Positions 1 to 64,000 of a stretch of 64,000 nucleotides of DNA are shown in pieces. The notes under the pieces are model-generated. The model saw nothing but the letters and a program-made list of their open reading frames with translations. It did not search any database and had not been told where the DNA came from. Position numbers and translations under genes: made by a program. Each line of letters starts with the position of its first letter. The stretch's first letter is position 1. Source of the stretch: Verrucomicrobiota bacterium (lineage in GTDB: Bacteria > Verrucomicrobiota > Kiritimatiellia > SS1-B-03-39 > UBA6053); the NCBI GenBank assembly GCA_020831635.1, contig JAFIGC010000009.1, forward strand, positions 1 through 64,000. Reading direction: 5' to 3'.

Positions 1-542
1 AAACTTTTACCCCGGGGCAAAGTGGCGCTCAAAAGACCCCCTGGATGGGCCCCCCGGCTGGGGTCGGATCGCTTCCCCCCGGCCCCCCAGACCGGGGGGA
101 AGTCGGTATAGTGAGCGTGGCGACCCCGGCAGGGGTCGGATAGGCTGCAAGGGTGCCCGCACCCGCAGATTCGTGGGCGAGGAGAGGGATCGGATGCAAG
201 CATCCTCCCCAGGTAACCGACCCCTACCGGGGTCGCCCCTTTCTCAAAACACGCCCCCCCGGGTCTGTCGACCCGGGGCTACCCTAACAGACCCCTCCGG
301 GGTCTTGCCTTTCCTCGGGAAGGTCCGGTTTTTCAAGTGTAATTCATTGATCACAAAGGGAATACAAAGCAAAAACAACATGTTCGTAAGGAACAACATG
401 TTGTTCTGGCCCTTCGGTGAAGGGCCTAACCTCCATTTTTCCGACATCTGCTCTCCATACACCCATTCGGGGATGCGCCCCTCAAAGTGAGTTCTTTGAG
501 AAAAGGGAATGACATTTTCAAATGAGTTGTTACCATGCGGGC
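1..542. repeat. Gene-free leader full of short palindromes
   Basis: No credible gene lies here. The stretch is a series of short inverted repeats: 72-102 (CTTCCCCCCGG and its complement), 121-138 (CGACCCC/GGGGTCG), 218-235 (same arms, different loop), 290-304 (GACCCC/GGGGTC), 192-205 (GGATGC/GCATCC), 392-405 (AACAACATGTTGTT) and 409-427 (GGCCCTTC/GAAGGGCC). The GACCCC...GGGGTC unit occurs at least three times with changed loops, as expected of a dispersed palindromic repeat family. The promoter of the SH3 gene probably lies in the less GC-rich 330-540 part, but I cannot place it. Confidence 0.6.
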
Positions 543-1502
543 ATGGACACGAAATCATTTGTAAAATTTTTCATTGTTGTGCCCGCCCTTTTTTGTGGGT
601 TCTGTCTGGCCGAAGCGGATTCGGTTGAGAAGGCTCCGGTAGAGGTCATGGTGGCCGGCGACCGCGTGAATTTGCGCACGGGCCCGGATTTGGACACCGA
701 CATTATCGGGCAGGTGGACTACGGGGACATGCTCGTTGCCGTGGAAATCGCTGAAAACTGGGTGCGCGTGCGTCCTCCCTCCGAATTGGTGTTTTGGGTG
801 CATGGCGGGTTGCTGTTTGAGGAACGCGAGGTGCGGGCCCGCACCTTGAACATCCGCTCCGGACCTGGCACGCAGTTCAGCGTGGTGGGTCAAATGGAGC
901 GCGGCGATCCCGTGACCGTTACCGGTGAGCACCAAGATTGGCGCAGCATTGAAACCCCGGATGCCGTCACCTTGTGGATCAGTCGGGATTTCGTGCAAGT
1001 GCAAGGGCCGCTGGAGGAGGCGCAGGCGCCCGAAGCGGAGCCCGAGCCCGAGCCTGAGCTAGAACCGGAGCCCGAGCCCGAGCCCGAGCCTGAACCGGAC
1101 CCCGAGCCCGTTCCCGAGCCCACGCCGATCACCGTTATTCAGGTCGAAACCGTGGAAAGGATCGTGGAAGTTCCCGTGTTGCCCACGCCCACGCCCACGG
1201 TCGAGCCTCCGCAAAATTTGGATCTGGTGCCGTTGTCGGGGCAGGGAACCGCATCGGTGCGACGCGGGACCGTCAAAGCCTACATGTTGGCCGGTTCCAG
1301 CCCCAGCCGCTTCCAATTGGTGCAGCGCGACCGGGGGGAAGAGATCCCCATTTGTTATTTGATCGGGGACGACGAGGAGTTGCGGGCGATGGCCGGGCGT
1401 TCCGTGGTGGTGCGCGGACGTGATTTTTGGGTGACCGGGCGCCGCCTGCCGGTCACGCGGGTGGAATCCCTGGAGCTGCAACAGAATTCGGGGACTGAAT
1501 GA
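543..1502 (+). CDS. Secreted protein with two bacterial SH3 domains and a Pro-Glu repeat linker
   Basis: The chosen start (543) gives a clean signal peptide (MDTKSFVKFFIVVPALFCG... ending near LAEA); an in-frame ATG at 522 would only add seven residues before it. Two SH3b-like domains follow, at about residues 33-95 and 96-155, each with the RxLNIRSGPG/RVNLRTGPD signature. Next come a low-complexity EPEPEP linker (about 160-195) and a C-terminal domain of about 80 residues that I do not recognise. Bacterial SH3 domains usually bind peptidoglycan peptides, so a periplasmic or envelope role is likely. The stop overlaps the ATG of the next gene by four bases, so the two are probably translationally coupled. 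Confidence 0.8.
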   Translation: MDTKSFVKFFIVVPALFCGFCLAEADSVEKAPVEVMVAGDRVNLRTGPDLDTDIIGQVDYGDMLVAVEIAENWVRVRPPSELVFWVHGGLLFEEREVRARTLNIRSGPGTQFSVVGQMERGDPVTVTGEHQDWRSIETPDAVTLWISRDFVQVQGPLEEAQAPEAEPEPEPELEPEPEPEPEPEPDPEPVPEPTPITVIQVETVERIVEVPVLPTPTPTVEPPQNLDLVPLSGQGTASVRRGTVKAYMLAGSSPSRFQLVQRDRGEEIPICYLIGDDEELRAMAGRSVVVRGRDFWVTGRRLPVTRVESLELQQNSGTE

Positions 1503-3097
1503 AGCGTCTGAAAGCCCTGTGTTTGACGCTTGCCCAGGCCCCCTTGTTTTGGCCGGCGTTTACAGGGGCCTTGGTGTTGTTGGGCCTCACGCGTTTGTTG
1601 CCCGGAATTTCGTGGGTTTTACCCCCCTCCGAGCAGGCGGTGCTGGATGTTGGGTATGTGCAAAATCTGCGTGGAAATTTTTCCGCGTACGAAGTGCTGG
1701 AGGGGGTCAAACAGGTCTATGGCGCCCATGTGTTGCCCCGGTATGCCTTGGCGGTGTTTTCCACCTTTACCGGGGACATTGCCCGGGCGGGGATTTGGCT
1801 GAGTCTTTTCGGGGTGGTGGCCACCGTGGGCGGGGTGTACACGCTCAGCCGCAGCATTTTTCCACTGCGCGAATTTGCGGCCGTGGTCACGCTTTCCCTT
1901 TCCGCCGTGGGTGCGATACAGTATGGCATTTCCCCGGACCCGTCCCGGGCCTTGGCCATGGCCTTGGTGGTCTGGGCTTTGGCCCTGTTTTTCACCGCGA
2001 TTGAAAAGGGGTTGCCCCATCGAGTGTTTCTTTCGGCCTTGTTGTTGGGGCTGGCCGGTTATATCCGCATCGAATTGACCATGATGTGGTGGCTGCTCTC
2101 CTTGTATTTGCTGGCCATGGCCGTTTGGAACAGTCCCGCAAAAGCCAAGGGGCTCCCTCTGGTGGGCATGGCCGTGGGCGGTCTGTTCATGATGGGGCTG
2201 GTGCTGTGGCCCCTGGTGGATCGCAACATTGGTTTGGCGGGGTCCCCGGTTTTGCCCGGCTTCGACGCCGAACTGATTTTGGGTGGCGTGGCCCATGTCG
2301 GCTCCGGCGCCGCTCCCGATTATTTCGGTCGCTTTTTCGACGGCTTTAAGATGTTGGCCACGGACCGCACCGGCCTCGGCATTTTCGCGGGGTTGCTTTG
2401 GCCCCTGGGGGTCGTCGTGTCCTCCGTGGTCAATCGTCACAAGGCCTTTCCTTTTTTCTGGGCCCCATTTATCATTGGATGGGTCTTGGCACTGACCTTG
2501 ATCAGTCCCGTGACCGGCCCCGAAAGTTTTTACGAATGTTTGCGGATCACCGCCCCGATTTTATACCCCTTCGCGGTGCTGGCCCCCGTTTTTCTCATGT
2601 ATCATTGGATGCAGACCGAGCCCAAGCCCAGGGGGAAAATCGTCAAACTTTGGTGCATGGTGGTTTTGGGTGCCTATGTCTTTGCCCTTTTGCCGAATCT
2701 CGCCGGGGGCACCGGACGCGAGGCGCGGCAAGCCAAACAATTCCAGGCCATTCTCGAGGTCTTTGAAGAAGACCGGGATTTGTTGGAAGGCAAGTTGTTG
2801 ACCGACCGGCCCGGGCTCTTCCTCGGGGTGGGCAAGCGGCATGTGTATGGTCTGAATGGGGAAACGGATTGGCGAATCATCGCCTACAAATATCAGGACG
2901 GCAGTTTTCGCATTGATGAATTCGTGAAGTTTATCCAGGAACAATCCATCGACTACCTGCATTTGTCCGAATATGACAACCCCCTGCGGGATCAATTGGC
3001 CATGGCGGAAAACGCCCCGGAATTCCGCGAAGTGGTGGTGTCCCCGCCGCATCGTTTGATGAAAATTTCTTGGTCCAACCCGCGGTCGTCGGAATAA
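1499..3097 (+). CDS. Polytopic membrane protein, glycosyltransferase-39-like
   Basis: This 532-residue protein has about ten hydrophobic segments in its first 400 residues. An early loop carries the sequence LDVGYVQNLRGNF, where PMT/ArnT-type (GT-C fold) enzymes usually have acidic catalytic residues, and a soluble C-terminal part of about 120 residues follows. The architecture fits a lipid-linked sugar transferase of the GT39/GT83 type, but I see no diagnostic motif. The start overlaps the SH3 gene (ATGA), and the Sua5 gene follows 20 bases downstream. The substrate is unknown. It could instead be a general DUF2723-type membrane protein. Confidence 0.55.
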   Translation: MKRLKALCLTLAQAPLFWPAFTGALVLLGLTRLLPGISWVLPPSEQAVLDVGYVQNLRGNFSAYEVLEGVKQVYGAHVLPRYALAVFSTFTGDIARAGIWLSLFGVVATVGGVYTLSRSIFPLREFAAVVTLSLSAVGAIQYGISPDPSRALAMALVVWALALFFTAIEKGLPHRVFLSALLLGLAGYIRIELTMMWWLLSLYLLAMAVWNSPAKAKGLPLVGMAVGGLFMMGLVLWPLVDRNIGLAGSPVLPGFDAELILGGVAHVGSGAAPDYFGRFFDGFKMLATDRTGLGIFAGLLWPLGVVVSSVVNRHKAFPFFWAPFIIGWVLALTLISPVTGPESFYECLRITAPILYPFAVLAPVFLMYHWMQTEPKPRGKIVKLWCMVVLGAYVFALLPNLAGGTGREARQAKQFQAILEVFEEDRDLLEGKLLTDRPGLFLGVGKRHVYGLNGETDWRIIAYKYQDGSFRIDEFVKFIQEQSIDYLHLSEYDNPLRDQLAMAENAPEFREVVVSPPHRLMKISWSNPRSSE

Positions 3098-3117
3098 ATT
3101 TCAGATCAAAGCAGATC

Positions 3118-4140
3118 ATGCGACATTGGAAACCCGCAAAGGATTATCTTGAACACGCCGCCGAAGCCTTGCGGCAGGGTCAACTGGTGGGCATGCCGAC
3201 GGAGACCGTGTATGGTCTGGCCGGCAATGCGCACAGCGCCGAGGTGGTGGCTTCGATTTTTTCCGCGAAGGGGCGTCCGACATTCGATCCGTTGATTGTG
3301 CATGCGTTGGACACGGAGGCGGCGTTTGCGATGGCCGCGGAAGTGCCGGAGGCCGCGCGTCAATTGGCGGAACGTTTTTGGCCGGGGCCGCTCACCTTGG
3401 TGCTTCCCCGCAAGCCGGACATGCCGGATTTATTGTCCGCCGGCTTGTCGACCATGGCCCTGCGGGTGCCCGCGCACCCCGTGGCCCGTCAGCTCTTGGC
3501 AACCTGCGGGCTTCCTTTGGCCGCCCCCAGCGCCAACCGCTTTGGACACATCAGCCCCACATGTGCGGAGCATGTGATCGAGGAACTGGGGGATGTCGAA
3601 CGCATTGCCGGGGTCTTGGATGCGGGCCCCTGTACCTTGGGCGTGGAATCCACGGTGGTGGGCTTCCCCGAGCCCGGGCGGATCGTGGTGTATCGTTTGG
3701 GCGGTTTGCCCCTGGAGGAATTGCGCGAGATGGTGGACGGCGTGGAATGGGTGGAAGTGCGGGACGCCGAGGACGATCCCGAACTCGCCAAACGCGGCGA
3801 GCAATCCCCAGGCATGTTGGCCCGGCATTATGCCCCCGGAAAACCTTTGCATCTCTTGTCGGCGGACGCCATGCCGCCGTCCGCGGAAGAACCCACCGGG
3901 TGGCTTTTGTATGATCATGGTCAGCGTGATCGGTTTTCCCATCTGTCGGGCCCCGTGGAGATCCTGTCGCCGGGGGGCAATTTGAACGAGGCGGCCACCC
4001 GCCTTTTTGCCTGCATGCGCAGTCTGGATGCCGCGAACATCCGGCGCATCGTCGCCTGGCGGGTCCCGGATGAAGGTCTGGGACGCGCCATCAACGACCG
4101 TTTGTCCCGCGCCGCGATTTCCACGGATGGTTTGGGATAA
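3118..4140 (+). CDS. L-threonylcarbamoyladenylate synthase (Sua5/TsaC)
   Basis: Makes threonylcarbamoyl-AMP from threonine, bicarbonate and ATP for t6A37 modification of ANN-decoding tRNAs. The YrdC-type core is clear: GMPTETVYGLAGNA near the N-terminus, KGRPTFDPLIVH, APSANRFGHISPT and LGVESTVVGF. A linker SPGMLARHYAPGKP leads into a C-terminal domain, so this is the long Sua5 form (340 aa) rather than the short TsaC form. I start it at 3118 (MRHWKPAKDYL), after the previous stop at 3097; an earlier ATG at 3070 would overlap the upstream gene. TsaB, TsaD and TsaE are not in the window. Confidence 0.93.
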   Translation: MRHWKPAKDYLEHAAEALRQGQLVGMPTETVYGLAGNAHSAEVVASIFSAKGRPTFDPLIVHALDTEAAFAMAAEVPEAARQLAERFWPGPLTLVLPRKPDMPDLLSAGLSTMALRVPAHPVARQLLATCGLPLAAPSANRFGHISPTCAEHVIEELGDVERIAGVLDAGPCTLGVESTVVGFPEPGRIVVYRLGGLPLEELREMVDGVEWVEVRDAEDDPELAKRGEQSPGMLARHYAPGKPLHLLSADAMPPSAEEPTGWLLYDHGQRDRFSHLSGPVEILSPGGNLNEAATRLFACMRSLDAANIRRIVAWRVPDEGLGRAINDRLSRAAISTDGLG

Positions 4141-4779
4141 ACGCGCCTAATCCCAATGCAGACTTCCGCCCGCAACTCAATCAACCACCCGCTCGCAAGC
4201 TCGCTGGAGCGCACGGAGGCCAGCATGACGGCAGGGTCCGCGTGGAGCCCCGGAACTCACCCCAAGATCCACGCGGCACCCTGCGGAGAAGCTCCGACAG
4301 CGGGGGGTTACGCGCCGGGAGCGCGCGCGGCTGCTGGATAGCGTTCGGATCTTCGGGGTGATTTCAGGGGCTCGCCGGACGGTATCCCACAACCCAAGCC
4401 TCCGTGAACCTCCTCCGTGATCTCCATGTCTCCGTGGTTGAACAACCGCAAATCATCCCCGATCCGAATCCACATCCTACATACACCCTGTCAAAAACCT
4501 GCGGATGCCAGGACACGGCCTGCGGATGCTCTGAAACCTACAAAGCATTCAAGCGAATAAAACCATTCTTTTGCCTTACATGAAAATGACATGCCATGCC
4601 GGAAGATCCGCAGGCCGTGTCTCGGCATCCGCAGGTCCCTTTGAATCATAACCATACTCACAATCAATCATCGAATGATGTGGAAATGGGGAGTTGCCCC
4701 CTGCGCCCCGTCGGTATTCGTTCGATGTTGGACGTTCGATGTTCGACGTTCGCTTGATAAACCGGGCGTTTTCGGGTAA
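4141..4779. repeat. 640-base intergenic stretch with repeat elements
   Basis: No gene is supportable. The left part is GC-rich. At 4395-4445 it has the CTCCGTGA/TCTCCGTGGTTGAAC wording common as dispersed repeats in Verrucomicrobiota. A long imperfect inverted repeat (4497-4525 and 4608-4636, 27 of 29 bases paired) encloses an AT-richer 82-base loop. At about 4718-4756 short GTTCGATGTTGGACG-type units repeat just ahead of menA. The promoter of menA must lie in the last part, but I cannot identify it. Confidence 0.6.
4497..4636. repeat. 29-base imperfect inverted repeat around an 82-base core
   Basis: The left arm at 4497-4525 begins ACCTGCGGATGCC and ends GGCCTGCGG. The right arm at 4608-4636 is its complement except for one swapped dinucleotide. 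Each arm also holds a repeated TGCGGATGC/GCATCCGCA word. Size and layout resemble a small non-autonomous palindromic element; no transposase or target duplication was recognised. Confidence 0.65.
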
Positions 4780-5712
4780 ATGCCAACCATGTCCGCATCT
4801 CAACCCTCCGCATCTCCGTCACAGTGGAAAATCTGGCTGGCCACCACCCGTCCAAAAACCCTGTTTGCCGCTTTGGCCCCCGTGCTGATGGGCGCCTCCA
4901 TGGCTTGGGAACGCGCGCGTGGATTGAATTACCCGATATTTTTGCTCACCCTCGCCACCGCCACCGCCATTCAAATTGGCACCAACTTTTGCAATGATGT
5001 CTTTGATCATCGTCAGGGCGCGGATACCGAAGCGAGGCAAGGCCCCCGGCGTGGACTGCAGTCCGGAATCATTTCCTTTCGGGCCATGGTCACGGCCACG
5101 GCGGGGACGTTTCTGTTGGCGGCGGGTCTGAGCGTGCTGTTGTTTTTGCACGGGGGCATGCCCATTTTCTGGATTGCAACCGCTTCGATCCTCAGCGGGG
5201 TATTTTACACCGCCGGACGGCGTTCCCTGGCCTACACGGGCATGGCTGACCTGTTTGTCATCGTTTTCTTTGGTCCGGTGGCCACGGCGGGTACCTATTA
5301 TTTGCAATTTCCCTACGCCTGGCCGCCCTGGGAAGTGCTCGTGGTGGGATTGGGGCCGGGGCTGATTGCCACGGCGCTGTTGACGGTCAACAACCTGCGC
5401 GACATCGACGAGGACCGGAGCAACCGCAAGCAAACCCTGGCCGTGCGTTTTGGCGCGGCCTTTGCGCGGGCGGAATACCGCGTCTGCCTCACTTTGGCCC
5501 TACTCCTTCCTCCTTGGATGGCGGTCATGACGGGCAGAAGCTGGACGGTGCTGCTCCTGTGGGTTATGTTTCCACAAGCCCTGAAGTTGATGAGACGGGT
5601 GCAGACCGGGACCAGTGGTCCCGAGTTGAACCCGGTGTTGGGGGCCACGGGCAAAATGCTGTTGAAATATGCCCTTCTGTTTTCCATCACTTGGCCTGCC
5701 GCCGGCGCTTGA
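4780..5712 (+). CDS. menA: 1,4-dihydroxy-2-naphthoate prenyltransferase (UbiA family)
   Basis: Attaches the polyprenyl chain to 1,4-dihydroxy-2-naphthoate in menaquinone synthesis, in the inner membrane. The protein (310 aa) has the family start KIWLATTRPKTLFAALAPV, the first Asp-rich motif NDVFDHRQGAD at about residue 70, the second NNLRDIDEDR at about residue 208, and eight or nine hydrophobic segments. An alternative ATG at 4789 removes three residues; neither start has a clear ribosome binding site. The stop overlaps the menC start by one base, which supports the menaquinone assignment over other UbiA enzymes. Confidence 0.92.
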   Translation: MPTMSASQPSASPSQWKIWLATTRPKTLFAALAPVLMGASMAWERARGLNYPIFLLTLATATAIQIGTNFCNDVFDHRQGADTEARQGPRRGLQSGIISFRAMVTATAGTFLLAAGLSVLLFLHGGMPIFWIATASILSGVFYTAGRRSLAYTGMADLFVIVFFGPVATAGTYYLQFPYAWPPWEVLVVGLGPGLIATALLTVNNLRDIDEDRSNRKQTLAVRFGAAFARAEYRVCLTLALLLPPWMAVMTGRSWTVLLLWVMFPQALKLMRRVQTGTSGPELNPVLGATGKMLLKYALLFSITWPAAGA

Positions 5713-6623
5713 TGTATGATTTGATTCCATACCGTTTGCAGTTGAACCGACCGCTCCAATTGGCGGGGGACGTGGTATTGACCCATCGGGAAGGGTTGTT
5801 GCTTCACGATCCCCAAGGGGGCGGATGGGGCGAGGCGGCTCCATTGCCGGGATTTTCACGGGAGACCCTTTCCGAGGTCCGCTCCGCCGCTGAAAAAGGG
5901 CAATGGACGCATCCCGATTTGCCAAGTCTACGCTTTGCCGTCGACTGTGCCTCCAACGCATTTGTCCTCGGGGGGGAAGTAGAGGTGAACGCGCTTTGGT
6001 TTCCGGATCACGAACCCGTGGAAGGTTTTTTGCAACGTCTGGGGGCAAAGCGAACGCCGGTGGTGAAAATCAAGATGGGACCCGATCCGAATTTGGCGCC
6101 GATCATGGATTTTCTAAGGGCATGTCCGAACTGCCGTTTGCGACTGGATGCCAATCGACGTTGGACGATTGAGGATGCGATGCGGGTATTGGGCCAAATC
6201 CCCCCGTTGAATTTGGAGTATTTGGAAGAACCTTTTCATGATCCTGAGCGCTACGAAGACCTCTGGTCGCGTACCTCCGCGCCCGTGGCCCTGGACGAAT
6301 CGTTGTTGACCCCCGCGGGCGAAGGTCTGGCCGCCTCTCCATGGGTCACCGCCTTTGTCCTCAAACCCACATTGATGGGCGGCGCCGCGGATTACGGGGT
6401 TTGGATAACCTTGGCGGAGCGCACCCAGAAAACAATCATTTGGAGCAGCAGTTTTGAAAGCGGCGTGGGGCTCTGGCATCTGGCCAAACTCGCGCAAGGC
6501 CATCCTCCCGCTGGTCTCGATACGGCAGAAATCTTTGCGCAACAAATTGTCGATCCCCCGCCTCTTGCCGTCAATGGACGATTGCGCCCCCCAAAGGGAA
6601 GCACGCCGAAAGTGTGCGTCTAA
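5712..6623 (+). CDS. menC: o-Succinylbenzoate synthase (enolase superfamily)
   Basis: Dehydrates SHCHC to o-succinylbenzoate in menaquinone synthesis. At 303 aa it is at the short end of the family. The superfamily catalytic set is visible in order: a KIKMG lysine motif (VVKIKMGPDP), the metal ligands in RLDANR, EYLEEPF and ALDES, and a distal lysine in VLKPTLMG. The start at 5712 is taken because it overlaps the menA stop; the open frame extends further upstream inside menA in another frame. The gene ends five bases before the convergent rnhB stop. MenB, MenD, MenE and MenF homologues are outside the window. Confidence 0.88.
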   Translation: MYDLIPYRLQLNRPLQLAGDVVLTHREGLLLHDPQGGGWGEAAPLPGFSRETLSEVRSAAEKGQWTHPDLPSLRFAVDCASNAFVLGGEVEVNALWFPDHEPVEGFLQRLGAKRTPVVKIKMGPDPNLAPIMDFLRACPNCRLRLDANRRWTIEDAMRVLGQIPPLNLEYLEEPFHDPERYEDLWSRTSAPVALDESLLTPAGEGLAASPWVTAFVLKPTLMGGAADYGVWITLAERTQKTIIWSSSFESGVGLWHLAKLAQGHPPAGLDTAEIFAQQIVDPPPLAVNGRLRPPKGSTPKVCV

Positions 6624-6628
6624 GAGGG

Positions 6629-7276
6629 TCATTCATGGCCCGGCAACGCACCCGCAGCGGTTTCGCAATTCCTTACAGGCGCGAAGGATCTGCGGTGGGC
6701 GGGGCAGGGTCCGTGGTTTTGGAGGGCTTCGAGGTGCAGGCGGGTGCCGTAGCCTTTGTGGCGGGCGAAGCCGTAGACGGGATATTGTTGGTCGAGCGCT
6801 TGCATGAGGCGGTCTCGGGTGACCTTGGCGATGATGCTGGCGGCGGCAATGGTGAGACAACGGGCATCGCCTCGGACGATGTTCCGGTTGGTGCAGGGGA
6901 GTCCGGGTACGGGGAGTCCGTCGACCAGGGCCAATTCGGGGAGTGGATCGAGGGTTTGGAGGGCTTGGGCCATGGCGCGATGGGTGGCTCGGAGGATGTT
7001 AAGCCGGTCGATCTCATCGGCTTGGAGGACGGCCACGCCGATGCGGAGGTCGGGGAGGTTTTGCAGGGCGTCTTTGTTTCGGTCGGGTTTTTTCGGCCTC
7101 ATATTTTTGGTTTCGTTTAGTGCGGCGTGGGTGGGGGGGATTTTCCAGAGGAGATGGGCGGGAAAATTCACTGTCGCCGCGACCACGGGACCGGCCAGGG
7201 GACCGCGTCCGGCTTCATCCACCCCCGCAACATGCGAAACGCCGCTCCGGAGAGCGGCGTGTTCGACTTCAAGCAA
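6629..7276 (-). CDS. rnhB: Ribonuclease HII, apparent TTG start
   Basis: Cleaves the RNA strand of RNA-DNA hybrids and single ribonucleotides in DNA. The signature HVAGVDEAGRGPLAGPVVA is at the N-terminus, and LADEIDRLNILRATHRAM-like and LALVDGLPVPG motifs supply the other acidic residues, followed by ASIIAKVTRDRLM. No ATG precedes the core in frame after the rplS stop. A TTG at 7276 gives MLEVEHAALRSGV, which matches where RNase HII proteins normally begin, and a normal length of 215 aa. It lies 25 bases after rplS, the common rplS-rnhB pairing. Confidence 0.92.
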   Translation of the reverse strand: MLEVEHAALRSGVSHVAGVDEAGRGPLAGPVVAATVNFPAHLLWKIPPTHAALNETKNMRPKKPDRNKDALQNLPDLRIGVAVLQADEIDRLNILRATHRAMAQALQTLDPLPELALVDGLPVPGLPCTNRNIVRGDARCLTIAAASIIAKVTRDRLMQALDQQYPVYGFARHKGYGTRLHLEALQNHGPCPAHRRSFAPVRNCETAAGALPGHE

Positions 7277-7301
7277 ATCAAGCGGCTGTTCGGGGAACAG
7301 C

Positions 7302-7634
7302 TCAGGTGATTTTTGCTTTTTTGCCTTTGAGCTTGCGGGCATAATAGAGTTTTGCGCGGCGGACTTTGCCTTTGCGATCCACTTCCACTTTTTCCACCAC
7401 CGGGGCATGCACGGGGAAAACCCGTTCCACGCCTTCGCCGTAGGAAATGCGGCGTACGGTGAAGGTTTCGGTGGCGCCATGGCCGTCGCGGGCAATGACG
7501 GTCCCGGAATAGATCTGGGTACGGACGTTGTTGCCTTCGCGAATGCGGACGTGCACTTTGACGGCATCGCCGACTTCGAAGTCGGGCATTTCTTCCTTGC
7601 GGTTTTCTAAATCGATTTTTTCGAGAATGTTCAC
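7302..7634 (-). CDS. rplS: 50S ribosomal protein L19
   Basis: Large-subunit protein at the 30S-50S interface, 110 aa. Family blocks visible: [49 protein letters not shown] and [14 protein letters not shown]. Translation starts at a GTG (7634) preceded by AGAGGT at good spacing. A strong promoter lies about 40-70 bases upstream (7674-7702). rnhB follows on the same strand. The usual neighbours rpsP, rimM and trmD are absent here. Confidence 0.96.
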
Positions 7635-7673
7635 TGTTTACCTCTGGGATTACCTGAAAAGAATGAGCGGCGG

Positions 7674-7702
7674 GTTATAGTCGCCACGGGTGGTTTGGTC
7701 AA
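7674..7702 (-). promoter_or_regulatory. Sigma-70-type promoter for rplS-rnhB
   Basis: On the minus strand a -35 box TTGACC (7702-7697) and a -10 box TATAAC (7679-7674) are separated by exactly 17 bases. Transcription would start near 7667, giving a leader of about 33 bases before the GTG of rplS. It lies just after the dnaN stop, so rplS need not depend on read-through from dnaN. Confidence 0.75.
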
Positions 7703-7716
7703 GTGTATTTCTCTAC

Positions 7717-8811
7717 TTATTGCATGCGCATGGGCATGATGACGTAGAGGAAGGCGGTGTCGGATTTGAGGACGCCGGGGGAAAGCTCGTCGATGAGTTC
7801 CAAATAGACCTCGTCGCTGGCGAGCACCCGGAGGGGGGCCATGAGGAATTCGGGGTTGTAGGCGATGGACATTTCCTTGCCGGTGTACTTGACGGGGACC
7901 TGTTCGCGGGCTTCGCCGATGTCGGGGGTGGAACTGATGATTTCCACGGCGTTTTCGCGGAAGGAAAGCTTGATGGAATTGGATTGCTCGTTGGTGACCA
8001 AGGACACGCGTTTCACGGCGGTGAGCAGACTTTCGCGGTCGAAGGCGATGCGTTCTTCGCAGGCACCGGGGATCACCTGGCGGTAATTGGGGAAGTTGCC
8101 GTCGATGAGCTTGGAGACGATGCGCATGCCTTCGATTTCAATGACCACCTGGCTACCGGCGGCGGTGAGGCGGACCTGACCTTCGCTGTCGAGGTTGCGG
8201 AGCAACTCGTTCACGGTTTTGGCGGGGAGGACCATATCCAATTCGTGGTCGGCGGGAAATTCCAGTTCCTCTTCATAGAGGGCGAGGCGGCGTCCATCCG
8301 TGGCCACGAGGGTCAATCTCTGTTCCTTGAAACTGAAAAGGATGCCGTTGAGCACGTAGCGGGTTTCATCCACGGAAGTGGCGTATTGCACGCAACGGAT
8401 CATGTGTTTGAGTTTGGCCTGTTCCAGGGTGTAGACCTGTTCGCCCTCGGGTTGCGGCACTTCCGGGAAATCATCCGCGGAAAGCCCCATGATTTTGAAA
8501 AAGGCGGTTCCGCAACGGATGGAGGCCGTGCTTTTGGCGTCCACTTCCAGTTCAATTTCGTGGGGCGGCAGTTCGCGAATGACGGAAAAGAGTCGTTTGG
8601 CGGGCAGGGTGGTTTCGCCGGGGGTGGCCACTTCGGCGGGGATTTCGGTGCTCACCGAGACTTCCAAGTCCGTGGTAACGAGCATGAGCTTCCCCGCGTC
8701 CGCGCGCAACAGCACGTTCGCCAACACTGGAATGGTGCTGCGAGTGCTGACGACAGACTGTACTTGGGTGAGAGCTTCTAGCAATGCGTCTCGTTTTACG
8801 GTCAATTTCAT
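7717..8811 (-). CDS. dnaN: DNA polymerase III beta subunit (sliding clamp)
   Basis: Ring-shaped processivity clamp, 364 aa, the normal length for a three-domain beta clamp. Recognisable blocks: MKLTVKRDALLEAL at the start, STIPVLANVLLRAD, GETTLPAKRLFSVIRELP, YVLNGILFSF, LVATDGRRLALYE, and the C-terminal PVKYTGKEMSIAYNPEFL followed by a terminal ...YVIMPMRMQ. The ATG at 8811 has AAGGAAG upstream. dnaA, recF and gyrB, often next to dnaN, are not present here, so the gene is detached from the classical origin cluster. Confidence 0.97.
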   Translation of the reverse strand: MKLTVKRDALLEALTQVQSVVSTRSTIPVLANVLLRADAGKLMLVTTDLEVSVSTEIPAEVATPGETTLPAKRLFSVIRELPPHEIELEVDAKSTASIRCGTAFFKIMGLSADDFPEVPQPEGEQVYTLEQAKLKHMIRCVQYATSVDETRYVLNGILFSFKEQRLTLVATDGRRLALYEEELEFPADHELDMVLPAKTVNELLRNLDSEGQVRLTAAGSQVVIEIEGMRIVSKLIDGNFPNYRQVIPGACEERIAFDRESLLTAVKRVSLVTNEQSNSIKLSFRENAVEIISSTPDIGEAREQVPVKYTGKEMSIAYNPEFLMAPLRVLASDEVYLELIDELSPGVLKSDTAFLYVIMPMRMQ

Positions 8812-8843
8812 ATAATTTCTTCCTTGGGGAGTTAAATTGCCGC

Positions 8844-8873
8844 TTACTATGTAGAAACATTTGTGAGGTTCAA
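8844..8873 (-). promoter_or_regulatory. Likely promoter for dnaN
   Basis: On the minus strand TTGAAC (8873-8868) and TAGTAA (8849-8844) are 18 bases apart, ending 32 bases ahead of the dnaN ATG. Both boxes match the sigma-70 consensus at four of six positions. Plausible but not strong. Confidence 0.45.
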
Positions 8874-8961
8874 TGCAAAAGTGAGAAATTCACGCGAGGA
8901 TTGCGCCTTCGGCGCGGAGATTGCCGCTTCGCGGCGAAGCCGCCTTTGGAGTGCGGTACCT

Positions 8962-11472
8962 TTAGGTGCCGCTTTTTGGGGGAAGGGGGACGGGCATGCC
9001 GAACACCAAACTTTCCCCGGGCAGGACGTCTCGGGGGGGATTGATCGGCAAGTCTTGGAAATCGCCGTCGGTATTGCGAAAGCGGCAACGACGGATGCGC
9101 AGACTTTCGCCTCGGAAGACGCGATCCAAATGAAGGGTTAGCGTGGATTCGGTGCCTTGGGTTTTCATGTGAATCCGCCCATGACATCGCGGGGTGAGGA
9201 GCGGCAGGTTGCTTTCGCCTTCGGGGGGGAGGTTTACGATCAGGGTTTCATCGGGGATGTGAAGCAGGGCGCCGCTCATGGCGGGCAGGACCCACCACGC
9301 GGCGGGGGTGTTCATGTACCAGTCCAGTCCCATGAAGGATTCGAAGTCGGGGCGTCCGGTGCGGGCGTCGTGCCACAGGGTGGTGGCCCAAGGGGTTTGG
9401 TTGATTTCCCGGACGGCGTGGTCGAAGGCCCGCAGGTTGGCGAGGGCGGGTTCGCGAAGTCCCATGTATAGGGCCAGGCAGTCGACGAAAACCATGCTGT
9501 ATTGGGGCCAGGCGTGCCAGGCGTATTTGCGGTTGGGCAGGGTGCCGTCGGCCCGGACTTGGATGGGCATGAGGGCGTAGCGGTTGGGGTCGCCGTTGAG
9601 GCGGTAAATGGTTTCGAGGGCGGTGCGGACGTTTTCGGGCGGCAGGACGTGGGGGAGGGCCAGTTGTCGCACGATCCATTCGCCCGCGAGTTGTCCCACG
9701 AAGACATCGTCGTTGCTTTGTCCGGTGACCGGGTCCAGGCATTTCAAATAATGGGTGCCGGTCCACATGGAGGCCACGGTGTCGGAGGCTTTGGCAAATG
9801 CGTTTTGGAAGGGTTGGGGGTTTCCGTTCGCGCGGGAGGTGAGATCCTCGAGCACCCGCAGGGTGGCCAGCCAGACGGTGGCGGTGGCGATGAAGCAGCC
9901 GGGGTAATGTTCGATATCCCAAGAACTTCCGCCCTCGGGCACGCCGTCCCCATCGCGGTCGGCGGCGAGCAGCCAGTCGGCGGCGCGGTCAATATGGGGT
10001 CGCATTTCCTGGAGAAAGGCCTCTTCCCCGGTATCGACCCAGTCCCGGTACACCTGCAAAATAAAGGAACAGGCGAGGTCGGGCCAGCCGGTGCGTCCGT
10101 ATTCGACATCGGACGAACCCAAGGCGGTGTGGGCGTTTCCGTTGAAATGCGGCAGACTGCCGTCGGGATCTTGAAGACGGGCAAAGCAGCGGAGTTCGCT
10201 GCGGTTGAGGTCGGGGAAAAACCAGGAGGTGCCGGGATGGGAGACGAGGCGCTGATCGAGGGTGCCGAGGGCCCCGAACATCATGGGGGCGGCTTCCAAG
10301 GTGTATAGGTCTCCGCCGGCGTCAATGAGGGTGTTGGTGGTGAGGGCGGTCTGGTCGTTGATGAGCTTGTCGCAGAGCCAGGGTGGCAGCTCGGATGCGT
10401 CCAGGGTCTCGTGGAGACGGAGGGTGTCCGCTTCGAGTTCCTCGGCACGGTCCAATAATTCCAGGGCGGAAGCAGCGGCATCGGAAAAGCGTTTGACGTA
10501 GAGACTTCCCTTGAATTCTTCCCCGCAAGTGAAATTCGGAAAATGCCAGGTGAGGGCGTAGGGGATGTCCGCGGATTCTCCGGGCGCCAATTGCAATTCC
10601 ACGCCCAAAACGCCGGCGGGGTGAACGGAGCCCTCGATGCCCCCGCGTCCGCCGCCAAAGCGGGGATCGGGATCGTCCCAGGAAGGCGGCGATGCCTGGC
10701 GTCGCCGGTGGGCTTCGAGGAGGGTTGGCAGGTCGCCGCCGTCGAAACGGTCCGGCACTTCGCCCGCCGCCAAGGCTTGCAGCAGGGCGGGGCGGTCGAG
10801 CAACACGTTCCAATTTTGCAGGGCCCAGGCACGGGCATTGTCGGGGGGACGTACAATCAGCATCATGTCGCCCCGGTGATTGGGGGCTTGGGTGGATCCG
10901 GCGGCAAAATGTAGGCCGTGGTGGTTGTGGTCCACCCAAGGTTGAATTTGATTGCCGTCACGGTTGCAGCGCAGGCTCAGGCCTCGGTTTCCGCCCCCGC
11001 CGCAGCCTGATAGGTGTTCCCAGGAAAAACCGAGCCGAACGCCGATGGGTTCGGGGGAGGTGTTGCGCAGGCGGAACCGGAAATGGGCCCCGGGAAAGAT
11101 GCTGTCGTCCAGTTTGTGGGGAATCAACGGGCAAAAGGCCCGCAGGGAGACTTCGCAGGGGGCGTCGTGCAGACGATAGGTTACGTCGGCCACCGGATGG
11201 CGTCCGCGATAGTCCACTTCGGCGCCGGGGAAACCCTCCAGCGATTCCTCTTGAAGGAGGTGAAAGGTCTCTCCCAGTGGACCCGTGGTGCGGAGCGTGA
11301 AGAAGGTGCCCTCCAGTCCGGCGAGGAGACGTTGGGGATTGTGGGTGAAGGCGGCGAGAGTGATGCGGCCGTTGCGGCCCAGTTCAATGCGCCCGGCGCC
11401 CAGGCCGCCGAGTTGCACGCCATTGGGATGGCCGGGCATGGGGCGATGGAATGCGGGAGACGGGGAATTCAT
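8962..11472 (-). CDS. GH116-like glycosidase (GBA2 N-terminal plus DUF608 catalytic region)
   Basis: An 836-residue protein with the two-part layout of GH116 beta-glucosidase/glucosylceramidase-type enzymes. The N-terminal beta-sandwich opens with GVQLGGLGAGRIELGRNGRI, the family's GIPLGGIGAG-type signature. The C-terminal alpha/alpha barrel has MMFGALGTLDQR, SWFFPDLNRSELRCFARLQDPDGSLPHF and DRDGDGVPEGGSSWDIEHYPG, the last resembling the family's acid-bearing loop. No signal peptide is evident from the start at 11472 (MNSPSP), so it may be cytoplasmic. It starts five bases after a secreted lyase-like gene. Substrate not predictable. The stop codon lies inside a small hairpin (8953-8972). Confidence 0.75.
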   Translation of the reverse strand: MNSPSPAFHRPMPGHPNGVQLGGLGAGRIELGRNGRITLAAFTHNPQRLLAGLEGTFFTLRTTGPLGETFHLLQEESLEGFPGAEVDYRGRHPVADVTYRLHDAPCEVSLRAFCPLIPHKLDDSIFPGAHFRFRLRNTSPEPIGVRLGFSWEHLSGCGGGGNRGLSLRCNRDGNQIQPWVDHNHHGLHFAAGSTQAPNHRGDMMLIVRPPDNARAWALQNWNVLLDRPALLQALAAGEVPDRFDGGDLPTLLEAHRRRQASPPSWDDPDPRFGGGRGGIEGSVHPAGVLGVELQLAPGESADIPYALTWHFPNFTCGEEFKGSLYVKRFSDAAASALELLDRAEELEADTLRLHETLDASELPPWLCDKLINDQTALTTNTLIDAGGDLYTLEAAPMMFGALGTLDQRLVSHPGTSWFFPDLNRSELRCFARLQDPDGSLPHFNGNAHTALGSSDVEYGRTGWPDLACSFILQVYRDWVDTGEEAFLQEMRPHIDRAADWLLAADRDGDGVPEGGSSWDIEHYPGCFIATATVWLATLRVLEDLTSRANGNPQPFQNAFAKASDTVASMWTGTHYLKCLDPVTGQSNDDVFVGQLAGEWIVRQLALPHVLPPENVRTALETIYRLNGDPNRYALMPIQVRADGTLPNRKYAWHAWPQYSMVFVDCLALYMGLREPALANLRAFDHAVREINQTPWATTLWHDARTGRPDFESFMGLDWYMNTPAAWWVLPAMSGALLHIPDETLIVNLPPEGESNLPLLTPRCHGRIHMKTQGTESTLTLHLDRVFRGESLRIRRCRFRNTDGDFQDLPINPPRDVLPGESLVFGMPVPLPPKSGT

Positions 11473-11477
11473 GTCTT

Positions 11478-13511
11478 TTATGGCCGGGGCTCTTCCGACG
11501 TTTCTTCGACGAGGCCTTCGGTCCAAGTGATGCGGTCTCCGGTGATGTCGATCACAAGGGTTTCCTTGCCGTCGTTGAGTTCGATTATGCCGGAGCCGAC
11601 TTCCTGTCGCACGTAGGGGGATTCGTACACGGGCCAATTTTCGAAAATCAGTTGTTCCCCGTTGGTCCAGGCCTCGGGTTTTCCGCCGGGTCCGCCGGTG
11701 TGGCGCATTTTCAGGGTATGGCCCTCCAGGCAGGTGTAGGTGATTTCGCGGGTTTCCGTGTCGAAGGCCTCGGTATTCACGACGGAACGTTCGAGAACGG
11801 CGGCTTGGAAATCCTCCAGGGTTTCAAATTCGGGGCGTTGGGCGGCTTGCACGATCCATCCGCCCAATTCGCCGCGGGTGACCAGATAGCGGTAGCCGCC
11901 GGTGCGTTGGGGATTGTGGTTTTTGAGGGCGGTCTGATCTTCGGGGGTTCCACCAAGTGGGTAGGTGGCGACAAAGGCATCGCCCACTTCCCAAAAATAC
12001 CAGCCATCGCGAACGACGGGACGTCCAATGCCGGGGGGATACCCGAAAATGCTGCGGTGAACGGTGCGTCCCTTGCCCACGCCATCGTGTCCGCCCTCGT
12101 GGTCACTGTCGTCGGGCTGGTGGACATAGCAGATGTTGATGGCGGCGCCGCGATGTTGATGGTATTGATCGTAGGGTGTGCGTCCCGCCAAAGGAGAATG
12201 TCCGTGGTATCCATTGGACATGCCGAATACGCGCACCGTGCCCCCATCCCGCGCGGCCAGCTTGAACATGGTGGTCTGGGGGAGAATGGTGCCGGTGGTG
12301 CGGATGCCGTCGTCGGGATTGTAGAGGGTGCCCATGGCGAAGGCGCTGTTGATGAAGAGGATTTCCTGATCTTTATTGTGGTGATCGTGGAAGGCATCCA
12401 AGTCATTGGTCATGCGGTACTGGGGCTTGGAACCGCGGGCCTCGTAGGGCAGGGGCACCTGTTTGCGGGCGATGTTGCGGATGACGCGGTGGGGGCGGTA
12501 TTCCGAGAGGGCGAGGTTGATGATGGGATAGGGGGTGACGCCGACATCGGGGCGGTCCATGAAGGGCGCGGACGCGGATCCCTCCCACCAGAGCCAGCCC
12601 AACCAGTCGGAATGGGTGCCCGTATGCTCGTATCCGCCCTCTACGGCGGGGCGGTTGCCCACGGGAAGGGTTGCAAACCCCCGGCTTTCGGGGCCGAGAC
12701 TGAGCCCATGGAAATATTTGCGGGCAATGGCCACCGCGTACCAGTCCAGCATGGCCCTGGCCTTGTCTTTCATGACGGGATCTTCGGAAAAATCATAAAT
12801 ATTGGACCACCCGGCGGCACTGAAGGCCAAATAGGTGGAACTGTCGTACTCACTGTTTCCCACGGCATAGTTTTTGCGCACCTGATCGATGAGCCAGTTG
12901 CGCTGAAAAGACAAACTGCCCTCGCGTCCACCTTGTGCGCCCGGAAATTCCCCGTCCAGGCGTTCGGCCCAGACATAGCCGGAAGTGCGGTTCATGAAAT
13001 AATGGTTCTCGGTGCCACCCTGGCGCATGATGTTGTAGTGATTGCGGACGTCGTACTCGATGGCTTCCCGGAAATCCTCCGGCAACTCGTCCCACATTTG
13101 GAAAAACATCCGCGTTTTCTGGAAAGAAGCGAAATGATACAGGCCGCGGTCACCCTTGAGTTTGTCCACTTCCATGAGGTTGCGGTACATGCGGATGGCC
13201 TGTTCGTCCTCGCGGTCCAAGGCCAAACGCGCGAGCAAGGGTCCCATGGCGTATTTGTGGCGGTCGCCCCCGGCGCCACGGAAGAAGGTGGTGCGCTCGA
13301 ACCACGCGTGCATTTCGTCCAAATCCCGGTCGGCCAGGCGGCGGATGTAGAAATCCGCCCGGGCTAGGAAAGCGGACTCCTCCCGGGCTTCCGCTTCGGG
13401 GAGCGTCTCGGCGGAAACAAAAGTAGAGGGGAGGGCGAAGGCGATGAACAAACCCACCAACTTGAAAGGGGACGGTACGCGGAAGGAGATGGGAGAATTG
13501 GGCAAGCGCAT
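11478..13511 (-). CDS. Secreted helical-toroid protein, polysaccharide-lyase-like, unassigned
   Basis: This 677-residue protein has a signal peptide (residues 1 to about 35, cleaved after FVSA). A long helical part contains GTENHYFMNRTSGYVWAE and NSEYDSSTYLAFSAAGWSN. Enzymes with an (alpha/alpha) toroid plus beta-sandwich, such as heparinase/alginate lyase types, carry comparable ENH and Tyr-rich segments, and the His-rich middle (DAFHDHHNKDQ, HSPLAGRTPYDQYHQHRG) could form an active site. The C-terminal 200 residues look beta-rich. I cannot assign a family. It starts 12 bases after carA and ends five bases before the GH116-like gene, so both glycan-type genes probably share a transcript. Confidence 0.55.
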   Translation of the reverse strand: MRLPNSPISFRVPSPFKLVGLFIAFALPSTFVSAETLPEAEAREESAFLARADFYIRRLADRDLDEMHAWFERTTFFRGAGGDRHKYAMGPLLARLALDREDEQAIRMYRNLMEVDKLKGDRGLYHFASFQKTRMFFQMWDELPEDFREAIEYDVRNHYNIMRQGGTENHYFMNRTSGYVWAERLDGEFPGAQGGREGSLSFQRNWLIDQVRKNYAVGNSEYDSSTYLAFSAAGWSNIYDFSEDPVMKDKARAMLDWYAVAIARKYFHGLSLGPESRGFATLPVGNRPAVEGGYEHTGTHSDWLGWLWWEGSASAPFMDRPDVGVTPYPIINLALSEYRPHRVIRNIARKQVPLPYEARGSKPQYRMTNDLDAFHDHHNKDQEILFINSAFAMGTLYNPDDGIRTTGTILPQTTMFKLAARDGGTVRVFGMSNGYHGHSPLAGRTPYDQYHQHRGAAINICYVHQPDDSDHEGGHDGVGKGRTVHRSIFGYPPGIGRPVVRDGWYFWEVGDAFVATYPLGGTPEDQTALKNHNPQRTGGYRYLVTRGELGGWIVQAAQRPEFETLEDFQAAVLERSVVNTEAFDTETREITYTCLEGHTLKMRHTGGPGGKPEAWTNGEQLIFENWPVYESPYVRQEVGSGIIELNDGKETLVIDITGDRITWTEGLVEETSEEPRP

Positions 13512-13523
13512 GCCTGGAATTCC

Positions 13524-14621
13524 TTACACGCCCATGCTTTTCATGAAATCATGGAAGAGGTACATGGAATCATGGGGGCCGGGTGCGGCTTCGGGGTGGT
13601 ACTGTACGGTGAAGAGAGGCAGGGTTTTGTGCCGCAGGCCCTCGGAGGTTTGATCGTTGAGATTGATGTGGGTGGTCTCGGCGATTTCGGGGTCGAGGCT
13701 GTCTTTGTCGACACAGAAGCCGTGGTTCTGGGAGGTGATCTCCACGGTGCCTTTGGCCAGGTTCATGACCGGCTGGTTGCCGCCGCGGTGTCCGAATTTC
13801 AGTTTGAAGGTCTTGGCGCCCAGGGCCAGGGCCGTGAGTTGGTGTCCAAAGCAGATTCCGAAGGTCGGAAGACCGGTTTGAATGAGCTTCCGAACCTCGG
13901 AAACGGTGTGCATGACCCCTTCGGGGTCGCCGGGTCCGTTGGAGAGGAACAAGCCGTCGGGTTTGATGGCCAGAATTTCCTCGGCGCTGGTGTTGTTGGG
14001 GAAAACGTGTACTTCGCAGCCGAGGTCCTGGAGAATGCGGAGCTGATTGTATTTGGTGCCGCAGTCGATGGTGGCCACTTTGCGCAAGGTCTTTTTCTGG
14101 TTCTGCGGCTCCCAGATCATGGGGGCTTTGACGCTGACCTCGCTGGCGAGGTCGCGGCCCACCAGGCCCTGGCTGGCTTTGGCTTTGGCGACGAGACTGT
14201 CGGCATCCAGGTCTTCGGTGGAAATCACGCATTTCATCGCACCCTTGTCGCGAATGTGCAGGGTCACCGCCCGGGTGTCCACGCGATCGACCCCGAGGAT
14301 CCCGTTTTCTTCCAAGTATTCGGGCAGGGATTTATTTGCCCGCCAGTTGCTGACCACCCGGCTGCATTCGCCCACGACCAGTCCGGCTGCGTGGGGGCGG
14401 TAGGATTCCATGTCCTCGGTGTTGATCCCGTAGTTGCCGATGAGGGGGTAGCACAGGGTGACGATTTGACCGCGGTAGGAGGGGTCGGTGAGAATCTCCT
14501 GATATCCGGTCATGGAAGTGTTGAAGACCAGTTCCCCTTCGATTTCGCCGCGTCCGGCGAAGGCGCGGGCGTTGAAAAGGGTTCCGTCTTCCAGGGCAAT
14601 CAAAGCTTTGGTGTGTGACAT
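13524..14621 (-). CDS. carA: Carbamoyl-phosphate synthase small (glutaminase) subunit
   Basis: Supplies ammonia from glutamine to CarB for carbamoyl phosphate, feeding arginine and pyrimidine synthesis. The N-terminal domain shows ALIALEDGTLFNARAF and FNTSMTGYQEILTDPSY; the class I glutamine amidotransferase part shows SNGPGDPE, FGICFGHQ with the nucleophilic Cys, and the partner residues in QYHPEAAPGPHD. Length 365 aa is normal. carB is not adjacent; the next gene downstream, only 12 bases away, is a secreted lyase-like protein, an unusual partner. Confidence 0.97.
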   Translation of the reverse strand: MSHTKALIALEDGTLFNARAFAGRGEIEGELVFNTSMTGYQEILTDPSYRGQIVTLCYPLIGNYGINTEDMESYRPHAAGLVVGECSRVVSNWRANKSLPEYLEENGILGVDRVDTRAVTLHIRDKGAMKCVISTEDLDADSLVAKAKASQGLVGRDLASEVSVKAPMIWEPQNQKKTLRKVATIDCGTKYNQLRILQDLGCEVHVFPNNTSAEEILAIKPDGLFLSNGPGDPEGVMHTVSEVRKLIQTGLPTFGICFGHQLTALALGAKTFKLKFGHRGGNQPVMNLAKGTVEITSQNHGFCVDKDSLDPEIAETTHINLNDQTSEGLRHKTLPLFTVQYHPEAAPGPHDSMYLFHDFMKSMGV

Positions 14622-14840
14622 GTGTGTTCTAAGAGGGTTGATAGGGATGCTTCTTCTCTATTCATGTCTGCGGTTGATGCAATGTCAAATCCTTGAAAAT
14701 CCATCCCGCCACAATGAGAAGGTTTATGATTGGCAGCGTCTTTGTCCTTCATGAGGGAAAGGAACATCCAACATTTGTCCAACCATTGGGCATTGTCACG
14801 CGGGGAAATGGAATTCCATTCAAGCTCCGGCGAACCAACC

Positions 14841-15665
14841 TCAATCCCTCTGGGGCTCTTTTTCCCGATGGCGTTTTCTGATTTCCCGGGGGGAGAGGCC
14901 CTGTTCCCGTTTGATCAGGTTGGATAGGGTGAATGGGTTTTCGTAACCGACCCTTCGGGTTATGTCTTTCATGGTGAGGTCGGTGTTGAGCAACAGGGAA
15001 AGCGCGGTGTCCACCCGAACCTTCTGCACGTATTTCATGGGCGTAAAGCCGGTGGTCTCGCTGAAAAGACGGGTGAAATGAAATTTGTTTTTGCCCGCGA
15101 CCTCCGCCAGTTCCTCCAACGTCAGGGCACCGGTCAAATTCCGCCGGACGTGCACCCTCACTTTGTCGATCATGGCACTCTCGGTTTGAACGGTCAGCAA
15201 GTGCATCTCGAACAGGATCGCGTGCAATAATGAGCGGAGGGCTTCCTGAAATTCCGGAGATTCAGCGGGGTGTCGCTCCCAAATCCAGGTGATCAAGGTG
15301 AGAATGCGTTTGCTGTCGTCTTGAAAAATCAGGGCGCGGAGATCATGTTCGGGCGCGGCGGATTCTTTCCATTGCAGCAGGAAAAACCTGGGCAGAGGCT
15401 CCGAATCCAGCAACGGCTCGTGCATGCACCCCTCCGGATAGAGAATGAAGGTTCCGGGTTTGAGGGTCCGGACGCCGTCATCCAGTTGCACTCGGTAAGT
15501 GCCGGCCGTGACATAAATCAGTTCATGACATCTGTGAAAAGACCTTGAGGTCTTCCAGAAAGTGGCGGGGACAAGATGCCCCACGTTGAGCAATTGCAAA
15601 TCCCGTCTGGCCGGGAGGAATTCGGTCATGGCCGGGAGATCGTTTTTGGAGGGACGGTCAATCAT
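14841..15665 (-). CDS. AraC-family transcriptional regulator
   Basis: A cupin-like sensing domain at the N-terminus (HELIYVTAGTYRVQLDDGVRTLKPGTFILYPEG) is followed by two helix-turn-helix motifs at the C-terminus (LTLEELAEVAGKNKFHFTRLF and MKDITRRVGYENPFTLSNLIK). Such regulators usually sense a sugar or glycan derivative. The gene is divergent from the ribokinase, 136 bases apart, which suggests but does not prove that it controls it. The start could be 15665 or the internal ATG at 15629; neither has a clear ribosome binding site. Confidence 0.88.
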   Translation of the reverse strand: MIDRPSKNDLPAMTEFLPARRDLQLLNVGHLVPATFWKTSRSFHRCHELIYVTAGTYRVQLDDGVRTLKPGTFILYPEGCMHEPLLDSEPLPRFFLLQWKESAAPEHDLRALIFQDDSKRILTLITWIWERHPAESPEFQEALRSLLHAILFEMHLLTVQTESAMIDKVRVHVRRNLTGALTLEELAEVAGKNKFHFTRLFSETTGFTPMKYVQKVRVDTALSLLLNTDLTMKDITRRVGYENPFTLSNLIKREQGLSPREIRKRHREKEPQRD

Positions 15666-15801
15666 CCCGCGTCGATGGGGTTGGGGGTGCAATGGCAAGA
15701 CCACAATAACTGGAATTTTGCATGATCATAATCGTTGGGAAAGGACGAACGGGTCGAAAAAACTTCTTGTAGGTTATGGTCCGCAGGTTATATCTGTCAA
15801 C

Positions 15802-16761
15802 ATGATTTCTTCTTCCAGCATCTGTGTCGTCGGCAGTGCCAATGTGGATTTCACCATGCGGGTGGCGCATTTGCCCGCGCCGGGTGAGACCATTACCGGC
15901 GGGGAATTTCATCGGCATTTTGGCGGCAAAGGCGCCAACCAGGCGGTGGCGGCGGCGAGGGCCGGGGGAGAGGTCGCATTCGTGGGGGCGGTGGGGACGG
16001 ATGCGCTCAGCCGCGAAATGCTGGAGGCGCTGGGACGGGATGGATTGGAGCTTTCCCATGTCGCGCGTCTGGAAGCCCATCCGCCCGGCACGGCCCTGAT
16101 CATGCTGGACCACGCCGGCGAGAATTGCATTACCGTGGCCTCCGGCGCCAACGGTGCCTTGGATTCCGCGCGGGTGGATGCCGCCGAAACAAGGATTGCC
16201 GGGAGTGATTGGATTCTGTTGCAGATGGAAACGCCGTTGGAAAGCAATGTGCGGGTTCTGGAACTTGCGGCCAAGCACGGGGTGTCGGTGCTGTTGAATT
16301 ATGCCCCCGCCACCCGGATGGACATGCCGCTGGACGAACGGGTGACGGGCTTGGTGGTGAATGAAACCGAAGCGGCGGCACTTTTGGACCGGCCCGTGGA
16401 CGGCGAGGATCCCGAAGCCTGCGCGGCAGCGGCCCGCGATCTTTTGTCCGCCGGGCATCGCTTCGTTTTGCTGACGATGGGGCGGCATGGGGTCATACAA
16501 GCAACCGGGGAGGGGACGGTGCGCCATGCCGCTTTTTCGGTGAAGGCGGTGGACACCACGGCGGCGGGAGACACTTTTTGCGGGGCCTTGGCGGTTTCGT
16601 TGGGTGAGGGCCGCTCCTTGGAGCAGGCCTGCCGCTTTGCCTCCGCCGCAGCCGCCCTGGCGGTTACCCGCCCCGGTGCCCAACCCTCCATTCCCCGTCG
16701 AGCGGAGATTGAGGCTTTTTTTGAACAGGAGGACGTGGCAGAGAGCGCAGAGGAAAATTGA
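15802..16761 (+). CDS. rbsK: Ribokinase-like PfkB-family sugar kinase
   Basis: Phosphorylates ribose or a related sugar. The start at 15802 gives SSICVVGSANVDFTMRV, the usual ribokinase N-terminus. It has GGEFHRHFGGKGANQAVAAAR (PfkB signature 1), LVVNETEAAALL, and DTTAAGDTFCGALA with the catalytic Asp and anion hole (signature 2). Length 319 aa fits. The open frame continues upstream to 15562, but that part overlaps the AraC gene and has no kinase character. No transporter is adjacent, so the sugar could be internally derived. Confidence 0.85.
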   Translation: MISSSSICVVGSANVDFTMRVAHLPAPGETITGGEFHRHFGGKGANQAVAAARAGGEVAFVGAVGTDALSREMLEALGRDGLELSHVARLEAHPPGTALIMLDHAGENCITVASGANGALDSARVDAAETRIAGSDWILLQMETPLESNVRVLELAAKHGVSVLLNYAPATRMDMPLDERVTGLVVNETEAAALLDRPVDGEDPEACAAAARDLLSAGHRFVLLTMGRHGVIQATGEGTVRHAAFSVKAVDTTAAGDTFCGALAVSLGEGRSLEQACRFASAAAALAVTRPGAQPSIPRRAEIEAFFEQEDVAESAEEN

Positions 16762-17013
16762 ACCACGGATGGATACGGATGGACACGGATTATTTGGTGC
16801 TGAGGTTCCGAGGAATAAACCACTGAAAACACTGAAATACACGAAGGGGCTGCCTTTGAATTGGGCTTGAGGTTTTCGGAACAGGGGATTGAAATCCCCA
16901 TGTCCTTCAGCCGTCGCTACGCGACGAAGCACTGTTTGCGGGAAATCCGTGGATTGAAATCCACGGCTATGCGTGGGCCCGTCGCTACGCGACGCCTGGT
17001 GGCCCCATTTTGA
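16762..17013. repeat. Gene-free stretch with a duplicated two-palindrome unit
   Basis: After the rbsK stop there is ACCACGGATGGATACGG-type wording typical of dispersed Verrucomicrobial repeats. A unit made of a GGATTGAAATCC palindrome plus a CGTCGCTACGCGACG palindrome then occurs twice: 16884-16899 with 16912-16926, and 16947-16966 with 16980-16994. The two copies keep order and orientation. No gene seen. A CTCTCTCCTT-type pyrimidine tract begins at about 17020 and runs into the end of the following minus-strand frame. Confidence 0.7.
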
Positions 17014-17394
17014 TTATTTCCTCTCTCCTTCTCTCACTCTCTCCTTCTCTCCCTCTCTCACATCCGCTGCAAGGACGCGCGCTTGAATCATTTCTTCATC
17101 CAGCGGGGTTTCGCGGGTGATGAGGCCTTGTTCTTCGAAATAGGTGCGCAGATCTTCGGCTTTGTTTTTGCGAAAGCCGGTGACTTTGCCGTTTTGCAGG
17201 TCTTCAATCAGTTGTCGGGCGTCGCCTTGGACGGCTTGACGGAGTTCTTCGACTTTGTCGATGAAGGCGTCGGAGACGGCTCCGGAATCGCGCAAATCCT
17301 GTTCGGTGAGGGGGCGGGGACGTCCGATACACCAGGCTTTGTTTCGGGCTGCAAGGCGGATGGCGCGGGCGCGGATTTCCCGGAGGCGTTCGTC
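17014..17394 (-). pseudogene. C-terminal part of the YhaN-like ATPase, cut off by an in-frame TAA
   Basis: This 126-codon frame follows the TAA of the ATPase gene directly and in the same reading frame, with no ATG or GTG ahead of its main body; the first usable start is a TTG at 17295. Its translation (RARAIRLAARNKAWCIGRPRPL..., then SGAVSDAFIDKVEEL, GDARQLIEDLQNGKVTGFRKNK) resembles, from memory, the C-terminal module of bacterial AAA/SMC-like YhaN proteins. The simplest reading is that a point change created the stop, with gene fission or read-through as alternatives. The last 14 residues (REGEKERVREGERK) are encoded by a purine-rich microsatellite and are probably not original sequence. 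Confidence 0.6.
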
Positions 17395-20337
17395 TTAAAT
17401 CCGCGCCCGCAATCCTCCCGCGTCCATGAGGGATTTGAGGGCACCCCAGCTTTGCAGCCCCTGGTCCATGAGTTCGGCGGTCAGGGTGGGATCTTGCACC
17501 ATGTGCCAGAGGTGGGCTTGTTCGACGGGGGCGCGGGGATCGGGCGCGGGAATGCCGATGCGGCCAGCCCAGTCTTCGGGCGTTTCGTCGGGGAGGGGGC
17601 GCGGGGTGGCGGCTTTTTCGGGAGTGGAGGCGGGGAGAGGACGTTTTTGGGCGGTGGCGCGTTTGCGAACGACTTCCAGGTCGATTTCCGCGTGGGGGAC
17701 GTCCGCGTCGGCGAGGGCCTGTTGCCATTTGCCGACTTCGTCGAGCTGGGCGGTGAAATAGAAAATTTGCCGTCCGGATTGTGCGGTGGCGATGAGGGCA
17801 TCCATGATTTGCCGGGCACGTTCGTCGTCGCTGGTGCCAAGGGCTTCGTCCACGAAGAGGGGCAATTTGATGGTGTCGATACCATCGAGAAACGCGAGGC
17901 GCACGGCCATGAGGACTTGGGCGCGTTCGCCGGTGGAGAGCTGATCGAGTGGACGGGACTCGCCCCCGAGGGTTGCGGCCCGGAATTGGTCGCCATCGAA
18001 ATCGAGGCCCAATGTGCCTTGGGTGAACAGCGTGAGGTAATGGTTGGCGGCCTTGAAAACGGGGGGACGGGCCTGATTGCGGGTTTCCACCCGCAACCAG
18101 TCGATCAGGGCCATGCCGGTGCGAATGTCGAGGCCTGCATCGCGGGCGGCTTCAAGTTCCGCGCGTTTTTGATCCACGGTTTCGAGGGCCTTGTGCAGGT
18201 TTTGGGATTTGCGGGCGTTGCGCACGTCCTGATCGAGGCGGGTGATTTGTTCCCGCAGGGTTTCCGCCTGACTGCGGGCGGCTTCGGCTTCGCCGGCTTT
18301 GGCTTGGAGGGTACTTTCATCGGCTTTCAGCCATTCGGGCGCGGCTTCCAGGCTTTTCCGAAGCTCGGAAAGCTGTTGGCGGAGGGTTTCCGAGTCTCGG
18401 AAGTCGCGTTGCCAGCCCTCCAGTTGTTGCAGACGGCGTTCGAGTTCGGCGAGATCCAAGGTTTCGAGCTTGAGGCGGGCGCAGGTGGCTTCAATTTCGC
18501 GGGTCAATTCCGCTTGGCGTTCGTTTTGTCGCTGGATTTCGGTTTTGAGGGCTTGGTGTTTTTCTCGGAGGTTTCGTTCGGCATTGAGGCGGTTTTCGAG
18601 GCGGTTCCATTCGCTTTCCAAGGTGTCCGGGACAAAATCATCGAGGTGCGGATGAAGGTGCTCTCGAATGATTTCGGCTTTTTTCGCGACTTTGGTGCGG
18701 GCTTTTTCGAGGGTTTGCAGGGCGGCGGCGTGTTCGAGTTCGAGGTCGCGATGGGCTTGCAGGTCCTGCAAATAATGCACGATCCAGAAGGGGTCGGGCT
18801 TGGGTTCGATGCCGTTTAACTTGGGGACGGCGGACTGGACGCGGGCCTCGGCTTCTTCGGCGAGTCGGTGCTGGCGGTCGATTTGCTGTTGGAGGGTTTG
18901 CTTGTCCCGCAGGGTGGTCCAGCCGTGCAGCCGCTCTTGCCAGGCGGCGGGGGTGTTGGTTTCGGGCAGGTCGAGGCTGTCGGGGAGGCGTTCGCGGAGT
19001 TGTGTCAGCCGCTGGCGATGACGCCACCAGACGGACCCCGTCAGGATCAGGGGGAAAAGCGGGAGGGCCATCCACCAATTTTCCAAGCGTAGCCAGGCGG
19101 CGTATGCGGTAAGTAGATACAGCAGGGCCATGGCCAAGAGAAAGTGCGCCTCGGTTCCGCCGGGATGACGCAGGTGACGGCGTACTTCTTCGATGGCGAG
19201 GCGCAGGTCGTCGGGGTTGATATCGACATCGGGAGGCGCGTCGAGTTTTTCGGTCAAAACGTTGGCGTGGGCGCGTTCGGCTTCGGCCCGCTGACGGAGG
19301 TGCAGGTATTCGCGGATTTCCGGATATTGGTAACTTTTTTCTGGGTTCGGCGGGGTCATGTTACCATGCCGTTTTCGCAGGACTTCGATTTTGGCGGCGA
19401 TGGCCTCGCATTGGTTTTGCGCGGTGTCCACTTGCTGACGCAATTGATCCAGTTCCCTGAATTCGCGGGGCATTTCCTCCAACCACAGGCGGATTTGCGG
19501 GGAGGGATGTTCGGAGAAGGCGGGGTCGGAAGCGGGAAGCGCGTCGATCTCACTTTGCAAATCCCGCAGGCGGGTGCGGGCGGCGTCCAAATCGGCGTTT
19601 TTTTGTTCGAGGATCTCCAGATCGTCCTGACGCAGTTGGTCCATGCCCGGCGGGGCGGCGTCGAGGCGGGCGCGAATTTCCCGCAGACGGCTTTCCAGGG
19701 TGTGGATGCGTTGGGCGTTTTCGATCAGGGGGGCGGTGGCGGCGATTTTTTGCAGGTTTTGGGCTTCGGCTTCCAGTTCACGGAGTTTTTCGGCCTCCTG
19801 CAAAAGGGATTGCTGTTGATTGCGGATTTCCCGGGCTTCTTTTTCGGCTTGCAGCAATTCCCAGGCGAGCTTTTGAGGGGCGGCGGGGGCTTTGTCCCAG
19901 CCGAGGGATTTGGCGTGGGTGTCGAGATCGACGTTTCCTTGCATGAGAATGCCGACGCGGCGGGCGAGGTCGCCTGCGCCGTCGTCCATGAGGTCGCGCA
20001 GGGTCCAAGTGTGCCGGGCGCGGGTGTCGGCGGGGGACCATTGGGGCGGGTCGGAGGGGGTGCCGTCGCGGGTGGCTTGCACGCGGGTGTCGCGTCGTTC
20101 GAGAATCCAGCGGGTGGCGTCGTTTTCGGAGAGGGTGAGCTTGGCCCAAGCGGGGAGGGCGCGGGTGGGGGCGTGATGCCAAATGAGGTCGCGCATGGCG
20201 GTGGCGGTGGTGGTTTTGCCGCAGCCGTTGGGTCCATGGATGATGTTGATGCCGGGGGACAGGTCCTGCAAAGCAAAACCCTGGTCATGGGGAATGCCGG
20301 GCGTGCTGGTGATTTCGAGCCGTTCGACCCGGATCAT
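17395..20337 (-). CDS. YhaN-like SMC/Rad50-type ATPase with a central membrane hairpin
   Basis: A 980-residue ABC-type ATPase of the Rad50/SbcC/YhaN group, partner of the nuclease gene upstream. Visible: Walker A GPNGCGKTT at residues 35-43, long coiled coils, two hydrophobic segments at about 397-438, more coiled coil, the ABC signature LSTGERAQ at about 797 and Walker B LPLFVDEAL at about 822. The central membrane hairpin is a YhaN feature that separates it from SbcC. The start overlaps the nuclease stop by four bases. The product ends ...MDAGGLRARI at a TAA, while the same frame stays open for 126 more codons with homologous-looking sequence, so the protein may be truncated. Confidence 0.8.
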   Translation of the reverse strand: MIRVERLEITSTPGIPHDQGFALQDLSPGINIIHGPNGCGKTTTATAMRDLIWHHAPTRALPAWAKLTLSENDATRWILERRDTRVQATRDGTPSDPPQWSPADTRARHTWTLRDLMDDGAGDLARRVGILMQGNVDLDTHAKSLGWDKAPAAPQKLAWELLQAEKEAREIRNQQQSLLQEAEKLRELEAEAQNLQKIAATAPLIENAQRIHTLESRLREIRARLDAAPPGMDQLRQDDLEILEQKNADLDAARTRLRDLQSEIDALPASDPAFSEHPSPQIRLWLEEMPREFRELDQLRQQVDTAQNQCEAIAAKIEVLRKRHGNMTPPNPEKSYQYPEIREYLHLRQRAEAERAHANVLTEKLDAPPDVDINPDDLRLAIEEVRRHLRHPGGTEAHFLLAMALLYLLTAYAAWLRLENWWMALPLFPLILTGSVWWRHRQRLTQLRERLPDSLDLPETNTPAAWQERLHGWTTLRDKQTLQQQIDRQHRLAEEAEARVQSAVPKLNGIEPKPDPFWIVHYLQDLQAHRDLELEHAAALQTLEKARTKVAKKAEIIREHLHPHLDDFVPDTLESEWNRLENRLNAERNLREKHQALKTEIQRQNERQAELTREIEATCARLKLETLDLAELERRLQQLEGWQRDFRDSETLRQQLSELRKSLEAAPEWLKADESTLQAKAGEAEAARSQAETLREQITRLDQDVRNARKSQNLHKALETVDQKRAELEAARDAGLDIRTGMALIDWLRVETRNQARPPVFKAANHYLTLFTQGTLGLDFDGDQFRAATLGGESRPLDQLSTGERAQVLMAVRLAFLDGIDTIKLPLFVDEALGTSDDERARQIMDALIATAQSGRQIFYFTAQLDEVGKWQQALADADVPHAEIDLEVVRKRATAQKRPLPASTPEKAATPRPLPDETPEDWAGRIGIPAPDPRAPVEQAHLWHMVQDPTLTAELMDQGLQSWGALKSLMDAGGLRARI

Positions 20338-21533
20338 GTGCCGGTCTCCAGAATTTCGGCGAGCAGGCGTTCGGCGTGCGGACGGGGGTCGGGGAGGGGG
20401 GGCGTGTCGAGGCCTTTGCCGTCGAATTCGCTTTGGCGGAGGATGCGGGCGTGCAGGTCTTGGAGGCGTTGACGCAAGGCTTCCGGGGTGTCCTTTTCGA
20501 TGAGATCGGCCAACAGGGCGTGGATGCCGCCGAGTTGTCGGCAGGCGGCGGGATCAAAGGGCGGGCGGGTCTGGTTTTCGATTTTTTCGATGACCGCGTT
20601 TCCGCCGGGTTCCCAGTCGGTCAGGTGTTGGATGCAGGCTTGGAGAAGGGTGGGGTCGCGGACTTCGCCGGTGAAGCGGAGGCGGAGAACGGCCCGGTCG
20701 CAGTTGAAGCCTTCCAAGTGCCGCATGACGGTCTCGCGAATCACATCCTCTCCGGGCGGGGTGTCGGCGTTCAGGGGAATTTGGAGGGTGGCGTAGCGGA
20801 GGGTGGCGGGGGCAATGGGGCGGGGAGTTGTGAGGGCACCGTTTTCCAGTTCGGTGATCCAGGCGTGGTGGGCCTCGGTTTCGGAGGGGTCGAGGGGCTG
20901 GGGGGAGCCGGGCATGAGCACCCAGGGGTTGCCCCCGTGAAGGCGGGGGGCGTGGATGTGACCCAAGAGCCAGGCGGTGACGGGTTGGGCCTGCAGGCGG
21001 GCCAGGGACAGGGGCGCGTAGCGGGAGGCGCTTGCGCCGAGGTCGCCGTGGACGATGCCGAGGGCGGGGAGGCCGTCATGGGCGGCGGATTGAAAATCCT
21101 CCAGCGGATCTCCGTCCCAATGGGTGCGGGGGAAGGACCAGCCGTGGAGTCTGAGGGCGGGCGCGCCATTTTCCGAAAGGACAAGCTCCTCCCAGAGGCC
21201 TTGGGCGCCGAGCAGGGTATAGGTGTCCGGCGGCAGGAAGGCGGAGAGGCGTGGCAGGACGACGGCGTCGTGGTTTCCGGCCACGGCAATGACTTGGATG
21301 CCGGCTTCACCGAGTTTGCTCACCCCGGTTTCCAGCGGATCGAGCGCTTCCCAAAATCCGTTGTCGGCGTCCACGATATCGCCCCCGAGGATCACCGCGT
21401 TCACCTTTTCGCGCAGGGCGGCTTCGATGATCGCATCCCAGGCGTGGACGGTGCGGGCCTGCCGCCGCCAAGGTTCCGGGAGTCGGGCGGGGGTTCGCCC
21501 CAGATGCAAATCGCTGCACAGCAGAAGCTTCAC
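20334..21533 (-). CDS. YhaO/SbcD-like metallophosphoesterase nuclease
   Basis: A calcineurin-type DNA nuclease subunit, partner of the YhaN-like ATPase. The metal-binding motifs run in order: LLLCSDLHLGR at the start, NAVILGGDIVDAD, VIAVAGNHDAVV, GIVHGDLGA, and TAWLLGHIHAPRLH. At 399 aa it fits SbcD/YhaO; the C-terminal third is the ATPase-capping region. It overlaps corC upstream and the ATPase downstream by four bases each (ATGA), which implies coupled translation and a fixed stoichiometry. It probably acts in DNA end processing; its exact role here is unproven. Confidence 0.85.
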   Translation of the reverse strand: MKLLLCSDLHLGRTPARLPEPWRRQARTVHAWDAIIEAALREKVNAVILGGDIVDADNGFWEALDPLETGVSKLGEAGIQVIAVAGNHDAVVLPRLSAFLPPDTYTLLGAQGLWEELVLSENGAPALRLHGWSFPRTHWDGDPLEDFQSAAHDGLPALGIVHGDLGASASRYAPLSLARLQAQPVTAWLLGHIHAPRLHGGNPWVLMPGSPQPLDPSETEAHHAWITELENGALTTPRPIAPATLRYATLQIPLNADTPPGEDVIRETVMRHLEGFNCDRAVLRLRFTGEVRDPTLLQACIQHLTDWEPGGNAVIEKIENQTRPPFDPAACRQLGGIHALLADLIEKDTPEALRQRLQDLHARILRQSEFDGKGLDTPPLPDPRPHAERLLAEILETGT

Positions 21534-22801
21534 CCGGCCTCCTCCTCCCCGTTTTCGGGGTGGGGGCGGAGGGTAATGGTTTGGATGCGGCGGGCGGTGG
21601 CGGTTTGGATGCGGATTTCGCAGCCGGGGGCCTGCAAGACCTCGCCGGCGTTGGGGATGCGTCCGAGGGTGTAGAGCAAATAACCGGCCACGGAATCGTA
21701 TTCCTCCCGTTCCGGCAGTTTGAGGTGCAGTTCCTCGTTGAGTTCATCCAGGGGCATGGAGGCGTCGACCTGGTAAACGCCCTCGCCGATTTGATGGTAG
21801 GGTTTGGTTTCCCGGTCGTGTTCGTCTTCGATTTCGCCCACGAGTTCCTCGAGGATGTCCTCCAGGGTCACCACCCCGGCGGTGCCGCCGTATTCGTCCA
21901 CGGCAATGGCGGTGTGCACTTTCTTTTGCTTCATGAGGCGGAGCAAATCGTTGATGAGCATGGATTCCGGCACGAAGGTGGCCGTGTGGATGTGTTCGGT
22001 GAGGGGGCTGTCGGTGCGGCCTTCGGCAATGGCGCGGAGGAGGGTTTTGACGTGGATGAGTCCGAGAATCTCATCAAAATCCTCGTGATACAGCGGAAAG
22101 CGGGAGTAGGGGCTGTCTTTGACGATTTCCAGGGCGTCGGCAACGTTGAGGGTGTCTTCCAGTCCCTGCATGCGTACGCGGGGGGTCATGATTTCGCGGG
22201 TGATGGTTTCGCCGAATTCGAGGGCGGAGCGAATAAAGTCCCGTTCGTCGTCGTCGAGTTCGTGGTCCTGGGTTTGATCGACGAGGGTGAGAATTTCGTC
22301 TTCGGCGGTGGGGCGGTTTCCTTCCTCGTTGTTGCCGGCGAGGCGGAGGTGGAGGATACGCTCCAGGCTGGAGATCAGCCAGACCAAGGGATAAAAAATC
22401 CAGAACAACAGAAAACCGGCGGGCAGAAAGCTCAGGGTGATGCGGTCGGCATAATGCTCGGTGAGCACGCCGGGGAGGGTACGGGTCACGGTGATGTTCA
22501 GGAGGGTAAAGAGTCCCACGGCCAGAAAACCGAGCGGTTCCGTGGCTTTGAAGGTGTCTTGGAACAGGACCACGGCCGTCCAGATGGTGGCGATCTGGCT
22601 GCTGACGGCCAGGAGGGTGAGCAGGTTGATGAGTTCGGGCCAGCGGCGTTCCCAGCGCTTTTGCATTTTGGCCAGTTTGGGTTTCTTTTCGACCAAGCGA
22701 CTCAACCCGGCTTCGCCACTGGAACGCGCGGAGCGCAGCAGGGTGTTGAAAAGCCCGGCGGCGAACAGGGTCAACAAACAGAGAATGGGCAGGGACATCA
22801 T
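21530..22801 (-). CDS. Hemolysin C/CorC-type CNNM membrane protein with CBS domains
   Basis: A 423-residue protein with an N-terminal transmembrane CNNM domain (about residues 1-170), then a tandem CBS pair (REIMTPRVRMQGLEDTLNVADALEIV; SRFPLYHEDFDEILGLIHVKTLL; IAVDEYGGTAGVVTLEDILEELVGEI), and a C-terminal CorC_HlyC domain (YQVDASMPLDELNEELHLKLPE...DSVAGYLLYTLGRIPNAGEV). The family is linked to magnesium or cobalt efflux and to envelope stress. ybeY-corC adjacency is widespread. It overlaps both neighbours by four bases. Confidence 0.9.
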   Translation of the reverse strand: MMSLPILCLLTLFAAGLFNTLLRSARSSGEAGLSRLVEKKPKLAKMQKRWERRWPELINLLTLLAVSSQIATIWTAVVLFQDTFKATEPLGFLAVGLFTLLNITVTRTLPGVLTEHYADRITLSFLPAGFLLFWIFYPLVWLISSLERILHLRLAGNNEEGNRPTAEDEILTLVDQTQDHELDDDERDFIRSALEFGETITREIMTPRVRMQGLEDTLNVADALEIVKDSPYSRFPLYHEDFDEILGLIHVKTLLRAIAEGRTDSPLTEHIHTATFVPESMLINDLLRLMKQKKVHTAIAVDEYGGTAGVVTLEDILEELVGEIEDEHDRETKPYHQIGEGVYQVDASMPLDELNEELHLKLPEREEYDSVAGYLLYTLGRIPNAGEVLQAPGCEIRIQTATARRIQTITLRPHPENGEEEAG

Positions 22802-23298
22802 ATGAAAAAGGGGCCGGCGAGTTTCAGGGACTGGGCTTCGTTGACCCAGGCGGTTTCCAAGGCCAGCATGGCGCGTTTGCGTTCGGGGGTGTCATCCTCG
22901 GCGCCGGTCAGATGGTGGCAGCCATGGGCGAGGTACAGGGCGAGTTCCCGGTCGGGAGAGTCCCGCAATTGACCTTCTTCGTGGGCTTGGACGAGATTGA
23001 TCACCACTTCGCCGGTGTCGCCGTTCTCCCAGTCCTCCTCGTCAAAATCTCCGCGAAGCCTTTCCGCGGCATATGGGTCGGGATACGCGAAACTGATGAC
23101 ATCGGTAATGGTGTCTTTGCTGAACCACGCGTAGTTGAGGTTGCGGATGGCATCGTCCGTGAGTACGATGGACAGTTCCACCCAATGAAAAGTCGGGTCC
23201 AGTTGCCCGACTTTTTCCATGATCCACTGCGCGTAGTCACAGAGCGCATCTTCATCGATGCGGAATTTGGTTTGAAAGTTGGTGATGTCGATGTGCAC
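22798..23298 (-). CDS. ybeY: Endoribonuclease YbeY, GTG start
   Basis: Metal-dependent rRNA maturation and quality-control endoribonuclease. The GTG at 23298, one base after the pgpH stop, gives VHIDITNFQTKF and 166 aa, the expected family length and start. A longer frame from 23418 would add a Lys-rich shadow of the pgpH tail and is rejected. Core features: LSIVLTDDAIRNLN, DTITDVISFAYP, GEVVINL and HGCHHLTGAEDDTPE. The usual third zinc ligand His in HGxxHLxGxDH is Asp here. Downstream it overlaps corC by four bases. Confidence 0.9.
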   Translation of the reverse strand: MHIDITNFQTKFRIDEDALCDYAQWIMEKVGQLDPTFHWVELSIVLTDDAIRNLNYAWFSKDTITDVISFAYPDPYAAERLRGDFDEEDWENGDTGEVVINLVQAHEEGQLRDSPDRELALYLAHGCHHLTGAEDDTPERKRAMLALETAWVNEAQSLKLAGPFFI

Positions 23299-23299
23299 T

Positions 23300-25741
23300 T
23301 CAGTCGTCGGCGGTTTCTTTTTTTCCGGATTCCCCGGCCTTTTCTTTACGGATGTTCTTGGCCGCTTCTCCTGCCGTTTCCTTGGGCGTTTCCCCGGAGG
23401 TTTGATGGGGAGCCTCACTCGAGGTGTCCTTCGGCGAGTCCTTGGCGGCTTCCTTGGCCGCGTCCTTTTTCATGTCTTTGGTGGCTTCTTTGATGGCCTC
23501 GGCATCGGTGTCTTTGGGATAGGCGACGCGTCCATGGAGCATGTTGTTGAGGGAGAAGATCATGGAACGCCGAATGGCGGTGATGTCCGACATGGTGAGG
23601 CCGCAGAGATCGAACTGTCCATCCATGAGTTTTTCCTTGATGATCTCGTTGACGAGGCCTTCGATTTGTCCGGGCTTGTTTTTGTCGATGGAGCGCGAAG
23701 CGGCTTCAATGGCGTCGGCGATCAGCAATATGCCCATTTCCCGGGTTTTGGGGCGGGGGCCGGGATAGCGGTAGTCGTCTTTGTCCACTTTCTCTTTTTT
23801 GCCGGCATCCCCTTCGGCCCGGGTGCGGGCGCGGTAGTAGAAATATTGAATGATGCTGGTGCCATGGTGCTGCTCGATGCCTTCGATGATGATCCGGGGC
23901 AGTTTGTAGCGGTGGGCGAGGCTGACGCCCTCCTTGACGTGTGAGATCACGATGAGGCGGCTCATGCTGGGGGACAGTTCGTCGTGGGGGTTTCGGCGTC
24001 CCTGGATGTTTTCGATGAAAAACTCGGGTTTGGTGAGTTTGCCAATGTCGTGATAGTAGGCGCACACGCGGACGAGCAGGTCGTTGGCACCGATGTCGCG
24101 GGCGGCGGTTTGGGCGAGGTGGGAGACCATGAGGCTGTGGTGATAGGTCCCCGGCGCTTCCATGGCCAGGCGGGCCAACAGCGGATGTCCCATATCGGAC
24201 AGCTCCAGCAAACGCACGTCGGTGGTCACTTTGAAGAAAAATTCGAAGGGCGGAATCACCAACAGGACGAGCACGGCGGAGATCAGCCCGGTGGCAAAAG
24301 CGCCGACCGCCATTTGGCTCAGGACCAGGGGGGTGACCTGCTCGGAAATGGCGGTGGCGATCATGACCAGGGCTTTGACGCCGCCGATCCAGAGTCCGGC
24401 CCGGAAAAGATTGGAGCGTTTGTGGATGGAGCGGAGACCGATGGCGGCGGTGAGGGTGATCATGAGTCCGCAGAAAAAGACCAGCAGGTCGAAATCCTGG
24501 GAGAGGGCCACGACCAAGCTGGAGGAGACCCCCACGGCCAGGGCGAATGCGGGGCCGTACAAGATGGTGGCCAGCAAGGGCGCCAGGGCGAGGGGCAGGA
24601 GGGGACGGACCATGAAGCCGGGGATCAGGTTCATGTTGACGGTCAGATAAATGACCGCTTGGGACATGAGAAGACTGATGAGGGTGAGCACGCCCCAGAG
24701 GATCAGCCGGTAGGTGTTCGCGGACTGTTCGCGCTGCAGGAGCACCATGAGCATGACGCTCATGATCAGGCCCAGGGCCAGAAAAATGCCGTGGCTGACC
24801 ATTCGGGCGCGATTGGGGTCGGTTTGGGCCATTTCCTGAAGGATTTGGGCGTGGGTCTGCACGTCGCGGATGATTTGTTCGGTGACCCGGGAGCGGGCCT
24901 CCATGAGGGTTTCGCCCTGGGTGCGGGTTTCGTAGACCGGGTCCACGTTTTGTCCGGCCAGGGCACGGGCCTGACGGGTGGACTGGGCGTCCACGTTGAG
25001 ATTGGCTTCCAGCAAAGCGGCCAGCAAGGCGCCGACCATTTGGCTTTGTTCGTGGTTTAACTCGTGTTTTTCCGTCAGTGTTTTTGCGGCCGCTTCCGCC
25101 GCTTCGACGGGGGTGGGCAATTCGCCCAGTTCGCGAATGGGACCTCCAAGTCCGATTTGCACGCGGGTGCCGGTGACAAAGCCTTGGTAGCCGGTTTCGC
25201 GATCCGCGGGGGCGATCATGCCGCGTTCCCAGAGTTTTTGCAATTTGTTCAGCAGCGATTGCCGGATTTCCAAGGAAAGTTCCGGGGAAAATTTCTCCGG
25301 AAATTCACCGAGGATTGCCGGCAGGTTCAGCAGGTCCACGGTGGCGGACAAATCGTTCTCCGGGCTGAGTCTGGAGGCTTCCGCCCGGTCCTGAAAGCGT
25401 TCGAAATTGCGTCGGGCCTCGCGGAGGCGGGTCGTCTGCAAACTCAATACGGGCGGGGACTCGTTCATGGCCCGTTCCCGGCGGACTTCGGTTTGATCGA
25501 GATTGATGGTCTCGAAATCGATTTCCGCCTGCACGGTGAAGGGCGCGGTTTGTCCGGGGGTCAATTCGGTGATGACCGGATTGCCGCCCAAATGGAGCAC
25601 CGCCATGAGCACTTTCCACATCACCACGGTAATCAGCACCAGTTTGAGGGTGATGACCCGGGGATTGCGGGCGAGGTTGCGGGTGCGTTCTTGGGTGCGT
25701 TTCTGTCGGGATTTGGAAACGAGGGATTTTTGATCGGTCAT
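23300..25741 (-). CDS. pgpH: 7TM-HD family cyclic-di-AMP phosphodiesterase (PgpH-like)
   Basis: An 813-residue membrane phosphodiesterase. A first transmembrane segment (about 30-52) precedes a large extracytoplasmic 7TMR-HDED-like domain. A block of about seven transmembrane segments (about 310-490) follows, then a cytoplasmic HD domain with [13 protein letters not shown] at about 530, [10 protein letters not shown] and later HHGT residues. In characterised homologues it hydrolyses c-di-AMP. The C-terminus is low-complexity, alternating K/A/E ([18 protein letters not shown]), which is unusual. The phoH-pgpH-ybeY order is a conserved arrangement. It overlaps phoH by four bases. Confidence 0.9.
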
Positions 25742-26721
25742 AATGATTCGGTCTGAGGATTGGCCTCATCCCGGAGGTTGCGGTAGGCGCGAATGATTCG
25801 CTGCACGAGGGCGTGACGGACGACATCGTCCTCGGTGAGGTTCACCATGGAGATGCCTTCGATTTTGTGCAGGGCGCGCATGGCTTCCCGCAGGCCGGAC
25901 CGCTTTTTGTTGGGCAGGTCCACCTGCGAGGGGTCGCCGTTGACCACGCATTTGCTTTCATAGCCGATGCGGGTAAGGAACATGAGCATTTGTTCCTCGG
26001 TGGTGTTTTGGGCTTCGTCGAGCAGGATGAAGCTGTTGTTGAGGGTTCGCCCACGCATGTAGGCCAGGGGGGCGACTTCGATGACGCCGCGTTCGATGAA
26101 CTGGGCGATCACGGGGGCGTCCATCATGTCGTGCAACGCATCGTACAAGGGACGCAAATAGGGGAGGATTTTTTGTTGCAGGTCCCCGGGCAAAAAGCCC
26201 AGGGCTTCGCCCGCCTCCACGGCGGGGCGGGTGAGAATGATGCGGTTGACATCGCCATTGAGCAAAGCCGAGACCGCCATGGCCATGGCGAGATAGGTTT
26301 TGCCGGTGCCGGCGGGGCCGAGTCCGAGGGTGACGTCATGGGTTTGGATGGCGCGCAGATACTCGCCTTGGCCCAGGGTTTTCGCAAAAACCGCGCGTTT
26401 GCCATTCATGACCTCGATGCGGGTGGAGACCATTTCGCGCAGGGCCTCCGCATCGCCCGCCAGAAAATGACGCAACAGGTAGTAGCGAGTGGGGCCGCGC
26501 AAATCGGCACCCTGGCCACGGGCATAACGCAACAGGGCGATGAATTCTCCGACCCGGGTCAGGTCGGCTTCGTCTTCTGCGCCGAGCTTGAGCCAGTTGT
26601 CCCGGGCGGTGGTGCGCAGGGAAAACGCCTCTTCCAGGGCACGAAGCAAGCCCCCGCGCGGTGCAAGTACGTCCTCGGCTTCGCCGGCGGAGCTGAAATA
26701 GATGGTGTTTTCGTGTTCCAT
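25738..26721 (-). CDS. phoH: PhoH-like ATPase
   Basis: A predicted RNA-linked P-loop ATPase, 327 aa. Walker [12 protein letters not shown] lies at about residues 135-145, Walker [11 protein letters not shown] follows, and then come [20 protein letters not shown] and the C-terminal ...[13 protein letters not shown]. First gene of the coupled run phoH-pgpH-ybeY-corC-yhaO-yhaN, so it probably sets that operon's expression. A promoter (26735-26762) sits so close that the mRNA leader would be only about seven bases. Confidence 0.94.
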
Positions 26722-26734
26722 GGATCAACTGCCC

Positions 26735-26762
26735 ATTCTATGCGGTTTCCCGAAAGGGTCAA
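26735..26762 (-). promoter_or_regulatory. Likely promoter of the phoH operon
   Basis: On the minus strand TTGACC (26762-26757) and TAGAAT (26740-26735) are 16 bases apart, and the -35 box overlaps the stop codon of the methyltransferase gene. The predicted start near 26728 leaves only about seven bases before the phoH ATG, too few for a Shine-Dalgarno site, so the transcript would be nearly leaderless. Confidence 0.5.
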
Positions 26763-27577
26763 CCGTGTTTTTCGGCCTTGAGGATCAAGACGATGGGGAA
26801 CTTTTGCAATTCGAACACCTGTTCGGCCCAGTCGGCGCTATAATAGGGGACGCGTTTGCGGCGTTCTTCGCGGCTCATGTCGTGTACGGGCAGGGCTTTG
26901 GGCTCGTGCAGGGCCGTGAGGGTCAAGCCCGCCCGCAGCACCCACATCACGGTTTCGGCCACCGGATAGGCCCGCACGCTGACGGCGGTGTCTTCCTTTT
27001 CAGGGGCCTCCCGCACATCCGGAGTGGGATGAAAATAACTGTTGAGGAAAATGCCCTGTTCATTTTCGTCGAGTTCCAGCCATTCCCCCGCATAAACGGG
27101 GTGTCCCATGCTGATCAGCAGGGTGCCGCCGGGTCGCAGACGGTCGGCGCATTTTTGAATCAGGGCGGCCGGGTCGGCGGCAAAAGGCACGCCGTAGGCG
27201 GAATGAATCAAATCATAGGTACCCCAACTGTCGTCCAAGGCCTCCATGTCGCCCAACCGCAAATCCACGGAAACGCCGTGTCCCTCGGTCAACTTGCGGG
27301 CATGGTCCAGTTGACATTGGCTGATGTCCATGGCCACGGCATCAGCCCCGTTTTTGGCAAGATAGATGCTGTTTTGGGCGGCGCCGCAACCCAGTTCCAG
27401 GCAGCGTTTCCCTTGCAGGGGTTTTGGGAGAAGCCCCAAGTCCGCGTCCCCCGGCAAGAGGGGGCCGTAGTGGAAATCCTTGACGGAAATCGTGGTGGCG
27501 CGCTGGTAGTCTCCCGCCAATTGATCCCAATAGCGCGCGTTGCTTTCTGCAAAACCCGATCCGTTTTTTTTATCCAT
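26759..27577 (-). CDS. Class I SAM-dependent methyltransferase
   Basis: A 272-residue Rossmann-fold methyltransferase. Motif I is CLELGCGAAQNSIYLAKNG, motif II VAMDISQCQLDHAR, post-I VDLRLGDMEALDDSWGTYDLIHS, and later PGGTLLISMGHP. The substrate is not evident; the size suggests a small-molecule enzyme. Its ATG lies inside the last codons of the sigma-factor gene (8-base overlap), so the two are co-translated. In known operons of this sigma type the second gene is usually a small zinc anti-sigma factor, so a methyltransferase in that place is unusual. Confidence 0.85.
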   Translation of the reverse strand: MDKKNGSGFAESNARYWDQLAGDYQRATTISVKDFHYGPLLPGDADLGLLPKPLQGKRCLELGCGAAQNSIYLAKNGADAVAMDISQCQLDHARKLTEGHGVSVDLRLGDMEALDDSWGTYDLIHSAYGVPFAADPAALIQKCADRLRPGGTLLISMGHPVYAGEWLELDENEQGIFLNSYFHPTPDVREAPEKEDTAVSVRAYPVAETVMWVLRAGLTLTALHEPKALPVHDMSREERRKRVPYYSADWAEQVFELQKFPIVLILKAEKHG

Positions 27578-28163
27578 TTTTTTGATCCTGGTTGACCCAG
27601 TTGATTTCCAAGCAGTCCTTCAGTTGCAGGCGGGCCCGATGCAGGAGCACCCATAAATTGGAGGAACTGATGTCCAGGGTGTCGCAAATTTCCTCGGCAT
27701 TCAAGTGTTCCAGTTCCCGCAATTCGAAGACCCGGCGTTGATTGTCGTTGAGTTTGGAGAGGCATTGGTTGAGGGTGAGCCAGAATTCCTCGCGTTCGTA
27801 GGCTTTTTCGGGGTTGGTGATCCATTCCGACTGGCCGACCTTCCACCGTCCCTTGCGGTCGAGATAAGCCTCGTGGTCCACGGCATGATCCCCGGGGGTT
27901 TCCGTGGCCATTTCCCGGTTGCTTTTGCGGTAATAGTCAATGATTTTGTGTTTGAGGATGCCCACCAGCCAGGTGCGTTCCGCCGAGCGACCCGAAAAAC
28001 CGTCCGCGCCCTTGATGGCGGCAAGAAACGTGTCCTGCAACAAATCTTCCGCAACCTGGGGATTGCGGACGCGTCCCAAGGCGAAACGGTACAAAATATC
28101 GCCGTGCTCGTGCAGCCAACGGGATGGGTTCAGTTCTGGAGTTTCGGGCATGGCGGGGTACAT
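27570..28163 (-). CDS. ECF-type RNA polymerase sigma factor (sigma-70 family)
   Basis: About 197 aa. Region 2 shows DILYRFALGRVRNPQVAEDLLQDTFLAAI and RTWLVGILKHKIIDYYRK; region 4 shows LSKLNDNQRRVFELRELEHL...EEICDTLDISSSNLWVLLHRAR. The spacer (DHEAYLDRKGRW..., EWITNPEKAYEREEFW) resembles the family named TIGR02943, from memory. The start may be 28163 or 28151. No anti-sigma gene is adjacent. The operon starting at 32432 for FAD oxidoreductase/Cfa proteins is of a kind often controlled by ECF sigma factors elsewhere, so it is a candidate target; this is inference. Confidence 0.88.
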   Translation of the reverse strand: MYPAMPETPELNPSRWLHEHGDILYRFALGRVRNPQVAEDLLQDTFLAAIKGADGFSGRSAERTWLVGILKHKIIDYYRKSNREMATETPGDHAVDHEAYLDRKGRWKVGQSEWITNPEKAYEREEFWLTLNQCLSKLNDNQRRVFELRELEHLNAEEICDTLDISSSNLWVLLHRARLQLKDCLEINWVNQDQKNG

Positions 28164-28225
28164 AGCGAAAGCGCAAAACTTTGGCAATTGTAAACGCATT
28201 CCGGAGCCCGTTAGATTATGCGTGA

Positions 28226-28351
28226 TTACCAGTCCACCCGGACCGGGTATCTCGACCAAGCCCGATCCCGGGTCACGCAGATCGCGTTCACTTCAAGCGC
28301 TTGGGCGATCATCAGACGGTCGAATGGATCCCGATGGTGGAATTCCAGTGA
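28226..28351 (-). pseudogene. Remnant of a PIN-domain (VapC-type) toxin, C-terminal part only
   Basis: The minus-strand translation SLEFHHRDPFDRLMIAQALE...ICVTRDRAWSRYPVRVDW reads as the last 40 or so residues of a PIN-domain toxin, including the conserved HRDPFDRLLIAQA and VTRD segments. The N-terminal 80-90 residues with the first catalytic Asp are missing. Upstream the frame runs into sequence that in another frame is the C-terminus of the matching antitoxin, so a deletion appears to have joined the two genes. Not functional as a nuclease. Confidence 0.75.
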
Positions 28352-28451
28352 TTCCCATATACTCGGAGAAATCTTCCAGCGGCTCATCAAAATCTTCCGA
28401 CATCCGAATTTTGCCTTCCATGTCTCCCCAAACAGCATCAATTTTGTTCAT
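28293..28451 (-). pseudogene. Remnant of the partner antitoxin (DUF2281/Phd-like C-terminus)
   Basis: The minus-strand frame from ATG 28451 reads GDMEGKIRMSEDFDEPLEDF then SEYM at 28356, the standard tail of small antitoxins paired with PIN toxins (SDDFDEPLEDFKEYM type). Normally the stop follows EYM; here the frame continues for 20 unrelated codons inside the toxin remnant. The N-terminal DNA-binding part is missing too. Together with the overlapping toxin fragment it marks a dead toxin-antitoxin locus. Confidence 0.7.
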
Positions 28452-28778
28452 TCAACCAGATTACATGGAACAGGCTGTTTTGTCAAAGGGTGAAGTGTCC
28501 AGGACATTCTCCATTTTTTCAGGATCTATGATAACGGGAGCGCCGATCTCCGCATCGGCTATCGGTGGATGAGCACAAAATGCATGGAAATTGTTTAAAT
28601 CTCCAAATATTATTCACCCCCTTGTGCCCCTGCCAATGCGGAGATTGGCGCTCCTGTCTTCTTCTGCACCTTTCCCTGTTGTTCAGGTACAACACCATGT
28701 AAACACAACCCATTCTGTCGTTTAAAAATACGGCTGTGAAAAAATGGGGAATGTCCTGGTGAAGTTTCTGAATCTGCC
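28452..28778. repeat. Non-coding stretch with a paired palindromic repeat
   Basis: No gene visible. Two inverted copies of a 24-base word, 28536-28559 and 28632-28655 (21 of 24 complementary), flank about 70 AT-richer bases. The word (GCCAATGCGGAGATTGGCGCTCC type) is itself palindromic and recurs near the right end of the window at 63879-63903, so it belongs to a dispersed family. Confidence 0.65.
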
Positions 28779-29564
28779 TTAGGTTCGGAAATGTTTTCGG
28801 GACATCAGGGTGTTTGGATGTGTGGGCTCGGGGCGTTTGAAGACGGGCAGTTTGTGTTTGTATTTCAAGAATATGGCCTGCCAGATGATTTTGGGCAGGG
28901 TCAGCCAAGGTTGCAGGGGATGTCGCAGGGACTGCTTGAGCAGGGCGGCGCTCGTGAGCGGAATTCCGGTCCCTTCAATCCAGGCGAGGAGGAACTTTTC
29001 GCCGTTTTTGTACAGGTCGACCCCGACATAAAGTTCTTGGCCGGATTGCCTCAGGGTAAATCGATAGTCGCCTTTCATGTCGTTGAAAGGGGAGACGTGG
29101 AATTCCTTGGCATGGGTGGCGGCCAGGACTTGCTCCCCCTCCGGGCGCACCAAGGGGACGGCGTACACGTGTCGGTCGCCAAAGGTGTTGTTGACTTCGG
29201 CGATCAGCCCCATGGGGATTTGGGTTTCGTCTTCGAGGATGAAAAAACTCACGGGATTGAAGACTTTGCCCCACCAGCGGGCGGCGGTGACGAGGCGGAT
29301 GCGGTGGACGGGACGGGGCGGGTGTATGCTTTCGATCCACGGTTCGAGCTTTTCGCGCAGGGGACGTTCCGAGCCGTCCAAAAAATCGCGGTCCCGCAGG
29401 CTCACGGGGGCAAATCGGTTGTATCCAAAACCCCGGACTTCACGGTCCAGCGCATCCAATTCCGCCAGATCAAAGACACAAAAGCCCACGGGGGTTCGAA
29501 AACGGTGGTTGACCGGATGCAGGCGTTCGTGTGCCACCGCGCCGCGCATCAATTGACTGTTCAT
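28779..29564 (-). CDS. DUF1365 family protein
   Basis: A 261-residue member of DUF1365 (COG3496). Characteristic stretches: GAVAHERLHPVNHRF at the N-terminus, NPVSFFILEDE, and AEVNNTFGDRHVYAVP followed by KEFHVSPFNDMKGDYRF. The family is almost always found with the FAD oxidoreductase and Cfa-like methyltransferase that precede it here, and it is thought to act with them on membrane fatty acids; the chemistry of this protein alone is unsettled. Its start overlaps the oxidoreductase stop by four bases. Last gene of its operon. Confidence 0.88.
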   Translation of the reverse strand: MNSQLMRGAVAHERLHPVNHRFRTPVGFCVFDLAELDALDREVRGFGYNRFAPVSLRDRDFLDGSERPLREKLEPWIESIHPPRPVHRIRLVTAARWWGKVFNPVSFFILEDETQIPMGLIAEVNNTFGDRHVYAVPLVRPEGEQVLAATHAKEFHVSPFNDMKGDYRFTLRQSGQELYVGVDLYKNGEKFLLAWIEGTGIPLTSAALLKQSLRHPLQPWLTLPKIIWQAIFLKYKHKLPVFKRPEPTHPNTLMSRKHFRT

Positions 29565-30844
29565 GACGGTTCCACGATCCGGGTTTTGAAGGCTTCAGTG
29601 GCTTCCACGGCGGAGCGGACCGCGTCCTCGTGAAAACCGAATCCGAAATAACTGCCCACCAGCCAGGTGTTGCGGGTGCCGTTGCGTTTGCGCAGCGGCT
29701 CATGACTGTCCATGGCCGCGCGGGTGTATTGGGGATGGTGCAATACGGTGCGGTTGATCACCTGCGATTCCTGAATTTCCCCGAGTCGGTTCAGGGTCAC
29801 GAAATAATTCCTCTCCGTCTTCAAGTTTTGCAGACGGTTCATCCAGTAGCTGACACTGACGGGTTTGGTGGGGTCGAAACCGATCTCCCGCGCGAAATTC
29901 CAGGATGCCCAGCAGGGCTTGGGTCCTGGCATCACGTCCTCCCAAGTGTGGAGCACAACCTCGTTGGGCTGATACGTCCACGCACCCAGCAGGGTTTTCT
30001 CCTCCTCATCGGGATCGCCCAGCAATGCGAGGGCCTCGTCGGCATGGGCGCCGATAAACACATGGTCAAATTCCAGTTTCCGAGCGTCGGAAAAGCAGAG
30101 GGTGACCCCTTCCGAGCGTCGGAAAATGCTTTCGGGGCTATCGCCGATATGGATTTCGCCTTTGAGGCGGTCCAGGGCCTTGCGCACATAGCTTTGGCTG
30201 CCGCCGCGGACCACCCGCCATTGGGGGCGGTCCTTGAGGGTGAGCAGTCCGTGATTTTGAAAGAAGTGCAGATAGGGTTCGGCAGGAAATTCGGACAGTT
30301 TTTTCGGGGGAGAGGACCAGATGGCCGCGCCCATGGCGAAGAGATAACAATCGCGAAAATGGTCGGAGAATTGATGCCGTGCCAAGAATTCGCCCAGGGA
30401 TTGGGTTTTGGCGCTGCCATTTGCGAGTGCCTCGGTGCCGATTTTGCCGAAACGCCGGAGTTCCGCGATGAGTTTCCAATGCGGACGGGATACCAGGTTG
30501 TGCCAGGTGGGAAAAAGGCCCCGGATTCCGGTGCCCGCGTAGGCGTAGCCTTGGGTGACGTCGTGATAGCTGAAGGACATGTCGCTGTCTTCCAGTTCCA
30601 CGTCCCATTCCCGCAGCAATTGGGTGAAATGGGGGTAGTTTCTGTGGTTCATGACGATGAAGCCCGTATCCACGGGCGTGCCCCGGTCTGGACCGTCGGG
30701 AACCGTCAGGGTACGGGTATGGCCGCCGATGTAGTCGTTTTTTTCAAATAAACTCACCTCGCAGTCATGCTGCAGTTTCCAAGCGGCCGTCAAGCCGGCC
30801 ACCCCGGCGCCGACCACGGCCACTTTGGGACGTGGGGAGGTCAT
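29561..30844 (-). CDS. FAD-dependent amine-oxidase-type oxidoreductase (COG2907 type)
   Basis: A 427-residue flavoprotein. The dinucleotide-binding motif KVAVVGAGVAGLTAAWKL starts at residue 7, followed by EKNDYIGGHTRTL and DTGFIVMNHRNYPHF. C-terminal blocks include RKLEFDHVFIGAHADEALALL and the end segment NTWLVGSYFGFGFHEDAV. The start at 30844 overlaps the cfa stop by four bases; a longer frame upstream lies inside cfa and is rejected. In known gene sets (COG2907, COG3496, COG2230) it is grouped with modification of unsaturated membrane lipids. Confidence 0.88.
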   Translation of the reverse strand: MTSPRPKVAVVGAGVAGLTAAWKLQHDCEVSLFEKNDYIGGHTRTLTVPDGPDRGTPVDTGFIVMNHRNYPHFTQLLREWDVELEDSDMSFSYHDVTQGYAYAGTGIRGLFPTWHNLVSRPHWKLIAELRRFGKIGTEALANGSAKTQSLGEFLARHQFSDHFRDCYLFAMGAAIWSSPPKKLSEFPAEPYLHFFQNHGLLTLKDRPQWRVVRGGSQSYVRKALDRLKGEIHIGDSPESIFRRSEGVTLCFSDARKLEFDHVFIGAHADEALALLGDPDEEEKTLLGAWTYQPNEVVLHTWEDVMPGPKPCWASWNFAREIGFDPTKPVSVSYWMNRLQNLKTERNYFVTLNRLGEIQESQVINRTVLHHPQYTRAAMDSHEPLRKRNGTRNTWLVGSYFGFGFHEDAVRSAVEATEAFKTRIVEPS

Positions 30845-31872
30845 TTCGGGTCCTTTTGCTTGAAGCGGTAGTGGTGTACGGGCCATTCCTCGCCGCCCCG
30901 AAAGGCGAAAAGCTCCGAACAGGCCATCCAAAACATGCGCCAGCGCTGAAACCAGACGGCCGCGTTTTCGGGTCCGTAGGTTTTGGAAAAGTAGGGGAGG
31001 ATTTCGGATTTGGCGGCATCCTGTCGTTCGAGCCAGGCTTCGAGGGTTTTGCTGTAATGCTCGCCATTGACGATCCACTCTTCGTCCACTTCGAGTTTGT
31101 CGGTGGCTTTGGGCAGATAATCGGGGGAGGGCATCATGCCGCCGGTGAAAAAATGGCGGGACATCCAGTCTTCTTCACGTCCGTGGTCTTCGAACAGGTA
31201 AGGTTTGCCCGCATGAGTGAAGATGTGAATGAAAATTTTGCCGTTCGGATTCAGCCAACCGGCGGCGCGGTCGAGCAATTTTCCGGGGTTTCGCATGTGT
31301 TCGAACATTTCCAGGGAGACGATGCGGTCGAATTTTCGGCCCGGGTCGAAATCATTCATGTCTTGCGTGCGTACTTCCAAGTTGCAAAAGCCGCGGTCGA
31401 GGGCCTGGGTTTCGATGTGGGCGCGTTGGGTGGCGGAGTTACTGACCGCGAGGATGCGGGCGTTGGGGAAATGTTGGGCCATCCAGAGGGTGAGCGAGCC
31501 CCATCCGCATCCCAACTCGAGAATGTCCATGCGGTCGGAGAGTTCCGCGCGTTTGCAGGTGAGGTCCAGCATGGCTTTTTCCGCGTTGGCCAAGGTGTCC
31601 ACCCCCTCGGGCCAGATGCAGGAGCTGTATTTGAGGCAGGGACCCAACACTTTCATGAAAAAGCGTGTGGGTACTTCGTAATGCTGTTCGTTGGCGGCGG
31701 AAGTGTCCACGGCCACGGGTTCATTCTGAAGGCGAGTCAAGAGGGATTCGGTGGTTTCGCCCTCCTTGTCCAAGAGGGCGAGGCGTTCTTTGAGCAGACG
31801 ACGAATGCCGATGCGGATCAGCGCGTCCGGCAAGCGACCCGCTTCGGCCAGATTCATCAGGGTGGAACTCAT
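30841..31872 (-). CDS. Cyclopropane-fatty-acyl-phospholipid synthase family methyltransferase
   Basis: A 343-residue SAM methyltransferase of the Cfa family. Key blocks: EQHYEVPTRFFMKVLGP (membrane-lipid site region), SSCIWPEG, DILELGCGWGSLTLWMA (motif I), VSLEMFEHMRN, and FIHIFTHAGKPYLFED. At 343 aa it is a little shorter than the classical E. coli Cfa at the N-terminus. With the adjacent flavoprotein and DUF1365 it may methylate unsaturated fatty acids rather than make cyclopropanes; sequence alone cannot decide. It overlaps both neighbours by four bases. Confidence 0.88.
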   Translation of the reverse strand: MSSTLMNLAEAGRLPDALIRIGIRRLLKERLALLDKEGETTESLLTRLQNEPVAVDTSAANEQHYEVPTRFFMKVLGPCLKYSSCIWPEGVDTLANAEKAMLDLTCKRAELSDRMDILELGCGWGSLTLWMAQHFPNARILAVSNSATQRAHIETQALDRGFCNLEVRTQDMNDFDPGRKFDRIVSLEMFEHMRNPGKLLDRAAGWLNPNGKIFIHIFTHAGKPYLFEDHGREEDWMSRHFFTGGMMPSPDYLPKATDKLEVDEEWIVNGEHYSKTLEAWLERQDAAKSEILPYFSKTYGPENAAVWFQRWRMFWMACSELFAFRGGEEWPVHHYRFKQKDPK

Positions 31873-32432
31873 GCGTCCTCCGAATTCAGAAGGGCGTCGC
31901 GAAATTTTTCAGACATGGGTTTTTCTCCGAGCCATATGTCAAGGTACCACAAACCAAAGTCCGCGTCTTCAAGAAAAAGCTTTTCCTGGTCATTGAAATG
32001 CAGCCAGGTGCCTTTGCCGGGAATGACGGTGAAGGTATAGCGGTCGCCGCTGGAGACATCTTGGTATGCGGCGTTGACCTTGTCGAGATAATCTTTTCGT
32101 TTTTGTAGCGTTTCCCGGTCGTGGGCCTCGCGCAGCACACGGTTGCCCTGCTCGACCAGCGTGTCCCGGTCGATATTGCGGGTATAGGTAAAGGTCAGCC
32201 GCCGGGCGGCGGTTTCGGGGGCCTTGTAGAACGCGCCGGTGAACACGGAGAAAAGGCGGTATCGGAAATGCTCGGCGCCCTGCAATTGCCAGGTGAGATC
32301 CTTGGCTTCGACGCGGGTGGGGTAGCGATGTCCGGCCACGCGGACGGTGGACGCCTGGGTTTGCAGGGGCATGGCGGCGGCGAGCCAAAGGATGGCGGTG
32401 AACTTGAATGGGAGGATAGTTTGGAGTGTCAT
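31869..32432 (-). CDS. Secreted chalcone-isomerase-like protein
   Basis: First gene of the Cfa/oxidoreductase/DUF1365 operon. The ATG at 32432 (MTLQTILPFKFTAILWLAAAM) gives a signal peptide ending near TQASTVRVAG. The rest fits the bacterial chalcone-isomerase-like fold: RYRLFSVFTGAFYKAP, TFTYTRNIDRDTLVEQGNRVL, YTFTVIPGKGTWLHFND and GLWYLDIWLGEKPMSEKFRDALL at the end. This family can bind fatty acids, which fits the lipid theme of the operon. An upstream extension to 32504 is unlikely. Confidence 0.8.
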   Translation of the reverse strand: MTLQTILPFKFTAILWLAAAMPLQTQASTVRVAGHRYPTRVEAKDLTWQLQGAEHFRYRLFSVFTGAFYKAPETAARRLTFTYTRNIDRDTLVEQGNRVLREAHDRETLQKRKDYLDKVNAAYQDVSSGDRYTFTVIPGKGTWLHFNDQEKLFLEDADFGLWYLDIWLGEKPMSEKFRDALLNSEDA

Positions 32433-32578
32433 GAAAATGAATCGATGTGTTACCGCATAACTTACAGCGGCTTGATTGACTTTTGCCAACGTACATTCAC
32501 GCAAAGTAGGACTTGTTTCATCGGTTCGCCTATGTAAAGTATTGAGAACGCATTCTGAAATTCAACTTGGAGAACCTC

Positions 32579-33370
32579 ATGACAGACAAACTTGCCGTTC
32601 AAATGTTCACCGTGCGTGAGCACACGAAAACCGCAAAAGATCTTGCCGAAACCATGCGCCGTATCCGTGAAATGGGGTACACCGCCGTACAGATGTCGGC
32701 CATCGGTTGTATGAATGGGGAGGCGCCGGAAGTGGATGCGGCCATGGCCCGGAAAATGTTGGATGACCATGGGTTGAAGTGCATTGCCACCCATCGTCCC
32801 TGGCCGAATTTATTGACGGACATCGAATCCGAGATTGCTTTCCATCATACCCTGGGTTGCGATTTCGCGGCCATTGGCGGTATCGGGTCGGAAGTCCCCG
32901 AAACTTTGCAACGGTATCGCGATTTTCTGGCGGAGGCGGCGCCGGTGATTGAAAAATTGAAAGCCGCGGGCATGCGCTTTGCCCACCACAACCACAGCCA
33001 CGAGTTTTTCCGGCCCGAGGTGGGCGGGGACTGTCCCGAAGATGTGTTGATCAATGAAGGGGGACCGGATTTGTTTCTGGAGCTGGATCTGTACTGGATC
33101 GAACACGCGGGCTACAATTGCGCCCGGATTTTGGAACGCTGTCATGGACGGGTACCGGTCATCCACATCAAGGACAAGGAAGTGGTGGAAGGCAAGAACG
33201 AGACGCGCATGGCGCCGATCGGGGAGGGTAATTTGGATTGGGACGGGATCATCGCGGCCTGCGAGGCCGCCGGAGTCCGCTGGTACGCGGTGGAGCAGGA
33301 CCAATGTTTCCGCGATCCGTTTGATTGCCTGCGCGCCAGTTACGACTTTTTGCGCACCAAAGGGCTTTAG
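32579..33370 (+). CDS. Sugar phosphate isomerase/epimerase, TIM-barrel family
   Basis: A 263-residue xylose-isomerase-like TIM barrel (AP endonuclease 2 superfamily). Metal-site motifs: AHHNHSHEF, LFLELDLYWIEHAG and PVIHIKDKE, with a terminal YAVEQDQCFRDPFDCLRASYDFL. The start at 32579 has GGAGA six bases upstream; a frame ATG at 32567 lacks one. Related proteins act on sugars or inositol-type compounds; the substrate here is open. It is divergent from the chalcone-isomerase-like operon, and its stop overlaps the stop of the convergent membrane gene by four bases. Confidence 0.88.
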   Translation: MTDKLAVQMFTVREHTKTAKDLAETMRRIREMGYTAVQMSAIGCMNGEAPEVDAAMARKMLDDHGLKCIATHRPWPNLLTDIESEIAFHHTLGCDFAAIGGIGSEVPETLQRYRDFLAEAAPVIEKLKAAGMRFAHHNHSHEFFRPEVGGDCPEDVLINEGGPDLFLELDLYWIEHAGYNCARILERCHGRVPVIHIKDKEVVEGKNETRMAPIGEGNLDWDGIIAACEAAGVRWYAVEQDQCFRDPFDCLRASYDFLRTKGL

Positions 33371-34788
33371 GGCAGATTAATCAGAATCTTGCCCTTGGGC
33401 GTCCATCCGTCGGGGATTTCGTCCAAAGTGCTGGCGGGCATCCAGACGGCGCGTTTTTTTTCGGAAAGAACGGCGAGAAGTTCTTCCTGATCCCCGGGAC
33501 GCAAAACGGTGATTTCGTGGGGGCTTTCCCAGGTGTGCAAGGTCCAATGCACGGCATAGCTGGCCATGTGGTCGACAATGACGATGGCGCCATCGGGGTG
33601 GGCGGCCTCCACGGCGTCACGGGCGACGCGGCTTGCGGAGGTTTCCCGAAAGGTCCAGGGGTGGAAGAGGTAATCGGCGTCGTCCCGATAGGGTTTGTTG
33701 CGTTCGAAATTCAAGGTGGCGAGAATGTCGGTTTTGCGGGCGAGGGTGGGGGCAATGCCGTATAGGATGGGTTGCAGCGCCAATAAAAGAAACGCGAGTT
33801 TGCGGAACGCCGGGCGGTTGATTTGATGGAAGCCGATGCCTGCGAAAAAAGCGAGGCCGGCAAAAGCGGGAATCAGAAAGGTGTATTGGTCGATGACGTC
33901 GTAGCGCAGCACGAAGATCAGATGCATGGCGAGGACGGCTAGCAGGGGGGCGAGGGATTTGCGTTCCCGCCAGGCGGCCCAACCCGCAAACGGCAATGAA
34001 AAATTGGGGAAACTCAGGGCCAAAAAGGCGAGGCTGATGAAGGTATAGGTGAGGGTGGGGCGGACGGCCATCACTTGTTCCGCAAAGCTGTGGCCGAAGA
34101 GCGCGGATTGTACCACGGGCCAAAATTCGCCTTGGACGAACATGGTCACCAAAATCAGGGACGTGTAGGGTAGAGAACCCAAAATCCAGAGCCCGATGGC
34201 GGCAAAGGCCTGACGATGGGACAGCGTTCCCTTGCACCAAGCATGCAGAAATAGCAGTCCCCAAACCGCCAATTCGAGGAGGGCAAGGTTGTGGTTGGCA
34301 AAATTCAAACCGTTGAGACCCATCAGCGGAATCCAGGCCCAGGTTTTGCCATCCTTACAGATGTACAGATAGCAAAGCATCTGCAGGATCAGCAGGGCCG
34401 CGCTCAGTGTATAGACTTCCGGCAAGCCCGAAAAACGCCAGAAGGTATGGGCCAGCATGAGGCAGCCGGCGGCATAGCATGCGGCGGTGGCGTTTTCCGT
34501 CCATTTGCGGACGGCGGCAAAGACCCCGCCCACGGCCACGGCGCCGCCGAGGGCGCTGACGGCGGTGATGGCCCAGGGAATGTTCCAGGGCATGAGGCGC
34601 ATGGCGATCCTGCCCAAATGATAATGCAGGGGATGCACCATGGCCAGTCCCCAGTAATTCATCAAGTCCCCGGTGCCAATCCGCAGGGTGAACTGCCCCG
34701 AATCCTGCCATTGAATGCTGCGGGACCCGGTGAAGAAGTACAGGGCGAAGGCCAACAGGCCCAATAGAAATGGGGTGCTTTTTTTCAT
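33367..34788 (-). CDS. DUF2723-like polytopic membrane protein, glycosyltransferase-type
   Basis: A 473-residue protein with about ten transmembrane segments. The first loop has SIQWQDSGQFTLRIGTGDL, including the paired acidic residue typical of GT-C membrane transferases (DUF2723 / PMT type), and LAMVHPLHYHLGRI follows. The C-terminal 110 residues are soluble. It probably transfers a sugar from a polyprenyl carrier, but the acceptor is unknown. It starts 17 bases after the cyclophilin gene on the same strand, which suggests a joint role in exported proteins. The upstream extension to 34875 overlaps that gene and is rejected. Confidence 0.65.
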   Translation of the reverse strand: MKKSTPFLLGLLAFALYFFTGSRSIQWQDSGQFTLRIGTGDLMNYWGLAMVHPLHYHLGRIAMRLMPWNIPWAITAVSALGGAVAVGGVFAAVRKWTENATAACYAAGCLMLAHTFWRFSGLPEVYTLSAALLILQMLCYLYICKDGKTWAWIPLMGLNGLNFANHNLALLELAVWGLLFLHAWCKGTLSHRQAFAAIGLWILGSLPYTSLILVTMFVQGEFWPVVQSALFGHSFAEQVMAVRPTLTYTFISLAFLALSFPNFSLPFAGWAAWRERKSLAPLLAVLAMHLIFVLRYDVIDQYTFLIPAFAGLAFFAGIGFHQINRPAFRKLAFLLLALQPILYGIAPTLARKTDILATLNFERNKPYRDDADYLFHPWTFRETSASRVARDAVEAAHPDGAIVIVDHMASYAVHWTLHTWESPHEITVLRPGDQEELLAVLSEKKRAVWMPASTLDEIPDGWTPKGKILINLP

Positions 34789-34805
34789 GGGGCGCTGCGA
34801 CGCGG

Positions 34806-36143
34806 TCAGTCTTCCGGGGGGATCCAGGTGAAAGGCACACGGTGATTGGTATCGTTGGCTGTCCAATAATACCATCCTTGAGTTTCACTGTGAAAAGAAA
34901 GCGTGCCAAAAACGAATGAACTTGAGTCATCCTCGGGATCATTGTTTGTTTTGATTTCAACCACAATGGAACGTAGCATCAAAAGGCGGAATTGTCTGTT
35001 TGAGACGGACGATTCAGAAGCTGTTTTCGGAAAGATTTCCAAGGTCCCCCCATAACTGGGAAAGCTCTCACCTGTGTCGGCCAGTAGAATTGGGGCAGGA
35101 TCATAACCTGTAACCCACCAAGTTCCGTATACCCCCTGCTGATCAGGTTCTTGAAAAGCAAAGTGATAACTCGCATTCTCAGCCGTGTGCAAAAGCAGGA
35201 CGGCTCCAGGTTGGAAAACATTGATCGGCGCGATGGGCACCATCGAATAATCCACCGCCAAAGCTCTGGCAAACGTGACGGGTTCTTGTTCGGCGGCAGT
35301 TAATTCATGCTGAAAAACAGGATTTTGGTCCATGATGTAGGCAAAATCCTGATCATGAGGCCAATTTTTGAGATCATGGGTTTGGCTGATCGGATATTTG
35401 TGAAGGAACTCCGCATCCCATTCCAAAAAATAGATCGGTTCGCCTTGATCATTGGCCCCTTTGACAAGTTTCGAGGTAACGCCTTTGACTTTTGGCAATG
35501 CAAGTGCGGCATCGTGAATATCAAATGATTCAGGATCCCAGCCTTCGATGACCACGCTCTCCATGATGATATTCGTCAAAGGTCTCTCATTGGCATCGGT
35601 TTCAAAGTCTTGTTCCTCTTGGAAGCCGGCAATGATTACCCGGCTTTCGTGATCAACGATTTCGCCGAAAACCGAATGTAAATCGTTCAAGAAAGGAATT
35701 TCTTTAAAAGCGATGAAAAACTGGGACCCATTGGTGGAGTGTCCGGAGTTGGCCATGGAAATGACATAGGGTTCGTGTCGTAAGCCAGGATGAAATTCAT
35801 CTTGAAATAAATATCCGGGGCCGCCGAAGCCCGTCCCCGTGGGGTCTCCTCCTTGAATCACAAAACCATGATCAAGCCGATGAAAAATCTGTCCGTCATA
35901 ATAGGGGGTGTTGACCATGAGCCTGTCGGTGTCCGGGTCGATCCAATTGAAGGCCCCGGTGGCCAGGCCGATGAAATTGGCGACGGTGCGGGGGGCGCGT
36001 TCGTGGTCCAGTTGAATGCGGACGGTTCCGAGCGGGGTCTCGCCATGCCGGAGGGTGATCACGGCTTCAATGACCGCATCCGCGTGGAGAAAAGGCAACA
36101 AAAACGAGGACAGGATCGATAAAAGGAGGATTCTGGATTTCAT
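34806..36143 (-). CDS. Exported cyclophilin-type peptidyl-prolyl isomerase with long C-terminal extension
   Basis: A signal peptide (MKSRILLLSILSSFLLPFLHA) is followed by a cyclophilin domain at about residues 25-195: TPLGTVRIQLDHERAPRTVANF, GQIFHRLDHGFVIQGGDPTGTG, FQDEFHPGLRH, SMANSGHSTNGSQFFI and LNDLHSVFGEIV. It folds proteins outside the cytoplasm. The remaining 250 residues have no domain I recognise and look beta-rich. The DNA for that extension (about 34860-35640) is visibly less GC-rich than the cyclophilin part and the neighbours, which suggests a different origin. The start at 36143 removes 12 leader residues of the longer frame. Confidence 0.85.
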   Translation of the reverse strand: MKSRILLLSILSSFLLPFLHADAVIEAVITLRHGETPLGTVRIQLDHERAPRTVANFIGLATGAFNWIDPDTDRLMVNTPYYDGQIFHRLDHGFVIQGGDPTGTGFGGPGYLFQDEFHPGLRHEPYVISMANSGHSTNGSQFFIAFKEIPFLNDLHSVFGEIVDHESRVIIAGFQEEQDFETDANERPLTNIIMESVVIEGWDPESFDIHDAALALPKVKGVTSKLVKGANDQGEPIYFLEWDAEFLHKYPISQTHDLKNWPHDQDFAYIMDQNPVFQHELTAAEQEPVTFARALAVDYSMVPIAPINVFQPGAVLLLHTAENASYHFAFQEPDQQGVYGTWWVTGYDPAPILLADTGESFPSYGGTLEIFPKTASESSVSNRQFRLLMLRSIVVEIKTNNDPEDDSSSFVFGTLSFHSETQGWYYWTANDTNHRVPFTWIPPED

Positions 36144-36217
36144 GGCCGGGATCATAATGGGACAAGCGAGGGATTGCAAAACCTAATCCGCACACATTTT
36201 TGTGAGGCGGGCTTTTT

Positions 36218-36379
36218 CCTGAAACCGTGAGATCTTTGCTTTGAATCCGCACAATCTCATGGGCTACAAGGGATTGTCGGGAACGCTCGACAGACCGCAT
36301 GGGTATGCCTCGGTTCCCGACAATCCCTTTCGCTCCATGATCTTGCACGCCTTCTGTGCAAATATCTCACGGATTCAGG
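36218..36379. repeat. Nested palindromic element between divergent genes
   Basis: The outer arms 36218-36233 (CCTGAAACCGTGAGAT) and 36364-36379 pair at 15 of 16 bases. Inside them lies a perfect 17-base inverted repeat, 36268-36284 with 36313-36329 (AAGGGATTGTCGGGAAC). The outer word recurs at 52950-53003 and 53901-53918. It occupies most of the gap between the cyclophilin gene and the next plus-strand gene, so it may also affect their transcription. Confidence 0.75.
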
Positions 36380-36413
36380 TTTATTTTTTCGGCGGATTGG
36401 GTAGGTTGGGTCC

Positions 36414-36653
36414 ATGAAATCCCCAAAATCCGCCCCCGAGTTGTTGGACATGTTTTATTTGCACATGCGATCGGCCCTCTTGGAGACCGCCGCGGCGTTT
36501 GACCGCATTCAGGCGGCGGAGGGCGCGGACGCGATTTGGCGGGACCGGCGCATGGAAAAATTGCGCGAGGCCGCCTCCTTGATTCAACGGGATGAACCCG
36601 ACCGGGCTCGTCGTATCCTGGAATCCCTGTCCTTGGAGGATCCGTCCGCATGA
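36414..36653 (+). CDS. Small hypothetical protein coupled to the TatD-like gene
   Basis: A 79-residue, charged, mostly helical protein (ELLDMFYLHMRSALLETAAAF; MEKLREAASLIQRDEPDRA) with no signal peptide or membrane segment. I do not recognise it. Its TGA overlaps the ATG of the TatD-like hydrolase, so it is probably translated with it and may be an accessory subunit. Codon use matches the GC-rich neighbours, which supports a real gene. Confidence 0.6.
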   Translation: MKSPKSAPELLDMFYLHMRSALLETAAAFDRIQAAEGADAIWRDRRMEKLREAASLIQRDEPDRARRILESLSLEDPSA

Positions 36654-37462
36654 AGATCATTGAGCCCCATGTCCACATGATTGCCCGCACCGTGCAGGAT
36701 TACGAACGCATGGCCCGCATGCACACGGTGGCCATTTGCGAGCCCGCGTTTTGGGCGGGATACGACCGCACCTCGCCTGAAGCCTTTCATGACTATTTCA
36801 CCCACATTTCCGAGTTCGAACCCACCCGGGCGGCCCAATTTCTGATTCAGCACTATTGCTGGGTCTGCATCAACCCCAAGGAAGCCGAGGACGTCGGCTT
36901 CAGCCGGGAGGTGATTTCTTTCATTCCCGAATTTCTTTCCAAGCCCACCGTGTTGGGGCTGGGCGAAATCGGATTGCACAAAAGCACGGCCAATGAAATG
37001 ACGATTTTCGAGGAACAGGTGGAACTGGCCTTGAAATACGACCAACTCATTTGGATTCACACCCCCCATTTGGACGACAAGCTGTACGGCACCCGAAAAA
37101 TGCTGGACTACCTTTGCGGGCACGGGGGCATCAACCCCGAGCGGGTCATGTTCGACCACATGGAGGAACACACCTTGCCTTTGGTGTTGGACAAAGGGTT
37201 TTGGGGGGCGATGACCGTGTACCCGGTCACCAAAAACTCGCCGCACCGGGTGATCGACGCCATAGAGCGCTTTGGCACCGCCAAACTGATCGTGGATGCC
37301 AGCGGGGATTGGGGACCCTCCGATCCGGCCACGCTGCACGACACTCTTTTCGAGATGCGCCGCCGGGGGCACCCGGAGGCCGACGTGGAACGGATTTTCT
37401 ACAACAATCCCTGTCTCTTTTTGGGGCAGGGCGGCAAATTCAAACTGAAACCGACAAGCTGA
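36650..37462 (+). CDS. TatD-family metal-dependent hydrolase, ebo-cluster type
   Basis: A 270-residue amidohydrolase. Metal-site motifs: IEPHVHMIARTVQDYERM at the start, GLGEIGLHK, LIWIHTPHLDDK, RVMFDHMEEHT and LIVDASGDWGPSDP. The stretches AICEPAFWAGYDRT and AQFLIQHYCWVCINPKEAED look more like the TatD homologue of ebo (prenyl-sugar/metabolite traffic) clusters than like the DNA-related TatD. The other ebo genes (UbiA-type transferase, dehydroquinate-synthase-like, EboE) are not beside it, so any such role would rely on genes elsewhere. Confidence 0.82.
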   Translation: MKIIEPHVHMIARTVQDYERMARMHTVAICEPAFWAGYDRTSPEAFHDYFTHISEFEPTRAAQFLIQHYCWVCINPKEAEDVGFSREVISFIPEFLSKPTVLGLGEIGLHKSTANEMTIFEEQVELALKYDQLIWIHTPHLDDKLYGTRKMLDYLCGHGGINPERVMFDHMEEHTLPLVLDKGFWGAMTVYPVTKNSPHRVIDAIERFGTAKLIVDASGDWGPSDPATLHDTLFEMRRRGHPEADVERIFYNNPCLFLGQGGKFKLKPTS

Positions 37463-37686
37463 AATTGAATTGTGGTTTGTGTGGTTTTAAGGTTTACTTT
37501 CTCTCTTTTCATGTGATAATTATCGTGCTATGTGCAAAAAAAGCGTGACTTTAACCCCACGCATGAAAGAAGTGGGTCTAAATTTCTTTGCATCGGGAGA
37601 CCTTCCGCGTTGGAGGCGATGCGAGTTTAAAAACACACAACAGAAAATGGACATTTTACATTCGAGATGTCCGGAGGATGACTGAT

Positions 37687-38022
37687 ATGGACCAAACGAT
37701 TGCAAGTGAGAAAATTCAAATTGAGCGGAAGATGTTCTTTTTTGATTTGAAAGAAAATCAACGGGGCATCTTACTGCGCATTACCGAGGATGTTCGGGGT
37801 CATCGCGACACCATCATCGTCCCGGCAACCGGCTTGAAGGATTTTCATGAAATTCTGGGCCGCATGATCAGTGTGATTGACGAGGAAGGCTTGGACCCCA
37901 CCGATCCGCTGGCCGAGGACTATGAAGATGACATCCTCGAAGAAGGCGAAGAAGGCGCCGATGACGATTACGGCGATGAGGACGATGAGTTCCTGGAAGA
38001 CGACGAAGAAGAAGACTATTGA
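37687..38022 (+). CDS. PUR-alpha-like nucleic-acid-binding protein with acidic tail (DUF3276 type)
   Basis: A 111-residue protein. The PUR repeat-like core KMFFFDLKENQRGILLRITEDVRG...IIVPATGLKDFHEILGRMI is followed by a strongly acidic, disordered tail (EDYEDDILEEGEEGADDDYGDEDDEFLEDDEEEDY). PUR-like proteins bind single-stranded nucleic acids, and the tail may compete with nucleic acid. I choose ATG 37687 because GGAGG lies nine bases upstream; the ATG at 37678 directly abuts it. The type is frequent in Bacteroidetes, spirochaetes and Verrucomicrobiota. Confidence 0.8.
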   Translation: MDQTIASEKIQIERKMFFFDLKENQRGILLRITEDVRGHRDTIIVPATGLKDFHEILGRMISVIDEEGLDPTDPLAEDYEDDILEEGEEGADDDYGDEDDEFLEDDEEEDY

Positions 38023-38027
38023 GTAAC

Positions 38028-38178
38028 GATTGTGATGCCATTGTGATACGATGGTGATACGGTTGTGATGCCATTGTAATACGATGGTGATGCGGTTGTG
38101 ATGCCATTGTGATAAAATCGTATTACCATCGAATTGCCATCCAATTACCATTGCATCACTATAGTATCCACCATCGTG
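38028..38178. repeat. 33-base tandem repeat followed by its inverted relatives
   Basis: Units 38028-38060 and 38061-38093 and a partial third (38094 to about 38113) share GTGATGCCATTGTGATACG with few changes. From about 38113 to 38160 the sequence turns into complementary words (ATTACCATCG, CCATTGCATCAC), so the transcript could fold into a long hairpin between the convergent PUR-like and subtilase genes. Copy number is likely to vary between strains. Confidence 0.75.
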
Positions 38179-39756
38179 TCAAGGTGAGGTTTCCAGAAAT
38201 CGCGTTCTGGCTTTTTCATCAAAACGCCCCGCGCCCGCTCCTTGAACTCCCTCGGCGTGCGGGCTCAGGGATTCGGTGAGGGCGCGGATGATTTGTTCTG
38301 AAGTGGCTTGGGGATATTGGGCGCGATATGCGGTAATGGCCGCGGCCACCCAAGGGGTGGCGATGGACGTGCCCGCATAAGCGCCGGGCGGTCCTTTGCT
38401 GCCGATGGGAAAATCGGCGCTGCCGTAGGAGACGAAATCCAGGTGTTCCCCCCGGTTGGAGCCTTCCCACAGTTCGCCATTCGCACGCATGGCACCCACG
38501 GCCAGCACCCCCGGGTATGCGGCCGGGTACATGGGGTCGGTTTTCCCATCGTTTCCGGCGGCGGCGAGCAGAATCATGTCCGCATCCGCGGCCTGTTGAA
38601 AGCCGGCGTTTAGAATTTCGCTGCGGGTATAACTCCCCCAACTCATGCTGACAACCCCGGCTCCTTGTTCGCGGGAGAAGCGCAGGCTTTCCAGGATCCC
38701 GAAGCTGGTGGACAAGCCCTCTTCGTCAAAACCGCGAATGGCGACGATGGGCACGCCGGCCTTGCCGTCCGGCGTTCCGCTGCCATGGGGCGAAATGCGG
38801 CCGGAACCAATGAGTGCCATTTGGGTACCATGACCGACCGGATCCGAGATGCGTTGTTGGGGATTGGTGGCATCCATGGAGGCGCGCAAAGCACCCTCGG
38901 CCAACCACTCGGCGGCCAGCCCCGAATCCAGGATCGCCAAAGCGGGGGCACCCGCCGCCGGGGGCGGCAGATCCCGGAGCGTTACCGATTCCGGTGACAG
39001 TGTTCTCGTGGGTTTCGAGCCCGGCAAATCGTAGACGAAGTTGGGTTCGACCGCCGCCACGCCCGCTTCGCGGTTCAATCGCGCCAGCAATGCGGGCAGG
39101 TTGGTGTTCGCGGGAAGGCGGATGCGGTAGATGCCCAACTGTTTGTCCACCGCCACCACCTGCCCGCCCATGGACCGCAACAGGGCGCGGAAATCTTCCG
39201 GGGAGACGCCGGGCCGCATGCCCAAGAGCACTTCATCGGCCACATACCGTTCGCCGGTTTCGAGGGTGAGGATGCGGCGTTCTCCGGGAGGGACGGATTG
39301 CATGGGATCGTTTGCGGCCCCATCCCGATACACGCGAATGCCCGACAAGGCCAAAACGCGGCCACGGCCATAGGGAATCTCCCGCCATAATATATCATAA
39401 TTCAAATCCCCGAGCAATTCATGGAGGGCATCGTCCACCGGGACATCCTGAATCTCCCCTGAAATCGTGGCCGTAACCCCGGATTGCATGTTGACGCGCA
39501 CGCCGTAGGTCGCGAAAGCCTCCAAGACTTCCCGAAGGGACGCCTCCTTGGCGCGGAGGCTGACGCGATTGTCCTCCAGGCGCAGCTCGACGCGCCCGGT
39601 TCCCGGGTTTGGGAGCGGTTCCCTGGCCTGAACGGGGCACGACAGGGCAATCATGAGAACGACGCCCATCCATGGCAGGGAAAGAATGTGCCGGAAAAGA
39701 AGGTGATGGAAATGAAAGAGGGGTTTGACCTGTTGGGGATTCACGGATATACTCAT
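38179..39756 (-). CDS. Exported subtilisin-family (S8) serine protease with N-terminal STN-like domain
   Basis: A 525-residue protein. A signal peptide (hydrophobic WMGVVLMIALSCPVQA, cut near residue 44) is followed by a secretin/TonB N-terminal-like domain (RVSLRAKEASLREVLEAFATYGV...DVPVDDALHELLGDLNYD), a propeptide-like part, and the S8 domain with catalytic Asp in AILDSGL (about 270), His in GHGTQMA (about 308), Asn in AAAGNDG and Ser in GTSIATPW (about 462). The start could also be 39669, which shortens the n-region. Its ATG is only five bases from the divergent neighbour's ATG. Confidence 0.85.
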   Translation of the reverse strand: MSISVNPQQVKPLFHFHHLLFRHILSLPWMGVVLMIALSCPVQAREPLPNPGTGRVELRLEDNRVSLRAKEASLREVLEAFATYGVRVNMQSGVTATISGEIQDVPVDDALHELLGDLNYDILWREIPYGRGRVLALSGIRVYRDGAANDPMQSVPPGERRILTLETGERYVADEVLLGMRPGVSPEDFRALLRSMGGQVVAVDKQLGIYRIRLPANTNLPALLARLNREAGVAAVEPNFVYDLPGSKPTRTLSPESVTLRDLPPPAAGAPALAILDSGLAAEWLAEGALRASMDATNPQQRISDPVGHGTQMALIGSGRISPHGSGTPDGKAGVPIVAIRGFDEEGLSTSFGILESLRFSREQGAGVVSMSWGSYTRSEILNAGFQQAADADMILLAAAGNDGKTDPMYPAAYPGVLAVGAMRANGELWEGSNRGEHLDFVSYGSADFPIGSKGPPGAYAGTSIATPWVAAAITAYRAQYPQATSEQIIRALTESLSPHAEGVQGAGAGRFDEKARTRFLETSP

Positions 39757-39761
39757 AAGTC

Positions 39762-40904
39762 ATGATAACGCATAGAACGATACTTATATTGCTGGTTTTT
39801 TCAGTGCTCGGCGTTCGGGCAGATGAGGCAACCTCCACCCGAAGACGTCCAAAGTCAATTCCGCGGGTTTATGATCAACGTCCGGTGGTCGTGAATATGG
39901 ATGATGTGTTTCATCGGAGCATGCCCCGGCAACAGGATGAGGTTGATGCAAACCTTTCCCCCGAAGCCATGCGGGACAATCGCCCCAGAACTTTTGGAAA
40001 TGGGGAGAACCCCGCGGTGAACAGGGTCACTTTTCTTCCCGTGCTTCAGCAACCACAGGCGGCCGAGGACGAGGAGGAGCGGGAGCGTCGCCCCGCTTGG
40101 TTGAGCCCCATGGATTTTTTGGATGACGAGGACTTGTTTGGCCGGGATGGCAACCCGGATGACCTTGAGCGCACTCGGGATGAGGATGACCCGGTGATTT
40201 TCGACTGGCAAGGCCTCGGAGAACAACTGTCCGAGCAGGAGTTGCGCATGGCGGAGGATGAAAATGCGACTACCAATGGAGAAGGTGAAGGGGAACGGGA
40301 GCGGGCCGCGATTCGTTCCTTGCGGGACCGTGATTTGCGAAGCCTGGCTCTGGAGCCCGTGCAAATGGGCACAAGCGGAAACGATGCGAACCAAGACCGT
40401 ACGCTTCGCACCAATCAAGGGGGTGGAAACAACAACCAGCCGGCGGCGGGAACGATTGCGTCCCGCATGGATTCGGCCATGCGCATGGGCGGCCCACCCG
40501 CCAGGGTCGAGCGGGATGACGATGCGGATTTGCCGGAAATCAATCTGACCGGTACCCGCGCGGTCATGGAGGAAAGCACGTCCAGATGGAACACGTCCAA
40601 CGCATCGTCTCCGCCAACGTCCTCCGGATTCCGTGACAGCACCGCCCCTTCGGTTTCCAGTTCGGCGGTTTCGGCTCGTTGGGACAGTCCCCGTCCCGAG
40701 CGTCCCGAACCCGTGCGCCCAATCGGGAACACGCCTTCGATGGGCTCCAGCATTCGCATGGAACCCATTCGCCCCACTTCTCCCATGCCCTCGGCCGTGA
40801 ATCGTCCCACGCGCGACACCGCCCCCGCCCAGCGGGAAACCATTGATCGAAGCCACTTCCGGGATGACGAATTTCGTTTGCGCCCGCGCTCCGACCGTTT
40901 TTAA
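39762..40904 (+). CDS. Exported, largely disordered hypothetical protein
   Basis: A 380-residue protein with a signal peptide (MITHRTILILLVFSVLGVRA), after which composition is dominated by Arg, Pro, Ser, Asp and Glu with no predicted folded domain. It contains acidic stretches such as EDEEERERR and a Ser/Pro/Arg-rich C-terminal half. I do not recognise it. It is divergent from the subtilase by five bases, so promoters must lie inside or very near the opposite genes, and it is followed after 18 bases by a glycosyltransferase. It could be a substrate or partner of the protease; this is a guess from position. Confidence 0.6.
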   Translation: MITHRTILILLVFSVLGVRADEATSTRRRPKSIPRVYDQRPVVVNMDDVFHRSMPRQQDEVDANLSPEAMRDNRPRTFGNGENPAVNRVTFLPVLQQPQAAEDEEERERRPAWLSPMDFLDDEDLFGRDGNPDDLERTRDEDDPVIFDWQGLGEQLSEQELRMAEDENATTNGEGEGERERAAIRSLRDRDLRSLALEPVQMGTSGNDANQDRTLRTNQGGGNNNQPAAGTIASRMDSAMRMGGPPARVERDDDADLPEINLTGTRAVMEESTSRWNTSNASSPPTSSGFRDSTAPSVSSSAVSARWDSPRPERPEPVRPIGNTPSMGSSIRMEPIRPTSPMPSAVNRPTRDTAPAQRETIDRSHFRDDEFRLRPRSDRF

Positions 40905-40922
40905 GGTCCCGGAACCGCCTGA

Positions 40923-42059
40923 ATGCGTATCCTCCATGTGATCGATTCCTTGGATGCGACCATGGGGGGACTGCCCCGGGCGGCCCTGTCTTTGGCGGGC
41001 GCCCAAAGTCAGTTGGGTTTCGAAGTGTCGGTCCTGTATTATTCCGATACCCGACAGGAGGCTGAATTTGACGCGGCGTATGCGGACATTCCGGGGATCT
41101 CCTTGGTTGGTCGCCTGTCCCTGATTCGTCCAAGCAAAAGGGAATGGTTGTTCGGAAAGGCGGCCCGCGGGCGCATACGCGCAGCATCGCCCCACTTCAT
41201 TCATATCCATGGACTGTGGGAGCCGCTTCTGCGCAACGCCCTGTGCGAAGCGGCCCGCATGAAGGTGCCCGCCGTTGTCACCCCGCACGGCATGATGCAC
41301 CCTTGGCAGGATCGCTTTTGCCGCATTCGAAAATGGATTCTGATCCGTGTTCTGGGATGGGGCAAAGCCTGGCGGTCTTGCTTGTTCGCGCGGGCCCTGA
41401 CCCCGCCCGAGGCCCGGCATCTCGAGGGAAAAGGATATTTTCCCCGTGTGGAAGTCATTCCAAATGGCGTGGATCCGGACCCGGCCCTGTCGCAAATCGA
41501 AGCTTGGCCGGTAGGCATTCCCCCCCAACCGTATGTGTTGGGGCTCGGACGGCTCGCTTTCGGGAAGGGCACCGATCTCCTTCTTGAGGCTTTTCTGCAA
41601 ATCGCGGGCGAATTTCCCGACTTGAACTTGGTGCTCGCGGGGGCGGATTACGGATTGCAAGCCAAATTGCAAAAAATGGCCGCCGCGTCCGGCCTGGGTC
41701 ACCGGGTCATTTTTCCCGGCAACCAACCGGGCCCCCAAAAATGGCGTTTGTTGCGCCATACGCAATGCTTTTGCCTGCCCAGCCGGGCGGAAGGCTTTGG
41801 CCTGGTCTTGTTGGAGGCGGTGATGGCCGGGGTTCCCGTGGTTCAGTCAGACGCCTGCTGGTTTCGGGAATTGGTCGAAAGGGGCCATGCGGTTTCCTTT
41901 GGCGCCCGCCCGGAAGATCTGGCCGAAACCCTTCGCCAGACGCTCAACGCCCCTCCGACGCAAACCGGCGGGGAATTTGTGCGCACCCATTTCAGTTGGC
42001 AACGGATCGCACGGCAATTACAGGAGGCGATTGCCCCTGCCGAAAACACCGCGTTTTGA
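40923..42059 (+). CDS. GT4-family glycosyltransferase
   Basis: A 378-residue GT-B fold enzyme. The N-terminus MRILHVIDSLDATMGGLPRAALSLA, HIHGLWEPL and VVTPHGMMHPW are typical of GT4 acceptor domains. The C-terminal nucleotide-sugar domain has VEVIPNGVDPD, VLGLGRLAFGKGTDLLLEAF and the EX7E motif in PSRAEGFGLVLLEAVMAGVPVV. It probably acts in cell-surface glycan synthesis. It may be cotranscribed with the preceding disordered protein. Confidence 0.88.
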   Translation: MRILHVIDSLDATMGGLPRAALSLAGAQSQLGFEVSVLYYSDTRQEAEFDAAYADIPGISLVGRLSLIRPSKREWLFGKAARGRIRAASPHFIHIHGLWEPLLRNALCEAARMKVPAVVTPHGMMHPWQDRFCRIRKWILIRVLGWGKAWRSCLFARALTPPEARHLEGKGYFPRVEVIPNGVDPDPALSQIEAWPVGIPPQPYVLGLGRLAFGKGTDLLLEAFLQIAGEFPDLNLVLAGADYGLQAKLQKMAAASGLGHRVIFPGNQPGPQKWRLLRHTQCFCLPSRAEGFGLVLLEAVMAGVPVVQSDACWFRELVERGHAVSFGARPEDLAETLRQTLNAPPTQTGGEFVRTHFSWQRIARQLQEAIAPAENTAF

Positions 42060-42070
42060 TTTCGGCCATA

Positions 42071-42106
42071 ACTTCAATCATGACTTCAATCATGACTTCG
42101 ATTGAC
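42071..42106. repeat. Tandem 12-base repeat ahead of the exporter start
   Basis: ACTTCAATCATG occurs in near-perfect tandem copies, each supplying an in-frame ATG (encoding MTSI units). The repeat makes the exporter start ambiguous and could change its translation by copy-number change. Confidence 0.6.
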
Positions 42107-42136
42107 AAGTTCAAATTCAAGGTGCATTCAGATTCC

Positions 42137-44371
42137 ATGAACCGATGGATCGCCACCCGATTGTTTTTGCCCATGGCCGGCGCCCTGCTGCTTGCGGGTC
42201 TGGTCTGGATGCAATTCCAGCCCAAGGGGGTGGAACTGGACAGTTCCGCGCGGACGCTTTTGGCCTCCGATCCGCGTAATCGGGAAACCTTTGACAAGCT
42301 CCACGAATTGATTCCCGACACGGTGATGGTGTTGGTGGCCTTGGAAATCGAGGATCTCTTCAGCAATGACGGCGCCGCCATCATCGAAGAGGCTTCGAAC
42401 TTGATGTTGACCGTTCCCGGCGCCGTGGAAGTGAAGAGCCTCACGCACAGTGGGCGCCCGGTGCGGGAGGGTTTCAGTTTGGTGATCGAACCCTTTATTC
42501 CGCTGTATGCCAGTGAAGAGACGTGGGCGGAACTTGAGGCCTTTAACACCCGCTTTCCCCTGTCCCGCAATGTCTTGGTGTCCAGCGACTCCCGTTACGC
42601 GGTCCTGGTGGGCGTTTACGAACGCAATCTGCCGGATCATGCCGCGCGGGAGGCGTTCCGACGGTCTTTCATGAATACGATCGCGGATTTGGAGGGGAGG
42701 GTGCTTGCCAAACACGTGCTTTCCTTTCCTTTCGTGGAGGCGGAAGCGCAAAATATCCTCGCCGAGGATCTGAGCCGTTACGCGATCTGGGCCGGGATCC
42801 TGATCGCCTTGGTGTTGTTTGTCACGTTTCGTTCCGTGCCCGCGGTGTTGTATATCCTGGCCATGGAAACCGCGGGCATGATGTTGTTGGCCTTCATTTT
42901 CGTGGCCTTGGGTCATGCGGTGAACCTGCACACCGGCATCTTGTTTCCTTTGGTGGGGGGATTGCAATTGACCTTTGTCGCCCATTATGTGGCCGCCCTG
43001 CAACGGGCCGGGGCACCTACGCCCCGCCAATCGGCGTCCATCGCGTTCGCGGAAGTGTTTCGTCCCAGTGTCGTGGCCGCCTTGACCACCATGGCCGGAT
43101 TGGGGATGCTGGCCATCTCCGATTTGGAAATGGTGTCCAATTTTGGCCGAATCGGTGCGTTCGGGGTGGCCGGCGTTTTCTTGCTCACGTTTTTGCTGCC
43201 AATTTTTCATGCGAAAAGTTGTGCGGATTTTACGGAAGAAACCAACGGCCCCTCCGCTGACTTTCCGTTTGCACACCTGCTCATTCAACATCGGAAATGG
43301 GTTTTTGGGCTCTTTGCTCTTTTGGTTTCGGCCATGCTACCCGGCATCACCCGCATTCGCACCGATGTCCGGGCCATGGAATTCGTGGCCCCGGACCATC
43401 CGGTGCGGGAAACCCTGGATTTGCTCAACGATGAACTCGGCGGCATCAACATTTTCCAGTTGGAAGTACGGACCGGCGTGCGGTACGGCATGCAAACCCT
43501 GCCGGTTTTGCGCTATTTGGAAGATTTGCGGGCTCATGCCATGTCCCTGGACGGGGTCAGCGATGCGTATGCCTATTCCCAATTGTACATTGCCTTGAAC
43601 CAAATATGGGAAGGGGACCGCATGGGCGAGCGCGGACTGCCGGAGACGCCCGCCCGCATCGGGTTTTTCAGCAACCTGCTCAACATGAGCCCCTTGCTGT
43701 TCAAAGACGCGTTTGTGGACAGCCAGGCGTCCCAATCCCTGATGGTGATACGTTCCCGGGACATGCCGGGTCAAGAATACCTGGGCCTGTTGGCCGAGTT
43801 CATGGGATACGCGGAAGCGAAAAAGCCCGAAGGCGTCACCCTGAATCCCGTGCAAGGGCTTCATACGATTCTGGAAGGGGATCGTCAAATTGTCCGCAAC
43901 CAAACCCGCACCCTGGGCCTCAGCTTGCTGGTAATTACCCTCATGCTTTGCGGACTCTGGCGGTCACCGCGCATCGCCTGTTTGGTGATCTTGTCCAACA
44001 TTCCCGCCTTGTTGACCCTTTTCGGGGTCATGGGATGGACCGGACTCCCCCTGAACTCGGTCACGGTGATGGTGGCCGCGGTTTTATTGGGGATTGCCGT
44101 GGATGACGGCATTCACCTGGCCAGTTATGTGCGCGCCCAACGACAACGCGGCGTCCCCCGCGCCCGGGCGGTCAGCGACGCTCTACGGGCGAAAATCAAA
44201 CCCATGGCCTGCACTTCCGCGATCCTGTCCGTGTTTTTGGGGCTCTTGGTACTGGCTTCTTTCCCGCCCGTGGCCCATTTCGGTCTTCTGGGGGCCACGG
44301 GCATGGTCATGGCCTTTGCCGGTGCGGTACTGCTCCTGCCCGCGCTTTTGTCGACCGCCTTCTCGAAATAA
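42137..44371 (+). CDS. MMPL/RND-superfamily exporter
   Basis: A 744-residue protein with the RND layout: transmembrane segment near the N-terminus, first periplasmic loop (about 35-215), a block of transmembrane segments (LVLFVTFRSVPAVLYILAMETAGMMLLAF, then LHTGILFPLVGGLQLTFVAHYVAAL), second loop, and a second block with LLGIAVDDGIHLASYVRAQR, where proton-relay acidic residues lie. Such exporters move lipids or hopanoids to the outer membrane. The start is taken at 42137 (MNRWIATRLFLP); three further in-frame ATGs sit upstream in a 12-base repeat. It is followed by lptD. Confidence 0.85.
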   Translation: MNRWIATRLFLPMAGALLLAGLVWMQFQPKGVELDSSARTLLASDPRNRETFDKLHELIPDTVMVLVALEIEDLFSNDGAAIIEEASNLMLTVPGAVEVKSLTHSGRPVREGFSLVIEPFIPLYASEETWAELEAFNTRFPLSRNVLVSSDSRYAVLVGVYERNLPDHAAREAFRRSFMNTIADLEGRVLAKHVLSFPFVEAEAQNILAEDLSRYAIWAGILIALVLFVTFRSVPAVLYILAMETAGMMLLAFIFVALGHAVNLHTGILFPLVGGLQLTFVAHYVAALQRAGAPTPRQSASIAFAEVFRPSVVAALTTMAGLGMLAISDLEMVSNFGRIGAFGVAGVFLLTFLLPIFHAKSCADFTEETNGPSADFPFAHLLIQHRKWVFGLFALLVSAMLPGITRIRTDVRAMEFVAPDHPVRETLDLLNDELGGINIFQLEVRTGVRYGMQTLPVLRYLEDLRAHAMSLDGVSDAYAYSQLYIALNQIWEGDRMGERGLPETPARIGFFSNLLNMSPLLFKDAFVDSQASQSLMVIRSRDMPGQEYLGLLAEFMGYAEAKKPEGVTLNPVQGLHTILEGDRQIVRNQTRTLGLSLLVITLMLCGLWRSPRIACLVILSNIPALLTLFGVMGWTGLPLNSVTVMVAAVLLGIAVDDGIHLASYVRAQRQRGVPRARAVSDALRAKIKPMACTSAILSVFLGLLVLASFPPVAHFGLLGATGMVMAFAGAVLLLPALLSTAFSK

Positions 44372-44463
44372 GGGCATGCAAATCGATTGGTTCCGGGCTT
44401 GCATTCCCCTCTGCCAAAAGGCAAGAATGCAAAAGTACCAAAAGCCATCCTCTCCTCCCTCCC

Positions 44464-46698
44464 ATGAAATCCATTCCCATCCTTTTTTTCACTCTGTGTA
44501 TCGCGTTGCTCCATGGCCCGGTTGTCCGCGGGCAGTTGGGGGACAGTTCCCGATCCGCCTCCCTGGCCGTTCAGGCGGACCAGTTGGACAGCCGCGGGAA
44601 TGTGGTCACCGCCCGGGGCAACGTACGCCTCCAAAAAGGCGCCCAAAGTCTTCGCGCGGATGTCATTACCTACAACGCGGTCACCGAGCAGGCCCATGCC
44701 CGGGGCAATGTGGTGTTTGTGAACGACGGTCAAGTTTGGGAAGGGGAGGAACTGCGCTACAATTTCATTACCCAGACCGGCGATTTCCCCGACCTCACCA
44801 TCACCTACGATCCTTTCATGATCAAAGCCGACAAAGCCGAGCGGGTGAGCCCCATTCAAAGCCGCATGGAAGGGGTCACCTTGACGACGTGTGATGATTT
44901 GGAAAATCCGGAATTCATGATCAAGGCCTCGGCGTTGGATGTGTATGAAGAAACCCTTTTCGCCCTGCGTCATCCGGTGTTTTACCTGCGGGGCATTCCG
45001 TTTTTCTATTTGCCGCGTCTGGTGCTCGATCAGGAACGCCAAGCCACCAACATCGATTTTCTGCCCGGATACAGCAACCGGGACGGTCTTTTTGCCCTCA
45101 TCGGTTACAATCGATATCCCGAGCCCGGCTATCGCACCAAAACCCATTTGCACTTGCGCACCGAGCGCGGGGTGGCCGCGGGACACGACTTTTTTTGGTA
45201 CGATCCGGAAACCAACCAAACCACGACCAGTCTGCGCGGGTATTATGCCCACGATCAGGCCCCGTACCGAAATGACAACGAAGAAGAACGACTCCGGGCC
45301 CGGGGCGTGGAAATCGACGAAAACCGCTACCGCGTGAATTTCTTTCATCGCACGGATTTCACCCCCACGGACACCTTGCGGGTCAAAGCCGCGCTTTTGA
45401 GCGACCCCCGCATCATTCAGGACTTTTTTGAGGACGAATTCCGTCTGGAGCCCATTCCCGAAAACCGGGCCACCTACAGTGCCATCGGAGAGGGTTGGAC
45501 CGCCAACGTGGAAGTGGGCAAGCAAATCAACGTCGATGATTTTGGGGGAGTGAACCGCATGCCCGAGGCCGTGTTCACCATTCCGCGCCGTCAATTGTTC
45601 GATGAATTGGACCTCTTGTATGAAAGCGAAACCCGGGGCGGCTATCTGGAACGTTCTTTCAGCAAATTCGAACGCAACGAACAAGGGCGCGAAGAATACA
45701 GCAGCGCCCGTTTTCACACCCGGCAAATGGTGTTTTATCCCACCCGTCAATTCAGATGGCTGCATGTGGTGCCGCGGGCGGGCTTCGCATACACCCACTA
45801 CAGCGAAACCCGGGACGAGGAAACGCGGATCACCTCCGAGTCCGTCGTGGACGAGGACACGGGGGTCATCAATACCCTCTTCCAGACCAACACCGTGCAA
45901 ACCGCCGGTTCCGCGGAAGGGCGTTTTCTTCCGGAAATCGGGGTGGAGGCTTCGTTCAAAGCGTTCAGCATCTGGCACAATGAACCCACCCGCATGGGCC
46001 GGGGCCTGCGCCATGTGGCCGAACCTTTCGCCAACTACACCATTGTCCCCGAAGCCGACCTCACCCCGGACCGCACCCTGCAATTTGACGCCATCGACAG
46101 CTTGGGCGAGCAGCACAACGTGCGATTCGGGGTTCGGAACAAATTCCAAACCAAACGCATGCTGCCCGGCGGACGCCACCGCATCCACGACTTGGCCAAC
46201 ATCTCCATCAGCACCGTGTACGATCTGCGGGACGATGCGGAACGGAATCTTGGCAACGTCCTCCTCGACACGGAATTGCGGCTGGTCGATTGGTTGTGGG
46301 TTCGCTTTGACACCGAATTCAACCCCGACGAATCCGAAATCGAAACCTTTAACACCGAGTTGCGCGTGGAGCATCCCGAAAACAAAAGCTCCCTGGCCAT
46401 CAACCAACGCTACCGCACCGACCGCAATCACACCGTGCAACTGTCCTATGACTTGAATCCCCGGGGGCGAATCGGGTTGGAAGGCTATTCCCGCTTCGAA
46501 CTCGAAGACGAAGGCTTGGAAGACCAGTCCGTTCTGTTGCGCTACGAAACCGATTGCGTTGGCTATGGTTTGGGTGTAAGATGGATTGCCGGAGATCGGA
46601 ATGCCAATGGTGCCGACGGCGAAGATGAATACCGCGTCTGGGTGCAGTTTTGGCTAACCGCGTTTCCGCGCGCCATTGTTGATTTAGGAGGCCGATAA
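44464..46698 (+). CDS. lptD: LPS-assembly outer-membrane protein LptD
   Basis: Inserts lipopolysaccharide into the outer membrane. The 744-residue protein has a signal peptide (MKSIPILFFTLCIALLHG), an OstA/LptA-like jellyroll domain (VQADQLDSRGNVVTARGNVRLQKGAQ; ITYNAVTEQAHARGNVVF) and a C-terminal barrel (FYLRGIPFFYLPRLVLDQ onward; many alternating beta strands). In the mature part I see only two cysteines, one just after the jellyroll (LTTCDD) and one near the C-terminus (TDCVG). Its presence indicates LPS. gspG follows one base later, an unusual neighbour. Confidence 0.85.
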   Translation: MKSIPILFFTLCIALLHGPVVRGQLGDSSRSASLAVQADQLDSRGNVVTARGNVRLQKGAQSLRADVITYNAVTEQAHARGNVVFVNDGQVWEGEELRYNFITQTGDFPDLTITYDPFMIKADKAERVSPIQSRMEGVTLTTCDDLENPEFMIKASALDVYEETLFALRHPVFYLRGIPFFYLPRLVLDQERQATNIDFLPGYSNRDGLFALIGYNRYPEPGYRTKTHLHLRTERGVAAGHDFFWYDPETNQTTTSLRGYYAHDQAPYRNDNEEERLRARGVEIDENRYRVNFFHRTDFTPTDTLRVKAALLSDPRIIQDFFEDEFRLEPIPENRATYSAIGEGWTANVEVGKQINVDDFGGVNRMPEAVFTIPRRQLFDELDLLYESETRGGYLERSFSKFERNEQGREEYSSARFHTRQMVFYPTRQFRWLHVVPRAGFAYTHYSETRDEETRITSESVVDEDTGVINTLFQTNTVQTAGSAEGRFLPEIGVEASFKAFSIWHNEPTRMGRGLRHVAEPFANYTIVPEADLTPDRTLQFDAIDSLGEQHNVRFGVRNKFQTKRMLPGGRHRIHDLANISISTVYDLRDDAERNLGNVLLDTELRLVDWLWVRFDTEFNPDESEIETFNTELRVEHPENKSSLAINQRYRTDRNHTVQLSYDLNPRGRIGLEGYSRFELEDEGLEDQSVLLRYETDCVGYGLGVRWIAGDRNANGADGEDEYRVWVQFWLTAFPRAIVDLGGR

Positions 46699-46699
46699 C

Positions 46700-47128
46700 A
46701 TGAAAAAAAATGGATTTTCTTTGATCGAAGTACTGATCGCCTTGGTGATCGTGGCCATTATGGGCACCTTGGTGGCCTTGAATTTGGAAGGGTCGGCGGG
46801 TGAGGCCCGGGTGGTCACGACCCAAAGCAACATTCGCTCTTTGTCCAACGCCCTGCGCTTGTACCAATCGCAAAACGGGATGTTGCCGACCCAGGAGCAG
46901 GGATTGCAGGCGCTGGTGCAAAAACCGACCCGTCCGCCTTTGCCCCCCAGATACCAGGAAGGCGGGTATCTCGATAGCCGGAATCTCCCCAAGGATGGTT
47001 GGGATCGGCCCTTCATTTATTTGATTCCCGGACGCGGCGGGGAAGCCTTCGAAATCATCAGCTACGGCGCCGACGGCCAGCAGGGCGGCACCGGCGTCAA
47101 CGCGGAAATCAGTTCCGCCAATTTGTGA
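46700..47128 (+). CDS. gspG: Type II secretion major pseudopilin GspG
   Basis: A prepilin of 142 aa. The cleavage and hydrophobic segment MKKNGFSLIEVLIALVIVAI starts the protein with the +5 Glu. GspG features follow: RLYQSQNGMLPTQEQGLQALV, P..Y..GGYLD, PKDGWDRPFIYLIPGR and SYGADGQQGGTG (calcium loop region). A strong GGAGG lies upstream. The gene overlaps the next pseudopilin by one base; the ATPase, secretin and inner-membrane GspL/M genes are not in the window. Confidence 0.93.
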   Translation: MKKNGFSLIEVLIALVIVAIMGTLVALNLEGSAGEARVVTTQSNIRSLSNALRLYQSQNGMLPTQEQGLQALVQKPTRPPLPPRYQEGGYLDSRNLPKDGWDRPFIYLIPGRGGEAFEIISYGADGQQGGTGVNAEISSANL

Positions 47129-47376
47129 TGAATGCCCGCAAGGGATTTACCCCAAAATTCACCACCCGTGGGTTTACCTTGTTGGAAATCCTCGTGTCCA
47201 TTGCGATATTGGGCATCTTGTCCGTGGGCATGGCCTTTGTCTGCCAAGGCGCGCTCCGCATGGACGATCTCCAGCGACAGGAACAACGTTGGATGGAAAA
47301 CCGAGCCAATCGGATCAACGCACAATTCGCGGGCATCGAACTGGAAGACCCGCCCGTCAAAGTATTGGACTTGTAA
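47128..47376 (+). CDS. Small type II secretion pseudopilin, GspI-like
   Basis: An 82-residue prepilin. An N-terminal leader ends at RGFTLLEILVSIAILGILSV, the class III signal peptide with conserved Glu. The short helical and beta remainder (ALRMDDLQRQEQRWMENRANRINAQ) fits a minor pseudopilin such as GspI, though GspH or GspJ cannot be excluded. The start at 47128 is one base into the gspG stop, so it is coupled to it. An upstream frame extension lies inside gspG and is rejected. Confidence 0.75.
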   Translation: MNARKGFTPKFTTRGFTLLEILVSIAILGILSVGMAFVCQGALRMDDLQRQEQRWMENRANRINAQFAGIELEDPPVKVLDL

Positions 47377-47696
47377 ATTTTTCAACCACGAAAAGCACGA
47401 AATTTCACGAAATGAATAAAGCCCCCCCATCTTGAGAACTTTTTTCGTGCCCTTTCGTGCCTTTCGTGGTTCTTCCATAATTTGAGGCCTGAAGGGCCGT
47501 CATTCCACAGCGAAGCCATTCCGCGAAGCGGAAGGGCTGGAATGATGCCACCACAAAAAAAACATAGTCCTGAAGGGCCAACACATGTGCGGGAGTGTCA
47601 GCCTTTCAGGCCTATCGGTTTCTTTGATGCGATTTACCAGGCCTTCGGCCTTCGCTTTGGAATGTCGGCCCGTTGGGCCTGAACCGCGACAGCGTC
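47377..47696. repeat. Convergent intergenic stretch with CACGAAA inverted repeat
   Basis: No gene. Arms 47386-47412 (CCACGAAAAGCACGAAA...) and 47442-47469 (...TTTCGTGCCTTTCGTGG) form a long imperfect hairpin that could act as a terminator structure for both flanking genes. Further right, CCTGAAGGGCC occurs at 47488-47498 and 47569-47579 with an inverted GCCTTTCAGGCC at 47601-47612. Such wording is frequent in dispersed repeats of Verrucomicrobiota. Confidence 0.65.
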
Positions 47697-49928
47697 CTAC
47701 ATGCGCTCGGGCAAAAAGTCCACTTGACGGGACTCGGTGTCCACGCGGTCGACCCGCACTTCCACATCGTCGCCCAACTGAATGACGCGCCCGGACTTCC
47801 TTCCCGTGGCCCGGGTGCCAGTGGAATTGACCTCGTAATAATCTCCGTCAAGTTTGGTGAAAGGGATTAGACCCCGCTGACCGCTTTCGGTGAGTTCCAC
47901 CAAGACCCCGCGAGGGATCACGTTGCTGACCTTGGCCGGATAGGGGCCGTTTTTGCCTTGGTTGAGCTGATCCAAATAGAAATGCAGGCGCTTGGTTTCG
48001 ATGGTTTCCTGCTCGGCGGCCGCGGCCGCCCGCTCCCGTTCGCTGCTGTGAATGCAGATTTTCCGCAAATCCGCGTCGGTGTAGGGATTGGGGAGGTTTT
48101 GCTCCAGGGCCACCAACAAACGGTGGGCGATCAAATCCGGGTACCGGCGAATCGGCGACGTGAAGTGCGTATAGGTGTCGAAGGCCAGCCCGAAATGCTC
48201 GCCCAACTCCTCGCTGTATATGGCCCGGTTCATGTTTTTGAGCAAGGTGATGGTCACCGCTTGCCGCATGGGGTCGGCCATCTCCCGTCCGATGATTTCG
48301 TTGAGGGTCTCCCGGCTGACTGGGACGCCGTCGATGCCCATTTGCCGCAGTTCTTCGGCCATCTGCTTGAAATCCTCTTCGCTGGGTTCATCGTGAATCC
48401 GGTAGATGGCAATTCCGAAGCGACCCGCCAGCAAGGCGCCCACCTCGCGGTTGGCCATCAACATGCATTCTTCCACCAGGTGATTGGACTCGATGGAGGT
48501 TTTCCGGGTAAACCCGATCACCTGACCGTTTTCGTCCAACACGCAACGGGTTTCCGGCATTTCGAAATTCAGGGCGTATTCCCGCATCCGCTTTTTGCGC
48601 AGCTTGCGGGTGAGGCGACCGATGGACAGCACCGCTTCGCGCACCTCGTCGGAAAGTCCCTCGATCATGCCGCCGTCCAACACCGTTTGCGCCTCTTCAT
48701 AGGTCAGCCGCGCCTTGCTGTGGATCACGGAACGACAGGTGTCCACGGCAAAAACCTTGCCGTGGGTATTGATGTCGAGAAACACCGAATGGGCCAGGCG
48801 GTCCTGCTCCGGCACCAGGCTGCAGAGGTCGTTGGTCAAATGTTCCGGCAACATGGGCACCACGCGATCCACCAAGTAGGCGCTGGTGCCGCGTTCGCGG
48901 GCTTCCACGTCCAGGGGGCCGTCGGGGGTCACGAAATGGGCCACGTCGGCGATGTGAATGCCCACCCGGAAGGCTCCTTTTTCCAAGGGCTCGATGTTCA
49001 GGGCGTCGTCAAAATCCCGCGCGTCCGCCGGGTCGATGGTAAAGATCAGTTTCTCCCGCAAATCCCGGCGCACCCTCAGGTCATCCTTGGTGACCGCCGT
49101 TTTGTAGGCCAGGGCTTCTTTCATGACCTCCTCGGGAAAGTCCGAAGTCAGATTGTGCGTGCGCATGATGGCGAGAATATCCACGCCGACATCGTCCACA
49201 TGACCCAGGTCCTCGACCAATACCCCGGATTCGCGTTCGCCCGCCGATTCGCGATCATCCAACCGCACCACCACTTTATGACCCGATTTGGGGGTAACCC
49301 CCTCGAAATCCCGCACCCGAACCGTATCCTTGAAACGACTGTCGTCCGGAAAAAGGGACCAATTGCCCCCGCTTTTCCGCAAAGTGCCCACGCAGGTGAG
49401 GGTGCCCCGTTCCAGAATTTCCAGAATCGCGCCCTCGAACAAATCCCCGTCCCCGGCGCCTCTTTTGCGGGAGGGCATGACTTTGGCCCGCACCCGGTCG
49501 CCCTGTCGGGCCAGTCCGGTGGCGTGGGGCGGAATGAACACCTCCTCCAAAGGAGGCGCTTCCGTGGTCACGTCCGTTTCCTCGGGCTCCACCGCCAAAA
49601 AACCGAAACCGTGCGGATGCAGGGACAAAATGCCCGTGACCACCCGTTCCGAGGGGTCATTCGGCTTGCCGCCGCCCTTGCCGCTCCCTTTGCCGCCGCT
49701 TTTCCCACTGTCTTTGTCGGTTTTTGATTTTTTGACCAGGGCGATGCGGTTGCTGCCCAGTTTGATCACCAAACCGTCGCTTTCCATTTGGCGCAGAACC
49801 GTGCGCATGGATTTCCGGTGACTGTTGTCCAGCCCCAAATGACCCAGCAGGGCGTGCATTTTCATGGGGCGATAATCAGGTTTTGCCATGAAGGCTTCGA
49901 TTTGTCGTTGCAGTTGTTCAGGTTTCAT
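47697..49928 (-). CDS. rnr: Ribonuclease R (RNB family 3'-5' exoribonuclease)
   Basis: Degrades structured RNA; 743 aa. A winged-helix N-terminus (LLGHLGLDNSHRKSMRTVLRQMESDGLVIKLGSNRIAL) is followed by a Lys/Gly-rich linker, two cold-shock OB folds, the RNB domain with catalytic DPADARDFDDAL, then HFTSPIRRYPDLIAHRLL, and a C-terminal S1 domain (GVLVELTESGQRGLIPF). The start is set at 49928 (MKPEQLQRQIEAF), 50 bases from the divergent glgA; the longer frame runs into that gap and gains no homology. The linker GKSGGKGSGKGGGK is basic and probably binds RNA. Confidence 0.94.
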   Translation of the reverse strand: MKPEQLQRQIEAFMAKPDYRPMKMHALLGHLGLDNSHRKSMRTVLRQMESDGLVIKLGSNRIALVKKSKTDKDSGKSGGKGSGKGGGKPNDPSERVVTGILSLHPHGFGFLAVEPEETDVTTEAPPLEEVFIPPHATGLARQGDRVRAKVMPSRKRGAGDGDLFEGAILEILERGTLTCVGTLRKSGGNWSLFPDDSRFKDTVRVRDFEGVTPKSGHKVVVRLDDRESAGERESGVLVEDLGHVDDVGVDILAIMRTHNLTSDFPEEVMKEALAYKTAVTKDDLRVRRDLREKLIFTIDPADARDFDDALNIEPLEKGAFRVGIHIADVAHFVTPDGPLDVEARERGTSAYLVDRVVPMLPEHLTNDLCSLVPEQDRLAHSVFLDINTHGKVFAVDTCRSVIHSKARLTYEEAQTVLDGGMIEGLSDEVREAVLSIGRLTRKLRKKRMREYALNFEMPETRCVLDENGQVIGFTRKTSIESNHLVEECMLMANREVGALLAGRFGIAIYRIHDEPSEEDFKQMAEELRQMGIDGVPVSRETLNEIIGREMADPMRQAVTITLLKNMNRAIYSEELGEHFGLAFDTYTHFTSPIRRYPDLIAHRLLVALEQNLPNPYTDADLRKICIHSSERERAAAAAEQETIETKRLHFYLDQLNQGKNGPYPAKVSNVIPRGVLVELTESGQRGLIPFTKLDGDYYEVNSTGTRATGRKSGRVIQLGDDVEVRVDRVDTESRQVDFLPERM

Positions 49929-49978
49929 GAAATAGGTATTGTTCCAATAAGTGAATGTAAAAAGAAAGGTTTCAAACA

Positions 49979-51448
49979 ATGATCGAGGATCAATTGCCAA
50001 GCGTTTTGTTCGTCAGCAGCGAATCCAGGCCCTTTGCCAGTACCGGTGGACTCGCGGATGTCGCCGAAGCACTCCCCAACGAACTGAATCGTCGGGGCGT
50101 GCGCATGGAACGCGTGATGCCACTGTACCGAAGTGTGGTTGAAGGGCAGGGGACCGGTGGATACCGGCTTCAGAAAACCCTTCACACCCTGAAAATCCCC
50201 ATGGGGCATGAAGTGATAGATGCCGATATTTATTCGTGCGAACACCGCGGAACCCTGACGTACTTCGTGGGATGCGAAGAATTCTTCGACCGAACCGAAC
50301 TATACGCCCTTCCGCACAGAGAGTACAGAGATAATTTCAAACGTTTTCTTTTTTTTCAAAAAGCGGTCGTGGCCCTGATCGACTTTTTGGGACGTCCTTA
50401 CGAGGTCATTCACCTCAATGACTGGCAAACGGGACTGATTCCGCTCCTCTTGGAGAAGGGCATCAACGGCATCGGTCGCGCGCGCCGGGAAAAGGTGCTC
50501 TTCACCATCCACAATCTCGCGTACCAAGGGCTCTACCCGGCCACGAACTTGTACGACACCAATCTGCCCGGCAATCAACTGCAGAACTATCCGGAGTTGG
50601 AATTCTACGGCAAAATCAACCTCATGAAGGCCGGGCTCCAGAAAGCCGACCGGGTCAACACCGTCAGCCCCACCTATGCCCGCGAGATCGAAACCCCGGC
50701 TTTCGGCTACGGCCTGGACGGCGTCTTGCGCGCGTTGCCGGTCCCCGTGGTGGGCGTGGTCAATGGCGTGGACACGGATGTCTGGAATCCGGAAACCGAC
50801 CCCGCGCTACCTGCCAATTATTCGGTGTCGTCCCTCAAGGGCAAAGAAACCTGCAAAAGCGCGTTGGTCGGGGAATTTGGCTTGAAATATGACCGGGAGG
50901 TGCCGCTGTTTGTGCTCGTGGGCCGGCTGGTCGAACAAAAGGGCGTGGACATCCTCGCGCAAGCCATGGAACGCATGATGAATTTCCCCCTGCAATTCCT
51001 TCTGTTGGGATCGGGCCAGGAGGTCTACCATCACTTGGTCAACGAATGGAACCAACGCTGGCCGGAACGTTTTCGCGGGAAAATCGGATACAATGTGGAC
51101 TTGAGTCACCGCATGGAGGCGGGCGCCGACTTTTTCCTCATGCCCAGCGCCTTCGAACCCTGTGGACTCAACCAGCTCTACAGTCACCGGTACGGAACCA
51201 TTCCCATAGTCAATCGTACCGGCGGACTCGTCGACACGGTCACGGACCTGCGCAAAGACCCCGGCCACGGCAACGGCTTCCATATGGGCTCCTACAGTCC
51301 CGAGGCGCTTTTGGAATGCATCCGCGAGGCCATCAGCCTCTTCCACGACAAAAAAAGCCTCCGCAAATACCGCCAACACGCCATGAAACACGATGTCAGC
51401 TGGTCCAAAACCGCCGGAGAATATCTCAATCTCTATCAGAATCTTTAG
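49979..51448 (+). CDS. glgA: Glycogen synthase (ADP-glucose type, GT5)
   Basis: Extends alpha-1,4-glucan from ADP-glucose; 489 aa, the normal length. N-terminal block SVLFVSSESRPFASTGGLADV, middle HLNDWQTGLIPLLL and LFTIHNLAYQGLYP, C-terminal VGRLVEQKGVDIL and the EX7E motif MPSAFEPCGLNQLYSHRYGTIPIV. The usual Lys of the KxGGL sugar-nucleotide motif is Ser here. Start at 49979 with AAAGG upstream, 50 bases from divergent rnr. Other glycogen genes are outside the window. Confidence 0.92.
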   Translation: MIEDQLPSVLFVSSESRPFASTGGLADVAEALPNELNRRGVRMERVMPLYRSVVEGQGTGGYRLQKTLHTLKIPMGHEVIDADIYSCEHRGTLTYFVGCEEFFDRTELYALPHREYRDNFKRFLFFQKAVVALIDFLGRPYEVIHLNDWQTGLIPLLLEKGINGIGRARREKVLFTIHNLAYQGLYPATNLYDTNLPGNQLQNYPELEFYGKINLMKAGLQKADRVNTVSPTYAREIETPAFGYGLDGVLRALPVPVVGVVNGVDTDVWNPETDPALPANYSVSSLKGKETCKSALVGEFGLKYDREVPLFVLVGRLVEQKGVDILAQAMERMMNFPLQFLLLGSGQEVYHHLVNEWNQRWPERFRGKIGYNVDLSHRMEAGADFFLMPSAFEPCGLNQLYSHRYGTIPIVNRTGGLVDTVTDLRKDPGHGNGFHMGSYSPEALLECIREAISLFHDKKSLRKYRQHAMKHDVSWSKTAGEYLNLYQNL

Positions 51449-51878
51449 CAGAATCATGTGGACATGATGATCTAGGGAAAAAGGACAGAATGATGAGGTG
51501 ACAGAAAGATTCGGGGAGAAGAAGGGGAGAAGTATAGAAGGAGAGATGCCGCACTCCGAACTCCGATCTCCGAACTCCGAACTTATCCTGACAGAATGAT
51601 GTGGGGAGAAGAAGGGGAGAAGTATAGAAGGAGAGATGCCGCATTCGTCACTCTCCCCCCTCCACACCCCAAGCTCCACGCCCCAAGCTCCACGCCTCTC
51701 TCCCTCTCTCCCTCTCTCCCTCTCTCTCCTTCTCACCTCCCCTTGCGGATCCGCGGCTGCAAAAACCCAACCGTTCAAAGCGGGTAAGGGTTGACGGACC
51801 CCACCGGACATGGCATGTAGACTGCTCAGCTCTTCGAACAAACGAGTCCTCCCTTTCCACCCTCCAAAGTGCGTAATT
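51449..51878. repeat. Gene-free stretch with a 90-base-period direct repeat and pyrimidine tract
   Basis: The segments 51513-51553 and 51603-51643 are identical over 41 bases (GGGGAGAAGAAGGGGAGAAG...GCCGCA), and the match extends with few changes to 51501 and 51591, giving a period of 90 bases. A CTCTCTCCCTCTCTCC microsatellite fills about 51693-51736. Between the direct repeats, CTCCGAACTCCGA units recur. No gene seen; the gspF promoter probably lies in the last 100 bases. Confidence 0.75.
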
Positions 51879-52946
51879 ATGGCCGAAACATTCAAAATTC
51901 CCGGAAGCAAGAAAATCCAAAACAAAGACCTCCCCGTCTTTACCCGTCTCTTGGGGGCCATGCTGGACGCGGGGATGCCCTTGGTGCAGGTGTTGGAGAC
52001 CCTGGAATCGGAAACCGGCAACAAGAACTTCCTCCCCGTGCTTATGGGGATTCGGGAGTACGTGGAAGGCGGGGAAAGCCTTTCCGAGGCCATGGCGCAT
52101 TATCCCACCGTATTCGACAACCTGTATCTGAGCATGATTCGCGCCGGGGAAACCAGCGGCATGATGTCCGACATCGCCATGCGCCTGGCCGGATATTTGG
52201 AAGAAGCGGTGATGCTCAAACGCAAAGTCAAATCCGCAATGATGTATCCGGTCATGGTTACCCTGGTAGCAATCGCCCTCACCACCGGGATGATACTCTT
52301 CATCGTGCCCGCTTTTGCGGAAATGTATGCGGATTTTGATTCCGCCCTTCCCGCGCCCACGCAGGCTTTGGTGAATTTGAGTGAGTTTTTAAATCAATAT
52401 TTTCTCGTGACCATCGGAGTCCTGTTGGCTGTGGGCATTGGTTTCAGCCAATACAAAAAGACCCCTGCGGGTCGGTACAGCGTGGACAAGCTGAAACTGC
52501 ATATGCCCGTTTTCGGGGAATTGATCAAAAAAGTATCCTTGGCCCGTTTCGCCTCCACCTTTGCCGAACTCACCCGGGCCGGGGTCCCCATCATCAAGAC
52601 TTTGGATATTGTCGCCGCCGCCGCCAACAACGCCGTGCTGACCCAAGCGGTTCTGGATGCTTCCCCCAAAATTGAAGGTGGGGCCAATATTTCCGCATCC
52701 ATTGGCGAAAACCCGGAATTCCCCCGTTTGCTGATTCAAATGATGAGCGCCGGGGAAAAATCCGGCAAAATGGACGACATGTTGCAGCGTATCGCCGACA
52801 TTTACAAAGGCGAGGTGGATGCCACCGTGGACGGGTTGACCTCTCTGATCGAACCGCTGCTCATCACGTTCCTGGGGGTCACCGTGGGCGGTATTGTCAT
52901 CGCCATGTTCATGCCCATCTTCCGCATGACCGATATTATCATGTAA
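51879..52946 (+). CDS. gspF: Type II secretion/type IV pilus inner-membrane platform protein GspF/PilC
   Basis: A 355-residue polytopic protein with two T2SSF domains. The first: FTRLLGAMLDAGMPLVQVLETLESET...MIRAGETSGMMSDIAMRLA. The second: FASTFAELTRAGVPIIKTLDIVAAAANN...MMSAGEKSGKMDDMLQRIAD, each followed by long hydrophobic helices; the protein ends LITFLGVTVGGIVIAMFMPIF. It forms the platform on which pseudopilins assemble. The upstream in-frame extension to 51810 is not homologous. A pilin gene follows after 325 bases, so it may serve either the secretion system or pili. Confidence 0.9.
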   Translation: MAETFKIPGSKKIQNKDLPVFTRLLGAMLDAGMPLVQVLETLESETGNKNFLPVLMGIREYVEGGESLSEAMAHYPTVFDNLYLSMIRAGETSGMMSDIAMRLAGYLEEAVMLKRKVKSAMMYPVMVTLVAIALTTGMILFIVPAFAEMYADFDSALPAPTQALVNLSEFLNQYFLVTIGVLLAVGIGFSQYKKTPAGRYSVDKLKLHMPVFGELIKKVSLARFASTFAELTRAGVPIIKTLDIVAAAANNAVLTQAVLDASPKIEGGANISASIGENPEFPRLLIQMMSAGEKSGKMDDMLQRIADIYKGEVDATVDGLTSLIEPLLITFLGVTVGGIVIAMFMPIFRMTDIIM

Positions 52947-52949
52947 TCC

Positions 52950-53003
52950 CCTGAATCTGTGAGATCTTGCATGCCCTCATTTCAAATATGGCACGGATTC
53001 AGG
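52950..53003. repeat. Member of the CCTGAATCCGTGAGAT palindrome family
   Basis: The left arm 52950-52965 (CCTGAATCTGTGAGAT) pairs with the right arm 52986-53003 (...GCACGGATTCAGG). The same arms flank the element at 36218-36379, and the right arm recurs at 53901-53918. It begins four bases after the gspF stop and might serve as a terminator-like hairpin, though no T-run follows. Confidence 0.75.
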
Positions 53004-53156
53004 AAATCGAGAATGGTTCGCAATTTTGAGAAGTTGTAAAATGAACCTTCGGGATTCGGCTCCCCGTTTTTTCCTTCTGTGCGAATATGACGGGGAAATC
53101 AATGTCGATTCCGTTGGAAATCAAGTGATTGCGCCTTTTCAGTTTTACGCAAAATG

Positions 53157-53173
53157 TTGGCACGTTTGATGCT
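53157..53173 (+). promoter_or_regulatory. Sigma-54 (RpoN) -24/-12 promoter for the pilin gene
   Basis: TTGGCACG-TTTG-ATGCT has the invariant GG and GC dinucleotides exactly ten bases apart, and TGGCACG matches the -24 consensus fully; the -12 box is one base off TTGCT. Transcription would start near 53184, about 88 bases ahead of the pilin ATG. Pilin genes are classic RpoN targets with a PilR-type activator; no activator gene is in the window. Confidence 0.8.
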
Positions 53174-53271
53174 TAAATATTCTTGTTCTTCTATCCAAAG
53201 GGGTTTTGTTGGGTTGGAAGGAATGAACATGTAAACATAAAAACAAAAACAAAGAAAACGGAGATCAGAAA

Positions 53272-53622
53272 ATGAAAAATCGTAAAATGGGTTTTACCCT
53301 TGTCGAAATTATGATCGTAGTCATGATTATCGGACTGCTGGCTGCAATCGCTCTGCCCGGATTTGCCCGTGCGCGTGAAGCTTCGCAACGAAATGCTTGC
53401 ATCAACAATATGCGCATGATTCAGGATGCCAAAGATCAATATGCAATTGAAGAAGGTCAAGCAAGTACAATTGTTCCGAATGCCACTAACATTGACCCAT
53501 ACATACGTGGTGGTGTGCCTGTTTGTCCCGTCGGTGACGCTGTTTATGACATTAACGCAGTAAATGTTGATCCTTCATGCACAAGTGGCATTGATGGGCA
53601 CGTGTTTGCTACTGCTCAATGA
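53272..53622 (+). CDS. Type IV pilin-like major pilin
   Basis: A 116-residue prepilin with short leader MKNRKMG cut before FTLVEIMIVVMIIGLLAAIA, the +5 Glu and the long hydrophobic helix. After LPGFARAREASQRNACINNMRMIQDAKDQYAIEEG comes a small globular part with cysteines at CPVG and SCTSG that could form the C-terminal disulfide loop. A GGAG site lies upstream of the ATG. The coding sequence is less GC-rich than its neighbours. A strong terminator follows the gene, so with the sigma-54 promoter it is a single-gene unit. Major pilin or abundant pseudopilin cannot be told apart. Confidence 0.85.
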   Translation: MKNRKMGFTLVEIMIVVMIIGLLAAIALPGFARAREASQRNACINNMRMIQDAKDQYAIEEGQASTIVPNATNIDPYIRGGVPVCPVGDAVYDINAVNVDPSCTSGIDGHVFATAQ

Positions 53623-53688
53623 TGATCATATGATTGACATCGCTCATTGCGGTGGCTGAACATCAACTGAAATCATTTCAGTATTATG

Positions 53689-53720
53689 ACCGTGGTGCTA
53701 GCACCACGGTTATTTTTTTA
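53689..53720 (+). terminator. Rho-independent terminator after the pilin gene
   Basis: A perfect 10-base stem ACCGTGGTGC / GCACCACGGT (53689-53698, 53701-53710) with a two-base centre is followed at once by TATTTTTTTA. It lies 66 bases after the pilin stop and should end the pilin transcript efficiently. Confidence 0.9.
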
Positions 53721-54004
53721 TTCGGATTTTCATATCGACTTCCAAGGTCGATGATTACCCTCCTCCGAGGAGTATTTCAAAGCAGGCGTACAAAACATGG
53801 AGAACAATGGGATGATCAGGAATCAAAGCATACCTATGCTGGCTGTTGTGTATTCCAGACAATCCGTTTCAGCCCATGAGATAGTGCGTACTCAAAGAAA
53901 ATATCTCATGGATTCAGGAGTTAAAATAAGTCGTGATTAGATAAAAGTTTAAGGCTCATATGTTTTGACTTTACATATAGAACTTATCTTATAAAGAATT
54001 GACC
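53721..54004. other. Intergenic stretch before the TPR membrane protein
   Basis: After the pilin terminator no gene is visible. At 53873-53918 there is a further copy of the palindrome family: right arm ATATCTCATGGATTCAGG at 53901-53918 and a shortened left arm CCATGAGAT at 53874-53882. An AT-rich stretch just before 54005 is the likely promoter region of the next gene. Confidence 0.6.
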
Positions 54005-55867
54005 ATGGAGCGACCTCACAACGAATCCCATCAAATCTTGTTTTTGGCGAGTTCAGTATTTTTGATTTGGATGGTGACGTGGTTTATGTACCATCCGGTT
54101 GTGCACTTTGATTTCGTTTGGGATGACCACCAATTTGTGGTGGAGAATCCGTCTATACGGGATTTTCGGAATGTCCCCAGATATTTTTTCGATATCACCA
54201 CCATGTCCAAACCTTCCATGGGTAGAGAGTTTCAGGTGTTCCGACCCATCCGAAACATCAGCTACCTGTTCGACTTCCACCTCTTTGGGTTACATCCGCG
54301 AGGCTGGCATGTTCACAATCTGATCCTGCATGCTCTCAACGCGACACTGGTATTTTTGCTGGCGTTCACCCTGTTTGAGAGAAAAGACTGTAATGTGAGA
54401 AGGATTGCAGCACTGTTTTCGGGTTTGGTTTTTCTGCTTCACCCCTTGCAGACAGAAACGGTGGCCTGGGTAAAGAGCCGAGATGATTTGTTGGCTGTAT
54501 TGTTCGTTTTGTCCGGCTGTTTGGTTCTATCAAGACCTAACTTGGTGCGCTCAAAAAAGGGATGGGGGCTTTTGTTAATCTTCCACCTCTTGGCGTGTTT
54601 ATCTAAGGTACAGGCCATCCTGGTTCTTCCTGTGTTGGCCATGATTCCCCCTTCGGGCTCTTACTCGAAGGGGGAAGGTGTCAAACGCTCCGGTATGTTA
54701 TTGGTTGCCAGTTTGATCTATTTCGTGTGGCGCGCTGTGTTTTTGGGTCAAGTGGAGCAGACCACCCCTTTAGCGGAAAATCACGGACAGACTTTGTGGG
54801 TGATGGGGCAGGTCACACTGCAATACCTAGGATTGTTTGTCTTTCCCCGTGATCTTTTGGCGGACTACATACACATGTTGTCTGACCCCATGCCCTCCTT
54901 TGCAGTAGTGCTTGGCTCTTGGATCACACTGGGCATCTTGTTTGCCTGCATGGTCCTTGTAACGAGAATGAATCGTTCGTACCTTTACCCTTTTCTATTG
55001 GCGGGGGTCGCTTATGCGCCAGTTGCCAATCTGGTGCCCATGATGCAGTACATGGCGGAACGGTTTATGTATATGCCGATGGTCGCCTGGTCTTTATTGC
55101 TGGGGGTCATACTGTCAAATGTTCCAAAATTTTCCCACAAGACCTTTACCTGCATGGCTTGGACGCTAGCGGGCGGGTATCTCGTGATGTTGGGGTGGTT
55201 CACTACCCGGCGGTTGCCAGTTTGGGAAAATAATCTTACCTTGTTTCGGTCGGTTGTAGAGGATGCCCCGTCTCCCGCTTTCCGTCCTCGGAAGAATCTC
55301 TTGTCGGCTTACATCGATCAAGGTTATTTGGAAGAGGCGCAGGTTTTGCTTGAAGAGATCATGGAGCGGTTTGTGTCGGATGACTCCGTAAATTTGTCGG
55401 CACAAGCTGAGATCTGGCGGGCAAAGGCCATGTTAGCCACCCTGCGTCAAGACATGGAGTCCGGTGAGATTCTTGAATCTTTGCGTCAAGCGATTCAGTT
55501 GAATCCCACTTATGTGGAGGCGTATTCTGATTTAGGGGTGTTCCATGCAACTCGCGAAGAACACAACGAGGCATTGGATGCTTTTCAAAGAGCCTTGGAG
55601 CTTCGCCCCTTTCACGCAAACACCCTATACAATCGTGGGCTCATGTTTTTTAAAATGGGGCAACCCAAGCAGGGGGTGGATGATTTGCAGGCATCTCTGG
55701 AAGAAGGCCCCCGTTTGAAATGCTATCAAATTTTGGGCGCATATTATTGGAACCAAAACCAAATACGAGAGGCGGTTCGGATTTATCGGGAGGGCTTGGC
55801 CTTGTTTCCGGATGATCCGGTTCTTTTGCATTGGAGTCGTGCCGGAGCTCGTTTGCTTGGAGATTGA
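54005..55867 (+). CDS. Membrane glycosyltransferase-like protein with C-terminal TPR repeats
   Basis: A 620-residue protein. About ten transmembrane segments fill the first 390 residues, with the early-loop motif FVWDDHQFVVENPSIRDF, the DD/DE site of O-mannosyltransferase-like TMTC proteins, then RPIRNISYLFDFHLFGLHPRGWHVHNLILHALNA. The last 230 residues are tetratricopeptide repeats (YVEAYSDLGVFHATREEHNEALDAFQRAL; FHANTLYNRGLMFFKMGQPKQGVDDLQ). This architecture suggests transfer of sugar to exported proteins. The start is ATG 54005; a TTG two codons earlier is possible. It lies near pilin and secretion genes, so pilin glycosylation is conceivable but unproven. Confidence 0.72.
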   Translation: MERPHNESHQILFLASSVFLIWMVTWFMYHPVVHFDFVWDDHQFVVENPSIRDFRNVPRYFFDITTMSKPSMGREFQVFRPIRNISYLFDFHLFGLHPRGWHVHNLILHALNATLVFLLAFTLFERKDCNVRRIAALFSGLVFLLHPLQTETVAWVKSRDDLLAVLFVLSGCLVLSRPNLVRSKKGWGLLLIFHLLACLSKVQAILVLPVLAMIPPSGSYSKGEGVKRSGMLLVASLIYFVWRAVFLGQVEQTTPLAENHGQTLWVMGQVTLQYLGLFVFPRDLLADYIHMLSDPMPSFAVVLGSWITLGILFACMVLVTRMNRSYLYPFLLAGVAYAPVANLVPMMQYMAERFMYMPMVAWSLLLGVILSNVPKFSHKTFTCMAWTLAGGYLVMLGWFTTRRLPVWENNLTLFRSVVEDAPSPAFRPRKNLLSAYIDQGYLEEAQVLLEEIMERFVSDDSVNLSAQAEIWRAKAMLATLRQDMESGEILESLRQAIQLNPTYVEAYSDLGVFHATREEHNEALDAFQRALELRPFHANTLYNRGLMFFKMGQPKQGVDDLQASLEEGPRLKCYQILGAYYWNQNQIREAVRIYREGLALFPDDPVLLHWSRAGARLLGD

Positions 55868-55907
55868 CCTCTCATGGATTGTGGAGATGGTGTAAGAGAT
55901 GCGGAAG

Positions 55908-57407
55908 TCAGCGTTCACTTTCTTCTAAAACCGACATTTCCACCGGAAAATTTCTTAGTTGTAGTAACCAGATCTGCCGATCGGGATAGGCCTCAAAAAG
56001 ACCCCGGTTCTCTTCTTGGCTCATTTCCCGGGCCCAGATGACTTTCGCGGACGGAATGTCGGCCCGATTATACACATACTCCCTATGAAGGCTATGCCCC
56101 TCCAAATATCTGACCAAAATAATGTGTTTTCCCGGCTTTTCTTCCAAAAATCGATCCAAATCTCTTTTGAATACTGCCCCTTGTTCACGGAAGGCTTCAA
56201 AGTGAATCGTCCTTCCCTGTGTGAGTACGGCGTGGATTTCTCGGCCATAATGGAGGGTCAGCAACAGTGACATGAGGATCAAACCGGTACGGGTGTTGCC
56301 GATTTTCCATTGGAAAAGAATTTTGCAGCCAGCAACTTGCAGGCCAATCACAAAGGGCGCGATCGGCGCGATGTAATGCGGCCAGGCTCTGCTGGTCATG
56401 ACCGAATAAACAGAAACAATCAGCACTGCAAATGCCGCCGCCAAAATCCTCGGATCCCGAATGCGACGAAACACAAGCAAGGTCGGGAGCCAGAGAAACG
56501 GTCCCATGAACACGGTGAAAAATCGTTGGAGTCTGAACCAAACCGTGGTTAGTTGGCTTCCCTGATAGGCACGAATCATTTCGTGAGACGATTCACTGGC
56601 ATTCCAATTTCCATGAGGGAAGGTCAACGCGGCACCGGTCAACATCTTGTTATAGAAAAGATTCATTGCGAGAATCAGGATTCCGGTCAAGAAGATAACT
56701 CCCAAAACCTTGTAATTCTTTCGGATCCCAGAGAAATCCTGTCCGGACTTCACCAGCGTTGCCAAATAAAAGAGCAGGACGATACCGGCCGTAATCAAGC
56801 CCTCCAATGGTCGGGAGAATGCCAGTATCACCAACCCCAAACTCATCCAAAGCGCCCCGGACACACGGGGATTTTGGTAGAGACGGAGTAAACCGCCCAT
56901 CAATAAGGCCCCCCCCAGCATCGCCACGGAGCCGCCCCAGAAGGAAAAAGCCCATTTCAGCAACAAGGTGCTGTTTGCAATCGCCAGTAACCCTCCGAGA
57001 AACGCCCATCGGGGGGGGAATACCGCCAAAAGCGCCCATGCAACTGCAACCGCGGCAAGTATGAATGACAGCCAGACCCCATAAATTTCCATGCCGGAAA
57101 GCAGTTTGCCCAAGGCAAGAAACACCGATTGCCCCGGTGGATACTTACTGTGATAGGTGGGTTCCATGTTTACATGAAACGTTTCAAAAAACTCTGAAAA
57201 GGGAGGCGTCGGATTGGTCAAACGCCCTTGCAAAAAGGTGTCGGCGCCAAGAAGATAGGCGAACTCGTCGTGGATGTAGGGCTCTGGAAAACCAAAAGCG
57301 GTCACAAGGGATGCGATCACAAGCGTTCCGATGAGGGACGTCAACAAAAGCACGAGCGTTTTGCTGAATGAAAAGGAGAAAATGATTTTAGAGGTATTTG
57401 ATTTCAT
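55908..57407 (-). CDS. Polytopic GT39/ArnT-like glycosyltransferase
   Basis: A 499-residue membrane protein with about eleven hydrophobic segments. The first loop carries FPEPYIHDEFAYLLGADTFLQGR, the paired acidic motif (HDEF) of GT-C transferases that use polyprenyl-phosphate sugars, followed by HSKYPPGQSVFLALG. The C-terminal 110 residues are soluble. Sugar and acceptor are unknown. GC content is intermediate between the main chromosome and the AT-rich island to its right. It is convergent with the TPR protein. Confidence 0.72.
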   Translation of the reverse strand: MKSNTSKIIFSFSFSKTLVLLLTSLIGTLVIASLVTAFGFPEPYIHDEFAYLLGADTFLQGRLTNPTPPFSEFFETFHVNMEPTYHSKYPPGQSVFLALGKLLSGMEIYGVWLSFILAAVAVAWALLAVFPPRWAFLGGLLAIANSTLLLKWAFSFWGGSVAMLGGALLMGGLLRLYQNPRVSGALWMSLGLVILAFSRPLEGLITAGIVLLFYLATLVKSGQDFSGIRKNYKVLGVIFLTGILILAMNLFYNKMLTGAALTFPHGNWNASESSHEMIRAYQGSQLTTVWFRLQRFFTVFMGPFLWLPTLLVFRRIRDPRILAAAFAVLIVSVYSVMTSRAWPHYIAPIAPFVIGLQVAGCKILFQWKIGNTRTGLILMSLLLTLHYGREIHAVLTQGRTIHFEAFREQGAVFKRDLDRFLEEKPGKHIILVRYLEGHSLHREYVYNRADIPSAKVIWAREMSQEENRGLFEAYPDRQIWLLQLRNFPVEMSVLEESER

Positions 57408-57618
57408 ACTCGTAAACCCTTAATAAACAAGACAGTAAAATGCCACCTATAAATGATCCACGCCCAAAAATATTTAGCTAGACCGTCTTGCCATGAGCAC
57501 TTCCATTGCAAAATTTCCTGTTGGAATGGGTGTCGAAAGTCTTTAGGGCGTAAAGAGACTGTTGAGATTTCCCACTTGGAATCATTCCCGTGGGCTTGCG
57601 ACCAAATTACAGGAAGTG

Positions 57619-58617
57619 TCATATATTTTCAGCTTTATTATCGAAAGTTGATTTTTTTAAGTTGTCGAATATGAAGTCTCGTAAACTTTTGTTGAATAGT
57701 TTTTTGGAAAAGAATGGAGCAATAGTCAGTACACTGAAGAATGTCACTACCCTGAGCAGCAAAGAGGCGGCTAACGCAGTGGGAATATCTATACCCACAG
57801 AGTAGGCAAGTGCGACAAGGATTCCTTCACTGGTGCCAAAGCCCGCTGGGGTTATGGCAATAAAACTGTTGACAATATTTATTGAACTAAAAAATAAGGC
57901 AACTAGCAAACTGATCTCTGCCCCAAAAGCACTAAACATAGAAAATAAAATTAGGGCAGATGTAAAGGTAAATACAATTGACCACATGATTAATAAACGA
58001 ATGTTGCACTTGCCTTTCCTAATTACCTGCCAACTTGTTAATATTTTCTTAAGCCTTTCATTGTGAATTCGCTTAGATAGTTTATCGGTTAATACCAGCA
58101 TTAGCAAAAGAAAAATGACCAAACAAGCAAGAATATAAAAAAATACCACTGGAATCACGGTCCCCAATATTTTGAGAATTAATATTGACAACAACCCAAT
58201 AAAAGATGAAATCAGAAACAACACTAATTGGCTTGCGGAAAATGAAGAGATGAAACCAGCATACGAAAGTCCATGTTTTTTATTCAGATAAACTGAGCGC
58301 ATAATAACACCAACTTTTCCTGGTAAAACTTGGTTCATGAGTCGCGTTAAATTTGCAAGACCAAATGACTCAATCAGGCTTAATCTAATTCCTAGCGACC
58401 TCACCGATAAATCCATTATTTGTCCAGTCGCAAAAATTCTTATGACCACTAATAAAAATAATAAACCAATAAAATAAAAGTTTGTGATTTCAAGTTTGGA
58501 AAATTCTTGAATATTTACAAAGATGTAACAAACAATTATCACAATAAATATTGATGACAAACAATAAGATAAAATCTTTTTGTGGTTCTTTCTCGCAGAG
58601 TAGATGCGTTTTATCAT
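57619..58617 (-). CDS. Lysylphosphatidylglycerol-synthase-TM-like flippase (UPF0104 type)
   Basis: A 332-residue protein with about eight transmembrane helices. Family-type stretches: ESFGLANLTRLMNQVLPGKVGVIMRSVYL, SFSASQLVLFLISSFIGLLS and FIAITPAGFGTSEGILVALAYSVGI. Members of this family move or modify lipid-linked molecules in the inner membrane, and inside glycan clusters they are often predicted flippases. Codon use is strongly AT-rich, unlike the main chromosome, which points to acquisition. It starts one base after the upstream glycosyltransferase gene. Confidence 0.75.
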   Translation of the reverse strand: MIKRIYSARKNHKKILSYCLSSIFIVIIVCYIFVNIQEFSKLEITNFYFIGLLFLLVVIRIFATGQIMDLSVRSLGIRLSLIESFGLANLTRLMNQVLPGKVGVIMRSVYLNKKHGLSYAGFISSFSASQLVLFLISSFIGLLSILILKILGTVIPVVFFYILACLVIFLLLMLVLTDKLSKRIHNERLKKILTSWQVIRKGKCNIRLLIMWSIVFTFTSALILFSMFSAFGAEISLLVALFFSSINIVNSFIAITPAGFGTSEGILVALAYSVGIDIPTALAASLLLRVVTFFSVLTIAPFFSKKLFNKSLRDFIFDNLKKSTFDNKAENI

Positions 58618-58618
58618 T

Positions 58619-59701
58619 TTATTTTCCTGCTTTTAAATAGAGGGATCTGTACGCTTTAAACATTTGAGTGAAGTTATTATTGTTAATAATTTTCTTTACA
58701 TCTGTGCGTTCTTCTGATGCTTCAAGGATTTTGTCTGCAAAACCGAACCAACCGTCGCTGGAAGGGATTATTTTCAGTAATGTAGAAACGTTTTTATCAA
58801 TGTCTATTAGGTCGCTAATTAGGGTTGGGGTTCCTAAACTTAACGACTCCATGATAATTAAAGGCGGGTGAAATTTATTCTCCATCTTTCTAGTAGGGAA
58901 AATGGTCAAGTCAGAGGCTTCTAAAAGCTCTATAATATTGTTGGTTTCGCCGACATTTACAACATTACATGGGAACATTTTGGCAAGTCTTTTACCAACA
59001 CCTAAATTGTCGAATCTACATGCTAAATATACTTTGCAACAGGGATCATTTTTGAAGATATGTGCAAGGCAATCTGCGAAATCCAGTCCTATTCCCATTC
59101 TCTCGAACTCGCCGGGAAACAAAACCATCCTTCCATCTACATTTAATTTCAATCTGGTGTTTTTTTTTCGAATTTCGTCGAATGCTACGCGCTGAGGTGA
59201 AGGCCAAGGGGTTATTAGTGAAACATGTTTTTTTGTTAGAAGGGACACACGTTTATATGCTGAAGATGTCTGACAAACAACAAAGTCTCCCCAAAGTAGT
59301 TCGTGAAGATTTTTGTCGTCTAGGTTTGGAAGCCCAGTGATAGTCTGTATAAATTTAACACCATTTTTTCTGGCTCTGCGTGTTACCGCTTTTAAAATAA
59401 TAGAATTTTTGACGGTCGGTATATGCGCTGTGTGAACAACATCATATTTGCCAGAGTGATTATATATACCAATTGGGTATTGAAATTTCGATATGTTCCT
59501 CCAGCCAATTGAACTAAAGGCTTTTACTTTATTTGGTTTGTTCATGTGCTCGTCAATTAGTGAAAATACACTAGTTTCAATAAGATTTTGGTGAACTAAA
59601 CTCTTTGCTAAATCTGAAAGTAATACAAAACCCCCTTCTGTCAGTGGAGATTCCGCGGCTCTGGACGCCAGCAATAGCTTGATGCTGCTTTCTTTATTCA
59701 T
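58619..59701 (-). CDS. GT4-like glycosyltransferase of the AT-rich island
   Basis: A 360-residue GT-B-like protein. N-terminal LLLASRAAESPLTEGGFVLLSDLAKSLV resembles acceptor domains with a GG loop. The C-terminal half has VLFPGEFERMGIGLDFADCL, VNVGETNNIIELLEASDLTIFPT and an EX7E-like IIMESLSLGTPTLIS. It probably adds a sugar to a surface polysaccharide. It overlaps the upstream unknown gene by four bases and is followed one base later by the flippase-like gene, a tight AT-rich operon of three. Confidence 0.78.
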   Translation of the reverse strand: MNKESSIKLLLASRAAESPLTEGGFVLLSDLAKSLVHQNLIETSVFSLIDEHMNKPNKVKAFSSIGWRNISKFQYPIGIYNHSGKYDVVHTAHIPTVKNSIILKAVTRRARKNGVKFIQTITGLPNLDDKNLHELLWGDFVVCQTSSAYKRVSLLTKKHVSLITPWPSPQRVAFDEIRKKNTRLKLNVDGRMVLFPGEFERMGIGLDFADCLAHIFKNDPCCKVYLACRFDNLGVGKRLAKMFPCNVVNVGETNNIIELLEASDLTIFPTRKMENKFHPPLIIMESLSLGTPTLISDLIDIDKNVSTLLKIIPSSDGWFGFADKILEASEERTDVKKIINNNNFTQMFKAYRSLYLKAGK

Positions 59702-60924
59702 TTTGCAAACTTTTTTATTGCTGATGAAGTTATTCTTTTGAATTTAGTAATGTAGTGTTTGCTTTTTGATTTCGCGTATTTAAAATGGTTTCTTATTGGA
59801 GGCATTGAGACCTTCTGATATTTAACATTCCCTTTTTTGCATTTGTTTATATTTCGAATATTTACATATACTGATTTATCTTGAGGTTGAGTCAACGAGT
59901 AGCTTTGTCTCTGTAAATATGCAATTAACATGGCTAAAGGTTTGTCTGTTTCAAAATCTTCTACATTTAATTCATTTCCAGTTTCTTTCGACATCTTTGA
60001 TAGTTTGTTTTTATAATCATCACATATTGATGGTTTGTGAATTAGCGCATGGTAAAGCAGGCTGTGATATAAATCATTCTGTTCGGGAATGAAAAAACCA
60101 TTAATGTGCATTTGTCTATTCTCTAGAATGTCAATCTCCCATTTCTCATCATAGTATCTGTCGCCAACCGTTCTAAAGTCAAATTTCAAATGTTCACCTG
60201 CAACTATAATTTCATTGTGCACCCTGTTTTTTGACCTAAAAATTTTATTTGAGTTCGTGATAAAGCACATTTCATGATAGTTGGTGGTTAATAAGTCTAT
60301 ATCGCCATGATCATCAGAGCGATAATTTTCAGGTAAATAATCGAAATTTCTTAAAACAACATACTGAATCGTAGAGTTTAAAACATAAAATAGTTGGTTT
60401 AAGCTCTTCCATCCATTATGGCCCACTAAGTTTTTATTATATTTCTCGAAATATGGTTTCGTGCAATTTTTATTTTCTGTAGCAAAATCGTTTGAGTTTT
60501 TGCCAAAAAGAAGTGTCAAGTTATGATTTGCTTCAGCCACATCATTGCTGCCATGTATTCGATGCCCTCCACCAGACCATTCTCTGTGCATTGTCTTAGA
60601 GGTAAACATTTTAGTGTTAACCAATTTCCCCCCTTTGCTTGTTATGTGCTCTTGATATGCTGGTTCATTATCTTCAACGACTATAGCCAGAAAAGGCCCG
60701 ATGCCGCAATGCTTTTCTTTATGGGAGTTTTTTGGAAGATTTGTACCGTAAAATCTAGACAAGTTCTTGCTGAAATGTTCTTTGCTCCAATGAATCTCAT
60801 ATTTTTTTATTATACTGAATTTTGCTGCGATATCTTCTACTATTTTTAATTCATACTTTCTGGCATTGTGCCAAATAATAAATAGATGCAACTCAGATTT
60901 TTTGATTGAATTCATGGAGAACAT
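59698..60924 (-). CDS. Unassigned protein with a GDIDLL nucleotidyltransferase-like motif
   Basis: A 408-residue soluble protein with no signal peptide. The first half (LHLFIIWHNARKYELKIVEDIA; MHREWSGGGHRIHGSNDVAEANHNLTLLFGK) is a distinct domain that I recall only from uncharacterised proteins in polysaccharide clusters. The second half has QYVVLRNFDYLPENYRSDDHGDIDLLTTN, where GDIDLL is like the metal-binding motif of LicD/fukutin-type or other nucleotidyltransferase-fold enzymes. The C-terminus is Lys-rich. It may transfer a phospho- or nucleotide-activated group to a glycan. First gene of the AT-rich operon; an alternative start is 60915. Confidence 0.6.
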   Translation of the reverse strand: MFSMNSIKKSELHLFIIWHNARKYELKIVEDIAAKFSIIKKYEIHWSKEHFSKNLSRFYGTNLPKNSHKEKHCGIGPFLAIVVEDNEPAYQEHITSKGGKLVNTKMFTSKTMHREWSGGGHRIHGSNDVAEANHNLTLLFGKNSNDFATENKNCTKPYFEKYNKNLVGHNGWKSLNQLFYVLNSTIQYVVLRNFDYLPENYRSDDHGDIDLLTTNYHEMCFITNSNKIFRSKNRVHNEIIVAGEHLKFDFRTVGDRYYDEKWEIDILENRQMHINGFFIPEQNDLYHSLLYHALIHKPSICDDYKNKLSKMSKETGNELNVEDFETDKPLAMLIAYLQRQSYSLTQPQDKSVYVNIRNINKCKKGNVKYQKVSMPPIRNHFKYAKSKSKHYITKFKRITSSAIKKFAK

Positions 60925-61451
60925 TGATTTTACATGAGGATTTATATTTCTGATGTTTCTTATCGTGCGTTTTTTAGTGATTGATGATGGGGGTATTTGG
61001 GTTTTGTAGTTTCAATAGATTATGTTTTTTGGAAAGTGGGTGATTTAATCAAATAATGAATAAATGGGGAGAAAAAGTCAAGTAAAAACTTCCAATATGT
61101 CTATTCACTTTTCTTTTGTACAGGCCTCCGTGTGGAATTTCATGAGCTTGAACATTTTCCTCACCATCGTACCTTGACCTTAAATCACTTATGACTTTAT
61201 AAACATCTTATATTCATGATGTAAATGTTCTGACTCTGTCTAAATTGGGACATTATCCGGATTCGGTTTCGTGTTGACTCCTCGTTTTGTTGCACTAAAC
61301 TCTTTATGGTTTCATGTAACTGGTGTTTGAAGCCCTCTTACCCTCTAATTACGCTGCACCTTTCATTCCCCTGTATAGGACGATTATACTGATAATTATC
61401 TCGATCTATGATGAACCAACCTTACAAACTGATTGTTCGCAAAAGAATAGC
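60925..61451. other. AT-rich gene-free stretch between divergent operons
   Basis: About 530 bases of low GC with no credible gene, RNA or obvious repeat. It separates the AT-rich minus-strand operon from a GC-richer plus-strand glycosyltransferase. It must contain the promoters of both, but I cannot identify them with confidence. Confidence 0.5.
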
Positions 61452-62621
61452 ATGATTAGAACTACCCAAAATCCTAGATTATACCGAGTTGTCTTTCTTG
61501 GCACCTATTCTCTGCATCCACGCCAAAAACTCCTTTTGGAAGCTTTGGAAACCAGCCCAGACTGGGAGGTTTCCCAATGCCGTGAGAATCCATGGGGAAG
61601 TGTTTCGGATAAAACACAGATCAAAGGGGTGGGGGCCAGACTGCGGATTCTGATCAAGTTTTTGCTTGCCTACCCGGTGCTTACCGTGCGGTATCTGCGG
61701 CAACCCCAACATGATCTGGTGGTGATGATGCATGCGGGGCTACTCGATGTTTTGCTGCTGGGATGGCTGGTCAAGCTTCGACGCAAACCCCTCGTATGGG
61801 ACATTTATATTTCATGGTTCGACACTTTGGTCAACGACCGGGGGCTGTTCAAGGCGGGCAGCATGAGGGCGCGCCTCCTCCACCTGCTGGAGCGGACGGC
61901 GGTGCGCATTGCGGATGCGATGTTTCTGGATACTCGGGAGCATGCTGACTACTTTGAAACGCTTTATGCTCTCCCAAAACAGTCGATTGGGGTAGTGCAT
62001 GTTGGCGTGGACAGTGAATTTCTTCAAGTACTGAAATCGAATAGTGACATCTATCCGGCCTCCGTCCGTGGCAAATGCCTTCGTTTGCTTTATTATGGAA
62101 ATTACATTCCGTTGCACGGAGTCAAAACCATTGTGGAGGCGGTCGCGATGCTTCGGGATGCGGGCATGGAAATTGGACTCACATTGGTGGGCGACGGCCA
62201 AACGGCACGCGAGGTAACCCAGCGGATATCCGACCTCGGACTTGACAATGTCACGAGGATCCCTTGGCTTCCGTATGCAGATCTGGTCTCTACAATTCTC
62301 GGCTCGGATATCTGCTTGGGCATTTTCGGCACGTCCGGGAAAGCTCTGAGGGTAATTCCGAATAAAATCTATCAGATTGCAGCAACCGGCGTTCCCTTTA
62401 TCTCCGCCGCAACCCCAGCGATCTCTGAATTTTGTGAACTTGCAGGAGGACAACTTCCATGCGAGTTGGTCCCGCCGGGAGATCCAGAGGCACTTGCAAA
62501 AGGGATTCAGTCGCTTTATGCGCGGCGCGGGCATCCTACCCATCGGGGCTTTGCAGCTGATGTAAATAATGTACGTGAAGAATTTTCAAGCCTTTTATTC
62601 GAGATTCTCTCGCCACAGTGA
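61452..62621 (+). CDS. GT4-family glycosyltransferase
   Basis: A 389-residue GT-B enzyme. N-terminal YRVVFLGTYSLHPRQKLLLEAL and KPLVWDIYISWFDTLVNDRG lead into a C-terminal domain with SIGVVHVGVDSEFLQVL, LRLLYYGNYIPLHGVKTIVEAVAML, LTLVGDGQTAREV and PNKIYQIAATGVPFISA, typical of GT4 enzymes for surface glycans. The start is ATG 61452; the longer frame from 61323 begins in the AT-rich gap and has no family character. GC content is again close to the main chromosome, so the island ends before it. Confidence 0.82.
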   Translation: MIRTTQNPRLYRVVFLGTYSLHPRQKLLLEALETSPDWEVSQCRENPWGSVSDKTQIKGVGARLRILIKFLLAYPVLTVRYLRQPQHDLVVMMHAGLLDVLLLGWLVKLRRKPLVWDIYISWFDTLVNDRGLFKAGSMRARLLHLLERTAVRIADAMFLDTREHADYFETLYALPKQSIGVVHVGVDSEFLQVLKSNSDIYPASVRGKCLRLLYYGNYIPLHGVKTIVEAVAMLRDAGMEIGLTLVGDGQTAREVTQRISDLGLDNVTRIPWLPYADLVSTILGSDICLGIFGTSGKALRVIPNKIYQIAATGVPFISAATPAISEFCELAGGQLPCELVPPGDPEALAKGIQSLYARRGHPTHRGFAADVNNVREEFSSLLFEILSPQ

Positions 62622-62790
62622 ATACGACAGGTATGAAATGCCTGTAAACACAAGAACTCATGAAGTTTTGAAAGAATTTAAGGGATTGCGGGACGGATGA
62701 GGGTTTAAGCTTAATCTGTGAGTTTCGAAAACCTGTATAGCAGGGGGCTACACGAACTACAGGTCGCGACAAGTCAAATGGGCTTTACTT

Positions 62791-63741
62791 TCAATTTCCA
62801 CGATTTTGATCCGAGTTTAATCGTCGCACCTGCACCCGAATATCCTCCAACAATTGACGGTTCACTGCAATAAGGTCGGTAATCAATCCCACTGTATAAC
62901 ACAAAAGGCCGGCCACAATCAGCACCGCCATGAAAATCAGGGACTGGACTTTTCCCGCGCCACCGTCGGAGAAATAATGGTAGATGAAACGTATCCCGGG
63001 AATCATGCCCAGAAAGACAAAGAACGTGCCCAACGTGAAAAAGAATTTCATGGGGCTGTAGAGTAAAAAGACGTGGAACATGGTTAACACCGACCGCCGG
63101 ATGTAGCTGGGGATGCTTTTTACGAGACGTGAAGGTCGTTCCACCCGGTTGACGCGGATGGGTACCGAGGTCAGGGGGATGTTGCGGTGACCGGCTTGAA
63201 TCAGGGTTTCGAGGGTGTAGGTGTACTCGCTGAACACATTCAATTGTTCGGCCGCTTTTCGTGAAAAAGCGCGGAACCCACTGGGCGCATCGCGAATTTG
63301 GGTGCCGCTCAACATCGCCACCATGCGGCTGCCAACGCGCTGTAGCCTTTTTTTTAGCCAGGAAAACGAGTCGATGGATTCAATCGGTCGTTCACCGATC
63401 ACCATTTCCGCCTCGCGTCGGAGAATGGGTTGCAGAAGGTCTGCAATGCATGAGGCGTCATACTGGTTGTCGGCATCCGTGTTGACGATCAGGTCCGCCC
63501 CCATGGAAAGGGCGGTTTCAATTCCGGTCATGAACGATCTTGCCAATCCCAGGTTCCGGGTATGGCTGACCACGTGGCAGCCCTTTGCCTTTGCAACCGC
63601 TTCGGTACCGTCCGTACTGCCATCATTGATGATCAGAATCGAGATCTCATCCACCCCCGGGATGGTGTCTGGCAGGTCGTTCAGCATTTGAGGCAGGGTT
63701 TCGGCCTCATTGTAGCTGGGGATTTGTATCACGAGTTTCAT
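62791..63741 (-). CDS. GT2-family glycosyltransferase, dolichyl-phosphate-mannose-synthase-like, with membrane anchor
   Basis: A 316-residue enzyme. The GT-A domain has KLVIQIPSYNEAETLPQML, ISILIINDGSTDGTEAVA, and the DxD motif in ADLIVNTDADNQYD, then PSGFRAFSRKAAEQL. Two C-terminal transmembrane segments (FFFTLGTFFVFLGMIPGI and SLIFMAVLIVAGLLCYTVGLI) anchor it. It probably charges a polyprenyl-phosphate with a sugar for the GT-C transferases nearby. The start at 63741 is chosen because the GT2 fold begins there; the longer frame to 63951 is not homologous. Confidence 0.9.
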   Translation of the reverse strand: MKLVIQIPSYNEAETLPQMLNDLPDTIPGVDEISILIINDGSTDGTEAVAKAKGCHVVSHTRNLGLARSFMTGIETALSMGADLIVNTDADNQYDASCIADLLQPILRREAEMVIGERPIESIDSFSWLKKRLQRVGSRMVAMLSGTQIRDAPSGFRAFSRKAAEQLNVFSEYTYTLETLIQAGHRNIPLTSVPIRVNRVERPSRLVKSIPSYIRRSVLTMFHVFLLYSPMKFFFTLGTFFVFLGMIPGIRFIYHYFSDGGAGKVQSLIFMAVLIVAGLLCYTVGLITDLIAVNRQLLEDIRVQVRRLNSDQNRGN

Positions 63742-64000
63742 TGAAAATCGACTAACGATTGCGGGACGGGAAACAAGCAAAAACGATTCGTTCCGGAGAA
63801 ATGGGCACGGGGGAACTGCTTGCGGGTTTGCGCAGTCGTCACCTGGGATCGGGACAAAGGCGTTTCCTCCTACGCCCCGCCAATACGGCGATTGGCGCTC
63901 CTGTGCGAAAAGTACAATACTCAAATGTACCGAACGGAGTCTTGCTACCACACAAGAAGTCCCTATTCTCGCCTCGTCTTTGTTCTCCGCAGAACCTTTT
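63742..64000. repeat. Right-end intergenic stretch with a dispersed palindrome
   Basis: No gene visible up to the window end. A palindrome at 63879-63903 (CGCCAATACGGCGATTGGCG followed by CTCCT) matches the repeat words at 28536-28559 and 28632-28655 with few changes, showing that this family is dispersed over at least 35 kb. Confidence 0.65.

Follow-up and report, generated by a model that had tools for sequence, protein, structure and literature searches.

Nucleoside diphosphate kinase (NDK) is among the best-known housekeeping enzymes, and LicD and FKRP are phospho-alcohol transferases. WbdD and Klebsiella O7 ORF6 use kinase and methyltransferase modules to cap O-antigens with methyl phosphate (PMC3482155, PMC11231755). 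A literature search for a glycan protein combining NDK and nucleotidyltransferase modules yielded no description, most subscription papers lying outside its scope, and a term search of a survey of ParB folds met no mention of NDK or nucleotidyltransferase (PMC12704722). The protein analysed here, A-B, is encoded in a 64,000-nucleotide stretch of DNA from a Verrucomicrobiota bacterium, hereafter the window, and its two halves are referred to as modules A and B.

The operon and its genomic setting

The locus comprises the following features:

57619-61322, no strand assigned: low-GC island holding the operon, with a GC content of 33-37% against a window mean of 56%
59698-60924, minus strand: A-B protein, first gene of the operon (408 aa, ATG start, stop included)
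58619-59701, minus strand: glycosyltransferase-like gene, overlapping the A-B ORF by 4 nt (PF13692, E 4.1e-4, below the cut-off)
57619-58617, minus strand: gene for a flippase-like membrane protein (PF03706, E 6.2e-22; TIGR00374, E 3.6e-13)

The three genes are tightly packed and form an operon that begins with A-B, followed by the glycosyltransferase-like and the flippase-like gene. The initial annotation had placed an ORF at 59698-60924 within a glycan operon, and both statements hold: the ORF is present at exactly these coordinates, and the next two downstream genes encode the weakly matched glycosyltransferase and the flippase-like protein. It had also described the product as a two-domain protein, in agreement with the predicted structure, in which two folded domains (A, residues 8-156; B, residues 158-376) were modelled with high confidence (full-length mean pLDDT 89.4, pTM 0.85). 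The protein shows modules A and B only, plus a low-confidence tail from residue 378.

As a single query, the window protein retrieved nothing in the first scans of genome contigs and viral contigs, and the full protein matched no entry of Pfam, NCBIfam, PHROGs or the PDB sequences at E<=1. Searches by tblastn were likewise negative for the window protein against phages and plasmids, for the A-B protein of locus L083 against plasmids and for the A protein of L104 against phages. A profile scan of genome contigs detected Saccharibacteria homologues with 50% identity over query residues 2-376, and an alignment of 28 proteins, the window protein among them, contained 20 invariant columns. On the strength of these homologues and invariant columns, the sequence comparisons identify the A-B ORF as a gene and no chance ORF. 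Only scattered weak names were returned when the 28 members were searched against NCBIfam, and these were taken as noise.

The nearest relatives found for the three-gene operon belong to Saccharibacteria. The glycosyltransferase-like gene of the window is 45-46% identical to the gene that follows A-B in Saccharibacteria L080/L081, which itself matches PF13692 above the cut-off, and the flippase-like gene is 47-48% identical to its counterpart there. When a GT2 gene near the window end is included with these two, matches in L080/L081 span 44-48%. In the tree of A domains, the nearest neighbour of the window domain is that of Saccharibacteria L080 (62% over 147 columns, support 99). Together, the low GC content, the nearest A domain and the three neighbour-gene matches in L080/L081 indicate a putative horizontal transfer of the window operon. 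Promoter- and terminator-like sites were no more numerous than in shuffled sequence, and the repeats found were only short, imperfect pairs. At 53999-55867, the same region also codes for a protein of 622 aa in which a hydrophobic part precedes TPR repeats.

Folds and conserved sites of modules A and B

Within the A-B gene, the modules and their conserved sites map as follows:

60457-60903, minus strand: module A, NDK-like domain (residues 8-156; VIA-align and weak PF00334)
60583-60597, minus strand: Lys110 to Arg114, a pair on the helix preceding His124, invariant in 76/76 A domains
60553-60555, minus strand: His124 of HGSN, at the position of the NDK catalytic His118, in 76/76 A domains
59797-60453, minus strand: module B, nucleotidyltransferase-like (residues 158-376; own model pLDDT 93.9; VIA-align)
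60289-60306, minus strand: GDIDLL with Asp208 and Asp210, both in 59/59 aligned B modules
60151-60180, minus strand: Asp249 to Tyr258 (DFRTVGDRYY), with a possible third catalytic Asp; Asp249 is found in 59/59 B modules, an invariance to be discounted, as this stretch served as search pattern for the 59-locus scan

The N-terminal half, left unnamed by the initial annotation, is according to the structural model a domain with the NDK fold. VIA-align superposed it on NDK 4s0m with Z 12.0 (125 aligned residues, 2.6 A, spanning residues 8-154), and 48 of the best 50 rows were titled NDK, NM23 or NME; the other two were radial-spoke chains, one of which carries the name NDK 6 in the PDB sequence profile matches. 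Foldseek returned NDKs mixed with axonemal and radial-spoke chains, with 7 of 580 matches at E<=0.001. With a module A profile, eight PDB sequences were matched at E<=10 (the best at 0.014), and the molecule names of six include "nucleoside diphosphate kinase". PF00334 matched 4 of 16 module A members (best E 9.3e-4), and the window module scored 14.9 bits (E 0.025), below the gathering score of 27 bits. The comparison with four NDK sequences by hhalign gave E values of 0.002-0.003, yet a probability of only 4-14%; the latter being low, the NDK assignment relies on structure comparison and profile matches.

Conservation was assessed in 76 distinct A domains (31 A-B, 21 without B, 17 B-A and 7 from a tentative group, P-A), which represent the available loci and not every matching genome, four fragments with fewer than 100 aligned residues having been removed. 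NDK residues are referred to as His118, Lys12, Tyr52, Arg105, Asn115 and Glu129. His124 aligned with the NDK catalytic His both in the PDB profile alignment and in the hhalign alignment, and His124, Arg114 and Lys110 stayed invariant (69/69) when the tentative P-A group was removed. The counterpart of NDK Arg105 differs between alignments, being Arg114 in the PDB profile alignment and Lys110 in that of hhalign. Glu131 is kept in 72 domains. At the position of NDK Lys12 (KPD motif), both alignments place W18 of the window protein; of the 76 domains, 59 have Trp here and 17 have Arg. The Tyr52 position (Tyr59 in the window) shows the same split, with 59 Tyr and 17 Arg. Residues 18 and 59 covary, with Trp/Tyr in 59 domains and Arg/Arg in all 17 B-A proteins. 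The position 11 residues after the His, which corresponds to NDK Glu129 if no gap is assumed, holds Glu in 1, Asp in 35 and other residues in 40 domains, including Asn in the window, and that of Asn115 is His in 19/31 A-B and Asn in 14/17 B-A domains. Thus, since the Lys12 and Glu129 positions are changed while fold and His stay, module A as judged from its aligned residues keeps the NDK fold and the His without the full NDK active site.

For the C-terminal half, the initial annotation had proposed a nucleotidyltransferase-like fold with a likely metal-binding GDIDLL motif preceded by YVVLRNFDYLP. Both motifs lie in that order (residues 188-198 and 207-212), the two Asp proved conserved in all 59 aligned B modules, and the fold was borne out at moderate scores, the best VIA-align rows being MenT1 (Z 8.8, 148 aligned, 3.6 A) and ANT(2'')-Ia (Z 8.4). 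Neither an unrelated fold nor variable Asp residues, either of which would have refuted the proposal, were thus observed. MenT3, TM1012, LnuA and other nucleotidyltransferases were also among the top rows, with an AbiEi antitoxin (row 27), FKRP (Z 5.2 over 118 residues) and pol beta (4.8) further down. Identity to MenT and ANT chains was about 5-12% in the listed rows, and Foldseek by itself gave weak matches (best E 0.024). PF14907 (NTP_transf_5), an uncharacterised nucleotidyltransferase family, matched 8 of 59 B members weakly (best 6e-4) and gave no match for the window sequence.

The 59 aligned B modules, from which the fragmentary or partial loci L136-L139 had been excluded beforehand, share invariant R192, D208, D210, H292 and K297, and both GDIDLL Asp are also invariant across 17 B-A rows. 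Asp249 is invariant in 17 A-B rows, window included, that came from an independent genome search, and may be a third catalytic Asp of module B. The DxD motif suggests that this module binds metal. In 56/59 B modules, an LRN-type stretch stands where standard nucleotidyltransferases have hG[GS], and the 17 B-A rows have LRW, LRG or LRY in its place; by eye, at least L076 has a G[GS] (LRGS).

Distribution and partners of the two modules

When 387 genomes from the phylum were searched by tblastn, 18 had matches, including the window's own and two weak ones (L017 and L018, with stops). These matches revealed that A and B are separable: they follow each other as A-B or B-A and also combine with other partners. 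Profile searches in 345 genomes of the class, the window genome included, found A in 54 and B in 33, at least one of the latter (G270, L078) reading by eye as an integrase and probably being a chance match; of ten further listed members of the genus and family to which the window belongs, none had module A. A scan of genome contigs with the A-B alignment yielded 59 loci. Hosts of A-B include Saccharibacteria, Gammaproteobacteria, Caldimonas, Anaerolineae, Rickettsiales, Clostridia, Oribacterium, Vibrio, Saprospiraceae, Billgrantia, Sumerlaeota and many Kiritimatiellae, and B without A occurs mainly in Lachnospiraceae/Clostridia and Bacteroidales.

Module-bearing ORFs were also seen in viral records. 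In L139, an ORF (3612-5672, open at its end) joins a GT2-like part to A and B and sits, as read by eye, downstream of portal, protease and capsid genes. In L140 (4929-5951) and L141 (4965-6017), B is fused to a domain recognised by the kinase profile, and module A profile A1 had no match in these two records.

In the tree of 76 A domains, built by a quick method with long branches and a midpoint root, the B-A, A-K and P-A groups each form one branch (SH-aLRT 99, 98 and 99), and seven changes are needed to explain six architecture labels. A and B are fused as A-B or B-A, and are encoded by separate genes in the order A, kinase, B in L104 (Lachnospiraceae). L002 and L006 carry a fused kinase-like part (Pfam Pkinase, RIO1, Kdo or APH), L082 and L089 an adjoining one, and Pfam backs the kinase identity for these four and for L104. 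A small kinase profile located such a part within or next to A-B at 11 of the 27 named A-B loci; seven of these matches arise by construction, as the profile was built partly from proteins that it then matched; the independent matches are L088, L093, L094 and L095. The same profile had no match at the other 16 named loci, and no kinase gene was recognised beside the window copy.

Methyltransferase signals accompany A-B in several loci. Such a signal follows A-B within one ORF in L083 (below Pfam cut-offs) and more weakly in L086, and in L092 a methyltransferase match lies in the adjacent gene, together with a weak APH-like match. In L087, A-B stands between a gene for Wzt with Wzt_C and a SAM synthetase gene (by eye), followed by a methyltransferase gene. 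When the parts after A-B in L086 and L090 were searched with phmmer, WbdD was not among the matches and L090 gave a weak methyltransferase match (E 0.0073). A or B is also fused to glycosyltransferase domains, and in L008 A is joined to a polysaccharide deacetylase. Pfam confirmed glycosyltransferase and polysaccharide-flippase neighbours for ten selected proteins from six loci. In L044, L046 and L048, A is joined to a hydrophobic part that by eye is probably a multi-span membrane domain.

At 8 of 9 Bacteroidales loci, the gene directly after B carries a diverged, tentative A in its C-terminal part; seven of these matches are by construction, since the P-A profile was built from seven of the eight loci matched. 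By eye, this gene also shows a ParB/sulfiredoxin-like DGxHR part; it had no Pfam match in the two cases tested. The assignment of A in this P-A group, which lies on a very long branch of the tree, is tentative: used by itself with a limit of E<=0.001, profile A1 detects no A in the genomes of L123 and L129, the larger A profile contains L129, and two weaker candidates (L108, L128) fall below the cut-off.

Other proteins were noted around B. A conserved protein, often with an MSNPAV start and a DGQHR-like motif, lies near standalone B in Lachnospiraceae/Clostridia (L107, L111-L114, L117, L124, L131, L132 and L134), and a three-sequence profile found it at 10 of 21 standalone-B loci, three of them by construction. 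In L124, a LicD-like gene (by eye) immediately precedes B. A B-like domain is followed by a P-loop thymidylate-kinase-like part in L017 (1540-2808; PF02223, E 8.4e-6, below the cut-off) and, by eye, in L077 (1420-2799).

Possible functions and comparison with known systems

A glycan-decorating role for A-B is plausible from its context. More specifically, A-B could be a two-active-site enzyme of surface-glycan phosphate decoration, a reading to which we give somewhat less than an even chance. Module B, with its DxD and probably a third Asp, would move a nucleotidyl or phospho-substituent, supplied by an activated donor, onto a glycan hydroxyl or its precursor. Module A, whose pocket is altered at the Lys12 and Glu129 positions and has invariant His, Arg and Lys, would pass a phosphoryl group carried on His124 to a partner substrate other than plain NDP. 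Both modules, often with a kinase-like third part, would thus introduce a phosphate-containing decoration or a chain-end cap before glycan export. The two folds, the conserved sites, the repeated fusions and the glycan-cluster context are computed; we infer the activity of both sites, the phospho-His step and the phosphate product. Phosphate chemistry on an exported glycan is the most economical reading, because in some hosts A-B lies next to or inside similar kinase and methyltransferase modules and both the His and the DxD are kept. Several observations count against it: A also occurs with a deacetylase and with likely membrane parts, for which no phosphate step is needed; B lacks hG[GS] and has moderate fold scores; and no kinase gene was recognised beside the window copy, nor by the kinase profile at the 16 loci mentioned above. 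In addition, since the Lys12 position is changed in every A domain and that of Glu129 is Glu in only one, phosphoryl transfer by A may be altered or lost. If so, B could be the only catalytic module and A a non-catalytic domain that binds nucleotides or glycans or oligomerises. The very different partners of A, including deacetylase and likely membrane domains, are consistent with this explanation, which we nevertheless hold to be unlikely, given that His, Arg and Lys are kept in 76/76 domains over four architecture groups and binding alone need not require them.

The NDK fold and the conserved His position would also suit a working NDK that regenerates NTPs (e.g., CTP or UTP) locally for B and the neighbouring glycosyltransferases, and 35 of the 76 A domains have an Asp, akin to Glu, at the Glu129 position. 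No PF00334 gene was found in 6 of 14 genomes checked, namely those of Oribacterium, two other Lachnospiraceae, a Clostridia, a Prevotellaceae and a 1.3-Mb Rickettsiales, which may normally be NDK-free or incomplete. However, the Lys12 position is never Lys, a housekeeping NDK is present in the other eight genomes, including 7 of the 11 in which profile A1 finds module A, and the window genome has an NDK-like gene of its own, so that NTP regeneration appears fairly improbable. The latter gene (L079, contig C183, ORF 1315-2514, minus strand) encodes a separate 399-aa protein below the Pfam cut-off. Most PF00334 matches in the class fall in frames some 390-460 aa long over which the profile is spread in several pieces, as against a 159-aa frame in G291. 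The idea that module A generally replaces a missing host NDK was dropped because of the window genome's own long NDK-like gene and the standard NDK in 8/14 others. A further scheme, in which A is a glycan or lipid phosphotransferase and B a LicD/FKRP-like phospho-alcohol transferase using a CDP donor, both acting sequentially on one chain, draws on the presence of FKRP in the B fold list and of the LicD-like gene before B in L124; it is quite improbable, FKRP being ranked well below the MenT and ANT folds and the LicD/FKRP motifs not being seen in B. Finally, the pair could be a toxin-antitoxin or defence element with a MenT-like tRNA nucleotidyltransferase, as MenT1 and MenT3 rank with the folds closest to B; this explanation is extremely improbable, since glycosyltransferases and flippases make up the neighbours examined, kinase-like domains are among the fusion partners of B, and the identity of B to MenT/ANT chains is low.

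Returning to phosphate decoration, a broader version, which we regard as doubtful, would describe a glycan-phosphate machine in which an NDK fold with a rebuilt pocket, acting through a phospho-His, feeds a nucleotidyltransferase-like domain together with a kinase-like or ParB/sulfiredoxin-like partner, the parts being reshuffled and swapped between phyla. These parts are spread over Kiritimatiellae, Saccharibacteria, Proteobacteria, Clostridia, Bacteroidales (diverged) and at least one phage-like record. A widespread NDK branch with the His kept, the Lys12 position changed and repeated fusions to nucleotidyltransferase-like and kinase-like domains in surface-glycan clusters would represent a new use of the NDK fold. 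Profiles A1 and A2 recognise proteins that, among the members tested, have no confident Pfam or NCBIfam name, and they point to H124 and D208/D210 as the sites on which the mechanism can be decided.

Both folds are known. None of the libraries searched has a name for this branch of the NDK fold, for its altered pocket or for its shuffled fusions to B and to kinase-like parts. Module A resembles NDK (PF00334) in its fold, its HGS(D/N)-like catalytic-His stretch, the predominance of Tyr at the Tyr52 position (59/76) and, close to the position of Arg105, an invariant basic residue. It differs in having Trp or Arg for Lys12, a Glu129 position that is Glu in 1/76 and mostly His for Asn115 in A-B proteins, as well as in being fused into glycan proteins, and the window A falls below the Pfam cut-off. 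Module B shares fold and DxD with pol-beta-like nucleotidyltransferases (MenT1, ANT(2'')-Ia, TM1012, PF14907), which in turn have hG[GS] where B has an LRN-type stretch; B also carries invariant DxR..GD.YY and H....K and has low identity to them. With LicD/FKRP, module B has in common a nucleotidyltransferase-like fold acting on glycans, FKRP appearing in its fold list, but the fold rank is low and the motifs are different. A terminator of the WbdD type unites kinase, methyltransferase and coiled coil in one protein, whereas kinase and methyltransferase are both absent from the window protein, and the descriptions of WbdD and O7 ORF6 consulted (PMC3482155, PMC11231755) contain no NDK-like or nucleotidyltransferase-like module. 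Nevertheless, they are modular glycan enzymes like A-B, which is fused to or encoded beside methyltransferase parts in L083, L086, L092 and L087.
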